Source: Lachnospiraceae bacterium
GTDB lineage: Bacteria > Bacillota > Clostridia > Lachnospirales > Lachnospiraceae
Reading direction: 5' to 3'
NCBI GenBank assembly: GCA_017521195.1
Contig: JAFXGP010000112.1
Coordinates: 1 to 42,111 of the forward strand
DNA: 42,111 bases
The position numbers and the translations under genes were made by a program. Below are positions 1 through 42,111 of this stretch, piece after piece; position 1 is the stretch's first letter, and each line of letters opens with the position of its first letter. The notes beneath the pieces are model-generated. The model was not told the DNA's origin. It saw only the letters and a program-made list of their open reading frames with translations, and ran no database searches.

Positions 1-1
1 T

Positions 2-2062
2 GGTATGTTCAAACAGGAAATCCGTGATGGATTCCAGGTAGAAGTACCGGATAACTGGTTAGTAGATGGTAACCCATTCGAACTTAGAAGACCTGAATAT
101 ACAAAAGAAGTTAAATTCGGCGGATACGTAAGAGTATACACAGATGAAAACGGAAGAAATGTATTCAAACAGGAAGGATACCAGTCTGTAAAAGCCGTTC
201 CATTTGACCTTCCAATCGTAGGTTATGGCAATGGTATCGTAAATACATTAAGAATCTGGGATGCTGAAGCTGTAAACTGCTTCCAGTTAGATTCTTTTGA
301 TAAAGGTGATTACCAGAAAGCGGTTGAACAGGAAAACCTTGCACGTAACATCGTAGAAGTATTATATCCAAACGACAACCATTATGCAGGTAAAGAATTA
401 CGTTTAAAACAGCAGTACTTCTTCATCTCTGCATCCGTACAGGAAGCAGTAGCTAAATACATGAGACATCATGATGATATCCGTAAGTTCTATGAAAAAG
501 TAACCTTCCAGTTAAACGATACTCATCCAACAGTAGCAGTTGCTGAATTAATGAGAATCTTAATGGATGAATACTACTTAACATGGGATGAAGCATGGGA
601 AGTTACCACAAAAACTTGTGCGTATACAAACCATACAATCATGGCAGAAGCTTTGGAAAAATGGCCAATCGAATTATTCTCCAGATTACTTCCTCGTATC
701 TACCAGATTGTAGAAGAAATCAACCGTCGTTTCGTTATCGAAATCGAACGTAAATATCCTGGAAACCAGGAAAAAGTTAGAAAAATGGCTATTATTTATG
801 ATGGTCAGGTTAAAATGGCTCACCTTGCAATCGCTGCAGGTTACTCTGTAAACGGTGTAGCAAGACTTCATACAGAAATCTTAAAGAATCAGGAATTAAA
901 AGATTTCTATGAAATGATGCCTGAAAAATTCAACAACAAAACAAATGGTATTACTCAGAGAAGATTCTTACTTCACGGTAACCCATTGTTGGCTGATTGG
1001 GTAACAAACCATGTTGGTGCTGATTGGATTACAGACCTTCCAAAAATCAACAAATTAGCTGTATATGCTGATGATGAAAAAGCTCAGCAGGAATTTATGA
1101 ACATCAAATACCAGAACAAAGTTCGTCTTGCTAATTACATCTTAGAACACAACGGTGTAGAAGTAGACCCACGTTCTATCTTTGACGTACAGGTTAAGAG
1201 ACTTCATGAATATAAGAGACAGTTACTGAACATCCTTCATGTAATGTATCTCTACAATGAAATCAAAGAACATCCTGAAATGGATTTCTACCCAAGAACA
1301 TTCATCTTCGGTGCAAAAGCAGCAGCAGGTTACAGAACAGCGAAATTAACAATCAAATTAATCAATGCTGTAGCTGATGTTATCAACAACGATACTTCCA
1401 TCAACGGAAAAATCAAAGTTGTATTTATCGAAAACTACCGTGTATCTAATGCTGAATGGATCTTTGCAGCAGCAGACGTTTCTGAACAGATCTCTACAGC
1501 AAGTAAAGAAGCATCCGGTACAGGTAACATGAAGTTCATGTTAAACGGTGCTCTTACACTTGGTACTATGGACGGTGCTAACGTGGAAATCGTAGAAGAA
1601 GTAGGCGCTGAACATGCATTTATCTTCGGCTTAAGCTCTGATGAAGTTATTAACTACGAAAATCATGGTGGATACAACCCAATGGATATCTTCAACAATG
1701 ATGCAGATGTTCGTAAAGTATTAATGCAGTTAATCAACGGAACATACTCTCAGGATACTGAATTATTCCGTTCTTTATATAACTCTTTACTTAATACAAT
1801 GGAAACAGATGTTGCAGACCGTTACTTCATCTTAAAAGACTTCAAGTCTTACGCAGAAGCACAGAAACGTGTAGAAGCAGCTTATAGAGATGAAAAGAAC
1901 TGGGCTAAGAGTGCAATTCTTAACGTAGCATGTTCCGGTAAGTTCACATCTGATAGAACTATCCAGGAATACGTTGATGAAATCTGGCACTTAGACAAAG
2001 TTGTAATTCCTGAAAAGAAAGCAGTTGCTCCTGCAGTTGCAACAGTTAAAAAAGCTAAATAG
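2..2062 (+). CDS. glgP: Glycogen/maltodextrin phosphorylase, 5'-truncated by the window edge
   Basis: PLP-dependent phosphorylase that removes glucose-1-phosphate units from alpha-1,4-glucans (glycosyltransferase family 35). The frame is open from the first bases and the visible protein starts inside the family at the stretch GMFKQEIRDGFQ, so the true start lies upstream. About 685 residues are visible against roughly 800 for full bacterial enzymes. The PLP-lysine segment (SGTGNMKFMLNGA) is intact; the lysine codon is at 1532-1534. Other family blocks are present, such as NDTHPTVAVAELMR and VQVKRLHEYKRQ. The C-terminus ends in an Ala/Val/Lys-rich tail (from about 1999), probably a lineage-specific extension. 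Codon choice resembles fucI and asnS in this window, as expected of a well-expressed gene. A strong terminator follows. Identity is certain at family level; glycogen versus maltodextrin preference cannot be read. Confidence 0.95.
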   Translation, partial: GMFKQEIRDGFQVEVPDNWLVDGNPFELRRPEYTKEVKFGGYVRVYTDENGRNVFKQEGYQSVKAVPFDLPIVGYGNGIVNTLRIWDAEAVNCFQLDSFDKGDYQKAVEQENLARNIVEVLYPNDNHYAGKELRLKQQYFFISASVQEAVAKYMRHHDDIRKFYEKVTFQLNDTHPTVAVAELMRILMDEYYLTWDEAWEVTTKTCAYTNHTIMAEALEKWPIELFSRLLPRIYQIVEEINRRFVIEIERKYPGNQEKVRKMAIIYDGQVKMAHLAIAAGYSVNGVARLHTEILKNQELKDFYEMMPEKFNNKTNGITQRRFLLHGNPLLADWVTNHVGADWITDLPKINKLAVYADDEKAQQEFMNIKYQNKVRLANYILEHNGVEVDPRSIFDVQVKRLHEYKRQLLNILHVMYLYNEIKEHPEMDFYPRTFIFGAKAAAGYRTAKLTIKLINAVADVINNDTSINGKIKVVFIENYRVSNAEWIFAAADVSEQISTASKEASGTGNMKFMLNGALTLGTMDGANVEIVEEVGAEHAFIFGLSSDEVINYENHGGYNPMDIFNNDADVRKVLMQLINGTYSQDTELFRSLYNSLLNTMETDVADRYFILKDFKSYAEAQKRVEAAYRDEKNWAKSAILNVACSGKFTSDRTIQEYVDEIWHLDKVVIPEKKAVAPAVATVKKAK

Positions 2063-2086
2063 GTATTGGTATAAGCTAAATGAATG

Positions 2087-2116
2087 ACGCCGGTGTGTAT
2101 GCACCGGCGTTGTTTT
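2087..2116 (+). terminator. Rho-independent terminator of glgP
   Basis: Perfect 9-bp stem ACGCCGGTG (2087-2095) with CACCGGCGT (2102-2110), a 6-nt loop, then a T-rich tract. It separates glgP from the kinase gene promoter. Confidence 0.9.
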
Positions 2117-2132
2117 ATAAGCAAAGAAATGT

Positions 2133-2161
2133 TTGATTTTATAAGTAGTCAATATTATAAT
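2133..2161 (+). promoter_or_regulatory. SigA-type promoter of the sensor kinase gene
   Basis: TTGATT (2133-2138), 17-bp spacer, TATAAT (2156-2161). Predicted start near 2168, about 40 nt before the kinase ATG. It lacks the CGATT operator found upstream of the other genes of this island, which suggests the kinase is made constitutively. Confidence 0.7.
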
Positions 2162-2207
2162 CCAAGTTAAGATTGATAAAGTATGAAAATAGAAGGGAAG
2201 CAAAAGT

Positions 2208-3473
2208 ATGTATCTAATTTCACTATTAAACGGATTTGTAGTAGCAGTTTTTGGTATGATTCTTTCTGCTTCTTTTTGTGATATTTGTTGGAACCGGAAA
2301 AAACAATTTGTCATGCTCGGGAGTATGGCAGGACTTTTGATGGTCCAGGGAATTATAGTTTATTTTATGGAGACAGAAATGGTAAGGTTTCTTTATCCGG
2401 TTATTACACATTTGCCGCTAATACTAATTCTTTTGGTTTTGACAAAAAAGAGATTATGGTCAGTGGTATCTGTTTTTACGGCATATCTTTGCTGTCAGGT
2501 AAGACGTTGGTTGGCGTTGTTTATAACGGCCATCTTAAGCGGCGATGCTATGATACAGGAAATGTCCGAATTGATAATAACAATACCGTTACTATTGTTG
2601 TTGCTAAAATACATTTCCCCGGCAGTACGTTCTATATCCTATAGTAATACTTGGGTACAGTCCCAGTTTTGTCTGATACCTGCAGTGTATTACATCTTTG
2701 ATTATGCTACATATATTTATACAGATTTAATGGCAAAAGGAACTCCTGTAGTAGCAGAATTTATGTCTTTTGTATGCAGTACAGCTTATTTGGTATTTGT
2801 GCTCCGTACATCGGAAGAAAAGTGGATGAGGAGTCAGTTAGAGCAGGCACAGGATAGTTTGAATCTTCAGATATCACAGGCGGTACGTGAAATAGGTGCT
2901 ATGCGGGAATCGCAGCAAAAAACAAAAGAATATCGCCATGATTTACGTCACCATATGCAATATCTGGTTGCCTGTATTGAAAATAATTGTTTAGAGCATG
3001 CCAAAGAATATATCCAAGGTATTTGTTCGGAAATAGAAGCAAGCAAGGTAATCACATTTTGTGAAAATGAAGCGGCAAATCTGATTTTTTCGGCTTTTGC
3101 AGAGAGAGCAAAAGGAAAGGGAGTGCTTCTGAAAGTAAAAGCACAGATTCCCAAACAGATACATATATCAGAAAGTGACTTGTGTGTACTTTTATCCAAT
3201 GCATTAGAAAATGCATTACATGCCTGTTGTAAGATAAAAGAAGATATGGAGACTTCTATTGAGGTATCTGCTTTTGAGAAAAATAAAAAATTATTTTTAC
3301 AAATTGTGAATTCCTGTGATTCTGATGTTTCTTTCGTGCAGGGAATCCCGGTTACTAACGAGCCGGACCATGGAATTGGAGTACGTAGTATATGTGCTTT
3401 GGTAGACAGATATAACGGTATATATACTTTTGAAATAGAAGAGGGAAGGTTTATACTTCGAGTATCCATATAA
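2208..3473 (+). CDS. AgrC/VirS-type GHKL sensor histidine kinase
   Basis: Membrane sensor kinase of the HPK10-like class that partners LytTR response regulators. The N-terminal half (about residues 1-200) is a run of roughly seven hydrophobic segments, followed by a probable coiled coil at about 205-240. The H-box is EYRHDLRHHMQ, with likely phospho-acceptor His244. The N-box is NALENALHAC (Asn331, Asn335) and the G-box is DHGIGVRSI (Gly389, Gly391), making an HATPase_c_5-type ATP-binding domain. Length (421 aa) is normal for AgrC-like kinases. Start is the ATG at 2208 after an AGAAGGGAAG site. The likely partner regulator is at 5776, separated by two genes, which is an unusual spread. No AgrB or AgrD peptide gene was found nearby, so the signal is unknown and may be an envelope state rather than an autoinducing peptide. 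Confidence 0.9.
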   Translation: MYLISLLNGFVVAVFGMILSASFCDICWNRKKQFVMLGSMAGLLMVQGIIVYFMETEMVRFLYPVITHLPLILILLVLTKKRLWSVVSVFTAYLCCQVRRWLALFITAILSGDAMIQEMSELIITIPLLLLLLKYISPAVRSISYSNTWVQSQFCLIPAVYYIFDYATYIYTDLMAKGTPVVAEFMSFVCSTAYLVFVLRTSEEKWMRSQLEQAQDSLNLQISQAVREIGAMRESQQKTKEYRHDLRHHMQYLVACIENNCLEHAKEYIQGICSEIEASKVITFCENEAANLIFSAFAERAKGKGVLLKVKAQIPKQIHISESDLCVLLSNALENALHACCKIKEDMETSIEVSAFEKNKKLFLQIVNSCDSDVSFVQGIPVTNEPDHGIGVRSICALVDRYNGIYTFEIEEGRFILRVSI

Positions 3474-3478
3474 AAATG

Positions 3479-3546
3479 CCGATTCGGACATGTAAAATAC
3501 CGATTCGGGAGAATAAACCCATTTTTTGAACTACTTATCGTATGAT
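3479..3546 (+). promoter_or_regulatory. LytTR-like direct-repeat operator and promoter of the zinc-ribbon/SHOCT gene
   Basis: The 9-mer CCGATTCGG occurs twice, at 3479-3487 and 3500-3508, each preceded by AAAAT plus a purine or pyrimidine: a 21-bp period with a 12-bp gap, the geometry known for AgrA and other LytTR sites. A -10 hexamer TATGAT lies at 3541-3546, starting 33 nt after the end of the proximal repeat, with no convincing -35. The same layout recurs at 4625-4692 and 6568-6635. Predicted start near 3554, which favours the ATG at 3606. Assignment to the regulator at 5776 is inference. Confidence 0.7.
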
Positions 3547-3605
3547 AAAGGTAACTGTTAATGAATCGAATGGTTACGGGATTCATATTTTTAAGGGGGA
3601 TAAAA

Positions 3606-4550
3606 ATGGGTTTATTTAGTAATAATAAAAAATCATGTCCGGTATGCGGAGAGCCAACACCAAGATTATTACCAACGAAAGTAGATAACATACCGATTTG
3701 TAAGGTGTGTGCAAGTAAAATAGAATTACCGGAAGGTATGGTAAATCAGATGTCTATAGAGGCATTTACAGAATATATTGCTTTTTATGACAATAATCAG
3801 CCTTTAAGGGATGTTTTTCAGGAAACCTTTACTTATAGTCAGGGATTTTTTAAGGCAGATATTGCAGTAGATATGGCAAACCGCTTGTTCCGTTTGAGAA
3901 ATGCAAAAGATGCATTGGTATTTGAAGCAGCTAATTTAAAGAGTTTCCGAATTTTAGAAGATAGTAAAGTACTTTATGAGAGTAGAGGAAATACTCTTAT
4001 CTGCAACGAAAGTGATGTGCCGGAAAAAATCAACGGGATGCACACTGTAGTAGAACAGTTTAGAGCCCGTCGTCAACAATATGAATTTATGGAAAGAATG
4101 CAGCGAAGAGAAGAAGCTGCAGCCAGACAACGGGGAGAAGATTATAATGGTCGATATATTTCCTGTCCGTTTTTTGAAGGAAACGAACCTTTTAACAATT
4201 TCTATATAGAATTAGATTTTGAACATCCATACTGGGAAAATTTTCACGGAGAAGTTAAGGGAACCAAATTTAGTTCCACCAATCCGGAAATAAGTACCTA
4301 TCTTTGTGAATATCAGAATGCAGTTGAAAAATTGCATGAATTAGCCATGAATCTGATGCAGATTATCAGTCCGGGAGCAACAGAAGTTTTTGGGGGTGAC
4401 AAGGCCGTATCTGCACCAACACAAGCAACCATGGTATCAACAGAAAGTAATGCAATCGAAGAAATTAAAAAGTATAAAGAATTATTAGATGCAGGTATTC
4501 TTACAGAGGAAGAATTTGCAGCAAAGAAAAGACAGTTGCTTGGATTATAG
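3606..4550 (+). CDS. Zinc-ribbon (DUF4428-like) and SHOCT-domain protein
   Basis: Predicted cytoplasmic protein of 314 aa, function unknown. Near the N-terminus is a four-cysteine zinc ribbon of the form CPVCGE...ICKVC, as in DUF4428-type proteins. The middle (about residues 60-270) carries a charged Arg/Glu-rich segment (RRQQYEFMERMQRREEAAAR). The last 30 residues are a typical SHOCT motif (EEIKKYKELLDAGILTEEEF), a short C-terminal helix pair usually linked to oligomerisation. I chose the ATG at 3606 because AAGGGGGATAAAA precedes it; an in-frame ATG at 3561 lies almost on the predicted transcription start and has no binding site. The gene is behind the LytTR-like operator, so it is probably induced by the flanking two-component system. 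Confidence 0.8.
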   Translation: MGLFSNNKKSCPVCGEPTPRLLPTKVDNIPICKVCASKIELPEGMVNQMSIEAFTEYIAFYDNNQPLRDVFQETFTYSQGFFKADIAVDMANRLFRLRNAKDALVFEAANLKSFRILEDSKVLYESRGNTLICNESDVPEKINGMHTVVEQFRARRQQYEFMERMQRREEAAARQRGEDYNGRYISCPFFEGNEPFNNFYIELDFEHPYWENFHGEVKGTKFSSTNPEISTYLCEYQNAVEKLHELAMNLMQIISPGATEVFGGDKAVSAPTQATMVSTESNAIEEIKKYKELLDAGILTEEEFAAKKRQLLGL

Positions 4551-4581
4551 TCAGAGTAGTTGGTTAAATAGATTTAAAAAA

Positions 4582-4611
4582 TTGCATGGTTGTATATTTT
4601 TAATGTATAAT
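4582..4611 (+). promoter_or_regulatory. Possible second (SigA-type) promoter of the lipoprotein gene
   Basis: TTGCAT (4582-4587), 18-bp spacer, TATAAT (4606-4611). It lies upstream of the LytTR-like operator, so the lipoprotein gene may have both a basal and an inducible promoter. Confidence 0.45.
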
Positions 4612-4624
4612 TTGTATTTTCAAA

Positions 4625-4692
4625 ACTTTTGGAGCAATAAAAGGTACGATTCGCACAAAAAATATTTTAATATTTAAAGAATTTGTTAAAAT
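4625..4692 (+). promoter_or_regulatory. LytTR-like operator and promoter of the lipoprotein gene
   Basis: The proximal half-site ACGATTCGC (4646-4654) is clear; the distal one, 21 bp upstream (4625-4633, ACTTTTGGA), is weak. Over the 30-bp operator this site agrees with the one at 6568-6597 at 21 positions by my count. A -10 hexamer TAAAAT (4687-4692) starts exactly 33 nt after the proximal half-site ends, as at the other two sites. Predicted start near 4700, giving a leader of about 60 nt. Confidence 0.6.
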
Positions 4693-4762
4693 GCGTACAT
4701 GGAATAAGGGTGCATTTTATGTGCTGTATTCCTAAAGAGTTATTGTAACAGGAGGAGAAAGA

Positions 4763-5584
4763 ATGAAAAAGAAATTATTAGCTCTTTTAATGGCTACAAC
4801 AATGTCTATGGCATTAATCGCTTGTGGCGGCGGTGAAGAAGAAGCTACAACAAATGAAGTTGCAACAGAAGAAGCAGTGGGAGAAGAAGCAGCCGAAGAA
4901 GTTGCAGAAGAAACAGCAGATGTTGAATACACAGAAGAACAGGCAGCATTTGTAGATGAATTCAATACTATGGTTGATGATTACAATACGGCAATTGACG
5001 TAATCAATGCGACACCGGAACTTGCAGAAAATCAGGAATTAGTAGATATCATGAATACACTTACAGATGCTATTAACGAAGTTTCTGAAATTTGCGAAGA
5101 TCCTTCTCTTTTAACAGAAGAAAACATGGAACTTTTAAGAACTACATCTTTTGTTGAAACATATAAGTTAATTGATCAGATCAATGCTTATACAGAAGGT
5201 GGAGATTCAGCTGATATGTCAGAAGAAAAAGCTTCCCTTAAAGCAGTTTTCACAACAGCATTAGCAGGTACAGATGATGCAGAAAATACATATTGGTTCT
5301 TATTTGATGATGAATTAACATTTGGTGCTTTTGTAATTTTATCTGCAGACCAGACACAGAGTGTTAACGTTGTAGGTGAAATTACATCCAGAGAAGATGG
5401 TGCTCTTGTAATTACAGATGAAACAACCTCTTCTTATATTGCTTTTACAACAGTAGAACAGACAGATGAATATCTTAAAGTTGCTGTAGAAGAGGGCAAT
5501 GAAGTAACATTAATTAATTATGATTTAGATGAAGCTATTGATGTAGTTGTTGCAATTGATGAAAATACAGAAATCATTGAATAA
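4763..5584 (+). CDS. Acidic secreted lipoprotein of unknown function
   Basis: 273 aa. The N-terminus is a textbook lipoprotein signal: KKK, a hydrophobic core, and lipobox ALIAC with the lipidated Cys at residue 21. It is followed by a very acidic Glu/Ala/Thr-rich linker (about residues 25-60) that would hold the domain off the membrane. The remainder is predicted soluble, with a helical first half (about 55-150) and a beta-rich second half containing many Asp/Glu and Thr residues. I recognise no named domain. Start is ATG 4763 after CAGGAGGAGAAAGA. The gene sits between kinase and regulator genes and has the shared operator, so the lipoprotein may be an output or a feedback ligand of the sensor; that is inference. 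Confidence 0.85.
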   Translation: MKKKLLALLMATTMSMALIACGGGEEEATTNEVATEEAVGEEAAEEVAEETADVEYTEEQAAFVDEFNTMVDDYNTAIDVINATPELAENQELVDIMNTLTDAINEVSEICEDPSLLTEENMELLRTTSFVETYKLIDQINAYTEGGDSADMSEEKASLKAVFTTALAGTDDAENTYWFLFDDELTFGAFVILSADQTQSVNVVGEITSREDGALVITDETTSSYIAFTTVEQTDEYLKVAVEEGNEVTLINYDLDEAIDVVVAIDENTEIIE

Positions 5585-5624
5585 TCTATAAATAATTTTA
5601 TAAATCAAAAATTGTATTTATAGA
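5585..5624. other. AT-rich inverted repeat after the lipoprotein gene
   Basis: TCTATAAATA (5585-5594) pairs perfectly with TATTTATAGA (5615-5624) across a 20-nt loop. It begins right after the stop codon, but no T-run follows, so it may be a weak terminator or mRNA end protection. Confidence 0.4.
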
Positions 5625-5635
5625 ATAGTTATAGG

Positions 5636-5725
5636 TTGAACAGTTATATTTGGAGTATAATATAAAAGATAGGAGCTTTTCTTGAGACATTTTATCCCGG
5701 TTAGGGAGTATGCCGGGAAAAGCTC
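5636..5725 (+). promoter_or_regulatory. Promoter and structured 5' leader of the response regulator gene
   Basis: A consensus TATAAT lies at 5656-5661. The upstream TTGAAC (5636-5641) is only 14 bp away, too close for an ordinary -35. Directly downstream, GAGCTTTT (5673-5680) pairs with AAAAGCTC (5718-5725), and inside it CCCGG (5696-5700) pairs with CCGGG (5713-5717), so the mRNA would begin with a two-part stem-loop at its 5' end. No T-run follows, so it is not an ordinary terminator; it may stabilise the mRNA or be a control element. An imperfect direct repeat AATAGTTATA / AACAGTTATA (5624 and 5639) lies upstream. Confidence 0.5.
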
Positions 5726-5775
5726 TTTAGGGTTATTGACCAATAATAAGGCACTTCATACGAGAGGTATGGAAA

Positions 5776-6516
5776 ATGAGAATAGCAGTTTGTGATGATA
5801 ATATAGATTTTTTACAGAGATTATCAACATTATTAAATATGTATAGTGAAGAAAATCATTGTATAGTAGAATATAAAACATTTACCAACCCATTGGAATT
5901 GGTAATGCAAATGGAAAAAGGTATTCATTATGATGTTATTTTACTGGATATATGTATGCCCGGAATGAATGGAATACAGTGTGCAAAAGATTTTCGAATG
6001 TACGATAACTTGGTAAAAATTGTTTTCCTGACCTCTTCTACAGAATATGCAGTGGAATCTTATAGTGTAAAAGCACATAATTATCTTTTAAAACCAATAC
6101 AAAAGGATAACCTGTTTTCTGTATTACGACAATTGAAGAAGGAAGAAGATATTACGGAAAAGAAGTTTTTTATCTTAAAATCCAAAACGGGAATTACAAA
6201 AATATTTTTGGAAAAATTAGAGTATTGTGAAGTGATTAATCGCAAGCTGGTACTTCATTTGAGCAATAATGAAGAGTATGAGTCTATTCTTCGTATGAAT
6301 GAGCTGGAAGAAAAGTTACAGGATTTTGGAATGTTTTTAAGACCCCATCGTTCGTTTCTGATAAATATGGATTATATTCAATTCTTAACAACTCACAGTA
6401 TTGTAATGGAAAGTGGAGTGAAAATTCCGGTACCAAGAGAGAAGTATGCGCAGATAAAGCAGATATATATGGAATATATATTTCAAGGAAAAAATTCGAT
6501 TGTGATAGGAAATTAA
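5776..6516 (+). CDS. LytTR-family response regulator (AgrA-like)
   Basis: 246 aa. The receiver domain (about residues 1-120) has the acidic pair Asp7/Asp8, phospho-acceptor Asp58 in DVILLDICMPGMNG, and Lys106 in LLKP. The LytTR DNA-binding domain (about 135-235) shows the typical FLRPHRSFLINMDYI block. It is the natural partner of the GHKL kinase at 2208 and the obvious candidate to bind the 21-bp-period operators upstream of three genes in the same island. Start ATG 5776 follows GAGAGGTATGGAAA, a modest ribosome binding site. Its own promoter lacks the CGATT repeats, so autoregulation through that motif is not evident. Its terminator lies at 6529-6562. Confidence 0.93.
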   Translation: MRIAVCDDNIDFLQRLSTLLNMYSEENHCIVEYKTFTNPLELVMQMEKGIHYDVILLDICMPGMNGIQCAKDFRMYDNLVKIVFLTSSTEYAVESYSVKAHNYLLKPIQKDNLFSVLRQLKKEEDITEKKFFILKSKTGITKIFLEKLEYCEVINRKLVLHLSNNEEYESILRMNELEEKLQDFGMFLRPHRSFLINMDYIQFLTTHSIVMESGVKIPVPREKYAQIKQIYMEYIFQGKNSIVIGN

Positions 6517-6528
6517 ATATTGTTAAAG

Positions 6529-6562
6529 AAAGAGGCGGTGGAAATTCTATCGCCTCTTTTTA
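6529..6562 (+). terminator. Rho-independent terminator of the response regulator gene
   Basis: AAAGAGGCGGT (6529-6539) pairs with ATCGCCTCTTT (6549-6559) with one G-T wobble, followed by T residues. It ends just before the operator of the next gene. Confidence 0.85.
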
Positions 6563-6567
6563 TACCT

Positions 6568-6635
6568 TCTTTTCGAACAAGTAAAATAACGATTGGCGCA
6601 CAAAGTGTGTTTTCAATGAAAAAGAGTGTTATTAT
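6568..6635 (+). promoter_or_regulatory. LytTR-like operator and promoter of the secreted-protein gene
   Basis: Proximal half-site ACGATTGGC (6589-6597) and distal half-site TCTTTTCGA (6568-6576) have a 21-bp period. Over 30 bp it matches the operator at 3479-3508 at 22 positions by my count, including the shared core GTAAAATA followed by CGATT. The -10 hexamer TATTAT (6630-6635) again starts 33 nt after the proximal half-site. This places the start near 6643 and rules out a coding start upstream of that. Confidence 0.68.
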
Positions 6636-6703
6636 GTGTAAATAATTGTAGGGGACGCAGTTATGTTGTATTAGAAAAATTAGCAACAAGGAGGAATTTG
6701 GTA

Positions 6704-7735
6704 ATGAAATTATTGAAAAATGCAAGGAGAGTATTAGGGGCGGTATTATCGCTTGCAATGACGCTAACCTTGTTTATGTGGAATGGGGTAGAGGCTGAAG
6801 CGCGAATTGTAGAGCAGGTTGTAGTTAGCGGAGTACAGAAATATGGTAGTGGTTTTTTGAAGAGTTTTCAGTTGGATTATTACGTGGGTAACCCGGTATC
6901 AGGAGCACCTTCTGGAACGGCAAATTCAAGGATAGCAGTTCAAACTCAACAATTTACGGATGATGATTACACAGACGTGGGAGATTATGCAGGTGATCAT
7001 AATTATGCAGACTGGCCGGATTCTCCTGCGGATTGTGGATTTGTGGCATGGGGGAAGGTGGAAGATGATTATACTTTTACAAGACCTGCGAGCGGAAATA
7101 ATCATAGAATAACAGTTACATTTGAAGATAGTGCAGTTAGTTTGAATACAACACAGACTTATTATGTGTATATATGGACAAATTATGGTAGTGAAACTTA
7201 TCCGGATGCTTATGTATATGAATTCACAGCAGGACAAGGTGATTTTACCGGGACTACAACACAACCTAACCCAAATCCTGGCGGTGATGTAGTTTCACAG
7301 CCTGATAATAATAACCAAAATACTAGTCAAAATGGCCATTCACATAATTATCAGTGGGCTGTAATCAAGGAGGCTACTGATAAGACAGATGGATGTACTG
7401 CATTAATGTGTGAAGGGTGTGGACAGATAGAAGCAACACAACCAATTTCTTTTTTCAACAACATTATTTATAATGTTAGAGAAGAAATTAAAAATGCACC
7501 GGAAAACGGAATTGTTACGATTGATAACGGATTTCTTCGTTGTTTCAGCGATGAAATGGTAGAAGAACTTCTTGCTCGTCCTGATGTAACAGTAGTTGTT
7601 AACTTTACTGATAAGGATGTAAATTACAGCTTTACAATTCCAGCCGGTAAAGCTCCAACAGATGGGCAGGAATGGTATGGATATTATTATTTAGGTTCTG
7701 TTTATGGTTGGACATTAGTTGAAGATACAATATAA
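6704..7735 (+). CDS. Secreted protein with a Cys/His motif, unknown function
   Basis: 343 aa. The N-terminus is a Sec signal peptide (KLLKNARR, then a hydrophobic core ending near EAEA). The mature part has a Tyr/Asp/Thr-rich, beta-type domain (about residues 35-190), a Pro/Asn/Gly linker (about 190-215), a small motif HSHNYQW...CTALMCEGCG typical of Clostridia surface proteins (probably a zinc knuckle), and a C-terminal domain of about 100 residues. No LPXTG or membrane anchor is visible, so it is released or held non-covalently. I chose ATG 6704 because CAAGGAGGAATTTGGT precedes it and the predicted transcription start (about 6643) excludes the in-frame ATG at 6626. Likely an output of the two-component island. 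Confidence 0.8.
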   Translation: MKLLKNARRVLGAVLSLAMTLTLFMWNGVEAEARIVEQVVVSGVQKYGSGFLKSFQLDYYVGNPVSGAPSGTANSRIAVQTQQFTDDDYTDVGDYAGDHNYADWPDSPADCGFVAWGKVEDDYTFTRPASGNNHRITVTFEDSAVSLNTTQTYYVYIWTNYGSETYPDAYVYEFTAGQGDFTGTTTQPNPNPGGDVVSQPDNNNQNTSQNGHSHNYQWAVIKEATDKTDGCTALMCEGCGQIEATQPISFFNNIIYNVREEIKNAPENGIVTIDNGFLRCFSDEMVEELLARPDVTVVVNFTDKDVNYSFTIPAGKAPTDGQEWYGYYYLGSVYGWTLVEDTI

Positions 7736-7798
7736 GAAGAGAATAAAAGAAATTAGCAAGTCGGTTAATTATTTCTTAAATATAGAATTGTTTTTATT

Positions 7799-7822
7799 GA
7801 GCCTCATCGTAAGATGAGGCTC
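7799..7822. terminator. Hairpin between convergent genes
   Basis: Perfect 10-bp stem GAGCCTCATC / GATGAGGCTC with a GTAA tetraloop. Neither side has a strong T-run, so termination is probable rather than certain. It lies between the secreted-protein gene and the convergent dehydrogenase gene. Confidence 0.55.
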
Positions 7823-7840
7823 TAAATATGTTAAGGTATT

Positions 7841-8530
7841 TTAAGCCATATTATCTTCGATAAAAGGTCGGATGACAATATCGTGTACACAACCTTCTTC
7901 GTTTTCGATGCAAGCTTTAATCATTTTAGCAACCGTTTCCGGTTTTAGGTAATTAGGATTTGCATTTGCTCTGAAGTTAGTATCGGTGCCACCGGGGTAC
8001 ACATTACAAACACCTATATGATCTGGTTTAACTTCTTTTAAGAGAATCTTGCTGATGCCTTCCATGGCATCTTTGGCAGCAGAGTAACTTCCTGCCATAG
8101 GATTGTTGAATAGACAACAAGTACTTAAAATGTTAACAAACAATCCTTGCTTCTTTTCTGCCATAAGAGGATAAATTTCCTGAATCATGCCCACCGCACT
8201 GACACAGTTTAATTCAAACATATATCTTAAATCATCTAAATTGATATCTACAACTTTATCTTTTTTCGTATTGGCTCCGGCATTGTTTACTAACACATCT
8301 ATGGTACCAAATTTTTCTTTTACATTTTCACAGAAAATGTGTCGTTTTTTATCATCTGTAATATCAAAACATTCGGAATATACATCACAATCATGAAGCT
8401 GCATCATCAAATCTTTCATTTTTTCTTCACTTCTTCCGCAAAGGGCAAGATTATATTCTTTTGATAAAAGAAGTGATAATGCTTTTCCAATCCCATCGGT
8501 TGCACCGGTAATAAGTACAGTTTTTTTCAT
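7841..8530 (-). CDS. Short-chain dehydrogenase/reductase (SDR)
   Basis: 229 aa, classical SDR. The nucleotide-binding motif TGATDGIG is near residue 8, NNAG near 85, the serine region NILSTCC near 137, and the catalytic YSAAK near 152, followed by the PGG motif. The substrate is not predictable; the first beta strand is followed by LCGRSEEK, a pattern often associated with NADP(H) preference. The start is the ATG complementary to 8528-8530, preceded by AAGAGGTATACAAAA; upstream in-frame codons do not look coding. It is divergent from the nuclease-like gene and has its own promoter. Confidence 0.88.
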   Translation of the reverse strand: MKKTVLITGATDGIGKALSLLLSKEYNLALCGRSEEKMKDLMMQLHDCDVYSECFDITDDKKRHIFCENVKEKFGTIDVLVNNAGANTKKDKVVDINLDDLRYMFELNCVSAVGMIQEIYPLMAEKKQGLFVNILSTCCLFNNPMAGSYSAAKDAMEGISKILLKEVKPDHIGVCNVYPGGTDTNFRANANPNYLKPETVAKMIKACIENEEGCVHDIVIRPFIEDNMA

Positions 8531-8563
8531 TTTTGTATACCTCTTGTATAAAATTATAACTTT

Positions 8564-8592
8564 ATTTTGAAGTGTGTTGGGATAGATGTCAA
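8564..8592 (-). promoter_or_regulatory. Likely promoter of the SDR gene
   Basis: On the minus strand: perfect TTGACA (8592-8587), 17-bp spacer, CAAAAT (8569-8564). The weak -10 lowers certainty. Confidence 0.5.
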
Positions 8593-8790
8593 GAAAAGTT
8601 TTTGTATTACTTTTTGAAATATAGAATTGACAGTTTCGAAAAAACGATATAGTATTTGTAGAAAGCATACATAAAATCTTAAAACCATATTTTATCATTT
8701 TTTGGCATTCACCATCTATTTACGATTCTATGAGACATATGCTGAGTTTTTACCAATTAAAATTTAATATCGAGAAAGGAATTGTTGCCG

Positions 8791-9633
8791 ATGACAAACA
8801 AACTGAAAGAACATTTTCCTATGATCCGAGATCGGGAAGAATCTGCGTTACTTGTAACTGATATCATAGTAGAATTGGAAGATGGAACTATTGCAAATGT
8901 AGAGGTACAAAAAGTAGGATATCATTTTCCGGGACAACGCAGTGCCTGTTATAGTGCAGATATGCTTTTACGACAATATAAACGTGTTCGAAATCAACAG
9001 AAAGATAAATTTTCTTATTATCAGATTAAAAGTGTATTTCTGATTGTCCTTTATGAATCCAGTCCCAAAGAATTAAAGGCGTTTCCACAGAGATACATCC
9101 ATCGCTCAAAGCAAATATTTGATAGCGGTTTACAGTTAGAATTATTACAGGAATACGTAATGATTTCCCTTGACATATTTCATATGACCATGCAAAATAA
9201 AAATATAGAAACGAAGCTGGAAGCATGGTTAACATTTTTAGCATGTGATTATCCGGAAAAAATTATTGAATTAATAATTAAGTTTCCGGAATTTAAGCCG
9301 ATGTATGAGACACTCTATCGTATGTGTCGGAATGTGGAGGGAGTTATGGGATTTTTTTCTGAAGAACTTAGAATTATGGACAAGAATTTAGTAGAATATA
9401 TGGTAGAAGAGCAACAAAAGGAAATTGAGGAAAATGAACGGATTATAAAAGAAATGAAAGAAGAAGCCGAAAGTATTAGGAAAGAAGTCGAAGCAAGTAA
9501 GAAAGAAGCCGAAGCGAGTAAGAAAGAAGCCGAAGCGAGTAAGAAAGAAGCTGAGGAAAGTAAAAAAATTATTAAAGAAAAGGATGAGCAAATCAGGAAA
9601 TTGGTGAAAGAGATAGAAGGATTTAAGAAATAA
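8791..9633 (+). CDS. PD-(D/E)XK (Rpn/transposase-like) family protein, apparently internally deleted
   Basis: 280 aa. The block LVTDIIVELEDGTIANVEVQK, with the QR..CYSADMLLRQYKRVR stretch after it, is characteristic of the PD-(D/E)XK nuclease family transposase/Rpn-like proteins that are multicopy in Lachnospiraceae. From memory of that family, MTNKLKEHFPMIRDREE is the usual N-terminus and is normally followed by about 90 residues (an EEFLDFCTG...LYD region) before the catalytic block. Here the two are joined directly at REES-ALLVTD, suggesting an in-frame deletion. The acidic core residues are kept. The C-terminal third is a coiled coil with a perfect heptad repeat (about residues 230-260). 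Start ATG 8791 is preceded by GAAAGGA; an upstream TTG at 8782 is possible. Activity is doubtful. Confidence 0.75.
   Translation: MTNKLKEHFPMIRDREESALLVTDIIVELEDGTIANVEVQKVGYHFPGQRSACYSADMLLRQYKRVRNQQKDKFSYYQIKSVFLIVLYESSPKELKAFPQRYIHRSKQIFDSGLQLELLQEYVMISLDIFHMTMQNKNIETKLEAWLTFLACDYPEKIIELIIKFPEFKPMYETLYRMCRNVEGVMGFFSEELRIMDKNLVEYMVEEQQKEIEENERIIKEMKEEAESIRKEVEASKKEAEASKKEAEASKKEAEESKKIIKEKDEQIRKLVKEIEGFKK
9484..9567 (+). repeat. Four 21-bp tandem repeats inside the nuclease-like gene
   Basis: Four in-tandem units starting at 9484, 9505, 9526 and 9547; each encodes the heptad EAEASKK or a close variant (EVEASKK, EAEESKK). The middle units are nearly identical in DNA, so copy number could change by slippage without shifting frame, altering coiled-coil length. 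Confidence 0.9.
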
Positions 9634-9640
9634 TAGTAAG

Positions 9641-9668
9641 AAAACTCCCTATTTTAGGGAGTTTTTTT
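9641..9668 (+). terminator. Rho-independent terminator of the nuclease-like gene
   Basis: AAAACTCCCTA (9641-9651) pairs perfectly with TAGGGAGTTTT (9655-9665), followed by more T residues. Confidence 0.92.
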
Positions 9669-9669
9669 G

Positions 9670-9698
9670 TTGCAATCCCGCATTACCTTATATATAAT
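9670..9698 (+). promoter_or_regulatory. Strong SigA promoter of the hydratase gene
   Basis: TTGCAA (9670-9675), 17-bp spacer, TATAAT (9693-9698). Start predicted near 9705. Confidence 0.75.
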
Positions 9699-9708
9699 AA
9701 AAAGAACT

Positions 9709-9722
9709 TGTCTAATTAGACA
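9709..9722. promoter_or_regulatory. Palindromic operator TGTCTAATTAGACA
   Basis: A perfect 14-bp palindrome beginning about 10 bp after the -10 hexamer, overlapping the first transcribed bases. The position is that of a classical repressor site. The repressor is not identified; the palindrome does not recur elsewhere in the intergenic DNA that I checked. Confidence 0.6.
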
Positions 9723-9760
9723 TCAGCAGAGTAAAGTGAAAAAGAACGGAGGAAACCGTA

Positions 9761-12049
9761 ATGATTAAATTATTGGAAGGCGGAGCTTATCTGTTAAATG
9801 GTTGTGAAATCATTGCAGACCGGGGCGATGCTTTAAATGAAGTAAAAGCAAAAACAGGAAAAGGCGTAAGTAAAGAAGCGGCAAAGCAGGCGACTATTGC
9901 TTACGATATTTTAAAAGCACATAATACATCAGATAACATGGATAAGTTAAGAATCAAATTTGATAAATTAACTTCCCATGATATTACTTTCGTAGGTATT
10001 ATCCAGACTGCCAGAGCATCAGGACTTGAAAAATTTCCGATTCCCTATGTGTTAACTAACTGCCACAACTCTCTTTGTGCAGTAGGGGGAACCATCAACG
10101 AAGATGACCACATGTTTGGACTTACCTGCGCCAAAAAATACGGCGGGGTATATGTACCACCTCACCAGGCTGTTATTCATCAGTTTGCCCGTGAAATATT
10201 AGCAGGTGGCGGAAGAATGATTTTAGGCTCTGACTCTCATACACGTTATGGTGCTTTAGGTACTATGGCTATGGGTGAAGGCGGACCGGAATTAGTAAAA
10301 CAGCTATTGAACCAGACATATGACATTAATATGCCGGGTGTAGTAGGGGTGTACTTAACCGGTGAACCGATGAAAGGTGTAGGTCCTCAGGACGTAGCAC
10401 TGGCTATTATCGGAACAGTATTCAAAAATGGTTATGTAAAAAATAAAGTAATGGAATTCGTAGGACCGGGTGTCAGTAGCTTAAGTGCAGACTTCCGTAT
10501 CGGTATCGATGTAATGACCACAGAGACTACCTGTCTTTCTTCTATTTGGAGAACCGATGACGAAATCAAAGATTTCTATGAAATCCATGGAAGAAAAGAA
10601 GATTACAAAGAATTAAATCCGGGCGAAGTTGCTTACTATGACGGTATGATTGTAGTGGATCTTGGAAAAGTAAAACCAATGATTGCTATGCCTTTCCATC
10701 CAAGCAATACATACACTATTGAAGAAGTAAATCAGAATTTAGGCGATATTTTAGCAGAAGTAGAAAAGGCTGCATTGGTAAGCTTAGATGGTGCAGTACA
10801 TTACTCTTTACAGGATAAAGTAAGAAACGGCAAATTCTATGTGGATCAGGGTATTATCGCAGGTTGTGCCGGTGGTGGATTTGAAAATATTTGTGCAGCA
10901 GCAGATATCTTAAAAGGACAGTATATTGGAGCAGATGAATTTACCTTAAGTGTATATCCTGCTTCTACACCAATTTATATGGAATTGATTAAAAACGGAT
11001 GTGCGGCAACCTTAATGGAAACAGGAGCAATTTTGAAAACTGCTTTCTGCGGACCATGTTTCGGTGCCGGAGATACTCCTGCTAATAATGCATTCAGTAT
11101 CCGTCATTCTACAAGAAACTTCCCGAACCGTGAAGGTTCTAAGTTACAGAGCGGACAGATTTCTTCCGTTGCATTAATGGATGCTCGTTCTATCGCAGCA
11201 ACAGCAGCAAATAAAGGTTTATTGACACCTGCAACAGATTTTGATGGTACTATCGGCAAATATAAATACAACTTTGATTCCAAGATTTACGCGAACCGTG
11301 TCTTTGATTCCAAAGGCGTGGCAGATCCAAGTGTAGAAATTAAATTTGGTCCAAATATTAAGGACTGGCCGACAATGACAGAATTACCGGAAAACTTATT
11401 GCTTCGTGTGGTAAGTGAAATCCATGATCCTGTAACCACAACAGATGAATTGATTCCATCCGGTGAAACTTCTTCTTACCGTTCTAACCCATTAGGACTT
11501 GCTGAATTTACCTTATCCAGAAAAGATCCTAAATATGTAGGACTTGCAAAAGACATTCAGGTGGCTCAGAAGGCAGTTATGGAAGGTAAATGTCCGTTAG
11601 AAGTAAAACCTGAATTAAAAGAAATTATGGCAACCGTGCAGACACAGTTCCCTAATGCAGGTGAAGGAAATATGGGATTTGGTTCCACTATCTTTGCTGT
11701 AAAACCGGGTGATGGTTCTGCCAGAGAACAGGCAGCAAGCTGTCAGAAGGTATTAGGCGGATGGGCAAACATTGCCAACGAATATGCTACTAAGAGATAT
11801 CGTTCTAACTTAATTAACTGGGGAATGCTTCCTCTGTTAATCAAGGAAGGAGAACTTCCATTTGCAAACTTAGATTATATTTTCTTCCCAGGCATTCGTA
11901 AAGCAGTAGAAGAAAAAGATGCTGTAATCAAAGCTTACGCAGTAAAAGATGGTAGTTTAGTAGAATTTGAAATGACCTTAGGTGAATTAACAGACGAAGA
12001 ACGTCAGATTATTTTAGACGGATGTTTGATTAACTATAACAGAGTATAA
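9761..12049 (+). CDS. Aconitase-superfamily hydratase with 4Fe-4S ligands
   Basis: 762 aa, the usual length of the uncharacterised aconitase-like hydratases related to E. coli YbhJ. The three iron-sulfur cysteines are recognisable: Cys369 in [10 protein letters not shown] and Cys430/Cys433 in [12 protein letters not shown]. The block [21 protein letters not shown] corresponds to the aconitase substrate-binding arginine region, and a C-terminal swivel-type domain follows (about residues 600-760). The first cysteine does not sit in the standard GSCTNS of true aconitases, so the substrate is probably not citrate. No citrate-cycle neighbours are present. Start ATG 9761 follows ACGGAGGAAACCGTA. 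Single-gene unit with its own promoter, operator palindrome and terminator. Confidence 0.88.
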
Positions 12050-12058
12050 TAAATGTTT

Positions 12059-12088
12059 AAAGGAGAGTTAGTGATAACTCTCCTTTTT
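12059..12088 (+). terminator. Rho-independent terminator of the hydratase gene
   Basis: Perfect 12-bp stem AAAGGAGAGTTA (12059-12070) / TAACTCTCCTTT (12075-12086), GTGA loop, T-run. Confidence 0.93.
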
Positions 12089-12100
12089 ATAATATAAGCC

Positions 12101-12127
12101 TAAAGTTTTAAGAAAGAGTGACGAAAT
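12101..12127 (+). promoter_or_regulatory. Sigma-28 (SigD/FliA)-type promoter of the EF-hand gene
   Basis: TAAAGTTT (12101-12108) is a full match to the sigma-28 -35 consensus. After 11 nt comes GACGAAAT (12120-12127), which agrees with GCCGATAT at six of eight positions. It is the first promoter-like element after the hydratase terminator. Confidence 0.55.
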
Positions 12128-12185
12128 ATTAAGTACATGGAAGCAAGTTTGGCCAACTTGTATAAGTGAATATAGACAGAACCAC

Positions 12186-12232
12186 GGAGGGTATGTGATA
12201 AGAAAAAAGGATTTTTTTGTTACATACTCTTT
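12186..12232 (+). other. Leader hairpin that would mask a GGAGG sequence
   Basis: GGAGGGTATGT (12186-12196) pairs with ACATACTCTTT (12222-12232) including G-T wobbles, continued inward by A6/T6 pairing. A short T-run follows. It lies in the long (about 210 nt) leader of the EF-hand gene and may act as an attenuator or hide a binding site. A near-palindrome CAAGTTTGGCCAACTTG lies upstream near 12144. Confidence 0.4.
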
Positions 12233-12345
12233 TTATATGAGTGCAGGTAATTTGTATCAGATAAAAAGTAAATATGCTTGCAGTTCAAAACAGGGAAGTG
12301 AGACATATAAAGGACCACTGTCAGGAAAGGAAAATATAATATTAC

Positions 12346-13515
12346 TTGAAAATAGATTCTTCTTATATAGGAATGGAATCCGGCAGGACATACCAGTCTG
12401 CTTCAACAAGGAAGTTATCATTTCGGGTACAGATAGGAAGTGCTGATATTAATTCAAAAATGAGTGATGGATTAAATGACGATGAATTGATAGGAGAGCA
12501 TGCATTAAATAAACAGAATAAAGAAAATACCGAAGAACAGATACAAGATACAGCAGAAAATGAGATAACAAATGCTCAGGGGAAACTAAATCAATTTTCA
12601 CCAATAAGAAGAATTCCCCATGTAAACAGGGTGGAAGAATACAATGCGATAGAGGATATCAGACAGCAATGTATCTTTTATTTATGGACTATTTTTTTCG
12701 GAAAAAGCAGAGCTAATGAAATGGCAGATAAGATGGGAATTAATTCCTATAATGGAATGAGTTCTAATGGATGGCAGACAAGCGGGCAATTACAGCAGCT
12801 ACAGCCGATGCCTGTAAAAATGATGTCTCTTACAGCGGAAAGTGAAACTCTGTACATGGAATCAGAAACTACATCTTTTTCCACAGTAGGAACAGTAAAA
12901 ACTGCAGACGGAAGAGAAATTAATTTTAATTTGGATGTATCCATGAGTCGTAGTTTTACCAAATACACCAAGGAAACTGTGGAAACAGTAGGGAATTTTA
13001 TAGACCCACTGGTAATTAATCTTAATGGAAATATTGCAGAGGTATCGGATCAAAAATTCTATTTTGATTTGAATGCGGATGGAGAGGAGGAAGCTATTTC
13101 CAGACTCTGTGAAGATAGTGGTTATCTGGCATTGGATTTAAATGAAGATGGTAAAATTAATGATGGTTCAGAGCTGTTTGGAACTAAGTCGGGAGACGGA
13201 TTTGCAGATTTAGCTGTATATGATGAAGATAAAAATGGATGGATTGACGAAAATGATGATATCTGGAACAAATTGAAAATCTGGGTACAGGATGAAAACG
13301 GCAATTCTAAATTATATTCTTTGGCAGAGCAGGGGGTAGGAGCTATTTGTCTGCAAAATGTTTCTACAGAATTTGGACAACGGGGAACGGATGGAGAGAT
13401 AAATGCAGCCATACGTAACACGGGTATTTTTCTCTATGAAAATGGAGCAGCAGGAACAATTCAGCATTTAAATCATGTTGTAAACCAAGAAGAAAAATTA
13501 GCACAATACGCATAG
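12346..13515 (+). CDS. Protein with EF-hand-like calcium motifs, unknown function
   Basis: 389 aa from a TTG start. The N-terminus KIDSSYIGMESGRTYQS resembles, from memory, that of other uncharacterised Lachnospiraceae proteins of this type, which is why I keep the TTG although the nearest AAAGGA site is about 14 nt away. There is no signal peptide or membrane segment. Residues 40-80 are acidic and disordered. Calcium-loop-like repeats occur at DLNADGEEE (about 241), DLNEDGKINDGSELFG (about 264) and DEDKNGWIDENDD (about 293), as in EF-hand/dockerin-like or VCBS-type proteins. The sigma-28-type promoter suggests co-regulation with motility. The next gene (spoIID-like) starts about 90 nt downstream with its own candidate promoter. 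Confidence 0.75.
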   Translation: MKIDSSYIGMESGRTYQSASTRKLSFRVQIGSADINSKMSDGLNDDELIGEHALNKQNKENTEEQIQDTAENEITNAQGKLNQFSPIRRIPHVNRVEEYNAIEDIRQQCIFYLWTIFFGKSRANEMADKMGINSYNGMSSNGWQTSGQLQQLQPMPVKMMSLTAESETLYMESETTSFSTVGTVKTADGREINFNLDVSMSRSFTKYTKETVETVGNFIDPLVINLNGNIAEVSDQKFYFDLNADGEEEAISRLCEDSGYLALDLNEDGKINDGSELFGTKSGDGFADLAVYDEDKNGWIDENDDIWNKLKIWVQDENGNSKLYSLAEQGVGAICLQNVSTEFGQRGTDGEINAAIRNTGIFLYENGAAGTIQHLNHVVNQEEKLAQYA

Positions 13516-13536
13516 GGGAAAATAAGGAATAATTTC

Positions 13537-13598
13537 AAATATGCATAAATTGAACAAGCCCACAATAGAATAAATAGTAGATTGTAAAACAGGTGGGC
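13537..13598 (+). promoter_or_regulatory. Candidate sigma-E promoter and RBS-masking inverted repeat before the spoIID-like gene
   Basis: AAATATG (13537-13543) and CCCACAAT (13559-13566) with a 15-bp spacer match the sigma-E consensus KMATATT / CATACANT at 5/7 and 6/8 positions. The -10 overlaps GCCCAC (13558-13563), which can pair with GTGGGC (13593-13598), part of the ribosome binding site. No T-run follows. This is the weakest of three similar arrangements in the window. Confidence 0.35.
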
Positions 13599-13604
13599 AA
13601 AATA

Positions 13605-14573
13605 ATGAAAATCAGAGTTTTGAAAAAAAGAGAAAAAGGAAGAGAAAAGGCAAAAATCTTTTTGCCTGCTCTTCTTTTTTTAATTGTATTTCCATATATT
13701 ATTAGTGGTTTTAGTGGACAAGAAAAACAAATATTTGCAAACGAAGAAGTGCCGGGACAAATCTGGGTTCTTGAAAAGAAATTTTGGGGAACCGGGAAAG
13801 TGCCTCTGGAAGAATATCTGGTGGGAATGATGGCTGCTACAATTCCGGCAGAATATGAGCCTGAAACGTTAAAAGCACAGGCTATTATATTGCGCTCCTT
13901 TTGTATGAATCATATGGAAAAAGAAAACGGGGAAAAAATCATTCGTGATGATGTTATAAAAGAATATTATATGCGGGTTTCGCAATGTGAAGAAATCTGG
14001 CAAGAAAATACAGAAGTTAACTTGCAAAAACTGCAGGAAGCGGTAAAAGAAACAAAAGGAATGATAGTGGTATGTAACGGAGATATAGTGGAACCTTCTT
14101 TTTGTAGAATGAGTAATGGAAAAACCAGAGATGTTACGGAATATGTAATGCGCAGGGAAAAGTATTCTTACATGAAATCCGTTGCATGTGAGAGGGATAA
14201 AATGGCTGCGGATTATGTACAATATGTTAAATTTTCTCACAAAGATTTTGAGGAAATAATAAAGAATATGATATCAGATAAAAATGCAAAGCTGGAAAAA
14301 TTAATCATATACAGGGATAAAAACGATTATGTCAAGGAAATACATATTGGAGAAAAAGTGATTGACGGAGAAGAATTCCGGAAGAGTTTTAATTTAGTAT
14401 CTTCGTGTTATTCTTTGGAAATCATAAATAATGCAATTGAAATACAGACAAAAGGTATCGGTCATGGTTTTGGATTTTCACAGTATGAGGCAGACCGTCT
14501 GGCTCAAGAAGGGAATAACTATACTTATTTGTTAAAATATTTTTTTGACAATATTGAACTGGAAAAAGTCTGA
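13605..14573 (+). CDS. spoIID: SpoIID/LytB-family protein with an altered catalytic site
   Basis: 322 aa. A membrane anchor at residues 17-36 is followed by a SpoIID/LytB domain. SpoIID is a peptidoglycan lytic transglycosylase that works with SpoIIM and SpoIIP during engulfment. Recognisable blocks are VPLEEYLVGMMAATIPAEYE (67-86), TLKAQAIILRSF, and SNGKTRD in place of the usual SGG(R/K)T. The conserved Glu in the A-x-E-(M/I)-P block, which I take to be the catalytic Glu88 of B. subtilis SpoIID, is Thr79 here. Start ATG 13605 fits AGGTGGG at a 7-nt spacing. The adjacent SpoIIQ-like gene is the standard clostridial spoIID-spoIIQ pairing, so the role in engulfment is likely despite the substitution. 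Confidence 0.85.
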   Translation: MKIRVLKKREKGREKAKIFLPALLFLIVFPYIISGFSGQEKQIFANEEVPGQIWVLEKKFWGTGKVPLEEYLVGMMAATIPAEYEPETLKAQAIILRSFCMNHMEKENGEKIIRDDVIKEYYMRVSQCEEIWQENTEVNLQKLQEAVKETKGMIVVCNGDIVEPSFCRMSNGKTRDVTEYVMRREKYSYMKSVACERDKMAADYVQYVKFSHKDFEEIIKNMISDKNAKLEKLIIYRDKNDYVKEIHIGEKVIDGEEFRKSFNLVSSCYSLEIINNAIEIQTKGIGHGFGFSQYEADRLAQEGNNYTYLLKYFFDNIELEKV

Positions 14574-14590
14574 GAATCTTTAGAAATTAC

Positions 14591-14618
14591 GTATAAAGAT
14601 AAAGTCATAGGAAAAACT
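14591..14618 (+). promoter_or_regulatory. Candidate sigma-F (forespore) promoter of the spoIIQ-like gene
   Basis: GTATA (14591-14595), 14-bp spacer, GGAAAAACT (14610-14618). This matches GYATA / GGNNANANT fully, with a spacer about one base short of the norm. B. subtilis spoIIQ is a known sigma-F target. Confidence 0.5.
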
Positions 14619-14639
14619 AAGGGAAAAGGAGGAAGAAAC

Positions 14640-15413
14640 ATGAAGAGAAAAAGGAAAAATCAAAAAAGGGAAAAATTGATAATGTTAGGTTCCAGTCTGT
14701 TTGTACTTACAGCTCTTACGGTAACAGGAATTTATGTAAAGGAAAAAACAACAAAACAGGAGGACGGCTATGTGGTGGATTTATCACAACTGGAAATTAG
14801 TGATGAACCGGACATAACAGCGGAAAATACCATTCCTCAATTGCCGGAAGATTCCAGAGAAGTATCTTCTGATAAAATCGAAAACAGAGATAGCTTATCA
14901 GGGGAAAACAGTTATGATTTTTGGGAAGAAACACCTCTGGATACTCCCATGGAAGAAGAGATATTGGATTTTTTTGTGAGTGAAGAAGAGGAATTAAACT
15001 TTTCGGAAGAAGAACAATTATTGTGGCCGATAGTAGGAAATGTTTTGATTAATTACAGCATGGATAAACCGGTATACTTTTCTACTTTGGAACAATATAA
15101 ATATCATCCTGCTATTGTAATACAGGCGAAAGAAGGACAGCGGGTGGTAGCACCGGCTAAAGGTAAAGTGAGTAAAATAGAAAAAACGCAAGAACTTGGC
15201 AATGTTATAACCATGGATATCGGAAGCGGTTATGAAGTGATTTGTGGTCAGCTGTCCAATTTACAGGTAAAAGAAGGAGACATGGTAGAAAAAGGAGCAT
15301 ATATTGCAGATGTAGCAGCACCTACCAAATATTATAGTGTAGAAGGAGTAAATGTATATTTTGCTTTGAAGAAGGATGGCACAGCGGTAAATCCTTTGAC
15401 AAAATTGCAATAG
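14640..15413 (+). CDS. spoIIQ: SpoIIQ-like protein with a degenerate M23/LytM domain
   Basis: 257 aa. A Lys/Arg-rich N-terminus and one membrane segment (about 13-33), then an acidic linker (about 45-125), then a LytM-like fold (about 128-257). The metal-binding residues are mostly lost: the HxxxD motif reads HPAIV (His156 kept, Asp replaced by Val160), the central Y-x-H-L region reads CGQLS, and the final HxH reads NVY (238-240). It is therefore probably structural. In B. subtilis the inactive SpoIIQ binds SpoIIIAH to bridge forespore and mother-cell membranes. Position after the spoIID-like gene and the sigma-F-like promoter support the call. Start ATG 14640 after AAAGGAGGAAGAAAC. Confidence 0.82.
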   Translation: MKRKRKNQKREKLIMLGSSLFVLTALTVTGIYVKEKTTKQEDGYVVDLSQLEISDEPDITAENTIPQLPEDSREVSSDKIENRDSLSGENSYDFWEETPLDTPMEEEILDFFVSEEEELNFSEEEQLLWPIVGNVLINYSMDKPVYFSTLEQYKYHPAIVIQAKEGQRVVAPAKGKVSKIEKTQELGNVITMDIGSGYEVICGQLSNLQVKEGDMVEKGAYIADVAAPTKYYSVEGVNVYFALKKDGTAVNPLTKLQ

Positions 15414-15431
15414 AATATCAAGAACCCGTGC

Positions 15432-15460
15432 TTTACCTAAAGTCGTGTTCGGGTTATAAT
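15432..15460 (+). promoter_or_regulatory. Likely SigA promoter of the degenerate-GH9 lipoprotein gene
   Basis: TTTACC (15432-15437), 17-bp spacer, TATAAT (15455-15460). The strong -10 directly abuts the left arm of the inverted repeat at 15461. Confidence 0.5.
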
Positions 15461-15510
15461 ATATAACAGTTTAGCCGGCGGTGCTTCGCATTAAGGTTAA
15501 ACTGTTATAT
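15461..15510. other. Large 16-bp inverted repeat between promoter and coding region
   Basis: ATATAACAGTTTAGCC (15461-15476) pairs with GGTTAAACTGTTATAT (15495-15510), one G-T wobble, 18-nt loop. It could be the terminator of the spoIIQ-like gene, an operator overlapping the transcription start, or a leader hairpin. No long T-run follows. Confidence 0.6.
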
Positions 15511-15532
15511 TTGTGAAAAGGAGGAAAAATCG

Positions 15533-16927
15533 GTGAAGCATAAAAGTTGGCTGTCATTTTTGTTGGTGTTGTGCATTTTAATGGGATGTTCACAACCTAA
15601 AACTAATACGGATTTAGTCGGCAATGATAGAGATACGTTGGGACTGGCACCGGATTTTTCTTATGAAGTAGCGAAGCAGACACCTAATATTTTGGTAAAT
15701 CAGATTGGTTATTTGACAGATAATAACAAAGTGGCAATTTTGCGGGGAAACAATTTACATGATGTTTTCTATGTATATGATGCATATAATAATGAAAAAG
15801 TCTTTGAAGGTTACTTGATTTCCGACAATATAGGAGTGACACAAAGTGACAATGCGTCAGAAACTATAGAAAGCGAAGAACAAAAAAATATTTATCTGGC
15901 TGATTTTTCTCAAATAAAAAGAAACGGAACATATTATGTATATCAGAAGGATCTTGGCTATTCTTATCAGTTTGAGATAGGAGATAATATTTATGATAGT
16001 GTGGAAGAAACTGCACTTACATTATTAGAGACGGAGGATGAAGATGTTTCCAAGATATGTTATCAGTTAACAGCATTGCTGATTACCAAGGAATTATATC
16101 CGGATCATTTGCTGGAAGCAGAACGGTTGGATAAAATTTGTAAGGAAAAAATAGAAATGTTGTTGCAGGCTCAGGACACTGTTACGGGAAATGTGTATGC
16201 TGATATTTCTGATATAAACGAGATACAGGAATTGGATGAACAGCAAAAGCAACAATACATATCTCTGGCAGCTACGGCAGAGTTTGCCGGAGTATTGGCA
16301 ATTTATGCTAATCAGATAAAAGCGACGGACAGAACATTGGCTTATCAGTATCAGCAAGCAGCAGAAAAGGCTTATAAGGCAATTCAGTTAAGTCTGGATA
16401 ATGTGGGATATGATGCAGGATATTTTGCAGCCTCCCATCTTTATCGTTTGACGGGAAGATTGAAATACGCACAGGCAATAGAACAGTATCTGAATATGAA
16501 AGAAGAACAAAAAGGGTACACAGAGTATGATTTTTCCCTTTTTGCAGATTATGGTTATCTTACTCTCAGATATGGAAGTAACCTGGCATGGAGTGAGCTG
16601 GTAATGAAGCGGATTATGAAACAGGCAGAAGAGATTTCCCGTACCGTAGGAAAAAATAACTACTATGTTTCTGAAAAGAGAGAGTATAATGATATAAACG
16701 GAAAACTCAAGGATATGTCAAATCTTGCGTTGGTAAACTATATTATTACCAATCATGAGTATAGTACCTTGCAGAAGAATTATCTGGATTATTTTCTGGG
16801 AAGAAACCCTTATAATATTTGTTATGTGGATGGTTTTGGTACCGGAAATGCGATTAATGATGAAGAGAAAATAAATTCTGAAAATATAGGTTTGTTTTAT
16901 TTGTTATTACAAAGTACGAAGTTATAA
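15533..16927 (+). CDS. Lipoprotein with cellulase N-terminal Ig fold and degenerate GH9-like domain
   Basis: 464 aa. The lipoprotein signal ends in lipobox ILMGC. Residues 50-150 look like the CelD N-terminal Ig-like domain of family 9 cellulases (NILVNQIGYLTDNNKVAIL, later IYLADFSQI and GTYYVY). The rest is helical like a GH9 (alpha/alpha)6 barrel and ends with DYFLGRNPYNICYVDGFG, the usual block before the GH9 catalytic residues. The following HHR segment and the acidic D-x(n)-E catalytic motifs are not visible and the protein stops soon after, so hydrolase activity is doubtful. It may bind glycans or peptidoglycan. GTG start 15533 follows AAAAGGAGGAAAAATCG. It lies directly upstream of ddl, 18 nt away, and may be co-transcribed. 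Confidence 0.75.
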   Translation: MKHKSWLSFLLVLCILMGCSQPKTNTDLVGNDRDTLGLAPDFSYEVAKQTPNILVNQIGYLTDNNKVAILRGNNLHDVFYVYDAYNNEKVFEGYLISDNIGVTQSDNASETIESEEQKNIYLADFSQIKRNGTYYVYQKDLGYSYQFEIGDNIYDSVEETALTLLETEDEDVSKICYQLTALLITKELYPDHLLEAERLDKICKEKIEMLLQAQDTVTGNVYADISDINEIQELDEQQKQQYISLAATAEFAGVLAIYANQIKATDRTLAYQYQQAAEKAYKAIQLSLDNVGYDAGYFAASHLYRLTGRLKYAQAIEQYLNMKEEQKGYTEYDFSLFADYGYLTLRYGSNLAWSELVMKRIMKQAEEISRTVGKNNYYVSEKREYNDINGKLKDMSNLALVNYIITNHEYSTLQKNYLDYFLGRNPYNICYVDGFGTGNAINDEEKINSENIGLFYLLLQSTKL

Positions 16928-16945
16928 ATTAGAAGGAGACCCAAT

Positions 16946-17968
16946 ATGAAAATTGTAGTTTTGGCAGGCGGATTAAGTACGGAACGAGATGTTTCTTTCA
17001 GTTCGGGAAGTATGGTATATAAAGCATTGAAGCAGAATGGGCATCAGGTCATTATGTTGGATGTATATTTGGGATATGAAGGTGAGATTGAGGGCATCTT
17101 TGAAAAAGAGATAGACTGGGCAGCTGCAGTTGGTGCAGTTACAGAGAAAAATCCGGATTTGGAAGCAGTTAAGAAACTGAGAAAAGACGGAGGAAGAAAT
17201 TTCTTCGGTCCTAATGTGGTTACACTTTGTCAGGAAGCAGATGTTGCTTTTTTAGCTCTTCATGGAGAAAATGGAGAAAACGGAAAAGTACAGGCGGCCT
17301 TGGATTTGATGGGTGTACGTTATACAGGAACTGACTATTTGAGCAGTGCAATTTGTATGGACAAAGGGCTTACCAAGGATATGTTTGCCTTATTTGGAAT
17401 TCCTACACCGGCAGGAATTAAGTTAAAGAAAAGGGAAGAGGATAAAAGAGAAGTACCTATTCCGTGTGTAGTAAAAGCATGCTGTGGTGGCTCCAGCGTA
17501 GGTGTTGCTATGGCAACAAATGAAGAAGAATATGAAAAGGCGAAAGAGGAAGCCTTTTTATATGATGAAGAAGTAGTAATTGAGCAATACATAAAAGGCA
17601 GAGAGTTTTCTGTAGGTGTCATGGACGGAAAAGCATTGCCCGTAATCGAAATTGCTCCGCTGCAAGGTTTTTATGATTATAAAAATAAATATCAGGCAGG
17701 TAGTGCTGTAGAAACATGTCCTGCATTGATTAGTGAAGAAAAGACAAAAGAAATGCAGCATTATGCTGAGAAAGCATTTCAGATATTGCGATTAAAAAAT
17801 TATGCCCGCATGGATTTTATGATGAATGAAAAGGAAGAAATATTCTGTTTGGAAGCAAATACTTTGCCGGGGATGACACCGACTTCTTTGCTTCCCCAGG
17901 AAGCCGCAGCTGCAGGAATCTCTTTTAATGAATTATGTGAAATGATTATTGCAGCAGCTTTAAGATAA
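16946..17968 (+). CDS. ddl: D-alanine--D-alanine ligase
   Basis: 340 aa ATP-grasp enzyme joining two D-alanines for peptidoglycan. The N-terminus VVLAGGLSTERDVSFSSG is the Ddl signature, and LALHGENGENGKVQAALD, VVKACCGGSSVGV and MDFMMNEKEEIFCLEANTLPGMTP (metal and ligand residues) follow in order. The family phrase usually reads HPxxGxDG; here it is LHGENGENG, a common Clostridia variant. Start ATG 16946 after AGAAGGAGACCCAAT. Followed by murF after about 23 nt; the product D-Ala-D-Ala is the MurF substrate, so the pair makes functional sense. Confidence 0.95.
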   Translation: MKIVVLAGGLSTERDVSFSSGSMVYKALKQNGHQVIMLDVYLGYEGEIEGIFEKEIDWAAAVGAVTEKNPDLEAVKKLRKDGGRNFFGPNVVTLCQEADVAFLALHGENGENGKVQAALDLMGVRYTGTDYLSSAICMDKGLTKDMFALFGIPTPAGIKLKKREEDKREVPIPCVVKACCGGSSVGVAMATNEEEYEKAKEEAFLYDEEVVIEQYIKGREFSVGVMDGKALPVIEIAPLQGFYDYKNKYQAGSAVETCPALISEEKTKEMQHYAEKAFQILRLKNYARMDFMMNEKEEIFCLEANTLPGMTPTSLLPQEAAAAGISFNELCEMIIAAALR

Positions 17969-17991
17969 TCCCGATAATGGAGACTGATAGA

Positions 17992-19374
17992 ATGAAGAAT
18001 TTAACTGTTGAAAATATAGTAAAAGCCTGTGATGGTACGTTGTATGGAAAAGAATTCATGAAAAACTGTAAGGAAGAAGCCGAAGGTGTGGTTTTAGATT
18101 CACGCCTTTTACAGGAAAATTATGTGTTTATTGCCACCAGAGGTGAAAAAGTGGATGGACATAAATTTATTCCGTCTGTGTTTGAAAAAGGTGCCATGGC
18201 TGTTATCTGTGAGGAACTTCCGCAAACACTTAGCGGTCCCTGTATCCTGGTAAAAGATAGTTTTGTGGCGTTGAAAAAATTGGCGGCTTTTTACAGACAA
18301 CAGTTAGAACTTAAGGTGATTGGTATTACCGGCAGTGTTGGAAAGACCAGTACAAAGGAATTTGTGGCAGGTGTACTTTCTGCCAAATATAATGTGTGGA
18401 AAACTCAAGGGAATTTTAATAACGAAGTAGGTCTTCCGTTAACAGTATTGCAGTTACGGGAAGAACATGAAATTGCAGTTTTGGAAATGGGAATCAGTGA
18501 TTTTGGAGAAATGCACAGATTGAGTGAAATTGCGAAACCGGATATTTGTATGTTGACAAATATTGGCCAGTGTCATCTGGAATTTTTGGGAGATCGTGAT
18601 GGTGTATTAAAGGCAAAGACAGAAATCTTTGATTTTATGAATCCGGAAGGCATGATTTTTGTAAATGGAGATGATGATAAATTAATCACCTTAAAAGAAA
18701 AATGGCAAGATAAATTGATAACTTTTGGAAGAGATATGAAAAATGACGTGTATGCTACGAATGAGATGTCCAAAGGATTGTTAGGCAGTGTGGCAGATAT
18801 ATGCGGAAAGGTAGATATTTCGGGAGTTGTGGTGCCTCTTCCGGGAGAACATATGGTGTTGAATGCTCTGGCTGCATCTGCAGTTGCCAATATGCTTGGT
18901 TTAACATCAGAAGAAATCAAAGCGGGAATGAAAAAAGTGAGTGCTGTCAGCGGAAGAAGTAATATTATGCCTCTTCAGGATTTTGTATTGATTGATGATT
19001 GTTACAATGCTAATCCTGTGTCTATGAAAGCAGCGATTGATCTTTTGCAGTCTGCCAATAAAAGAAGAGTGGCAGTGTTGGGAGATATGTTTGAATTGGG
19101 AGAAGAAGAAGAAAAACTTCATTATGAGGTAGGAGAATATACCGGGGGCAAAGTAGACCTCTTAATTTGCGTGGGGAATCTGGCAAAAAATATTTATGAA
19201 GGTGCTATGAAAAATAAAGGTGAGAGTGCATCTGTGATGTATTTGGAAAATAAGGAAGACATCTATTCTCAATTGGAGCAAATAATAATGCCGCAAGATA
19301 CTATTCTTTTGAAAGCATCTCACGGCATGGGGTTTGCAGATATTGTATCCTGGTTTGTAAAGAAATATTCTTAA
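17992..19374 (+). CDS. murF: UDP-N-acetylmuramoyl-tripeptide--D-alanyl-D-alanine ligase
   Basis: 460 aa Mur ligase adding D-Ala-D-Ala to the UDP-MurNAc tripeptide in the cytoplasm. The ATP loop GITGSVGKTSTKE (about 107-120), the LTNIGQCHLEFLG block and IDDCYNANPVSMKAA are typical of MurF. I chose ATG 17992, nine nt after GGAG, over the ATG at 17977 which has no site and would add METDR. The stop codon TAA at 19372-19374 overlaps the stop of the convergent plsC in the shared sequence TTAA, and the murF terminator lies inside plsC. Confidence 0.94.
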   Translation: MKNLTVENIVKACDGTLYGKEFMKNCKEEAEGVVLDSRLLQENYVFIATRGEKVDGHKFIPSVFEKGAMAVICEELPQTLSGPCILVKDSFVALKKLAAFYRQQLELKVIGITGSVGKTSTKEFVAGVLSAKYNVWKTQGNFNNEVGLPLTVLQLREEHEIAVLEMGISDFGEMHRLSEIAKPDICMLTNIGQCHLEFLGDRDGVLKAKTEIFDFMNPEGMIFVNGDDDKLITLKEKWQDKLITFGRDMKNDVYATNEMSKGLLGSVADICGKVDISGVVVPLPGEHMVLNALAASAVANMLGLTSEEIKAGMKKVSAVSGRSNIMPLQDFVLIDDCYNANPVSMKAAIDLLQSANKRRVAVLGDMFELGEEEEKLHYEVGEYTGGKVDLLICVGNLAKNIYEGAMKNKGESASVMYLENKEDIYSQLEQIIMPQDTILLKASHGMGFADIVSWFVKKYS

Positions 19375-20105
19375 ACAAGAGCTTTGTTTTTAAAATACAT
19401 ATTTTTAATCTGGTCGGACACATAACCGGCCAGATTTTTTTTGGTTTCTTTGTCTAACTGATTCGGATAAATAGGTTCACCATATTCAATAACTACATGA
19501 GTTTTCTTGATTTTAGGAGAATGATCTTCAAAAATATCCGCCACATTATTTAACGCAATAGGAATAATGGGACAACCGGATTTTTCAGCTAATTTAAAAC
19601 TGCCGCCATGGAAGGGTAAGAAGGTATCATTTTCTTTGTTTCGGGTTCCTTCCGGGAAAATACACATGGAGATTCCGGATTTCATTTTGTCAATTCCGGC
19701 AAGGATGGTTTGTAACCCTTGCTTGATGTCCTTACGGTCTAAGAACAGACAATGAAGATTACGCATCCAGTTGCGAAGAAGAGGGATACGTTGTACTTCA
19801 ATTTTAGAAATATATCCTGTGATACGGGGAACTCTTACATAAGTTAAGAGGATATCAAAATAGCTTCTGTGGTTAGCAACGTATAATACAGCTTGATCTT
19901 TGGGAACATTTTCTTCTCCTAAAACAGTTACCTGTACGCCGGTCAAAAAGAGAATTACATTAAATGCCCATTTGACAATAGCCAGGGAAGAACGGTTTTT
20001 TAAGTCCATGTTAAAGTGACCTATAATCCATTCTGCGATTAAGAGTGGAATGCTGCATACTAAGAAAAGAACTAAAAAAACGGCTACTAATATTAATCGT
20101 ATCAT
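19371..20105 (-). CDS. plsC: 1-acyl-sn-glycerol-3-phosphate acyltransferase
   Basis: 244 aa membrane-associated acyltransferase making phosphatidic acid from lysophosphatidic acid. A hydrophobic N-terminal segment (about 1-25) precedes the catalytic NHRSYFD motif (H-x4-D, about 78-84), then FLDRKD, FPEGTR (about 150-155) and the GCPIIPIALN block, in the family order. Start is the ATG complementary to 20103-20105 after GAAGGAAATTAT. Convergent with murF, sharing the TTAA stop; its last codons encode the murF terminator. Confidence 0.93.
   Translation of the reverse strand: MIRLILVAVFLVLFLVCSIPLLIAEWIIGHFNMDLKNRSSLAIVKWAFNVILFLTGVQVTVLGEENVPKDQAVLYVANHRSYFDILLTYVRVPRITGYISKIEVQRIPLLRNWMRNLHCLFLDRKDIKQGLQTILAGIDKMKSGISMCIFPEGTRNKENDTFLPFHGGSFKLAEKSGCPIIPIALNNVADIFEDHSPKIKKTHVVIEYGEPIYPNQLDKETKKNLAGYVSDQIKNMYFKNKALV
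19407..19442 (+). terminator. murF terminator embedded in the 3' end of plsC
   Basis: AATCTGGTCGG (19407-19417) pairs with CCGGCCAGATT (19426-19436) with one G-T wobble, 8-nt loop, followed by a T-run to 19442. It lies wholly within the plsC coding region on the opposite strand. Confidence 0.85.
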
Positions 20106-20264
20106 ATAATTTCCTTCTTTCTTAATTTGAAAGTATTATTGTTATGTCTGAAAATAAGAATAACTATACTTCAGTATACAAAAGAATCATGGGTAAAACA
20201 AGAAAATTATGGTTATTTATATATGATATTGCAAAATATATAGGTAACCTCAAAAGGTGAATGG

Positions 20265-20293
20265 TAATAAGAGGCTTACTTCCCGAATATATT
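20265..20293 (+). promoter_or_regulatory. Weak sigma-E-like promoter before the PrcB-like gene
   Basis: TAATAAG (20265-20271), 14-bp spacer, AATATATT (20286-20293): 5/7 and 6/8 matches to the sigma-E consensus. A TATAAT at 20306-20311 is too close to the start codon to serve. Alternative promoters were not convincing. Confidence 0.25.
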
Positions 20294-20324
20294 GTAGATA
20301 ACTTATATAATGTCAGGGTGAAAA

Positions 20325-20750
20325 ATGAGAATAAAAAATACATGGATTATATCAGTGCTTATCTTAGGTATTTTAATTTTTCCGGGAATACAGGGGTGTG
20401 AGTTTAAGATTATTCCTCAAGAACAGGAAAAGAGGGAGGTGGAATTTGTAATTGTAAGTGAAGAATGTATTCCTGAAGCAGTGGCGTTATTGATTGAAAG
20501 CAGAAAAGAAAACGAAATGAAACTTACCTATGTGGATGGAAAAGATCGATATCTGATTATTGGTTATGGAAAACAAAGTACGGGAGGTTATTCTATCTCT
20601 ATTAAAGATTTGTATGCTACCGAAAATGCCATATACGTAGATACTTGTCTTATGGGACCGACAAAAGAAAATAAAATTAAAGAAGTGCCGTCATATCCGG
20701 TTATTGTATTACAGGTGTGGGAAATGGGGTTGCCTGTAGTTTTTCAATAA
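20325..20750 (+). CDS. PrcB-like lipoprotein
   Basis: 141 aa. Signal peptide with lipobox GIQGC (Cys25). The mature domain matches the C-terminal domain of protease-complex subunit PrcB: YGKQSTGGYSISIKDLYATE, then a strand and SYPVIVLQV at the end. In other bacteria such domains bind a protease partner, but no protease gene is adjacent. Start ATG 20325 after CAGGGTGAAAA. It precedes pyrC by 51 nt and could be co-transcribed, though a function in pyrimidine synthesis is not suggested. Confidence 0.8.
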   Translation: MRIKNTWIISVLILGILIFPGIQGCEFKIIPQEQEKREVEFVIVSEECIPEAVALLIESRKENEMKLTYVDGKDRYLIIGYGKQSTGGYSISIKDLYATENAIYVDTCLMGPTKENKIKEVPSYPVIVLQVWEMGLPVVFQ

Positions 20751-20801
20751 AAAATATGATATACTAACCTCAGTAAAAATATAATAAAGAGAGGTAACAA
20801 A

Positions 20802-22094
20802 ATGCTGCTGATAAAAAACGCATATATGTTAGATCCGGCCACCGGATATGAAGGGGATGCGGATATTCTCGTTGAAAACGGTAGAATTAAAAAATTATAT
20901 AAAGGAATCATCGGATTGGTAGATGAATCCTTATTCGAAGATCTTGAAGTAATTGATGCAGACGGGTTATATGTGGCACCGGGATTAGTGGATGTACATG
21001 TACATTTCAGGGATCCGGGATTTTTATATAAAGAAGATATTACAACCGGCGCAAAGGCAGCGGCCAAAGGAGGATTTACGACAGTAGTACTTATGGCAAA
21101 TACAAAACCTATTGTAGATAATGAAGAAACTTTGGCTTATGTTTTGGAAAAAGGGAAAACCACGGATATTCATGTAGAAACCTGTTGCAGTGTCAGTAAA
21201 GAATTTAAAGGACAGGAATTATGTGATTATGAAAAACTGTTGGAAAACGGGGCTGTAGGATTTACCGATGACGGAATTCCGTTGTTGGATGAAGCTCTTG
21301 TGACAGAAGCCATGACACGGCTGTCTAAATTACAGGTACCTATCAGCCTGCATGAAGAAGATCCCAATTTGATTGCTAACAATGGAATTAATCGAGGAGC
21401 TGCTTCCGAACATTTTGGAATTGGCGGTTCTCCCAGAGAAGCAGAAGTTACCATGGTGGCGAGGGATATTGAAATTGCCAAAAAGACAGGTGCAGTAGTA
21501 AACATTCAGCATATCAGCTGTAAAGAAACAGCAGAAATGATTCGCAAAGCAAAACAGGAAGGGTTTACCAATATTCATGGGGAGGCAACGCCTCATCATT
21601 TTACCCTGACAGAAGAAGCAGCCATAAAATACGGAACTATGGCAAAAATGAATCCGCCTCTTAGAACAAAAGAAGATAAAGAAGCGATTATTGCAGCTAT
21701 TAAAGACGGAACTTTGGATATCATTGCTACAGATCATGCCCCTCATAGCGAGGAAGAAAAAGCTAAGGCTATTACGGAAGCTCCAAGTGGTATTTTGGGA
21801 TTGGAAACAGCATTTGCTTTGGGCGTAGGAGAATTGGTAGAAAAGAATGATATGCCTATGATAGATTTAATCGACAGAATGAGTTACGGACCGGCTAAGA
21901 TGTATAACTTAGATGCAGGATATATTAAAGAAAACGGACCTGCAGATTTTATTATATTCGATCCTAACGAATTCTGGAGAGTAGAAGAATTTCAATCCAA
22001 ATCCCAAAATTCACCATTTATTGGTAAAATGATGTTGGGAAAAATTAAGAAAACTATATGTAACGGAAAAGTAATTTATGATGATGAAGCATAA
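20802..22094 (+). CDS. pyrC: Dihydroorotase
   Basis: 430 aa class I zinc amidohydrolase cyclising carbamoyl-aspartate to dihydroorotate. The metal motif DVHVHFRDPG (about 60-70), HISCKETAEMI, and IATDHAPHS (about 305-313) are all present, so this is an active-type enzyme rather than a non-catalytic PyrC' homologue. Start ATG 20802 after AGAGAGGTAACAAA. First of a pyrC-pyrK-pyrD run with gaps of 18 and 50 nt. The other pyrimidine genes (B, I, E, F) are not in the window. Confidence 0.95.
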   Translation: MLLIKNAYMLDPATGYEGDADILVENGRIKKLYKGIIGLVDESLFEDLEVIDADGLYVAPGLVDVHVHFRDPGFLYKEDITTGAKAAAKGGFTTVVLMANTKPIVDNEETLAYVLEKGKTTDIHVETCCSVSKEFKGQELCDYEKLLENGAVGFTDDGIPLLDEALVTEAMTRLSKLQVPISLHEEDPNLIANNGINRGAASEHFGIGGSPREAEVTMVARDIEIAKKTGAVVNIQHISCKETAEMIRKAKQEGFTNIHGEATPHHFTLTEEAAIKYGTMAKMNPPLRTKEDKEAIIAAIKDGTLDIIATDHAPHSEEEKAKAITEAPSGILGLETAFALGVGELVEKNDMPMIDLIDRMSYGPAKMYNLDAGYIKENGPADFIIFDPNEFWRVEEFQSKSQNSPFIGKMMLGKIKKTICNGKVIYDDEA

Positions 22095-22112
22095 TGAAAA
22101 GTGGAGGAAGTT

Positions 22113-22889
22113 ATGGCACAGAAGAAAAAAGTAATTGCCACGGTAGTGGCGCAAAAACAGTTAGCACCCGGGATCTTTGATATGTGGTTAAAAACAGAAT
22201 TAGCAGAGGGTGCAAAATGCGGACAGTTTATTGGTGTATATCCGGAAGATAAAAGTAATCTTCTTCCAAGACCTATCAGTATTTGTGAAGTAAATAAGGA
22301 AGAAGGAATGCTTCGAATTGTATATCGTGTGGCAGGAGAAGGGACAGAAGAATTCTCCCATTACACAGAAGGAACCAGAGTTCCTGTTTTGGGAATCTTG
22401 GGTAACGGATTCCCTGTTGAAGAAGGAAAAGGAAAAAAAGCATTTCTTATGGGTGGTGGTATCGGAGTTCCGCCAATTGTTCAGTTGGCAAAAGAATTGG
22501 ATGCTGATAAACAGGCGATTATAGGATACAGAGATAATAACCTTTTCTTAAAAGATGATTTAGAAAAATATGCAAAAGTATATATTGCCACAGAAGACGG
22601 CAGTATCGGAACCAAGGGAAATGTTATGAATGCCATCGAAGAAAATGCTTTGGATGCAGAAGTGATTTTTGCCTGCGGACCGATGCCGATGTTACGTGCT
22701 ATTAAAAAGTACGCGGCAGAGAAAGGAATTCCTGCTTATATTTCTCTGGAAGAGAGAATGGCATGTGGTGTAGGAGCATGTCTTGGTTGTGTATGTAAAA
22801 CTACTAAAAAAGATCATCACTCTCATGTAAACAATGCCAGAATTTGTACAGACGGGCCGGTATTTTTAGCGGAAGATGTAGATATCTAA
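22113..22889 (+). CDS. pyrK: Dihydroorotate dehydrogenase B, electron transfer subunit
   Basis: 258 aa. FAD-binding domain with RPISICEV (about 50-57), NAD-binding GGGIGVPPI (about 111-119), and a C-terminal 2Fe-2S site CGVGACLGCVC...CTDG. PyrK passes electrons from PyrD to NAD+ in the PyrD2-PyrK2 complex. I chose ATG 22113, five nt after GGAGG; an in-frame GTG at 22101 overlaps the ribosome binding site. The overlap-free but tight placement between pyrC and pyrD fits one transcript. Confidence 0.94.
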   Translation: MAQKKKVIATVVAQKQLAPGIFDMWLKTELAEGAKCGQFIGVYPEDKSNLLPRPISICEVNKEEGMLRIVYRVAGEGTEEFSHYTEGTRVPVLGILGNGFPVEEGKGKKAFLMGGGIGVPPIVQLAKELDADKQAIIGYRDNNLFLKDDLEKYAKVYIATEDGSIGTKGNVMNAIEENALDAEVIFACGPMPMLRAIKKYAAEKGIPAYISLEERMACGVGACLGCVCKTTKKDHHSHVNNARICTDGPVFLAEDVDI

Positions 22890-22939
22890 AAAGAAACAAG
22901 AATCATGCAAAGTGACTGTTGAAGAATAGGAGATAAAAA

Positions 22940-23845
22940 ATGAAAAATACAAAAGTAACCATAGCAGGTGTGGAATTTAAGAATCCTGTTATGACTGCAT
23001 CCGGCACGTTTGGTTCCGGTATGGAATATGGAGAATTCGTAGATTTAAATAAATTAGGAGCGGTAGTGACAAAAGGTGTGGCAAGTGTGCCGTGGCCGGG
23101 AAATCCAACACCAAGAGTAACAGAAGTTTATGGTGGTATGTTAAATGCAATCGGACTTCAGAATCCGGGAATTGATGTATTTATTGAAAGAGATTTAAAA
23201 TTTTTACAGCAGTTTGATACCCGTGTAATCGTTAATGTATGTGGAAAGACCACAGAAGATTATATTGACGTTGTGGAAAAATTAGGCGATACCAATGTAG
23301 ATATGTTGGAAATTAACGTATCTTGCCCTAATGTAAAAGAAGGAGCTATTGCCTTTGGTCAGAAAGCGGATGCCCTTTACAACATTACTTCCGAAATTAA
23401 GAAACATGCAAAACAGCCAATTATCATGAAACTTAGCCCTAATGTAACAGATATTACAGAAATGGCAAGAGCGGCAGAAAGTGCGGGAGCAGATGCTCTT
23501 TCACTTATCAATACGTTAACAGGTATGAAAATTGATATTTACAGAAGAAACTTTGCTCTGGCAAATAAAACCGGAGGAATGAGTGGTCCTGCAATTAAAC
23601 CGGTGGCGGTAAGAATGGTATATCAGGTGGCCAATGCAGTTAAGATTCCGATTATAGGTATGGGCGGAATTGCCAATGCAGAAGATGCGTTGGAATTTAT
23701 GATGGCAGGAGCAACCGGAGTTGCTGTAGGTGCCATGAATTTCATTAATCCATATGCCACAGTAGAAACGGTAGAAGGTATTGAAAAATTCATGGAACAA
23801 CATAAGATTGAAAATATTACAGACATTATCGGTTGCGTGAAATAG
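22940..23845 (+). CDS. pyrD: Dihydroorotate dehydrogenase B, catalytic subunit
   Basis: 301 aa FMN-binding TIM barrel oxidising dihydroorotate to orotate, cytoplasmic class 1B. The 1B signature NVSCPNVKEGAIAFG carries the catalytic cysteine, and IPIIGMGGIANAEDALEFMMAGA is the phosphate-binding end of the barrel. Partner PyrK is immediately upstream, confirming the NAD-linked type. Start ATG 22940 after AATAGGAGATAAAA. The terminator behind it also contains the promoter of the next gene. Confidence 0.96.
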   Translation: MKNTKVTIAGVEFKNPVMTASGTFGSGMEYGEFVDLNKLGAVVTKGVASVPWPGNPTPRVTEVYGGMLNAIGLQNPGIDVFIERDLKFLQQFDTRVIVNVCGKTTEDYIDVVEKLGDTNVDMLEINVSCPNVKEGAIAFGQKADALYNITSEIKKHAKQPIIMKLSPNVTDITEMARAAESAGADALSLINTLTGMKIDIYRRNFALANKTGGMSGPAIKPVAVRMVYQVANAVKIPIIGMGGIANAEDALEFMMAGATGVAVGAMNFINPYATVETVEGIEKFMEQHKIENITDIIGCVK

Positions 23846-23876
23846 AGATAATCTTTTATAGATATAAGAAAAATAG

Positions 23877-23905
23877 GAATAAACAACCTCCCGGGCGAAT
23901 ACATT
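23877..23905 (+). promoter_or_regulatory. Sigma-E-type promoter of the DUF3794/LysM gene
   Basis: GAATAAA (23877-23883), 14-bp spacer, AATACATT (23898-23905): 5/7 and 7/8 matches to KMATATT / CATACANT. The -10 lies in the loop of the pyrD terminator hairpin. Start predicted near 23911. Confidence 0.6.
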
Positions 23906-23932
23906 GGTATAAGAGAAGCCAGGGAGGTTTTT
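23885..23932 (+). terminator. pyrD terminator whose 3' arm holds the next gene's RBS
   Basis: AACCTCCC (23885-23892) pairs with GGGAGGTT (23922-23929), then TTT. The loop of 29 nt is long and contains the sigma-E -10. GGGAGG is the ribosome binding site of the gene starting at 23936. Read-through RNA would terminate and hide the site; RNA starting in the loop has only the right arm. Confidence 0.65.
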
Positions 23933-23935
23933 GTT

Positions 23936-25498
23936 ATGGAGTTGAAAAAGGCAAATTTACATATGGACCATGTAAAATGTCAAATAAATACACAGATTAC
24001 TTTGGAGGAGGACAAAAATATCAGCGACCGGAATCCGGATGCAGACAGGATATTGTTGGAGAAGGGAAGAGTTATAATTGAAGAGATGCGTCCTGCCGCG
24101 GAAAGCCTTTATCTGAAGGGTAAGTTGAATTATGAAGTATTGTATTCTTCAGATGATGACGAAGGAAAATTGTATCGTATTCAGGGAGAAATACCCTGGG
24201 AAGAAAAAGTGAGAGTGGAGGGAATGGAATCTACGGATACTCCTCAGGTGACAGCCAATATTGAAGATTTGAGAAGTAATCTTATCAATTCACGAAAGGT
24301 AAATATAAGAGGATTAGTAAATTTCTGTATCTCTTCCAGAGAGATTAAAGATAATGAGGTTTTACTGGATGTAGAAAATTTAGAACAAATAGAAGTTAAA
24401 AAAGAACCTTATTCTCAATCCGTAATTGTGGTGGATAAGAAAGATATTTTTAGAATTAAAGAAGATTTGGAGTTGCCGGCATCTCTTCCTGCCATTGGAG
24501 AGGTTATATGGAAGAATCTGGAACTGGGAAAATGGGAGATTAAACCTTTAGAAGATGCTATCGGTATTCAGGGGGAGGTTCATCTTTTTATTCTATACGA
24601 AAGTGCTGAGGAAGAAAGTCAGCTAAAAACATATGAAACAATCATACCATTTAGCGGAAATATTGAATGTACAGGAACAAATAGTTGTATGGTGGCAGAC
24701 ATTACACCGGTAATTGGTTATGAAAACCTTGGGGTAAAACCTGACTATGATGGAGAAGACAGGGTTTTGGATGTAGAAATGGTGTTAGAGATTCCTATCC
24801 GGATTTATGAAAATCGGGATATGGAACAGGTTACTGATATTTACGGAACTTCCATGGAAGTTGTTCCGGAATACAGTAAAAGGAAATGCAGACGGATGCG
24901 CGATAAATGTCAGGGACGGATAAAGGTAAATCATAATTTAAAACTTCCTGCATCCAGTGGAAAAATTTTGCAAATATGTCACGTGACAGGACGAATTGTG
25001 GTTGAGGATTCTAAAATAAAAAACGAAGGATTGGAAATAGAAGGAATTTTAAATATGAGTGTTTTATACGTAACAGATTCGGAGTATAGAAAGTATGAGA
25101 TGCTGAAAAAAGAAATTCCTTTTTCTTATGAAATGAATCATGTGACTTTATGTGAAAAATGTAAATGGAAAATAAATCCCGTAATAGAGCAGTGTCAGGC
25201 AGTGATTTTGGATGAGAATAATATTGAAGTGAAAATTGTTGCATGTATGGATTTGATGGTAGAAGAGTGGGGAGAAAATTTATCGGTATGCAATATCAGA
25301 GTAAAACCTTTTGAAGAGGAAGTGATGAATAATTCTCCCGGAATGGTGGTTTATATTCCTACGCAGAAAGAGAACATCTGGAATGTGGGAAAACACTATG
25401 GCATATCCAGAGAATCCATCCGCGAAATAAATCAATTATCCGGAGATGAAATCCAGAAAGGACAAAAAATTTTATTAGTAAAAAATATGTGCGGATAA
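23936..25498 (+). CDS. DUF3794 (SPOCS) and LysM domain protein, spore-related
   Basis: 520 aa. Two DUF3794/SPOCS-type regions, the first at about 30-150 (LYLKGKLNYEVLYSSDDDEGKLYRIQGEIPWEE pattern) and another at about 320-440, with an intervening similar region. The C-terminus (about 470-515) is a LysM domain (VVYIPTQKENIWNVGKHYGIS). Such proteins (SafA/SipL-like) localise to the forespore surface; C. difficile SipL binds SpoIVA. There is no signal peptide, as expected of a mother-cell protein. Start ATG 23936 after GGGAGG. Transcription from a sigma-E promoter fits mother-cell expression. Confidence 0.88.
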   Translation: MELKKANLHMDHVKCQINTQITLEEDKNISDRNPDADRILLEKGRVIIEEMRPAAESLYLKGKLNYEVLYSSDDDEGKLYRIQGEIPWEEKVRVEGMESTDTPQVTANIEDLRSNLINSRKVNIRGLVNFCISSREIKDNEVLLDVENLEQIEVKKEPYSQSVIVVDKKDIFRIKEDLELPASLPAIGEVIWKNLELGKWEIKPLEDAIGIQGEVHLFILYESAEEESQLKTYETIIPFSGNIECTGTNSCMVADITPVIGYENLGVKPDYDGEDRVLDVEMVLEIPIRIYENRDMEQVTDIYGTSMEVVPEYSKRKCRRMRDKCQGRIKVNHNLKLPASSGKILQICHVTGRIVVEDSKIKNEGLEIEGILNMSVLYVTDSEYRKYEMLKKEIPFSYEMNHVTLCEKCKWKINPVIEQCQAVILDENNIEVKIVACMDLMVEEWGENLSVCNIRVKPFEEEVMNNSPGMVVYIPTQKENIWNVGKHYGISRESIREINQLSGDEIQKGQKILLVKNMCG

Positions 25499-25510
25499 TT
25501 AGAAAATGTG

Positions 25511-25543
25511 AAAAAAGCCCCTCTGCCTGTTAAGACAGAGGGG
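25511..25543 (-). terminator. Terminator of the minus-strand gene at 25573
   Basis: CCCCTCTG (25518-25525) pairs with CAGAGGGG (25536-25543); on the minus strand it is followed by CTTTTTT. It may also help end the plus-strand DUF3794/LysM transcript. Confidence 0.8.
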
Positions 25544-25572
25544 AAATTTGTATAAGAAAAAGTTAATTAAAA

Positions 25573-26190
25573 TTATACAATGGCAGTTTCGTTAGCTTTT
25601 GCACTTTCTGCAGCCCATGCATCAAATTTTTCAAATACAGCATCATAGGTTTTTTTGGAGATTTCAGGTAATTCTCCACCCCAGGTTTCTTCGGCCTGTT
25701 TAAATCCTTTTTCGAAGGCTTCTCTTAATTCCTCGATTTTGTCAGGATCGCCTCCGGAAAGAGCTTTTGCAAAATCAACAATTCGGTCAGAAGTCTGTTC
25801 TACGCCCCAGTAACCATCTTCGGCAATATCAGCCTGAGCCTGAGCTTTAGTTGCAGCATCCACTGTAAAATTGCCTGTTCTCAAGAAACTCCAAATATCA
25901 TCAGCAGTTCCGATAGCATTTCCCTGACCTAACATAATCTTTTCTACAAGGCTTTTGAATTGTGCAATTCTTGCTTCGCTATCTGCTTTTAACTTATTAA
26001 TTAAGGCAGTATCCTGTTTATATATTTTTTTTGCATTATCAGTTGCTTCCTTTTGGGAAGGTTCGTATACAACACCGGAATCAGTTTTTGATTCAGCGGT
26101 TATGTTTTCTTCTTTTTCAGTAACAGTTTTAGTTTTGGTTTCATAGTTGCCATATGCGGAACTATAATTAGTAATTCCATTTACACTCAT
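25573..26190 (-). CDS. Cytoplasmic protein of unknown function with sigma-28-type promoter
   Basis: 205 aa. The N-terminus is Ser/Tyr-rich and unstructured (SVNGITNYSSAYGNYETKT), followed by a Lys/Glu-rich helix (about 50-95) and a helical domain with GYWGVEQTSDRIVDFAKALSGG (about 130-150) and a conserved-looking EKGFKQAEETWGGELPEIS. I recognise no named family. No signal peptide or membrane segment. I start at ATG 26190, six nt after GGAG; a longer frame to 26265 has no site. The sigma-28-type promoter suggests a link to motility or chemotaxis. Confidence 0.78.
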   Translation of the reverse strand: MSVNGITNYSSAYGNYETKTKTVTEKEENITAESKTDSGVVYEPSQKEATDNAKKIYKQDTALINKLKADSEARIAQFKSLVEKIMLGQGNAIGTADDIWSFLRTGNFTVDAATKAQAQADIAEDGYWGVEQTSDRIVDFAKALSGGDPDKIEELREAFEKGFKQAEETWGGELPEISKKTYDAVFEKFDAWAAESAKANETAIV

Positions 26191-26297
26191 AGTTGACTCC
26201 ATTCTGCAGACACTGAAAAATGCTGTCTGCTGCATTTGCTGGGTTGGCCGGAAAATCATTTTCAACGGCAGGTTACAAAGATATGTATCTACTATCT

Positions 26298-26323
26298 ATA
26301 TCGGTTTAAAATTACTATATTTA
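26298..26323 (-). promoter_or_regulatory. Sigma-28 (SigD)-type promoter
   Basis: On the minus strand: TAAA (26323-26320), 14 nt, ACCGATAT (26305-26298). This matches TAAA-N14-16-GCCGATAT in all but one -10 position. Leader about 100 nt. Confidence 0.65.
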
Positions 26324-26395
26324 ATAGTAAAAATAAAAAATAAGCAAAAATTAGAAAAGTTTTTGAAAACGGAAAGAAATTGAGAAGTGCAAGCC

Positions 26396-26424
26396 TTGAC
26401 GAAACTATATGGATTGTATATAAT
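26396..26424 (+). promoter_or_regulatory. Strong SigA promoter of ispE
   Basis: TTGACG (26396-26401), 17-bp spacer, TATAAT (26419-26424). Start near 26431, leader about 50 nt. Confidence 0.8.
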
Positions 26425-26454
26425 TAAATACAATTTAATGTATATTGTATACAA
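26413..26454. promoter_or_regulatory. Putative GntR operator cluster over the ispE promoter
   Basis: ATTGTAT (26413-26419) and ATACAAT (26428-26434) form a dyad over the -10 region, and a perfect palindrome TTGTATACAA (26445-26454) follows in the leader. The core TTGTATACAA equals the centre of the B. subtilis GntR operator. The GntR-family gene lies in the same transcript, so autoregulation is the likely role. Confidence 0.6.
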
Positions 26455-26479
26455 AAAGCAATTTGAAGGAGGCCTATTT

Positions 26480-27361
26480 ATGGAAAAGATCCGTATTAAT
26501 GCTATGGCGAAGATTAATCTGGGACTGGATGTTTTAAGACGCAGGGAAAACGGGTATCACGATGTAAAAATGATTATGCAAACCGTGAATATTTATGACA
26601 CCTTAGATTTTGTAAAAAAAGATGAGCCGGGGATTGTAGTAAAGGTAGATGCCATGGAACTTCCTACGGATGAGAATAATTTGATTTATAAAGCGGCCAA
26701 ACTTTTATATGATAAATGCGGGATGGATAAAGGGGTAGAAATTACCCTTACTAAGAGAATTCCTATTGCAGCAGGAATGGCAGGCGGAAGTACAGATGCG
26801 GCAGCAGCTTTAGTTGGAATCAATCGTTTATTTGAATTGGGCTTATCTATGGATGAATTAAAACAGATAGGTGTGAAAATAGGGGCAGATGTTCCTTATT
26901 GTATAGAGGGTGGAACAGCTTTAAGTGAAGGTATCGGAGAAATTTTAACAAAACTTCCTGATGCACCGGATTGTTTTGTGGTAGTAGCAAAACCGGAAAT
27001 CAGTGTTTCTACTAAATACGTGTATGAAAACCTTCATGCCAATGAATTAAAATATCATCCTGATATTGATGGAATGACAGAAGCTATACGTCAGGGCGAT
27101 TTGGATGGTGTGTGCAAACGTATGGAAAACGTTTTGGAAACCGTTACGGAAACGAAATATCCGGTAATTTCTCAAATAAAGCAGTTATTAAAGGATGCCG
27201 GAGCAGAGAATTCATTAATGAGCGGAAGCGGTCCAACCGTATTTGCAATCTTCAAAGATGAAGAAGCAGCCAAGAATGCTTTGGAAAAGGTGAGAGAAAG
27301 CGGATTGGTAAAACAAAGCTTTGTAACTGTATTTGCAAAAGAAACACAGATACAGGTATAG
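26480..27361 (+). CDS. ispE: 4-diphosphocytidyl-2-C-methyl-D-erythritol kinase
   Basis: 293 aa GHMP kinase of the MEP isoprenoid pathway, phosphorylating CDP-methylerythritol. Motifs in order: AKINLGLDVLRRRENGYHDV (about 9-28), the ATP loop PIAAGMAGGSTDAAAAL (about 96-112), and LMSGSGPTVFAIF (about 246-258). Start ATG 26480 after GAAGGAGGCCTATTT; an in-frame ATG at 26387 precedes the promoter and is rejected. It is followed 33 nt later by a GntR regulator gene, a pairing that suggests control of this operon by its own regulator. Confidence 0.95.
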   Translation: MEKIRINAMAKINLGLDVLRRRENGYHDVKMIMQTVNIYDTLDFVKKDEPGIVVKVDAMELPTDENNLIYKAAKLLYDKCGMDKGVEITLTKRIPIAAGMAGGSTDAAAALVGINRLFELGLSMDELKQIGVKIGADVPYCIEGGTALSEGIGEILTKLPDAPDCFVVVAKPEISVSTKYVYENLHANELKYHPDIDGMTEAIRQGDLDGVCKRMENVLETVTETKYPVISQIKQLLKDAGAENSLMSGSGPTVFAIFKDEEAAKNALEKVRESGLVKQSFVTVFAKETQIQV

Positions 27362-27394
27362 GATTAAAATAGAAAGAAAAGAAGGAAAATTGCG

Positions 27395-28081
27395 ATGGGA
27401 AGTATTTTTCAACAAGATATGGATGAATATTTACCTCTTAGGGATGTAGTGTTTAAGACATTGCGTCAGGGGATTTTAACGGGAGAATTAAAACCCGGAG
27501 AACGTTTGATGGAAATTCATCTTGCTAATAAATTGGGAGTAAGTCGTACTCCTATCAGAGAAGCGATTCGTAAACTGGAATTGGAAGGCTTGGTAACCAT
27601 GATTCCAAGACGTGGTGCGGAAGTTGCACAGATTACGGAAAAGAGCATGAAGGATGTTCTGGAAGTGCGAAAAGTTTTGGATAATTTGTCTGTAGAACTG
27701 GCATGTGAGAGGATTACGGAAGAAGAAAAAGAGCAGCTTCAGAATGCTTGCATGGATTTTGAAGACGCAGTGAAAACCGGGGATTTTTCCATGATTGCCA
27801 AAACAGATGTGGCATTTCATGATATTATTGTGGCGGCAACCAGAAATATACGACTTTCCCAGATGGTAAATAATCTGGCAGAGCAGATGTATCGTTACCG
27901 TTTTGAATATATAAAAGACAGTACTCAGCACAATCGCCTGGTACAGGAACATAAAGAAATCTGCGACGGAATTATCAGCGGAGATAAAGAGAAAGCATTG
28001 GCTGCGATTGAAGCACACATTGATAATCAGGAAATTGCAGTTTTAAATCAAATCCGTATTGATCGTGAAAAAAGAGCATAA
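27395..28081 (+). CDS. GntR-family regulator, FadR/FCD subfamily
   Basis: 228 aa. N-terminal winged helix (about 12-80) with ERLMEIHLANKLGVSRTPIREAIRKLE, the standard GntR signature. The C-terminal FCD domain (about 85-220) has metal-type residues in DVAFHDII (Asp and His), EHKEI and AHIDNQ. Effector unknown, probably a small carboxylate. Start codon ATG 27395 after AAGAAGGAAAATTGCG. Likely target sites are the TTGTATACAA-type repeats over the ispE promoter and possibly TTGTCTGACCA at 28112. Confidence 0.93.
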   Translation: MGSIFQQDMDEYLPLRDVVFKTLRQGILTGELKPGERLMEIHLANKLGVSRTPIREAIRKLELEGLVTMIPRRGAEVAQITEKSMKDVLEVRKVLDNLSVELACERITEEEKEQLQNACMDFEDAVKTGDFSMIAKTDVAFHDIIVAATRNIRLSQMVNNLAEQMYRYRFEYIKDSTQHNRLVQEHKEICDGIISGDKEKALAAIEAHIDNQEIAVLNQIRIDREKRA

Positions 28082-28111
28082 AAAGTATTTTTATCAATGA
28101 ATAAAGTTTTA

Positions 28112-28139
28112 TTGTCTGACCATACTTTAAGCATATAAT
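28112..28139 (+). promoter_or_regulatory. Promoter of the small-protein/murI unit, with GntR-like dyad
   Basis: TTGTCT (28112-28117), 16-bp spacer, TATAAT (28134-28139). The -35 overlaps TTGTCTGACCA, which differs at one position from the FadR-type operator core TGGTCNGACCA. Confidence 0.5.
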
Positions 28140-28201
28140 CTGATGAGAAAATGTTTTTGATTCGGATATAGGAAGAATATGAGTATGGAAAGGATTATAA
28201 A

Positions 28202-28426
28202 ATGGAAACCATAAAACAAGGAATTCTCCTTAGTCTGATGACATTTGCTTTTTGGGGAGTGCTGTATCCTCAGTTTAGTCTGGTAGAAGAAAGTTATGAA
28301 GTGTTCGGGAAAGAAAAAGATCCTAGGGAAGATTTTTTTACCATATTGGAAGCAGATAAGGGAGAACTTGTAATTAGTAGTAAAATCCTGGAATTATTAA
28401 AAGTAAGACAGGATAACAGGAAATAG
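28202..28426 (+). CDS. Small single-pass membrane protein, unknown
   Basis: 74 aa. One hydrophobic helix (about 7-24, ILLSLMTFAFWGVLYP) followed by a charged cytosolic or external part. No known family recognised. Start ATG 28202 after GGAAAGGATTATAAA. It is the first gene after a promoter and precedes murI by 24 nt, so it is likely real and co-transcribed. Confidence 0.6.
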   Translation: METIKQGILLSLMTFAFWGVLYPQFSLVEESYEVFGKEKDPREDFFTILEADKGELVISSKILELLKVRQDNRK

Positions 28427-28450
28427 AACAGATGGGAGCAGTGTGTTTTT

Positions 28451-29281
28451 ATGGGAGAAATGAATTTGAAAGATTTGCCCATTGGTGTATTTGATTCCGG
28501 AGTAGGTGGTTTGACTGTAGCAAGGGAAATTATGCGACAGATTCCTAATGAGAGAATTGTGTATTTCGGGGATACAGCCAGAGTACCGTATGGAAGTAAA
28601 TCAAAGGAGACCGTTACCAAATATTCCAGACAGATTGTACGTTTTTTAAGAACCCAAAATGTGAAGGCTATTGTAATTGCATGTAATACAGCCAGTGCAT
28701 ATGCTTTGGAGCAAATTGAGAGAGAAATAGATATTCCCATTATCGGAGTGGTAAAACCGGGAGCCGTAACTGCGGCAAGAGCCACTGAAAATGGTAAAAT
28801 TGGTGTAATTGCTACGGAAGGAACCATCAGTAGCCAGATTTATACTCAGTACATAAAAAATTTGAAGGAAGATGCAGAAGTTTTAGGGAAGGCTTGTCCG
28901 TTGTTTGTGCCATTAGTGGAAGAGGGATTGTTGGAAGATCCTGTAACAGACGAAATAGCCCAGCGTTATTTGAGTGTGCTTATAGATTCCGGAATTGATA
29001 CCCTGATTCTTGGATGTACTCATTATCCTTTGATAAGAAGTACAGTGGGAAGAGTTATGGGAGAGAAAGTAACACTGGTAAACCCGGCTTATGAAACCGC
29101 AATAGAATTGAAGAGACTTTTAGAAGAAAAAAATATGTTGCAGGATATAAAACCGGCACTGGGAACCAATCAGTATCAATTTTTTGTAAGTGACGGGGCT
29201 GAGAAATTCCAACATTTTGCTAATACGATTTTTAAATATGGAGTCTTGTCGGTAAAACAGATTAATATTGAGGAGTATTAA
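28451..29281 (+). CDS. murI: Glutamate racemase
   Basis: 276 aa; supplies D-glutamate for peptidoglycan. The N-terminal FDSGVGGLTV, catalytic IACNTASA (first Cys) and LGCTHYP (second Cys), plus YGSKSKETV, are all family marks. ATG 28451 follows GATGGGAGCAGTGTGTTTTT; the second ATG at 28460 is an alternative. Its stop is two nt from the DUF1934 gene start, suggesting translational coupling. Confidence 0.95.
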   Translation: MGEMNLKDLPIGVFDSGVGGLTVAREIMRQIPNERIVYFGDTARVPYGSKSKETVTKYSRQIVRFLRTQNVKAIVIACNTASAYALEQIEREIDIPIIGVVKPGAVTAARATENGKIGVIATEGTISSQIYTQYIKNLKEDAEVLGKACPLFVPLVEEGLLEDPVTDEIAQRYLSVLIDSGIDTLILGCTHYPLIRSTVGRVMGEKVTLVNPAYETAIELKRLLEEKNMLQDIKPALGTNQYQFFVSDGAEKFQHFANTIFKYGVLSVKQINIEEY

Positions 29282-29283
29282 GA

Positions 29284-29733
29284 ATGACAAAAGAGGTTAT
29301 GATATCCATCCGTGGGATTCAGTTTGAAAATGGTCAGGATGGTGAAAAAATAGAGAGTATTCAGATGGGAGAATATTATAATAAAAATAATACCCATTAT
29401 ATTTTGTTTGATGAAATTATAGAAGGCATGGAAGAGCCGGTAAAGAGCATGATCAAATTCAAAAAAGGAGAAATGCATCTTAACAAAAAAGGTCCTATTA
29501 ATGTGACTATGGATTTTCTGGAAAATAAGAAAACCCTGACAGATTACAGAACTCCGTTTGGAAGTATTGTAATCGGACTGGAAGCTTCTAATGTTAGTTT
29601 TGACGAGGAAGAAAAAAGAATAGTAGTAAATGTAGATTATGCTATGGATGTGAATTATGAACATCTGGCAGATTGTAAGATTAAGATAGATATCCGTTCT
29701 AAGGACGGAGAAGCTTTTTCTTTGAGAAATTAA
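29284..29733 (+). CDS. DUF1934 (YwiB-like) beta-barrel protein
   Basis: 149 aa. Matches DUF1934/YwiB-type proteins: MISIRGIQ at the start, IKFKKGEMHLNKKGPINVTMDF in the middle, TPFGSIVIGLEA, and VDYAMDVNYEHLADCKIKIDI at the end. Fold is a lipocalin-like small barrel; function unknown. Directly follows murI, the usual neighbourhood near cell-wall or translation genes in Firmicutes. Confidence 0.88.
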   Translation: MTKEVMISIRGIQFENGQDGEKIESIQMGEYYNKNNTHYILFDEIIEGMEEPVKSMIKFKKGEMHLNKKGPINVTMDFLENKKTLTDYRTPFGSIVIGLEASNVSFDEEEKRIVVNVDYAMDVNYEHLADCKIKIDIRSKDGEAFSLRN

Positions 29734-29741
29734 TAACGTAA

Positions 29742-29778
29742 AAAAGCAAGTGCCATTTATACGACACTTGCTTTTCTT
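29742..29778. terminator. Bidirectional terminator
   Basis: AAAAGCAAGTG (29742-29752) pairs with CACTTGCTTTT (29765-29775); T-rich on both exits. It ends the DUF1934 transcript and the convergent gene at 29793. Confidence 0.9.
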
Positions 29779-29792
29779 TTGTCTTCATTATT

Positions 29793-30269
29793 TTATTTAA
29801 CGGATTTAGCACCTGCTTTTTCCTGAGCCGCTTCCACAGTACGTTTCCACCAGCTTTTCTTTTTCTGTTCTACCGGTGCAGTTTTACCATGAAGTCCTTT
29901 TACTGCTGTAATGTAGATACCACTTACAGTCGCTTTAACTTCCTTTTTCACAGGAATGCTGTCAAAAATCTTTTCATCAGCAATTAAAGTCATAATCTGT
30001 GGTCCGATTTTAGCTTTTACTACAGGTAATTTTGTGTTTTTCGCAAATCTGTTAGCAGATTCCATTACCTGCTGCGGGAGACCTGCGTCTTTCATTTTCA
30101 TTCGTTTTTTATCGATGATAAGCATGGAAACAGTCTGTTTCATTGCTTCGATCTGCTGCTGTTGTTCTGCCTGTTTCTTCTGGGCTTTTTTGCCTACGAA
30201 GTATAAAGCAACTACGGCTGCAATTAAAACGAGTAAAACGATGATAAGTACGATTGTACCAGTCTTCAC
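29793..30269 (-). CDS. Membrane-anchored protein with coiled coil, unknown
   Basis: 158 aa. An N-terminal membrane helix (about 5-25) is followed by a Gln/Lys-rich coiled coil (QKKQAEQQQQIEAMKQTVS), a compact domain (about 50-125) and a basic tail (KKKSWWKRTVEAAQEKAGAK). No named family recognised. Start is the ATG complementary to 30267-30269 after AAGGAGGAACGAA. Convergent with DUF1934 and divergent from cardiolipin synthase. Confidence 0.75.
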   Translation of the reverse strand: MKTGTIVLIIVLLVLIAAVVALYFVGKKAQKKQAEQQQQIEAMKQTVSMLIIDKKRMKMKDAGLPQQVMESANRFAKNTKLPVVKAKIGPQIMTLIADEKIFDSIPVKKEVKATVSGIYITAVKGLHGKTAPVEQKKKSWWKRTVEAAQEKAGAKSVK

Positions 30270-30388
30270 GTTTCGTTCCTCCTTATTATTACATTTTTAA
30301 CCAATTGCAAACATTTTAACATGGGTTTTTGGTTTGCGCAAGCAAATCGTGGGTATATCTATAAGAAATATTACAAAAGTTACAGGTA

Positions 30389-30401
30389 ATTACAGTGTAA
30401 T
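30389..30401. promoter_or_regulatory. Palindrome ATTACA-G-TGTAAT before the cardiolipin synthase gene
   Basis: Perfect 6-bp arms around one base, with a further half-site TTACAG a few bases upstream (30380). The spacing resembles but does not equal the TACANNTGTA site of BlaI/CopY regulators. Likely an operator; regulator unknown. Confidence 0.4.
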
Positions 30402-30436
30402 AAAAGACATAGGAATCAAGAAGGGATTTTAGATTT

Positions 30437-31732
30437 GTGGAGAATATAAAAAATCTTTTTAGAATTATCAATATTGGACTTATTATTCATTTAGTTTTTG
30501 TGCAAAGAAAAGAAACAGAAAGTACATGGGCATGGATACTGTTGATGCTGAATTTACCCATTGCCGGTTTTATTCTCTATCTGCTGACGGGACAGAGTAT
30601 TGCTAAGAAAAAAACTATGGAAAAGGAAGATATGGGTGGGAATCTGACGGAAGATAATCATGTAGATATTTTAACTACCGGGGAAAAGAAGTTTGAAAAT
30701 CTGTTTGCAGATATACAGGGTGCTAAAAAAGAAATTTTGATTCAGTATTATATTTTTAAAGAAGATTTTTTGTTTGGTAATCTTCGGGAACTTTTGTATA
30801 AAAAAGCGGCAGAAGGAGTTGTTGTAAAAGTATTGTATGACGGATTGGGAAGCCGTAAGGTAAATCGGGGAATATGGCGAAAAATGAAGAGAAATGGTAT
30901 ACAGGTAAAAGCTTTTAAACACAGTTTTTGGCCACCTGTTTTTGCTCTAATAAGCGGATTTAATTACCGGAATCACAGAAAAATAGTTGTGATTGATAAA
31001 TACATTGGTTATATAGGAGGTTATAACGTAGGAAAAGAGTATCTGGGATTGGATGGGAGATTTGGATTCTGGCGTGATACCCATTTTAGAATTGTGGGAA
31101 GTGCTGTAAATTCTCTGCGTAATGTATTTTGGGAAGACTGGGGAGAAAAAACAGAGGGTAAAGTGTTAAAAGGCGGTGTCGGCGGAAGCGGAGTACAGAT
31201 GATAACCAGTGGACCTGTCTCTACTACCCCGTTTATCCGTAATGTATATTTAAGGTGCATCAGCAAGGCAAACGACAGAATCCGGATTCAGACCCCCTAT
31301 TTTATTCCTGACAGTGTTGTGTTAAATGCTTTAAAGGTGGCGTTGCTTTCGGGGAAAACAGTGGAACTGATGATTCCTTGTAAACCGGACCATATGTTTG
31401 TTTATTGGGCAACCTTGTATTATGCCGGGGAGCTGCTTCAAATGGGGGCTAAGGTTTATATTTACCAAAAAGGTTTTTTACATGCAAAAGGGATTGTTAT
31501 GGATGAGGATGTATATTGCTATGGAACTGCCAATATGGACATCCGCAGTTTCCGGCTTAATTATGAAATTAATGCCATTGTTTACGGAAAGGATGAGGTG
31601 GCGGAAATGTGTAATATTTTTGAAAAGGATAAGTTGAACTGTAAAGAATTGACATGGCAGGAATATAATTCCTCCAATTTATTAAATCGCATAAAAGAAA
31701 GGATTTCCCGCATGTTGTCACCCTTGCTATAA
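30437..31732 (+). CDS. cls: Cardiolipin synthase, phospholipase D type
   Basis: 431 aa. Membrane segments near 10-25 and 30-55 (PLDNc-type N-terminus), then two HKD motifs: NHRKIVVIDKYIGYIGGYN (about 180) and HAKGIVMDEDVYCYGTANMD (about 350). The enzyme condenses phosphatidylglycerol into cardiolipin at the membrane. GTG start 30437 follows AAGGGA by about 10 nt. Somewhat shorter than the usual 480-510 aa of Firmicutes Cls enzymes, but both catalytic sites are complete. Confidence 0.9.
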   Translation: MENIKNLFRIINIGLIIHLVFVQRKETESTWAWILLMLNLPIAGFILYLLTGQSIAKKKTMEKEDMGGNLTEDNHVDILTTGEKKFENLFADIQGAKKEILIQYYIFKEDFLFGNLRELLYKKAAEGVVVKVLYDGLGSRKVNRGIWRKMKRNGIQVKAFKHSFWPPVFALISGFNYRNHRKIVVIDKYIGYIGGYNVGKEYLGLDGRFGFWRDTHFRIVGSAVNSLRNVFWEDWGEKTEGKVLKGGVGGSGVQMITSGPVSTTPFIRNVYLRCISKANDRIRIQTPYFIPDSVVLNALKVALLSGKTVELMIPCKPDHMFVYWATLYYAGELLQMGAKVYIYQKGFLHAKGIVMDEDVYCYGTANMDIRSFRLNYEINAIVYGKDEVAEMCNIFEKDKLNCKELTWQEYNSSNLLNRIKERISRMLSPLL

Positions 31733-31832
31733 ACAAATAAATGTGATATAACAGAATAGTTATTATTTAATTGGATGGAAGCTGTTTTGTATAAACGTAT
31801 ATGAAATGGCTTTTGAAAATGTGAGGAGTTTT

Positions 31833-32942
31833 ATGAAAAGAAAAATTGCAAAAGTATTGGTGGCAGGTTTGATCGGCTTGCAGCTGATCGGCTGTTCCAA
31901 TCAGAAGGAAGAGAATACAGAAGAAGTCAAAGAAATATATTTTGAAGAGATTAATGCAGATGAATATGTTACTTTGGGAGAGTACAAAGGACTTCAGGCG
32001 GTGAATAACCGGCAGACTATTACTGATGAAGAGGTAGATAGTTACATTGAATATTTGCTGGCCATGACTCCGGGCGAAAAGGAAGAAATAACAGACCGTG
32101 ATGTGGTAGAAAACGGAGATGTAGCCAATATCGATTACGTTGGTAAAAAAGATGGTGTGGCTTTTGACGGCGGAACGGCTGAAGGTTATGATTTGGGAAT
32201 TGGTTCCGGTTCTTTTATTCCCGGATTTGAAGAAGGTCTCGTAGGAGTGAAGGTTGGGGAAACTGTAGATTTGGAATTAACTTTTCCGGAAAACTATGGG
32301 GCAGCGGATCTTGCCGGAGCTGAAGTTGTGTTTATGGTAACTGTAAATAGTATCTCTAAAGAAATCAAACCGGAATTTAATGATGATTTTGTAGCCGGTC
32401 TTGGTATTGAAAATGTATCTACAACAGAAGAATATCATGCATATTTGAAGAAGGCTATGGAAGAAAACGAAAAGGCATATGCTTTACAGGAAGTGCAGAC
32501 ACAGTTGTTAACATTGGCAACTGAGAATGCTACTGTATCAGGAAGACCTCAGGAGTTGGTGGATAAATTCTATCAGATTAACATTAATAATATGACTTAT
32601 GAAGCTTCTTCATATGGTATGGATTTGATGAGTTATGTAAGTGCAATGTATGGCCTGGATGAGGAAGGGTTTGAGGCAGAAACAGTTGCGGCAGCAGAGG
32701 AGTCTGCAGTGCAGGCTTTGGTTTGCCTTAAAATTGCAAAAGATGAAAATATTGTAGTTACGGAAGAAGATGTGGAAGCGGCGATAGAAAATGATTATGC
32801 GGCATACGGTTATCCAAGCATAGATGATTTCAAAGCAGCGGTGGACATGAATAAATACAAAGATAGCTTACTTTTAAATAAAGTAGTGGATTTTTTGATG
32901 GAAAATGCTACAATTACAGAAGTACCTGAAATAACAGAATAA
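31833..32942 (+). CDS. Trigger-factor-like FKBP peptidyl-prolyl isomerase lipoprotein
   Basis: 369 aa. Signal peptide with lipobox LIGC (Cys22). The FKBP domain (about 85-165) contains VANIDYVGKKDGVAFDGGTA and FIPGFEEGLVGVKVGE, followed by a trigger-factor C-terminal-like helical region (about 190-360), with the ribosome-binding N-domain absent. It probably folds secreted proteins outside the membrane. Start ATG 31833 follows TGAGGAGTTTT; an in-frame ATG at 31806 has no site and would spoil the signal peptide. Confidence 0.88.
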   Translation: MKRKIAKVLVAGLIGLQLIGCSNQKEENTEEVKEIYFEEINADEYVTLGEYKGLQAVNNRQTITDEEVDSYIEYLLAMTPGEKEEITDRDVVENGDVANIDYVGKKDGVAFDGGTAEGYDLGIGSGSFIPGFEEGLVGVKVGETVDLELTFPENYGAADLAGAEVVFMVTVNSISKEIKPEFNDDFVAGLGIENVSTTEEYHAYLKKAMEENEKAYALQEVQTQLLTLATENATVSGRPQELVDKFYQININNMTYEASSYGMDLMSYVSAMYGLDEEGFEAETVAAAEESAVQALVCLKIAKDENIVVTEEDVEAAIENDYAAYGYPSIDDFKAAVDMNKYKDSLLLNKVVDFLMENATITEVPEITE

Positions 32943-33010
32943 ATTAGAGCATAATGGCATTCGTGAAAAAGGGATGACAGAAAAGATACAAAAGATTTGA
33001 GGAGGCTAAT

Positions 33011-34405
33011 ATGGAATTGACAAGTGTAAAAGAATTGTATAGAAACCGTGAAAGTTATATTGATAAAAAAATAACTGTAGGCGGTTGGGTAAGAGGAAAC
33101 CGTGACTCTAAGACTTTCGGATTCTTAGTAGTGAATGACGGAACATTTTTTGAAACCTTACAGGTAGTGTACTCAGCGGATAAAATTAACAACTTTGAAG
33201 AAATTGCAAAATTAAACGTAGGTGCAGCAGTTATCGTAACCGGTACTATTGTTGCTACACCAAATGCAAAACAGCCATTTGAAATGCAGGCAGAAGAAGT
33301 ATTTGTGGAAGGTACATCCACAGCAGATTATCCGTTACAGAAAAAACGTCATAGCTTTGAATATCTTCGTACTATTTCCCACCTTCGTGCCAGAACAAAC
33401 ACATTCCAGGCAGTATTCCGTGTTCGTTCCATGGCAGCATATGCAATTCACAAATTCTTCCAGGAAAGAGAATTTGTATATGTAAACACACCACTTATTA
33501 CAGGAAGTGACTGTGAAGGTGCAGGAGAGATGTTCCAGGTAACAACTCTTGATTTAAATGAGGTTCCTAAAACAGAAGACGGTAAAGTAGATTTCTCTCA
33601 GGATTTCTTCGGGAAACCTGCAAATCTTACCGTAAGTGGTCAGTTAAACGGCGAAACTTATGCGTTTGCATTTAAGAATATCTATACTTTCGGACCTACA
33701 TTCCGTGCGGAAAACTCTAACACAACACGTCATGCGGCAGAATTCTGGATGATTGAGCCTGAAATGTGTTTTGCAGACTTAAAAGACGATATGATGTTGG
33801 CAGAATCCATGATTAAATATGTAATCCGTTATGTATTGGAAAATGCACCGGAAGAAATGAGCTTCTTCAACCAGTTCGTAGATAAAGGCTTAATTGAAAG
33901 ATTAAATCATGTAGTAAATTCTGATTTTGGTCATGTGACTTACACAGATGCTATCAAGATTTTGGAAAAACACAATGACGAATTTGATTATAAAGTATAC
34001 TGGGGATGTGATTTACAGACAGAACACGAAAGATTCTTAACAGAAAAAGAATTTAAACGTCCTGTATTCGTAACCGATTATCCAAAGGAAATCAAAGCTT
34101 TCTATATGAAGCTCAATGAAGACGGAAAAACAGTAGCTGCTATGGATTGTTTAGTTCCGGGTATCGGTGAAATCATCGGAGGAAGCCAGAGAGAAGATAA
34201 TCTGGAATTATTGGAAGCAAGAATGGATGAACTTGGACTTAACAAAGAAGACTATGGATTCTATCTTGATCTTAGAAGATATGGTTCTGCACGTCATGCA
34301 GGATTCGGTCTTGGATTTGAACGCTGCGTAATGTACTTAACAGGTATGAGCAACATCCGTGACGTAATTCCTTTCCCAAGAACAGTAAATAACTGTGAAT
34401 TATAA
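33011..34405 (+). CDS. asnS: Asparaginyl-tRNA synthetase
   Basis: 464 aa class IIb synthetase. N-terminal OB fold (about 15-110, [20 protein letters not shown]), motif 2 region [22 protein letters not shown], and motif 3 [26 protein letters not shown] at the C-terminus. [13 protein letters not shown] favours asparagine over aspartate specificity. Start ATG 33011 after TTGAGGAGGCTAAT. The 68-nt upstream gap leaves no space for a T-box. Confidence 0.97.
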
Positions 34406-34418
34406 GAATTAATAAAAA

Positions 34419-34438
34419 CGGCGCCTTATATGGCGCCG
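34419..34438. terminator. Bidirectional terminator between asnS and ktrA
   Basis: CGGCGCC (34419-34425) pairs with GGCGCCG (34432-34438), a GC-rich 7-bp stem with T-rich exits on both strands. Confidence 0.8.
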
Positions 34439-34441
34439 CCT

Positions 34442-35092
34442 TTATTTTAATTTGTTTAGTTTGGATGCATTGGCAATAACGATGAGCTTCATTGATTTTT
34501 CCAAAGGTTGTTTTGGATCAATATTAGCGCAGACGTTATTATTTTGGATAATCGCAACAACGTTTATGGAATATTTTTGTCTGAGGTTCAGTTCTAGCAG
34601 AGTTTTTCCTACCCACTCATCTCTGACATCAAGCTCTATCATAGAAACATCTTTAGATAATTCCATGATATCAATAAAACCATGACTGAGAAGATTTTTA
34701 GCTAATCTGGTGCCGGATTCGCGTTCAGGGAACACTACATGATCTGCGCCGACTTTACTTAAGATTTTACAGTTCATTTCGTTGGAACATTTGGCGATTA
34801 CGGTTGGAACACCTACCTCTTTGCACAGCATGGTTGCCATAACGCTGGCTTCCAGATTAGTTGCCATGGCTATGATTACAACATCCATATTGGCAATACC
34901 AAGCTGCTTGATAACCTCTTCGTCAGTGACATCGGCACATTTGCAAAAAGGGATTTCGGCAATGGCATCATTTACAATATCTTCATGAATGTCAACGGCT
35001 AAAACTTCGGCACCATTTTCTACAAGTTCTTTTGCTACAGCGATTCCATATCTTCCAAGTCCTAAAACTGCATAGGATTTTTTTGCACTCAT
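34442..35092 (-). CDS. ktrA: KtrA/TrkA-type potassium channel regulatory subunit
   Basis: 216 aa with a single RCK module: Rossmann motif GLGRYGIAVAKEL (about 10-22) ending in acidic Asp34, then an RCK_C domain (about 135-215). KtrA rings gate KtrB in response to nucleotides; some bind c-di-AMP through RCK_C. The gene follows ktrB on the same strand with a 24-nt gap. Confidence 0.92.
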   Translation of the reverse strand: MSAKKSYAVLGLGRYGIAVAKELVENGAEVLAVDIHEDIVNDAIAEIPFCKCADVTDEEVIKQLGIANMDVVIIAMATNLEASVMATMLCKEVGVPTVIAKCSNEMNCKILSKVGADHVVFPERESGTRLAKNLLSHGFIDIMELSKDVSMIELDVRDEWVGKTLLELNLRQKYSINVVAIIQNNNVCANIDPKQPLEKSMKLIVIANASKLNKLK

Positions 35093-35116
35093 TATTTTAT
35101 TTCCTTTCTCTGTATA

Positions 35117-36478
35117 TTATCCGATACTTATTTCTTCTGTTGGATTTTTGATGATATTTCTATTCTTCCTTTTGGTATTAAATGCCAGTAATAGGGAGAT
35201 TGGTCCTACGCGTCCCAGATACATGGTGATAATGATGATGATTTTTCCCCATAGATTTAAGGAGGAAGTTAAGTTTCTGGTAAGACCAACGGTGGCAGTG
35301 GCACTCATTGTTTCATATACGATATCAAGAGCATTGGCATCGGTAACTGCAGACAGCAATATGGTTGAAGTAAACATAACCATGAAGGATACACTGGTTA
35401 CCGCAACAGCTTTGCTGATGGCTTGTTTTGAGATGGTTCTGTGAAAAAGAACCACATTGTCGTTGTTTTTGATAGTTGCCAATGCAGAGGTGAGTAACAC
35501 TACAATGGTAACGGTTTTGACTCCGCCGGCCGTTCCTACAGGAGAACCTCCGATAAACATCAAAAGCAGGGAAACAAATGCAGAGGCATTTGTCAGGTTT
35601 TGCTGAGGGACGGTTGCAAATCCTGCCGTTCTTGTGGTTACGGATTGAAAGAAAGAAGCCTGTAATTTGTCGAAAAACGAGTAATCTGCGATGGTAAGCG
35701 GATTGTTGTATTCGAATATAAAGAACAGGAATGTTCCGGACAGGATAAGAATACCGGTTGCGGAAAGAGCAATCTTGCTGTGAAGCGTCAGACTGTTGAA
35801 ACATTTCCATTTTTGATGTTTTATTTTTTTTAATACCTGAAGCAAATCCCACCAGACAATATATCCGAGACCGCCAAGTATAATTAAAGAGCAGGTTGTT
35901 ATATTTATAATAGGATTTAAGGCATATGCACATAAACTATCTTCTGATAAGATATCAATTCCGGCATTGCAAAAAGCAGATACTGAGTTAAATATAGATA
36001 TCCATATTCCTTTAGAACCGAATTCAGGAACAAATACCGTCATGTAAAGAAGGGCTCCCATGCCTTCAACAATAAGGGTTCCGATAAGTACTTTTTTTAC
36101 AAATTTTACCAGACCGGATAAGGTATTAAGGTTGAAGGCGTCCTGTATAAGGATTCGGTCTCCGATTCCAATTTTTCTGTGTAATCCAATCAGCAGTCCG
36201 AACATAATTGTAATGATGCCAAGACCACCGATTTGAATCAAAATCAATATGATAATCTGGCCGAAAGTACTCCATGTGGATACAGTTGGTAAGGTTACAA
36301 GTCCGGTTACACATACAGATGTGGTTGCTGTGAATAATGCATCAATATATGGAATGGCTTCGTTTGTGGCGGAACTGACAGGCAAAGCCAGCAGTATGCT
36401 GCCTACTAATATTGCTAAGAAAAAACTAAACATAACTGTCTGCGTGGTAGACAGTTTAGAAGGAAACTTTCTTTTCAT
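35117..36478 (-). CDS. ktrB: KtrB-type potassium transporter
   Basis: 453 aa membrane protein with repeated TM-pore-TM units; filter-like segments include TTSVCVTGL (about 52), SAFCNAGI and TRTAGFATV. It moves potassium with sodium. The adjacent KtrA makes a complete Ktr system. Start is the ATG complementary to 36476-36478 preceded by AAAGGCTTG. It reads away from the trkA-trkH genes, so two uptake systems are back to back. Confidence 0.92.
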   Translation of the reverse strand: MKRKFPSKLSTTQTVMFSFFLAILVGSILLALPVSSATNEAIPYIDALFTATTSVCVTGLVTLPTVSTWSTFGQIIILILIQIGGLGIITIMFGLLIGLHRKIGIGDRILIQDAFNLNTLSGLVKFVKKVLIGTLIVEGMGALLYMTVFVPEFGSKGIWISIFNSVSAFCNAGIDILSEDSLCAYALNPIINITTCSLIILGGLGYIVWWDLLQVLKKIKHQKWKCFNSLTLHSKIALSATGILILSGTFLFFIFEYNNPLTIADYSFFDKLQASFFQSVTTRTAGFATVPQQNLTNASAFVSLLLMFIGGSPVGTAGGVKTVTIVVLLTSALATIKNNDNVVLFHRTISKQAISKAVAVTSVSFMVMFTSTILLSAVTDANALDIVYETMSATATVGLTRNLTSSLNLWGKIIIIITMYLGRVGPISLLLAFNTKRKNRNIIKNPTEEISIG

Positions 36479-36653
36479 AATTCAAGCCTTTCTGTCTTTG
36501 ACGAAAACTTTATTATCCCATTAGAAATATATTCCGCGGTTTAATCTATGCTTTCGTTGATTATCATTATAACACGATTTCACGATTTGAGTTATTTTAT
36601 ATTTATGAAATTTGAGAAATGGGATATGAAATAAATGTATTGATGGAATTATC

Positions 36654-36683
36654 TTGGCATTTATGATAGCAAAGTGGTATAAT
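36654..36683 (+). promoter_or_regulatory. Promoter of trkA-trkH
   Basis: TTGGCA (36654-36659), 18-bp spacer, TATAAT (36678-36683) with an extended -10 TGG just upstream. A tandem CACGATTT repeat (36573-36588) and a minus-strand TATAAT (36571-36566) lie in the same intergenic region, the latter likely for ktrB. Confidence 0.65.
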
Positions 36684-36716
36684 CCCATTAGCATATTTAA
36701 AAATTTGGAGGACGTT

Positions 36717-38105
36717 ATGTTCAAACGAAAAAATGAACAGCCTATGGGGTTAAAAATTATTGTTGTAGGTTGTGGAAAAGTAGGCGCCACCTTGGTGGAG
36801 CAGTTGGTAATGGAAGGTCATGATGTTACTGTGATAGATACTAACATTTCCAAAATAGAAGAGCTTACTAATCTTTATGATATAATGGGCGTGGAAGGAA
36901 ATGGTGCCAGCTATAGTGTGCAGATGGAAGCGGGAATTGAAAGCACGGATCTTTTGATTGCAGTTACCGGCTCTGATGAATTAAATCTTTTATGCTGTAC
37001 TATTGCAAAACAGGTGGCTGACTGTGCAGCCATTGCCAGAGTACGTACCCCTGATTACAGCCGGGAAATTGGTTATTTGAGGGAAAAATTGGGACTTGCT
37101 ATGATTATCAATCCGGAAATGGAAGCGGCATTGGAAATGGCCAGAATTCTGTATTTACCTACAGCATTGAAAGTGAGTCCTTTTGCTCATGGACAAGCCG
37201 AATTGATTCAATTTAAGATTCCGGAAGGAAATATTTTGGATGGCATTACACTTGCTCAGCTTTCTTCTAAAGTACCAAACAGAGTATTGGTTTGCGGCAT
37301 TGAACGTGATGGAAAGGTGGAGATTCCATCCGGTATGTCAGAAATGAGAGCAGGAGATGTTATTTCTTTTGTTGCTCAGCGAGCTACTATTAAAAATTTT
37401 ATGCAGAATATTTCTATTAAAAGTACCAAAGTAAAAAATACGATGATTATTGGTGGTGGAAAGGCAGCATTTTATCTTGCCAGCAGATTGTTGCATATGG
37501 GAATATCTGTAAAAATTATTGAGCAGGATCGAAAACGTTGTGAAGAATTAAGCGTTCTTTTGCCTAAAGCAATTATTATTAACGGAGATGGAACTGATGC
37601 AGAATTATTAAAAGAAGAAGGTATTGATGCTGTAGAATCCTTTGTACCATTGACGGGATTAGATGAAGAAAATATTATGTTAACCCTGCACGCACGTCAG
37701 CTTTCCGATGCTAAGGTTATTACTAAGATTAATCGATTGGCATTTAAAAATGTAATTGCAGAACTGAATTTAGGAAGCGTTATTTATCCGCGATTGATTA
37801 CTTCGGAATCTATCATTGCGTATGTGCGTGCTAAAAGAGCTTCTATCGACAGCAATATAGAAACTTTGTATCATTTGTTTGATGGACGTGTAGAAGCTAT
37901 CGAGTTTAGTATAGATGAAGCTTCCAGAGTAACGGATATTCCTTTGATGAATCTGAAACTTAAGGAACAGGTTCTGGTGGCCTTTATTAATCGTAACGGA
38001 CAGATTATTTTACCAAGCGGACAGGATTCCATTCAAGTTGGTGACACTGTTATGATAGTAACAACTCATCATGGTTTTGATGAGATTGAAGATATCTTAA
38101 GATAG
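36717..38105 (+). CDS. trkA: TrkA, two-RCK potassium uptake regulatory protein
   Basis: 462 aa with two tandem RCK modules: first Rossmann IVVGCGKVGATLVEQL (about 14-30) with VID at the strand end, second IIGGGKAAFYLASRL (about 242-256) with IIEQD. Each is followed by an RCK_C domain. The duplicated form is typical of Trk-type systems. ATG 36717 follows TTTGGAGGACGTT. trkH starts 10 nt after the stop. Confidence 0.94.
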   Translation: MFKRKNEQPMGLKIIVVGCGKVGATLVEQLVMEGHDVTVIDTNISKIEELTNLYDIMGVEGNGASYSVQMEAGIESTDLLIAVTGSDELNLLCCTIAKQVADCAAIARVRTPDYSREIGYLREKLGLAMIINPEMEAALEMARILYLPTALKVSPFAHGQAELIQFKIPEGNILDGITLAQLSSKVPNRVLVCGIERDGKVEIPSGMSEMRAGDVISFVAQRATIKNFMQNISIKSTKVKNTMIIGGGKAAFYLASRLLHMGISVKIIEQDRKRCEELSVLLPKAIIINGDGTDAELLKEEGIDAVESFVPLTGLDEENIMLTLHARQLSDAKVITKINRLAFKNVIAELNLGSVIYPRLITSESIIAYVRAKRASIDSNIETLYHLFDGRVEAIEFSIDEASRVTDIPLMNLKLKEQVLVAFINRNGQIILPSGQDSIQVGDTVMIVTTHHGFDEIEDILR

Positions 38106-38115
38106 GAGAGTTGTT

Positions 38116-39573
38116 ATGAATACATCTATGATCCGTTATATCTTGGGAAATATTCTGAAATTACAGGCTTTATTTTTAGTATTGCCATTGATTACTGCAC
38201 TAGTGTATGGAGAAGATACATTTACTGCATATGTCATAATCGCCTTTTCCTGTTTAGTGTTAGGTTTTATGATGACATTAAGAAAACCGGAGGACCATGT
38301 TTTTTATCTAAAAGAAGGGTGTGTGGCAACGGCTTTAAGCTGGATTGTACTTAGTATTTCAGGAGCATTTCCTTTTGTGTTAACAGGAGAAATTCCCCAC
38401 TTTATAGATGCTTTATTTGAAACGGCATCCGGATTTACTACAACAGGTTCCAGTATTTTGTCAGATGTGGAGGCGCTTTCCCGAAGTTCACTGATGTGGA
38501 GAGATTTTACCCACTGGGTAGGAGGAATGGGAGTTCTTGTTTTTTTGTTAGCGGTAATTCCCATGAGCGGCGGTTCCAATATCAACCTTATGAAAGCGGA
38601 ATCACCGGGACCTTCAGTAGGGAAATTAGTTCCTAAAATCCGCTCTACAGCCAGAATATTGTATATGATTTATATTGGCTTAGGGATTCTTATGTTTCTA
38701 TTACTGATTTGCGGGAAAATGCCGGTTTTCGATGCACTTACCACAGTGTTTGGTACTGCGGGAACCGGAGGATTTGGTATAAAAAATGACAGTATAGCAA
38801 GTTATTCCCCATACATTCAGTGGGTAATTACTATTTTTATGCTTTTGTTTGGTGTAAACTTTAATGCTTATTATTTAATTCTATTCCGGAATGCAAAGAA
38901 AGCATTTAAGATAGAAGAAGTCAGATGGTATTTTACCATTATTTTACTTTCAGTATTTGTGATTTTTACAGACTTGATGCAGTTTTATCCCACACTTGGG
39001 GATGCTGTGAGAGACTCCTTCTTTCAGGTTGCTTCTATTATTACTACCACCGGTTTTGCTACTGCGGACTTCAACTTGTGGTCTGCTACCAGTAAAAGCA
39101 CGTTGGTATTACTCATGTTTATCGGGGCATGTGCCGGAAGTACCGGCGGTGGATTAAAGGTGTCGCGATTGATTATATTAATCAAAACTATTTTTAAAGA
39201 ATTGACTTCTTACACACATCCGAAGAGTATTGTGAAGATTAAAATGGACGACAAACCTATAGAACATGAAGTGGTACGTTCAGCCAATGTATATTTTATT
39301 ACCTACATGATTATTTTTGTGGTTTCCGTATTCTGCCTGACTTTTGAAAATATTGATTTAATCTCTGTTTTTACGGCAGTTGCGGCTACCTTTAATAATA
39401 TTGGTCCGGGGCTGGAAATGGTAGGGCCAACTGCTAACTTTGGTCATTTTAGTGATTTTTCTAAACTGGTGATGATATTTGATATGCTGGCAGGACGTTT
39501 GGAATTATTCCCACTGTTGATGTTGTTCCATCCGGAGATTTGGCGAGATACTATTAAAAGAAAATTAAAATAA
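38116..39573 (+). CDS. trkH: TrkH-type potassium transporter
   Basis: 485 aa, polytopic. Filter-like repeats include ASGFTTTGSSIL, GTAGTGGFGIKN, TTTGFATAD and FNNIGPG, one per pore unit. A TrkH superfamily member partnering the adjacent TrkA. Start ATG 38116 after AGGAGAGTTGTT. The terminator downstream also contains the spoIIID promoter. Confidence 0.94.
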   Translation: MNTSMIRYILGNILKLQALFLVLPLITALVYGEDTFTAYVIIAFSCLVLGFMMTLRKPEDHVFYLKEGCVATALSWIVLSISGAFPFVLTGEIPHFIDALFETASGFTTTGSSILSDVEALSRSSLMWRDFTHWVGGMGVLVFLLAVIPMSGGSNINLMKAESPGPSVGKLVPKIRSTARILYMIYIGLGILMFLLLICGKMPVFDALTTVFGTAGTGGFGIKNDSIASYSPYIQWVITIFMLLFGVNFNAYYLILFRNAKKAFKIEEVRWYFTIILLSVFVIFTDLMQFYPTLGDAVRDSFFQVASIITTTGFATADFNLWSATSKSTLVLLMFIGACAGSTGGGLKVSRLIILIKTIFKELTSYTHPKSIVKIKMDDKPIEHEVVRSANVYFITYMIIFVVSVFCLTFENIDLISVFTAVAATFNNIGPGLEMVGPTANFGHFSDFSKLVMIFDMLAGRLELFPLLMLFHPEIWRDTIKRKLK

Positions 39574-39574
39574 A

Positions 39575-39603
39575 ACATATATGATTTATCCTCTGCATAC
39601 AAT
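39575..39603 (+). promoter_or_regulatory. Sigma-E promoter of spoIIID
   Basis: ACATATA (39575-39581), 14-bp spacer, CATACAAT (39596-39603). The -10 is a full match to CATACANT. spoIIID is a known sigma-E gene in B. subtilis. Start near 39610, inside the loop of the trkH terminator. Confidence 0.8.
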
Positions 39604-39633
39604 GTAAAAACACATAATGCAGGGGATTTTTTT
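39588..39633 (+). terminator. trkH terminator whose 3' arm holds the spoIIID RBS
   Basis: ATCCTCTGCAT (39588-39598) pairs with ATGCAGGGGAT (39617-39627), one G-T wobble, 18-nt loop, then seven T to 39633. The RBS AGGGGA is in the 3' arm and the start codon TTG (39632) overlaps the T-run. Confidence 0.85.
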
Positions 39634-39880
39634 GAAAGAATATATCGAAGAAAGGGTGCTTTTAATCGCCCATTACATTATTGATAACAATGCTACTGTA
39701 CGGCAGGCGGCCAAACATTTTGGGATTAGTAAGTCTACGGTACATAAAGATACAACAGAACGCCTGGAACAATTAAATCCTGCCTTGGCACAGAGTGCCA
39801 GAAAGGTTCTTAATGTCAATAAATCGCAGCGCCATATACGAGGCGGTATGGCCACAAAAGAGAAATATCTTCACAAATAA
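39632..39880 (+). CDS. spoIIID: Sporulation transcriptional regulator SpoIIID
   Basis: 82 aa DNA-binding protein switching mother-cell genes between sigma-E and sigma-K stages. The helix-turn-helix QAAKHFGISKSTVHKDTTERL and the C-terminal basic RHIRGGMATKEKY are diagnostic. The TTG at 39632 is chosen because it aligns with the family N-terminus (KEYIEERV) and lies five nt after AGGGGA; an ATG at 39617 lies in the hairpin arm and would add five residues. The sigma-E promoter lies directly upstream. Confidence 0.93.
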   Translation: MKEYIEERVLLIAHYIIDNNATVRQAAKHFGISKSTVHKDTTERLEQLNPALAQSARKVLNVNKSQRHIRGGMATKEKYLHK

Positions 39881-39884
39881 AAAA

Positions 39885-39942
39885 ACTCCGTGACAGCATC
39901 GGAACACAGTGATAAAAAAGTGTAATCCGGGTGTCGCGGAGT
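39885..39942 (-). terminator. Long interrupted hairpin, likely terminator of the AraC-type gene
   Basis: ACTCCGTGACA (39885-39895) pairs with TGTCGCGGAGT (39932-39942); inside, CGGAACAC (39900-39907) pairs with GTGT and TCCG (39920-39929) around a 2-nt bulge. On the minus strand it exits into TTTTTTATTTG. The plus-strand exit has no T-run. Confidence 0.65.
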
Positions 39943-40001
39943 GATAAACACAAAATATAGAAGAGTGAAAATAGTTGTATCAAAATATTGACCTATGTAC
40001 A

Positions 40002-40853
40002 TTAAAATTTTGACTTCATAAATTGCTTAGGGGTGATGCCTTTGTATTTATGAAAGGTTTTTATGAAGTAACTTTCGTCATTGAAACCACAAGAAATAGC
40101 CACTTCTTTGATGGTAATATCTTTGGTGGACAACATTTCACAAGCACATTCAATTCTATAATAATTCAGATAGTCAATAGGTGTCCTTTCGGTAATACTT
40201 CTAAAATAACGGCAGAAGTATTTGGGGTTCATACCTGCAATTTTAGAAAGAGTCTCTAAAGAAATATTGTTATTGTAATTGTCCGAGATGTACAGTAATA
40301 CATTCTTCATGGAAGCCAGTCTTTCGGATGTCACGTTTTCAAATTTGTACTCTTCATAAAGATGTTCATTAATAATAATACCAAGCAACTGATACAAATA
40401 TCCCTGGACCATAAATTCATACCCTTTTTTCTTACTGGCTAAAGCATTACACAAATCTGTAATTAAAGGTGTGATTTTTGAACTTTTTTCGGATAAAAAG
40501 GTGTGTATGGTAATTTTTCGCTCGATAATATCGCGGATGATTTTGGTACAGGCATGGTTATCCTTTAACAGAATCTGAAGATCGAAAACAACACATTCAT
40601 AAACGCAATCAACAGGAGTGCCTCCGTGGAACATACCACTGGATATAAAAATCACATCCCCGGCATGATATTCTTTGTTGGTTTTTTCCAGATTCAGGTG
40701 GAAAGAACCGGAAATAATATGTATCAGTTCATATTGTGTATGCCAGTGATACTGCATTTCGTATCTGGGACTGTGAGGATTTTGATGATAGTAAGCAATA
40801 GGGAAATTAAAGCTACCCTGGGGAGTTCGCTCCTGATAATCAATATATTTCAT
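40002..40853 (-). CDS. AraC-family transcriptional regulator
   Basis: 283 aa. N-terminal cupin-like sugar-sensing domain (about 20-120; HWHTQYELIHIISG and GDVIFISSGMFHGG) and a C-terminal pair of helix-turn-helix motifs (about 180-283; ISLETLSKIAGMNPKYFCRYFRS and IKEVAISCGFNDESYFIKTFHK). It is divergent from fucI, so a fucose-responsive activator of that gene is the obvious guess. Start is the ATG complementary to 40851-40853 after AAAGGATTTC; upstream in-frame sequence covers the promoter and the fucI start and is not coding. Confidence 0.93.
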   Translation of the reverse strand: MKYIDYQERTPQGSFNFPIAYYHQNPHSPRYEMQYHWHTQYELIHIISGSFHLNLEKTNKEYHAGDVIFISSGMFHGGTPVDCVYECVVFDLQILLKDNHACTKIIRDIIERKITIHTFLSEKSSKITPLITDLCNALASKKKGYEFMVQGYLYQLLGIIINEHLYEEYKFENVTSERLASMKNVLLYISDNYNNNISLETLSKIAGMNPKYFCRYFRSITERTPIDYLNYYRIECACEMLSTKDITIKEVAISCGFNDESYFIKTFHKYKGITPKQFMKSKF

Positions 40854-40904
40854 AATAAGAAATCCTTTCAGCACAAAAAAGTGAATATTGTACAGTTTTT
40901 TTAT

Positions 40905-40933
40905 AGTATAACACTTTTGTTTTAAAAACTCAA
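40905..40933 (-). promoter_or_regulatory. Promoter of the AraC-type gene
   Basis: Minus strand TTGAGT (40933-40928), 17-bp spacer, TATACT (40910-40905). Confidence 0.65.
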
Positions 40934-40970
40934 ATATTATAATATTTCCATACGATATCGCCCTTGGGCG
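40917..40970 (+). promoter_or_regulatory. fucI promoter region with two dyads
   Basis: A TATAAT (40938-40943) sits in a perfect 16-bp palindrome AAATATTATAATATTT (40932-40947), with a poor -35 (TTGTTT, 40917-40922, 15-bp spacer), as expected if an activator is needed. Downstream is CGCCC-TT-GGGCG (40959-40970), a candidate operator or leader hairpin. Confidence 0.4.
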
Positions 40971-41004
40971 TATAAGAAAGATATTATAAGGAGGACTGAT
41001 TATC

Positions 41005-42111
41005 ATGGCAGAGAGCAGATTAATCGGAGGATACCCAGTAATCGGTATCAGACCAACAATCGACGGACGTAGAGGACCATTAAAAGTACGTGAAGGTTTG
41101 GAAGACCAGACTATGGGAATGGCTCTTCGTGCAAAAAAACTCATCGAAGAAAATGTAAAATATTCTAACGGTGAACCAGTTAAAGTTGTTATCGCTGATA
41201 CAACAATCGGACGTGTTGCAGAAGCTGCAGCATGTGAAGAAAAATTCAGAAGAGAAGGAGTAGCTGCTACTCTTACTGTTACACCATGCTGGTGCTACGG
41301 TTCTGAAACAATGGATATGGATCCAACAACTATCAAAGCAGTTTGGGGATTCAACGGAACAGAAAGACCAGGTGCTGTATACTTAGCATCCGTTCTTGCC
41401 ACACATGCACAGAAAGGTCTTCCGGCATTCGGTATCTACGGACATGAAGTTCAGGATTTAGATGACACAACAATTCCTGCAGACGTAGAAGAAAAAATCT
41501 TAAGATTTGCTCGTGCAGCTGTAGCAGTTGCTACTATGAAAGGTAAATCTTACTTACAGATCGGTTCCATCTGTATGGGTATCGGCGGATCTATCATTGA
41601 TTCTGATTTCATGGAAAGCTACTTGGGCTTAAGAGTAGAATCTGTTGACGAAGTTGAAATCATCCGTCGTATGACAGAAGGTATTTATGATGAAGCTGAA
41701 TACCAGAAAGCTCTTGCATGGGCAAAAGAAAAATGTGTTATCGGTTTCGATAAGAACCCTGATTTCGTTAAAAACAGCCCTGAAAAAGCAGAAGAACAGT
41801 TTGAATTCGTAGTTAAGATGGCAGTTATCATTCAGGAAATGATGAACGGCTGCAAGACTCTTCCAGAAGGATGCGAAGAAGAAATGGTTGGCCACAATGC
41901 TATCGCAGCTGGTTTCCAGGGTCAGAGACAGTGGACAGACTTCTATCCTAACTGTGACTTCCCAGAAGCAATCTTAAATACTTCCTTCGACTGGAACGGA
42001 GCAAGAGAGCCATATATACTCGCAACCGAGAACGACGTTCTCAACGGTATGGGAATGCTCTTTATGAAGTTGCTTACAAACAGAGCGCAGATGTTCGCAG
42101 ACGTTCGTACA
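41005..42111 (+). CDS. fucI: L-fucose isomerase, 3'-truncated by the window edge
   Basis: 369 codons visible of about 595. FucI converts L-fucose to L-fuculose in the cytoplasm, first step of fucose use. The stretch [20 protein letters not shown] at the start, [16 protein letters not shown] and [20 protein letters not shown] are characteristic of the family. Start ATG 41005 follows ATAAGGAGGACTGATTATC. The frame is open to the last base. Divergent AraC-type gene is the likely regulator. Codon choice matches the well-expressed genes of the window. A gut commensal using mucin-type sugars would carry this. Confidence 0.97.

What the first reader, a model, noticed from the sequence alone, without database searches (positions are those of the whole stretch)
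3479..6635. A three-promoter regulon with one operator geometry inside a two-component island
Directly visible: CCGATTCGG repeats at 3479 and 3500 (21-bp period, 12-bp gap); related sites at 4625/4646 and 6568/6589 with the same period. By my count the 30-bp sites match 22/30 (3479 versus 6568) and 21/30 (4625 versus 6568). At all three, a -10 hexamer (TATGAT, TAAAAT, TATTAT) starts exactly 33 nt after the proximal half-site ends, with no good -35. Established: LytTR regulators such as AgrA bind direct repeats with a 12-bp gap and activate promoters with poor -35 elements. Inference: the LytTR regulator at 5776 activates the zinc-ribbon/SHOCT protein, the lipoprotein and the secreted protein. 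The half-site differs from the AgrA motif ACAGTTAAG, so this may be a new specificity.
Basis: partly seen in the sequence, partly recalled or inferred. Interest (0 to 1): 0.88.

Follow-up and report, generated by a model that had tools for sequence, protein, structure and literature searches.

The report
Two-component regulator with conserved operator sites
Three gene promoters in this bacterium share a paired DNA signature that also stands beside the same regulator in relatives, so a two-component system most likely switches on a small set of envelope-type genes; the promoter layout is the usual one for this regulator family, but the DNA word and the gene set look undescribed.

Summary
In detail: three 9-12-9 direct repeats (3479, 4625, 6568), each exactly 32 nt before a -10-like hexamer with no good -35. 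It is not chance. A half-site matrix from the window alone, scanned over 60 upstream regions of 7 orthologous loci, gives 11 regions over the threshold, 10 with a -10 at 32 nt; 0 of 400 column-shuffled matrices reach 10. Conversely, half-site and -10 columns learned from five other genera rank the window sites 1, 2, 3 of 84,088 positions, the third narrowly. Of 397 family genomes, 7 carry the kinase orthologue and all 7 have a site at E <= 0.001, against one weak hit in the other 390 (partly circular). Likely mechanism: a GHKL kinase (2208-3473) phosphorylates the LytTR regulator (5776-6516), which activates the SHOCT/zinc-ribbon, lipoprotein and secreted-protein promoters. In four of six other genera the pair sits near LemA and SHOCT genes, suggesting an envelope module (inference). 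The geometry is already published for LytTR regulators (PMC6193735, passages); the half-site (about TCGATTCR) and target set appear new. A new member of a known kind; binding and activation untested.

The parts
2208..3473 (+). Sensor histidine kinase, membrane-bound, GHKL ATPase domain (cognate kinase, inferred)
   Evidence: Pfam HATPase_c_5 E 1.9e-18; motif YRHDLRHH with H244, hydrophobic N-terminal segments; orthologues adjacent to the regulator orthologue in L039 and L061-L065
3479..3508 (+). Operator 1: CCGATTCGG-N12-CCGATTCGG
3518..3527 (+). CCCATTTTTT at the place of the -35; similar stretches at the same position in several relatives, not in operators 2 and 3
   Evidence: alignment A1 and information content
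3541..3546 (+). -10-like TATGAT, 32 nt after operator 1
3606..4550 (+). Zinc-ribbon (DUF4428-like) / SHOCT protein, 314 aa
   Evidence: Pfam SHOCT E 1e-8; DUF4428 E 3.2e-4, below its cut-off
4625..4654 (+). Operator 2: ACTTTTGGA-N12-ACGATTCGC
   Evidence: counterpart at L038 9287 before the orthologous lipoprotein gene
4687..4692 (+). -10-like TAAAAT, 32 nt after operator 2
4763..5584 (+). Lipoprotein, 273 aa
   Evidence: N-terminus MKKKLLALLMATTMSMALIACGG read from the sequence; profile match to lipoproteins downstream of such sites in G028 and G369
5776..6516 (+). LytTR response regulator, 246 aa
   Evidence: Pfam Response_reg E 2.1e-18 and LytTR E 1.1e-16; D7/D8, D58, K106
6568..6597 (+). 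Operator 3: TCTTTTCGA-N12-ACGATTGGC
6630..6635 (+). -10-like TATTAT, 32 nt after operator 3
6704..7735 (+). Secreted protein of unknown family, 343 aa
   Evidence: no Pfam family passes its cut-off and no NCBIfam family matches at E 0.01; signal-like N-terminus read from the sequence

Best explanation
This is a two-component regulon. The membrane kinase at 2208-3473 senses an unknown signal, probably at the cell envelope, and phosphorylates D58 of the LytTR regulator at 5776-6516. The regulator then binds as a pair to a direct repeat with half-site about TCGATTCR, spaced 21 nt. From that fixed place, 32 nt before the -10, it helps RNA polymerase start at promoters that lack a working -35. Its targets in the window are the SHOCT/zinc-ribbon gene, the lipoprotein gene and the secreted-protein gene. 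Shown here: the repeats, the fixed distance, their conservation near orthologous kinase/regulator pairs, and the lack of strong sites in nearly all genomes without the kinase. Inferred: kinase-regulator pairing, binding, activation rather than repression, and the envelope role.
For: Window-only matrix finds sites with the same distance in loci of the orthologous pair: 11 of 60 regions score 8 or more, 10 of the 11 with TANNNT at exactly 32; 0 of 400 permuted matrices reach 10. Half-site and -10 columns learned from five other genera rank the window sites 1-3 of 84,088, the third narrowly. Kinase orthologue in 7 of 397 family genomes, all 7 among the 8 with a site at E <= 0.001. Sites not used to build the model occur in 4 of those 7 genomes against 1 of 390 (Fisher 1.7e-7). 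Some out-of-locus sites precede relatives of the same targets: a paralogous lipoprotein (G369:C22, E 1.2e-7) and a DUF4428-like zinc-ribbon protein (G344:C55, E 0.0039). Genus mates without the pair (G001, G002, G003, G005, G006) have no site better than E 0.051. Kinase and regulator genes are neighbours in L039 and L061-L065. Receiver residues and kinase histidine are present. Operator geometry equals that tabulated for LytTR promoters (PMC6193735, passages).
Against: No binding or expression data. Model R1 was built partly from 6 of the 7 positive genomes, so those in-locus hits are circular. The threshold of 8 was set. Two of the seven orthologous loci have no region of 8 or more beside the pair: L061 (G238) reaches 5.7 and 5.6, and in L062 (G086) the region between kinase and next gene scores -3.7, its one high region being before a chemotaxis-receptor gene about 8 kb away. 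G209 has a 43% regulator with no kinase relative in its 18 kb locus and no region above 5.8. One G028 site has its -10 at 31 or 33, not 32, and one of the 11 hits (L039 8804-) is the opposite strand of that site. The regulator gene itself has no site in the window (best score 3.0, p 0.12), although regulator genes in G028, G238 and, with weaker repeats, G344 have candidates. In G005 a SHOCT orthologue (71%) stands without pair or site; that fits, but the genome may be incomplete. In G004 the all-column matrix ranks 8165 first but 9287 is not among the five places printed.
Confidence: 0.85

Rival explanations
1. Another LytTR regulator of the same genome (six LytTR matches in all) acts at these sites, and the neighbour at 5776 does not.
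For: The genome has five other LytTR matches, one 39% identical with a kinase relative beside it (L041).
Against: Sites follow the orthologue, not the paralogues: G005 has paralogues (34% regulator, 29% kinase) and no site better than E 0.051. Eleven loci of distant relatives give no comparable set in 111 upstream regions; two regions exceed 8, both in L043 (10.1 and 9.2).
Confidence: 0.07
2. Each CCGATTCGG is a near-palindrome bound by an unrelated helix-turn-helix dimer, possibly a repressor; the 21-nt spacing is just two helical turns.
For: CCGA-T-TCGG is symmetrical about its centre (sequence).
Against: In relatives the symmetry is lost (TCGATTCAT, ACGATTCAG) while the direct-repeat register, 12-nt gap and 32-nt distance stay. 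A set place before a -10 without -35 is the layout of activators. Whether the loci share a helix-turn-helix gene was not tested.
Confidence: 0.04
3. The regulator binds here but represses, or the sites are promoters of an alternative sigma factor with a -35 of the type CCNTTTT.
For: A CCCATTTTT-like stretch recurs at the -35 position in several sites.
Against: It is absent at window 4625 and 6568 and in other sites with the same repeats, so it is not obligatory. LytTR regulators with repeats of this kind are activators in tested cases (PMC6193735, PMC2766830, passages).
Confidence: 0.04

Closest known systems
LytTR response regulators of two-component systems (ComE, SilA, AgrA)
   Same: Receiver plus LytTR domain; among the 60 best solved chains shown, ComE 4cbv is the only one matched over both domains (residues 1-231, E 1.6e-9); GHKL kinase; direct repeats of 9 with a 12-nt gap
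   Different: Half-site about TCGATTCR instead of the AgrA/ComE words (recalled) or the ACCACTTAT type of PMC6193735 (passages); no AgrB found in this assembly; targets look like envelope proteins
LytTR Regulatory Systems (LRS; HdrRM, BrsRM; PMC6193735)
   Same: Same operator layout: mostly 9-12-9, about 10 nt to the -35 and often 16-17 nt more to the -10, i.e. 32-33 nt; the paper says repeat sequence varies while length, spacing and place are kept (passages)
   Different: LRS regulators have no receiver phospho-acceptor and pair with an inhibitor membrane protein, not a kinase (passages); this one has both receiver and kinase
PSP / Lia-type envelope stress modules (PMC11237479, passages)
   Same: SHOCT, zinc-ribbon, Band-7 and TPM partners, membrane association; LytTR linked to some Toastrack operons
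   Different: No PspA found in this assembly; LemA, TM2 and DUF2207 occur 0 times in that paper's main text

Membership tests
LytTR two-component response regulator | Receiver and LytTR domains in one protein with phospho-acceptor residues | tested here: met
LytTR two-component response regulator | Cognate GHKL kinase gene linked | tested here: met
   (adjacent in L039 and L061-L065; 2.3 kb apart in the window)
LytTR two-component response regulator | Operator of two 9-nt direct repeats, 11-13 nt apart, just upstream of the promoter | tested here: met
LytTR two-component response regulator | Regulator binds the operator and activates | not testable with these tools
   needs footprint, mobility shift, reporter
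Agr-type peptide quorum sensing | AgrB peptide processor | tested here: inconclusive
   no AgrB in the assembly, which is 82% complete; the control search was over its cut-off in none of 14 genomes, so the test had no positive control
Agr-type peptide quorum sensing | Autoinducer peptide as signal | not tested
   no search for small peptide genes was made
LytTR Regulatory System (LRS) | Regulator without receiver domain, paired with inhibitor membrane protein | tested here: not met
   receiver domain and kinase present
PSP envelope stress system | PspA/IM30 protein | tested here: not met
   no PF04012 match in the assembly, 82% complete (control over cut-off in 9 of 14 genomes)

The most novel reading that the evidence does not exclude
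A widespread, undescribed envelope-maintenance regulon: a GHKL/LytTR pair that controls LemA, SHOCT/zinc-ribbon, TM2, DUF2207 and lipoprotein genes through a 9-12-9 operator whose half-site word drifts (about TCGATTCR here; ATGTTTCAT before LemA in G194; ATGATTCAT/ATGTTTCAT in G037 and, weaker, ATGATTCGT/GTGTTTCAT in G157) while its layout stays nearly fixed.
Probability: 0.4. Interest if true: 0.6.

Novelty: new member of a known kind. Interest (0 to 1): 0.45.

Why it matters
LytTR regulators are common, yet few have known operators outside peptide-signalling and virulence systems (recalled). Here the operator, the promoter layout, the regulator, the likely kinase and the target set can be read from sequence, and in-locus sites agree across seven genomes of six genera, so the regulon is ready for a direct test. 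It also ties LemA, SHOCT and DUF2207 proteins, whose roles are poorly known, to one signalling system, and gives a natural series for asking how a LytTR domain and its half-site change together while the geometry stays fixed.

Tried and rejected
Six genome-contig loci from the regulator protein (L032-L037) were distant (21-38% in the best segment) and were left out of the tests. Scans of L040 and the other distant loci with the window half-site gave no comparable set. A repeat-first look at 17 upstream regions then showed 9-12-9 repeats before LemA in L040, L067 and L068 (8, 9 and 6 of 9 matching). Such a hit at 6 of 9 or better turns up in 13% of shuffled regions, so the L068 case alone proves nothing; the hexamer in L040 and L067 is TAGATT, a poor -10.

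A 21-nt period also occurs inside ORF 8791-9633 (sites at 9517 and 9538, minus strand). It comes from a repeated peptide, not an operator. The palindrome reading of CCGATTCGG was rejected because relatives lose the symmetry. The CsrC match at 6522-6561 (23.6 bits against a gathering score of 61) overlaps the terminator-like hairpin at 6537-6554 and is taken as that.

Gene calls for relatives are a simple ORF heuristic. L038 8405 there is a misplaced start of the SHOCT gene at 8285, and a false small ORF (4516-4677) cut window operator 2 out of the training-set listing (score -11.5 for that clipped region).

Papers. Searches pairing LytTR with LemA (8 papers), Lachnospiraceae (11), SHOCT (1), DUF2207 (0), and with CGATTC (2) gave no title or abstract on this system. 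One search (LytTR, direct repeat, 12 bp, promoter: 3 papers) gave the geometry papers. Searches added only PMC11237479. I read passages of PMC6193735, PMC2766830, PMC11237479 and PMC5320581; the other papers were seen only in listings, and subscription journals are mostly not held.
Full report
OBSERVATION. One search confirms the coordinates. The three repeats are 9-12-9 with a 21-nt period, and in each the -10-like hexamer begins 33 nt after the last base of the proximal half-site (32 nt between). The distal half-sites at 4625 and 6568 (ACTTTTGGA, TCTTTTCGA) differ clearly from CCGATTCGG. Matches to TTGACA at 16-18 nt spacing are at best 1, 3 and 2 of 6. The distances from the -10 end to the start codons are 59, 70 and 68 nt, with purine-rich ribosome-binding-like stretches before all three starts.

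GENES. Pfam gives a GHKL kinase (HATPase_c_5) at 2208-3473, SHOCT with a sub-threshold DUF4428 zinc ribbon at 3606-4550, and Response_reg plus LytTR at 5776-6516. The lipoprotein 4763-5584 and secreted protein 6704-7735 match no family above its cut-off. The receiver has D7, D8, D58 and K106; the kinase has H244 in YRHDLRHH (roles assigned from knowledge of the families). ComE, 4cbv, is the only one of the 60 solved chains shown that is matched over both domains.

RELATIVES. The regulator is 69% identical in genus mate G004, and 43-46% in G028, G238, G086, G204, G369 and G344, each of another genus in the family. The kinase is 75-76% identical in G004 and 43-63% in the six others. In all six the regulator and kinase genes are neighbours, which supports their pairing; in the window and in G004 the SHOCT and lipoprotein genes sit between them. 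Near the pair lie LemA and SHOCT relatives in four of the six (L039, L061, L063, L064), a DUF2207 relative in L061, a TM2 protein in L063, a C11 peptidase in L039 with relatives in L063 and L065, a Band-7 protein in L065, and lipoproteins. L062 (G086) has none of LemA, SHOCT or DUF2207 by tblastn. Three farther loci with another half-site word, L040 (G037, another family of the same order), L067 and L068 (other genera of the family), also have LemA beside the regulator.

TEST 1. A half-site matrix was built from the six half-sites of the window only. In 60 upstream regions of seven orthologous loci (L038, L039, L061-L065) 11 regions score 8 or more (the threshold was set). TANNNT stands at gap 32 in 10 of the 11; the highest count at any other gap from 0 to 60 is 3. 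Changing the half-site spacer to any other value from 6 to 19 gives 0-7 regions, at most 2 with the -10 at 32. Of 400 matrices with permuted columns none reached 10 (mean 0.09, highest 5). One of the 11 is the opposite strand of another, so the independent count is 9 of 10; the exception, before the G028 regulator, has TANNNT at 31 and 33. The 11 regions lie in five of the seven loci beside the pair, plus one in L062 before a chemotaxis-receptor gene about 8 kb from the pair; L061 has no region over 8 (5.7 and 5.6). The 111 regions of eleven distant loci gave two scores above 8, both in L043.

TEST 2. A matrix from seven sites of five other genera, restricted to half-sites and -10, ranks the window sites 1 (3479, 27.6), 2 (6568, 13.0) and 3 (4625, 10.3) of 84,088 positions; the fourth position scores 10.0. 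With all 68 columns, spacers included, they rank 1, 7 and 35. On L038 the all-column matrix ranks 8165 first; 9287 is not among the five places printed.

TEST 3. A sequence-only profile R1 was built from 12 sites, 68 columns, without gaps; these sites had been picked partly for their -10. In the own genome the three window sites score E 1e-7 to 4e-7 and the next place 0.0045, with no gene found downstream by my start filter. Among 13 chosen genomes, all seven relatives with the pair have a hit at E 7.5e-5 or better (in G086 away from the pair); the five genus mates without it have none better than 0.051, and G037 none better than 0.4. In 397 family genomes, 8 have a hit at E <= 0.001 and 7 have the kinase at E <= 1e-80; the 7 are among the 8. 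The eighth, G161, has one hit at 1.5e-4 with no gene found by my start filter. R1 contains sites from six of the seven positive genomes, so I also counted only genomes with sites not used in R1: 4 of 7 (G369:C22, G204:C36, G086:C38, G028:C35:35896) against 1 of 390, Fisher 1.7e-7. One search used stricter filters, which lose weak matches.

OUT-OF-LOCUS SITES. One search lists ten hits with E below 0.05 away from the loci. Four precede genes akin to the targets or the regulator: G369:C22, about 48 nt before a paralogue of the lipoprotein gene that follows the kinase in G369; G344:C55, before a zinc-ribbon protein (DUF4428, just under its cut-off); G238:C55 (E 0.02, distal half poor), before a secreted-type protein with an Ig-like domain; and G086:C2 (E 0.0035, distal half poor), before another LytTR regulator. 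The other six do not help: G204:C36 (no gene within 400 nt by my filter), G086:C38 (a 362-aa protein without Pfam family), G004:C15, G344:C43 and G238:C30 (no fitting gene), and G028:C75 (not looked at). The G028 and G369 lipoproteins match the window/G004 lipoproteins in a profile comparison over the first 150 residues (probability 97%, E 1.6e-11); part of this is the shared signal peptide.

SITE ANATOMY. Across 20 sites (12 of the model and 8 others) the strongly kept positions are C-G-A-T-T in both halves, C at position 7 of the proximal half, G-C just after the proximal half, and TA...T of the -10, which was partly a selection criterion. The kept G after the half-site recalls the tenth position found to matter for SilA (PMC2766830, passages). 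A T-rich stretch, often CCCATTTTT, sits where the -35 would be in many but not all sites; operators 2 and 3 of the window lack the CC part.

KNOWN OR NEW. PMC6193735 (passages) tabulates LytTR repeats, mostly 9-12-9, mostly 10 nt before a -35 and often 16-17 nt more to the -10, which is 32-33 nt, and says that repeat sequence varies while length, spacing and place are kept. The geometry of this finding is therefore the family's usual one. The half-site and target set did not show in the listings. PMC11237479 (passages) describes SHOCT, zinc-ribbon and Band-7 proteins as partners of membrane stress systems, which is the ground for my envelope reading; this 82% complete assembly shows no PspA and no AgrB (without a working positive control).

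POINTS AGAINST. The regulator gene of the window lacks a site; a strong hairpin at 5671-5727 (z -4) lies between the lipoprotein gene and the regulator, so the regulator may or may not be transcribed from operator 2. G086 lacks a site between kinase and next gene (score -3.7), G209 has a regulator at 43% without kinase or site, and the LemA upstream regions of G238 and G369 show no repeat. G005 keeps a SHOCT orthologue without pair or site. No experiment stands behind binding, direction of effect or signal.

VERDICT. It is a new member of a known kind: a LytTR two-component regulon with its own operator word and what looks like an envelope-type target set.

Noticed in passing
window 5671-5727: Strong hairpin (GAGCTTTTC pairs with GAAAAGCTC; -29 kcal/mol, z -4) between the lipoprotein and regulator genes; terminator, processing site or RNA element unknown.
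   Followed up: partly
window about 9440-9540: 21-nt coding repeat (peptide EASKKEA) in ORF 8791-9633 mimics the operator period by chance.
   Followed up: partly
L040 10206, L067 LemA upstream region, L068 9360: LemA upstream regions in three farther relatives carry 9-12-9 repeats of another word (ATGTTTCAT-like; 8, 9 and 6 of 9 matching) with a TA...T hexamer at 31-32 nt.
   Followed up: partly
L062 4155: A site of this type, hexamer at 32 nt, stands before a dCache chemotaxis-receptor gene near a second LytTR regulator in G086.
   Followed up: no
L061 9687 (minus strand): The G238 regulator gene has its own perfect repeat ACATTTCAG-N12-ACATTTCAG with TATGAT at 32 nt: possible autoregulation with a different half-site word.
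   Followed up: no
L071 (G005): A SHOCT orthologue (71%) without kinase, regulator or site; a possible case of a target outliving its regulator, or an incomplete genome.
   Followed up: partly
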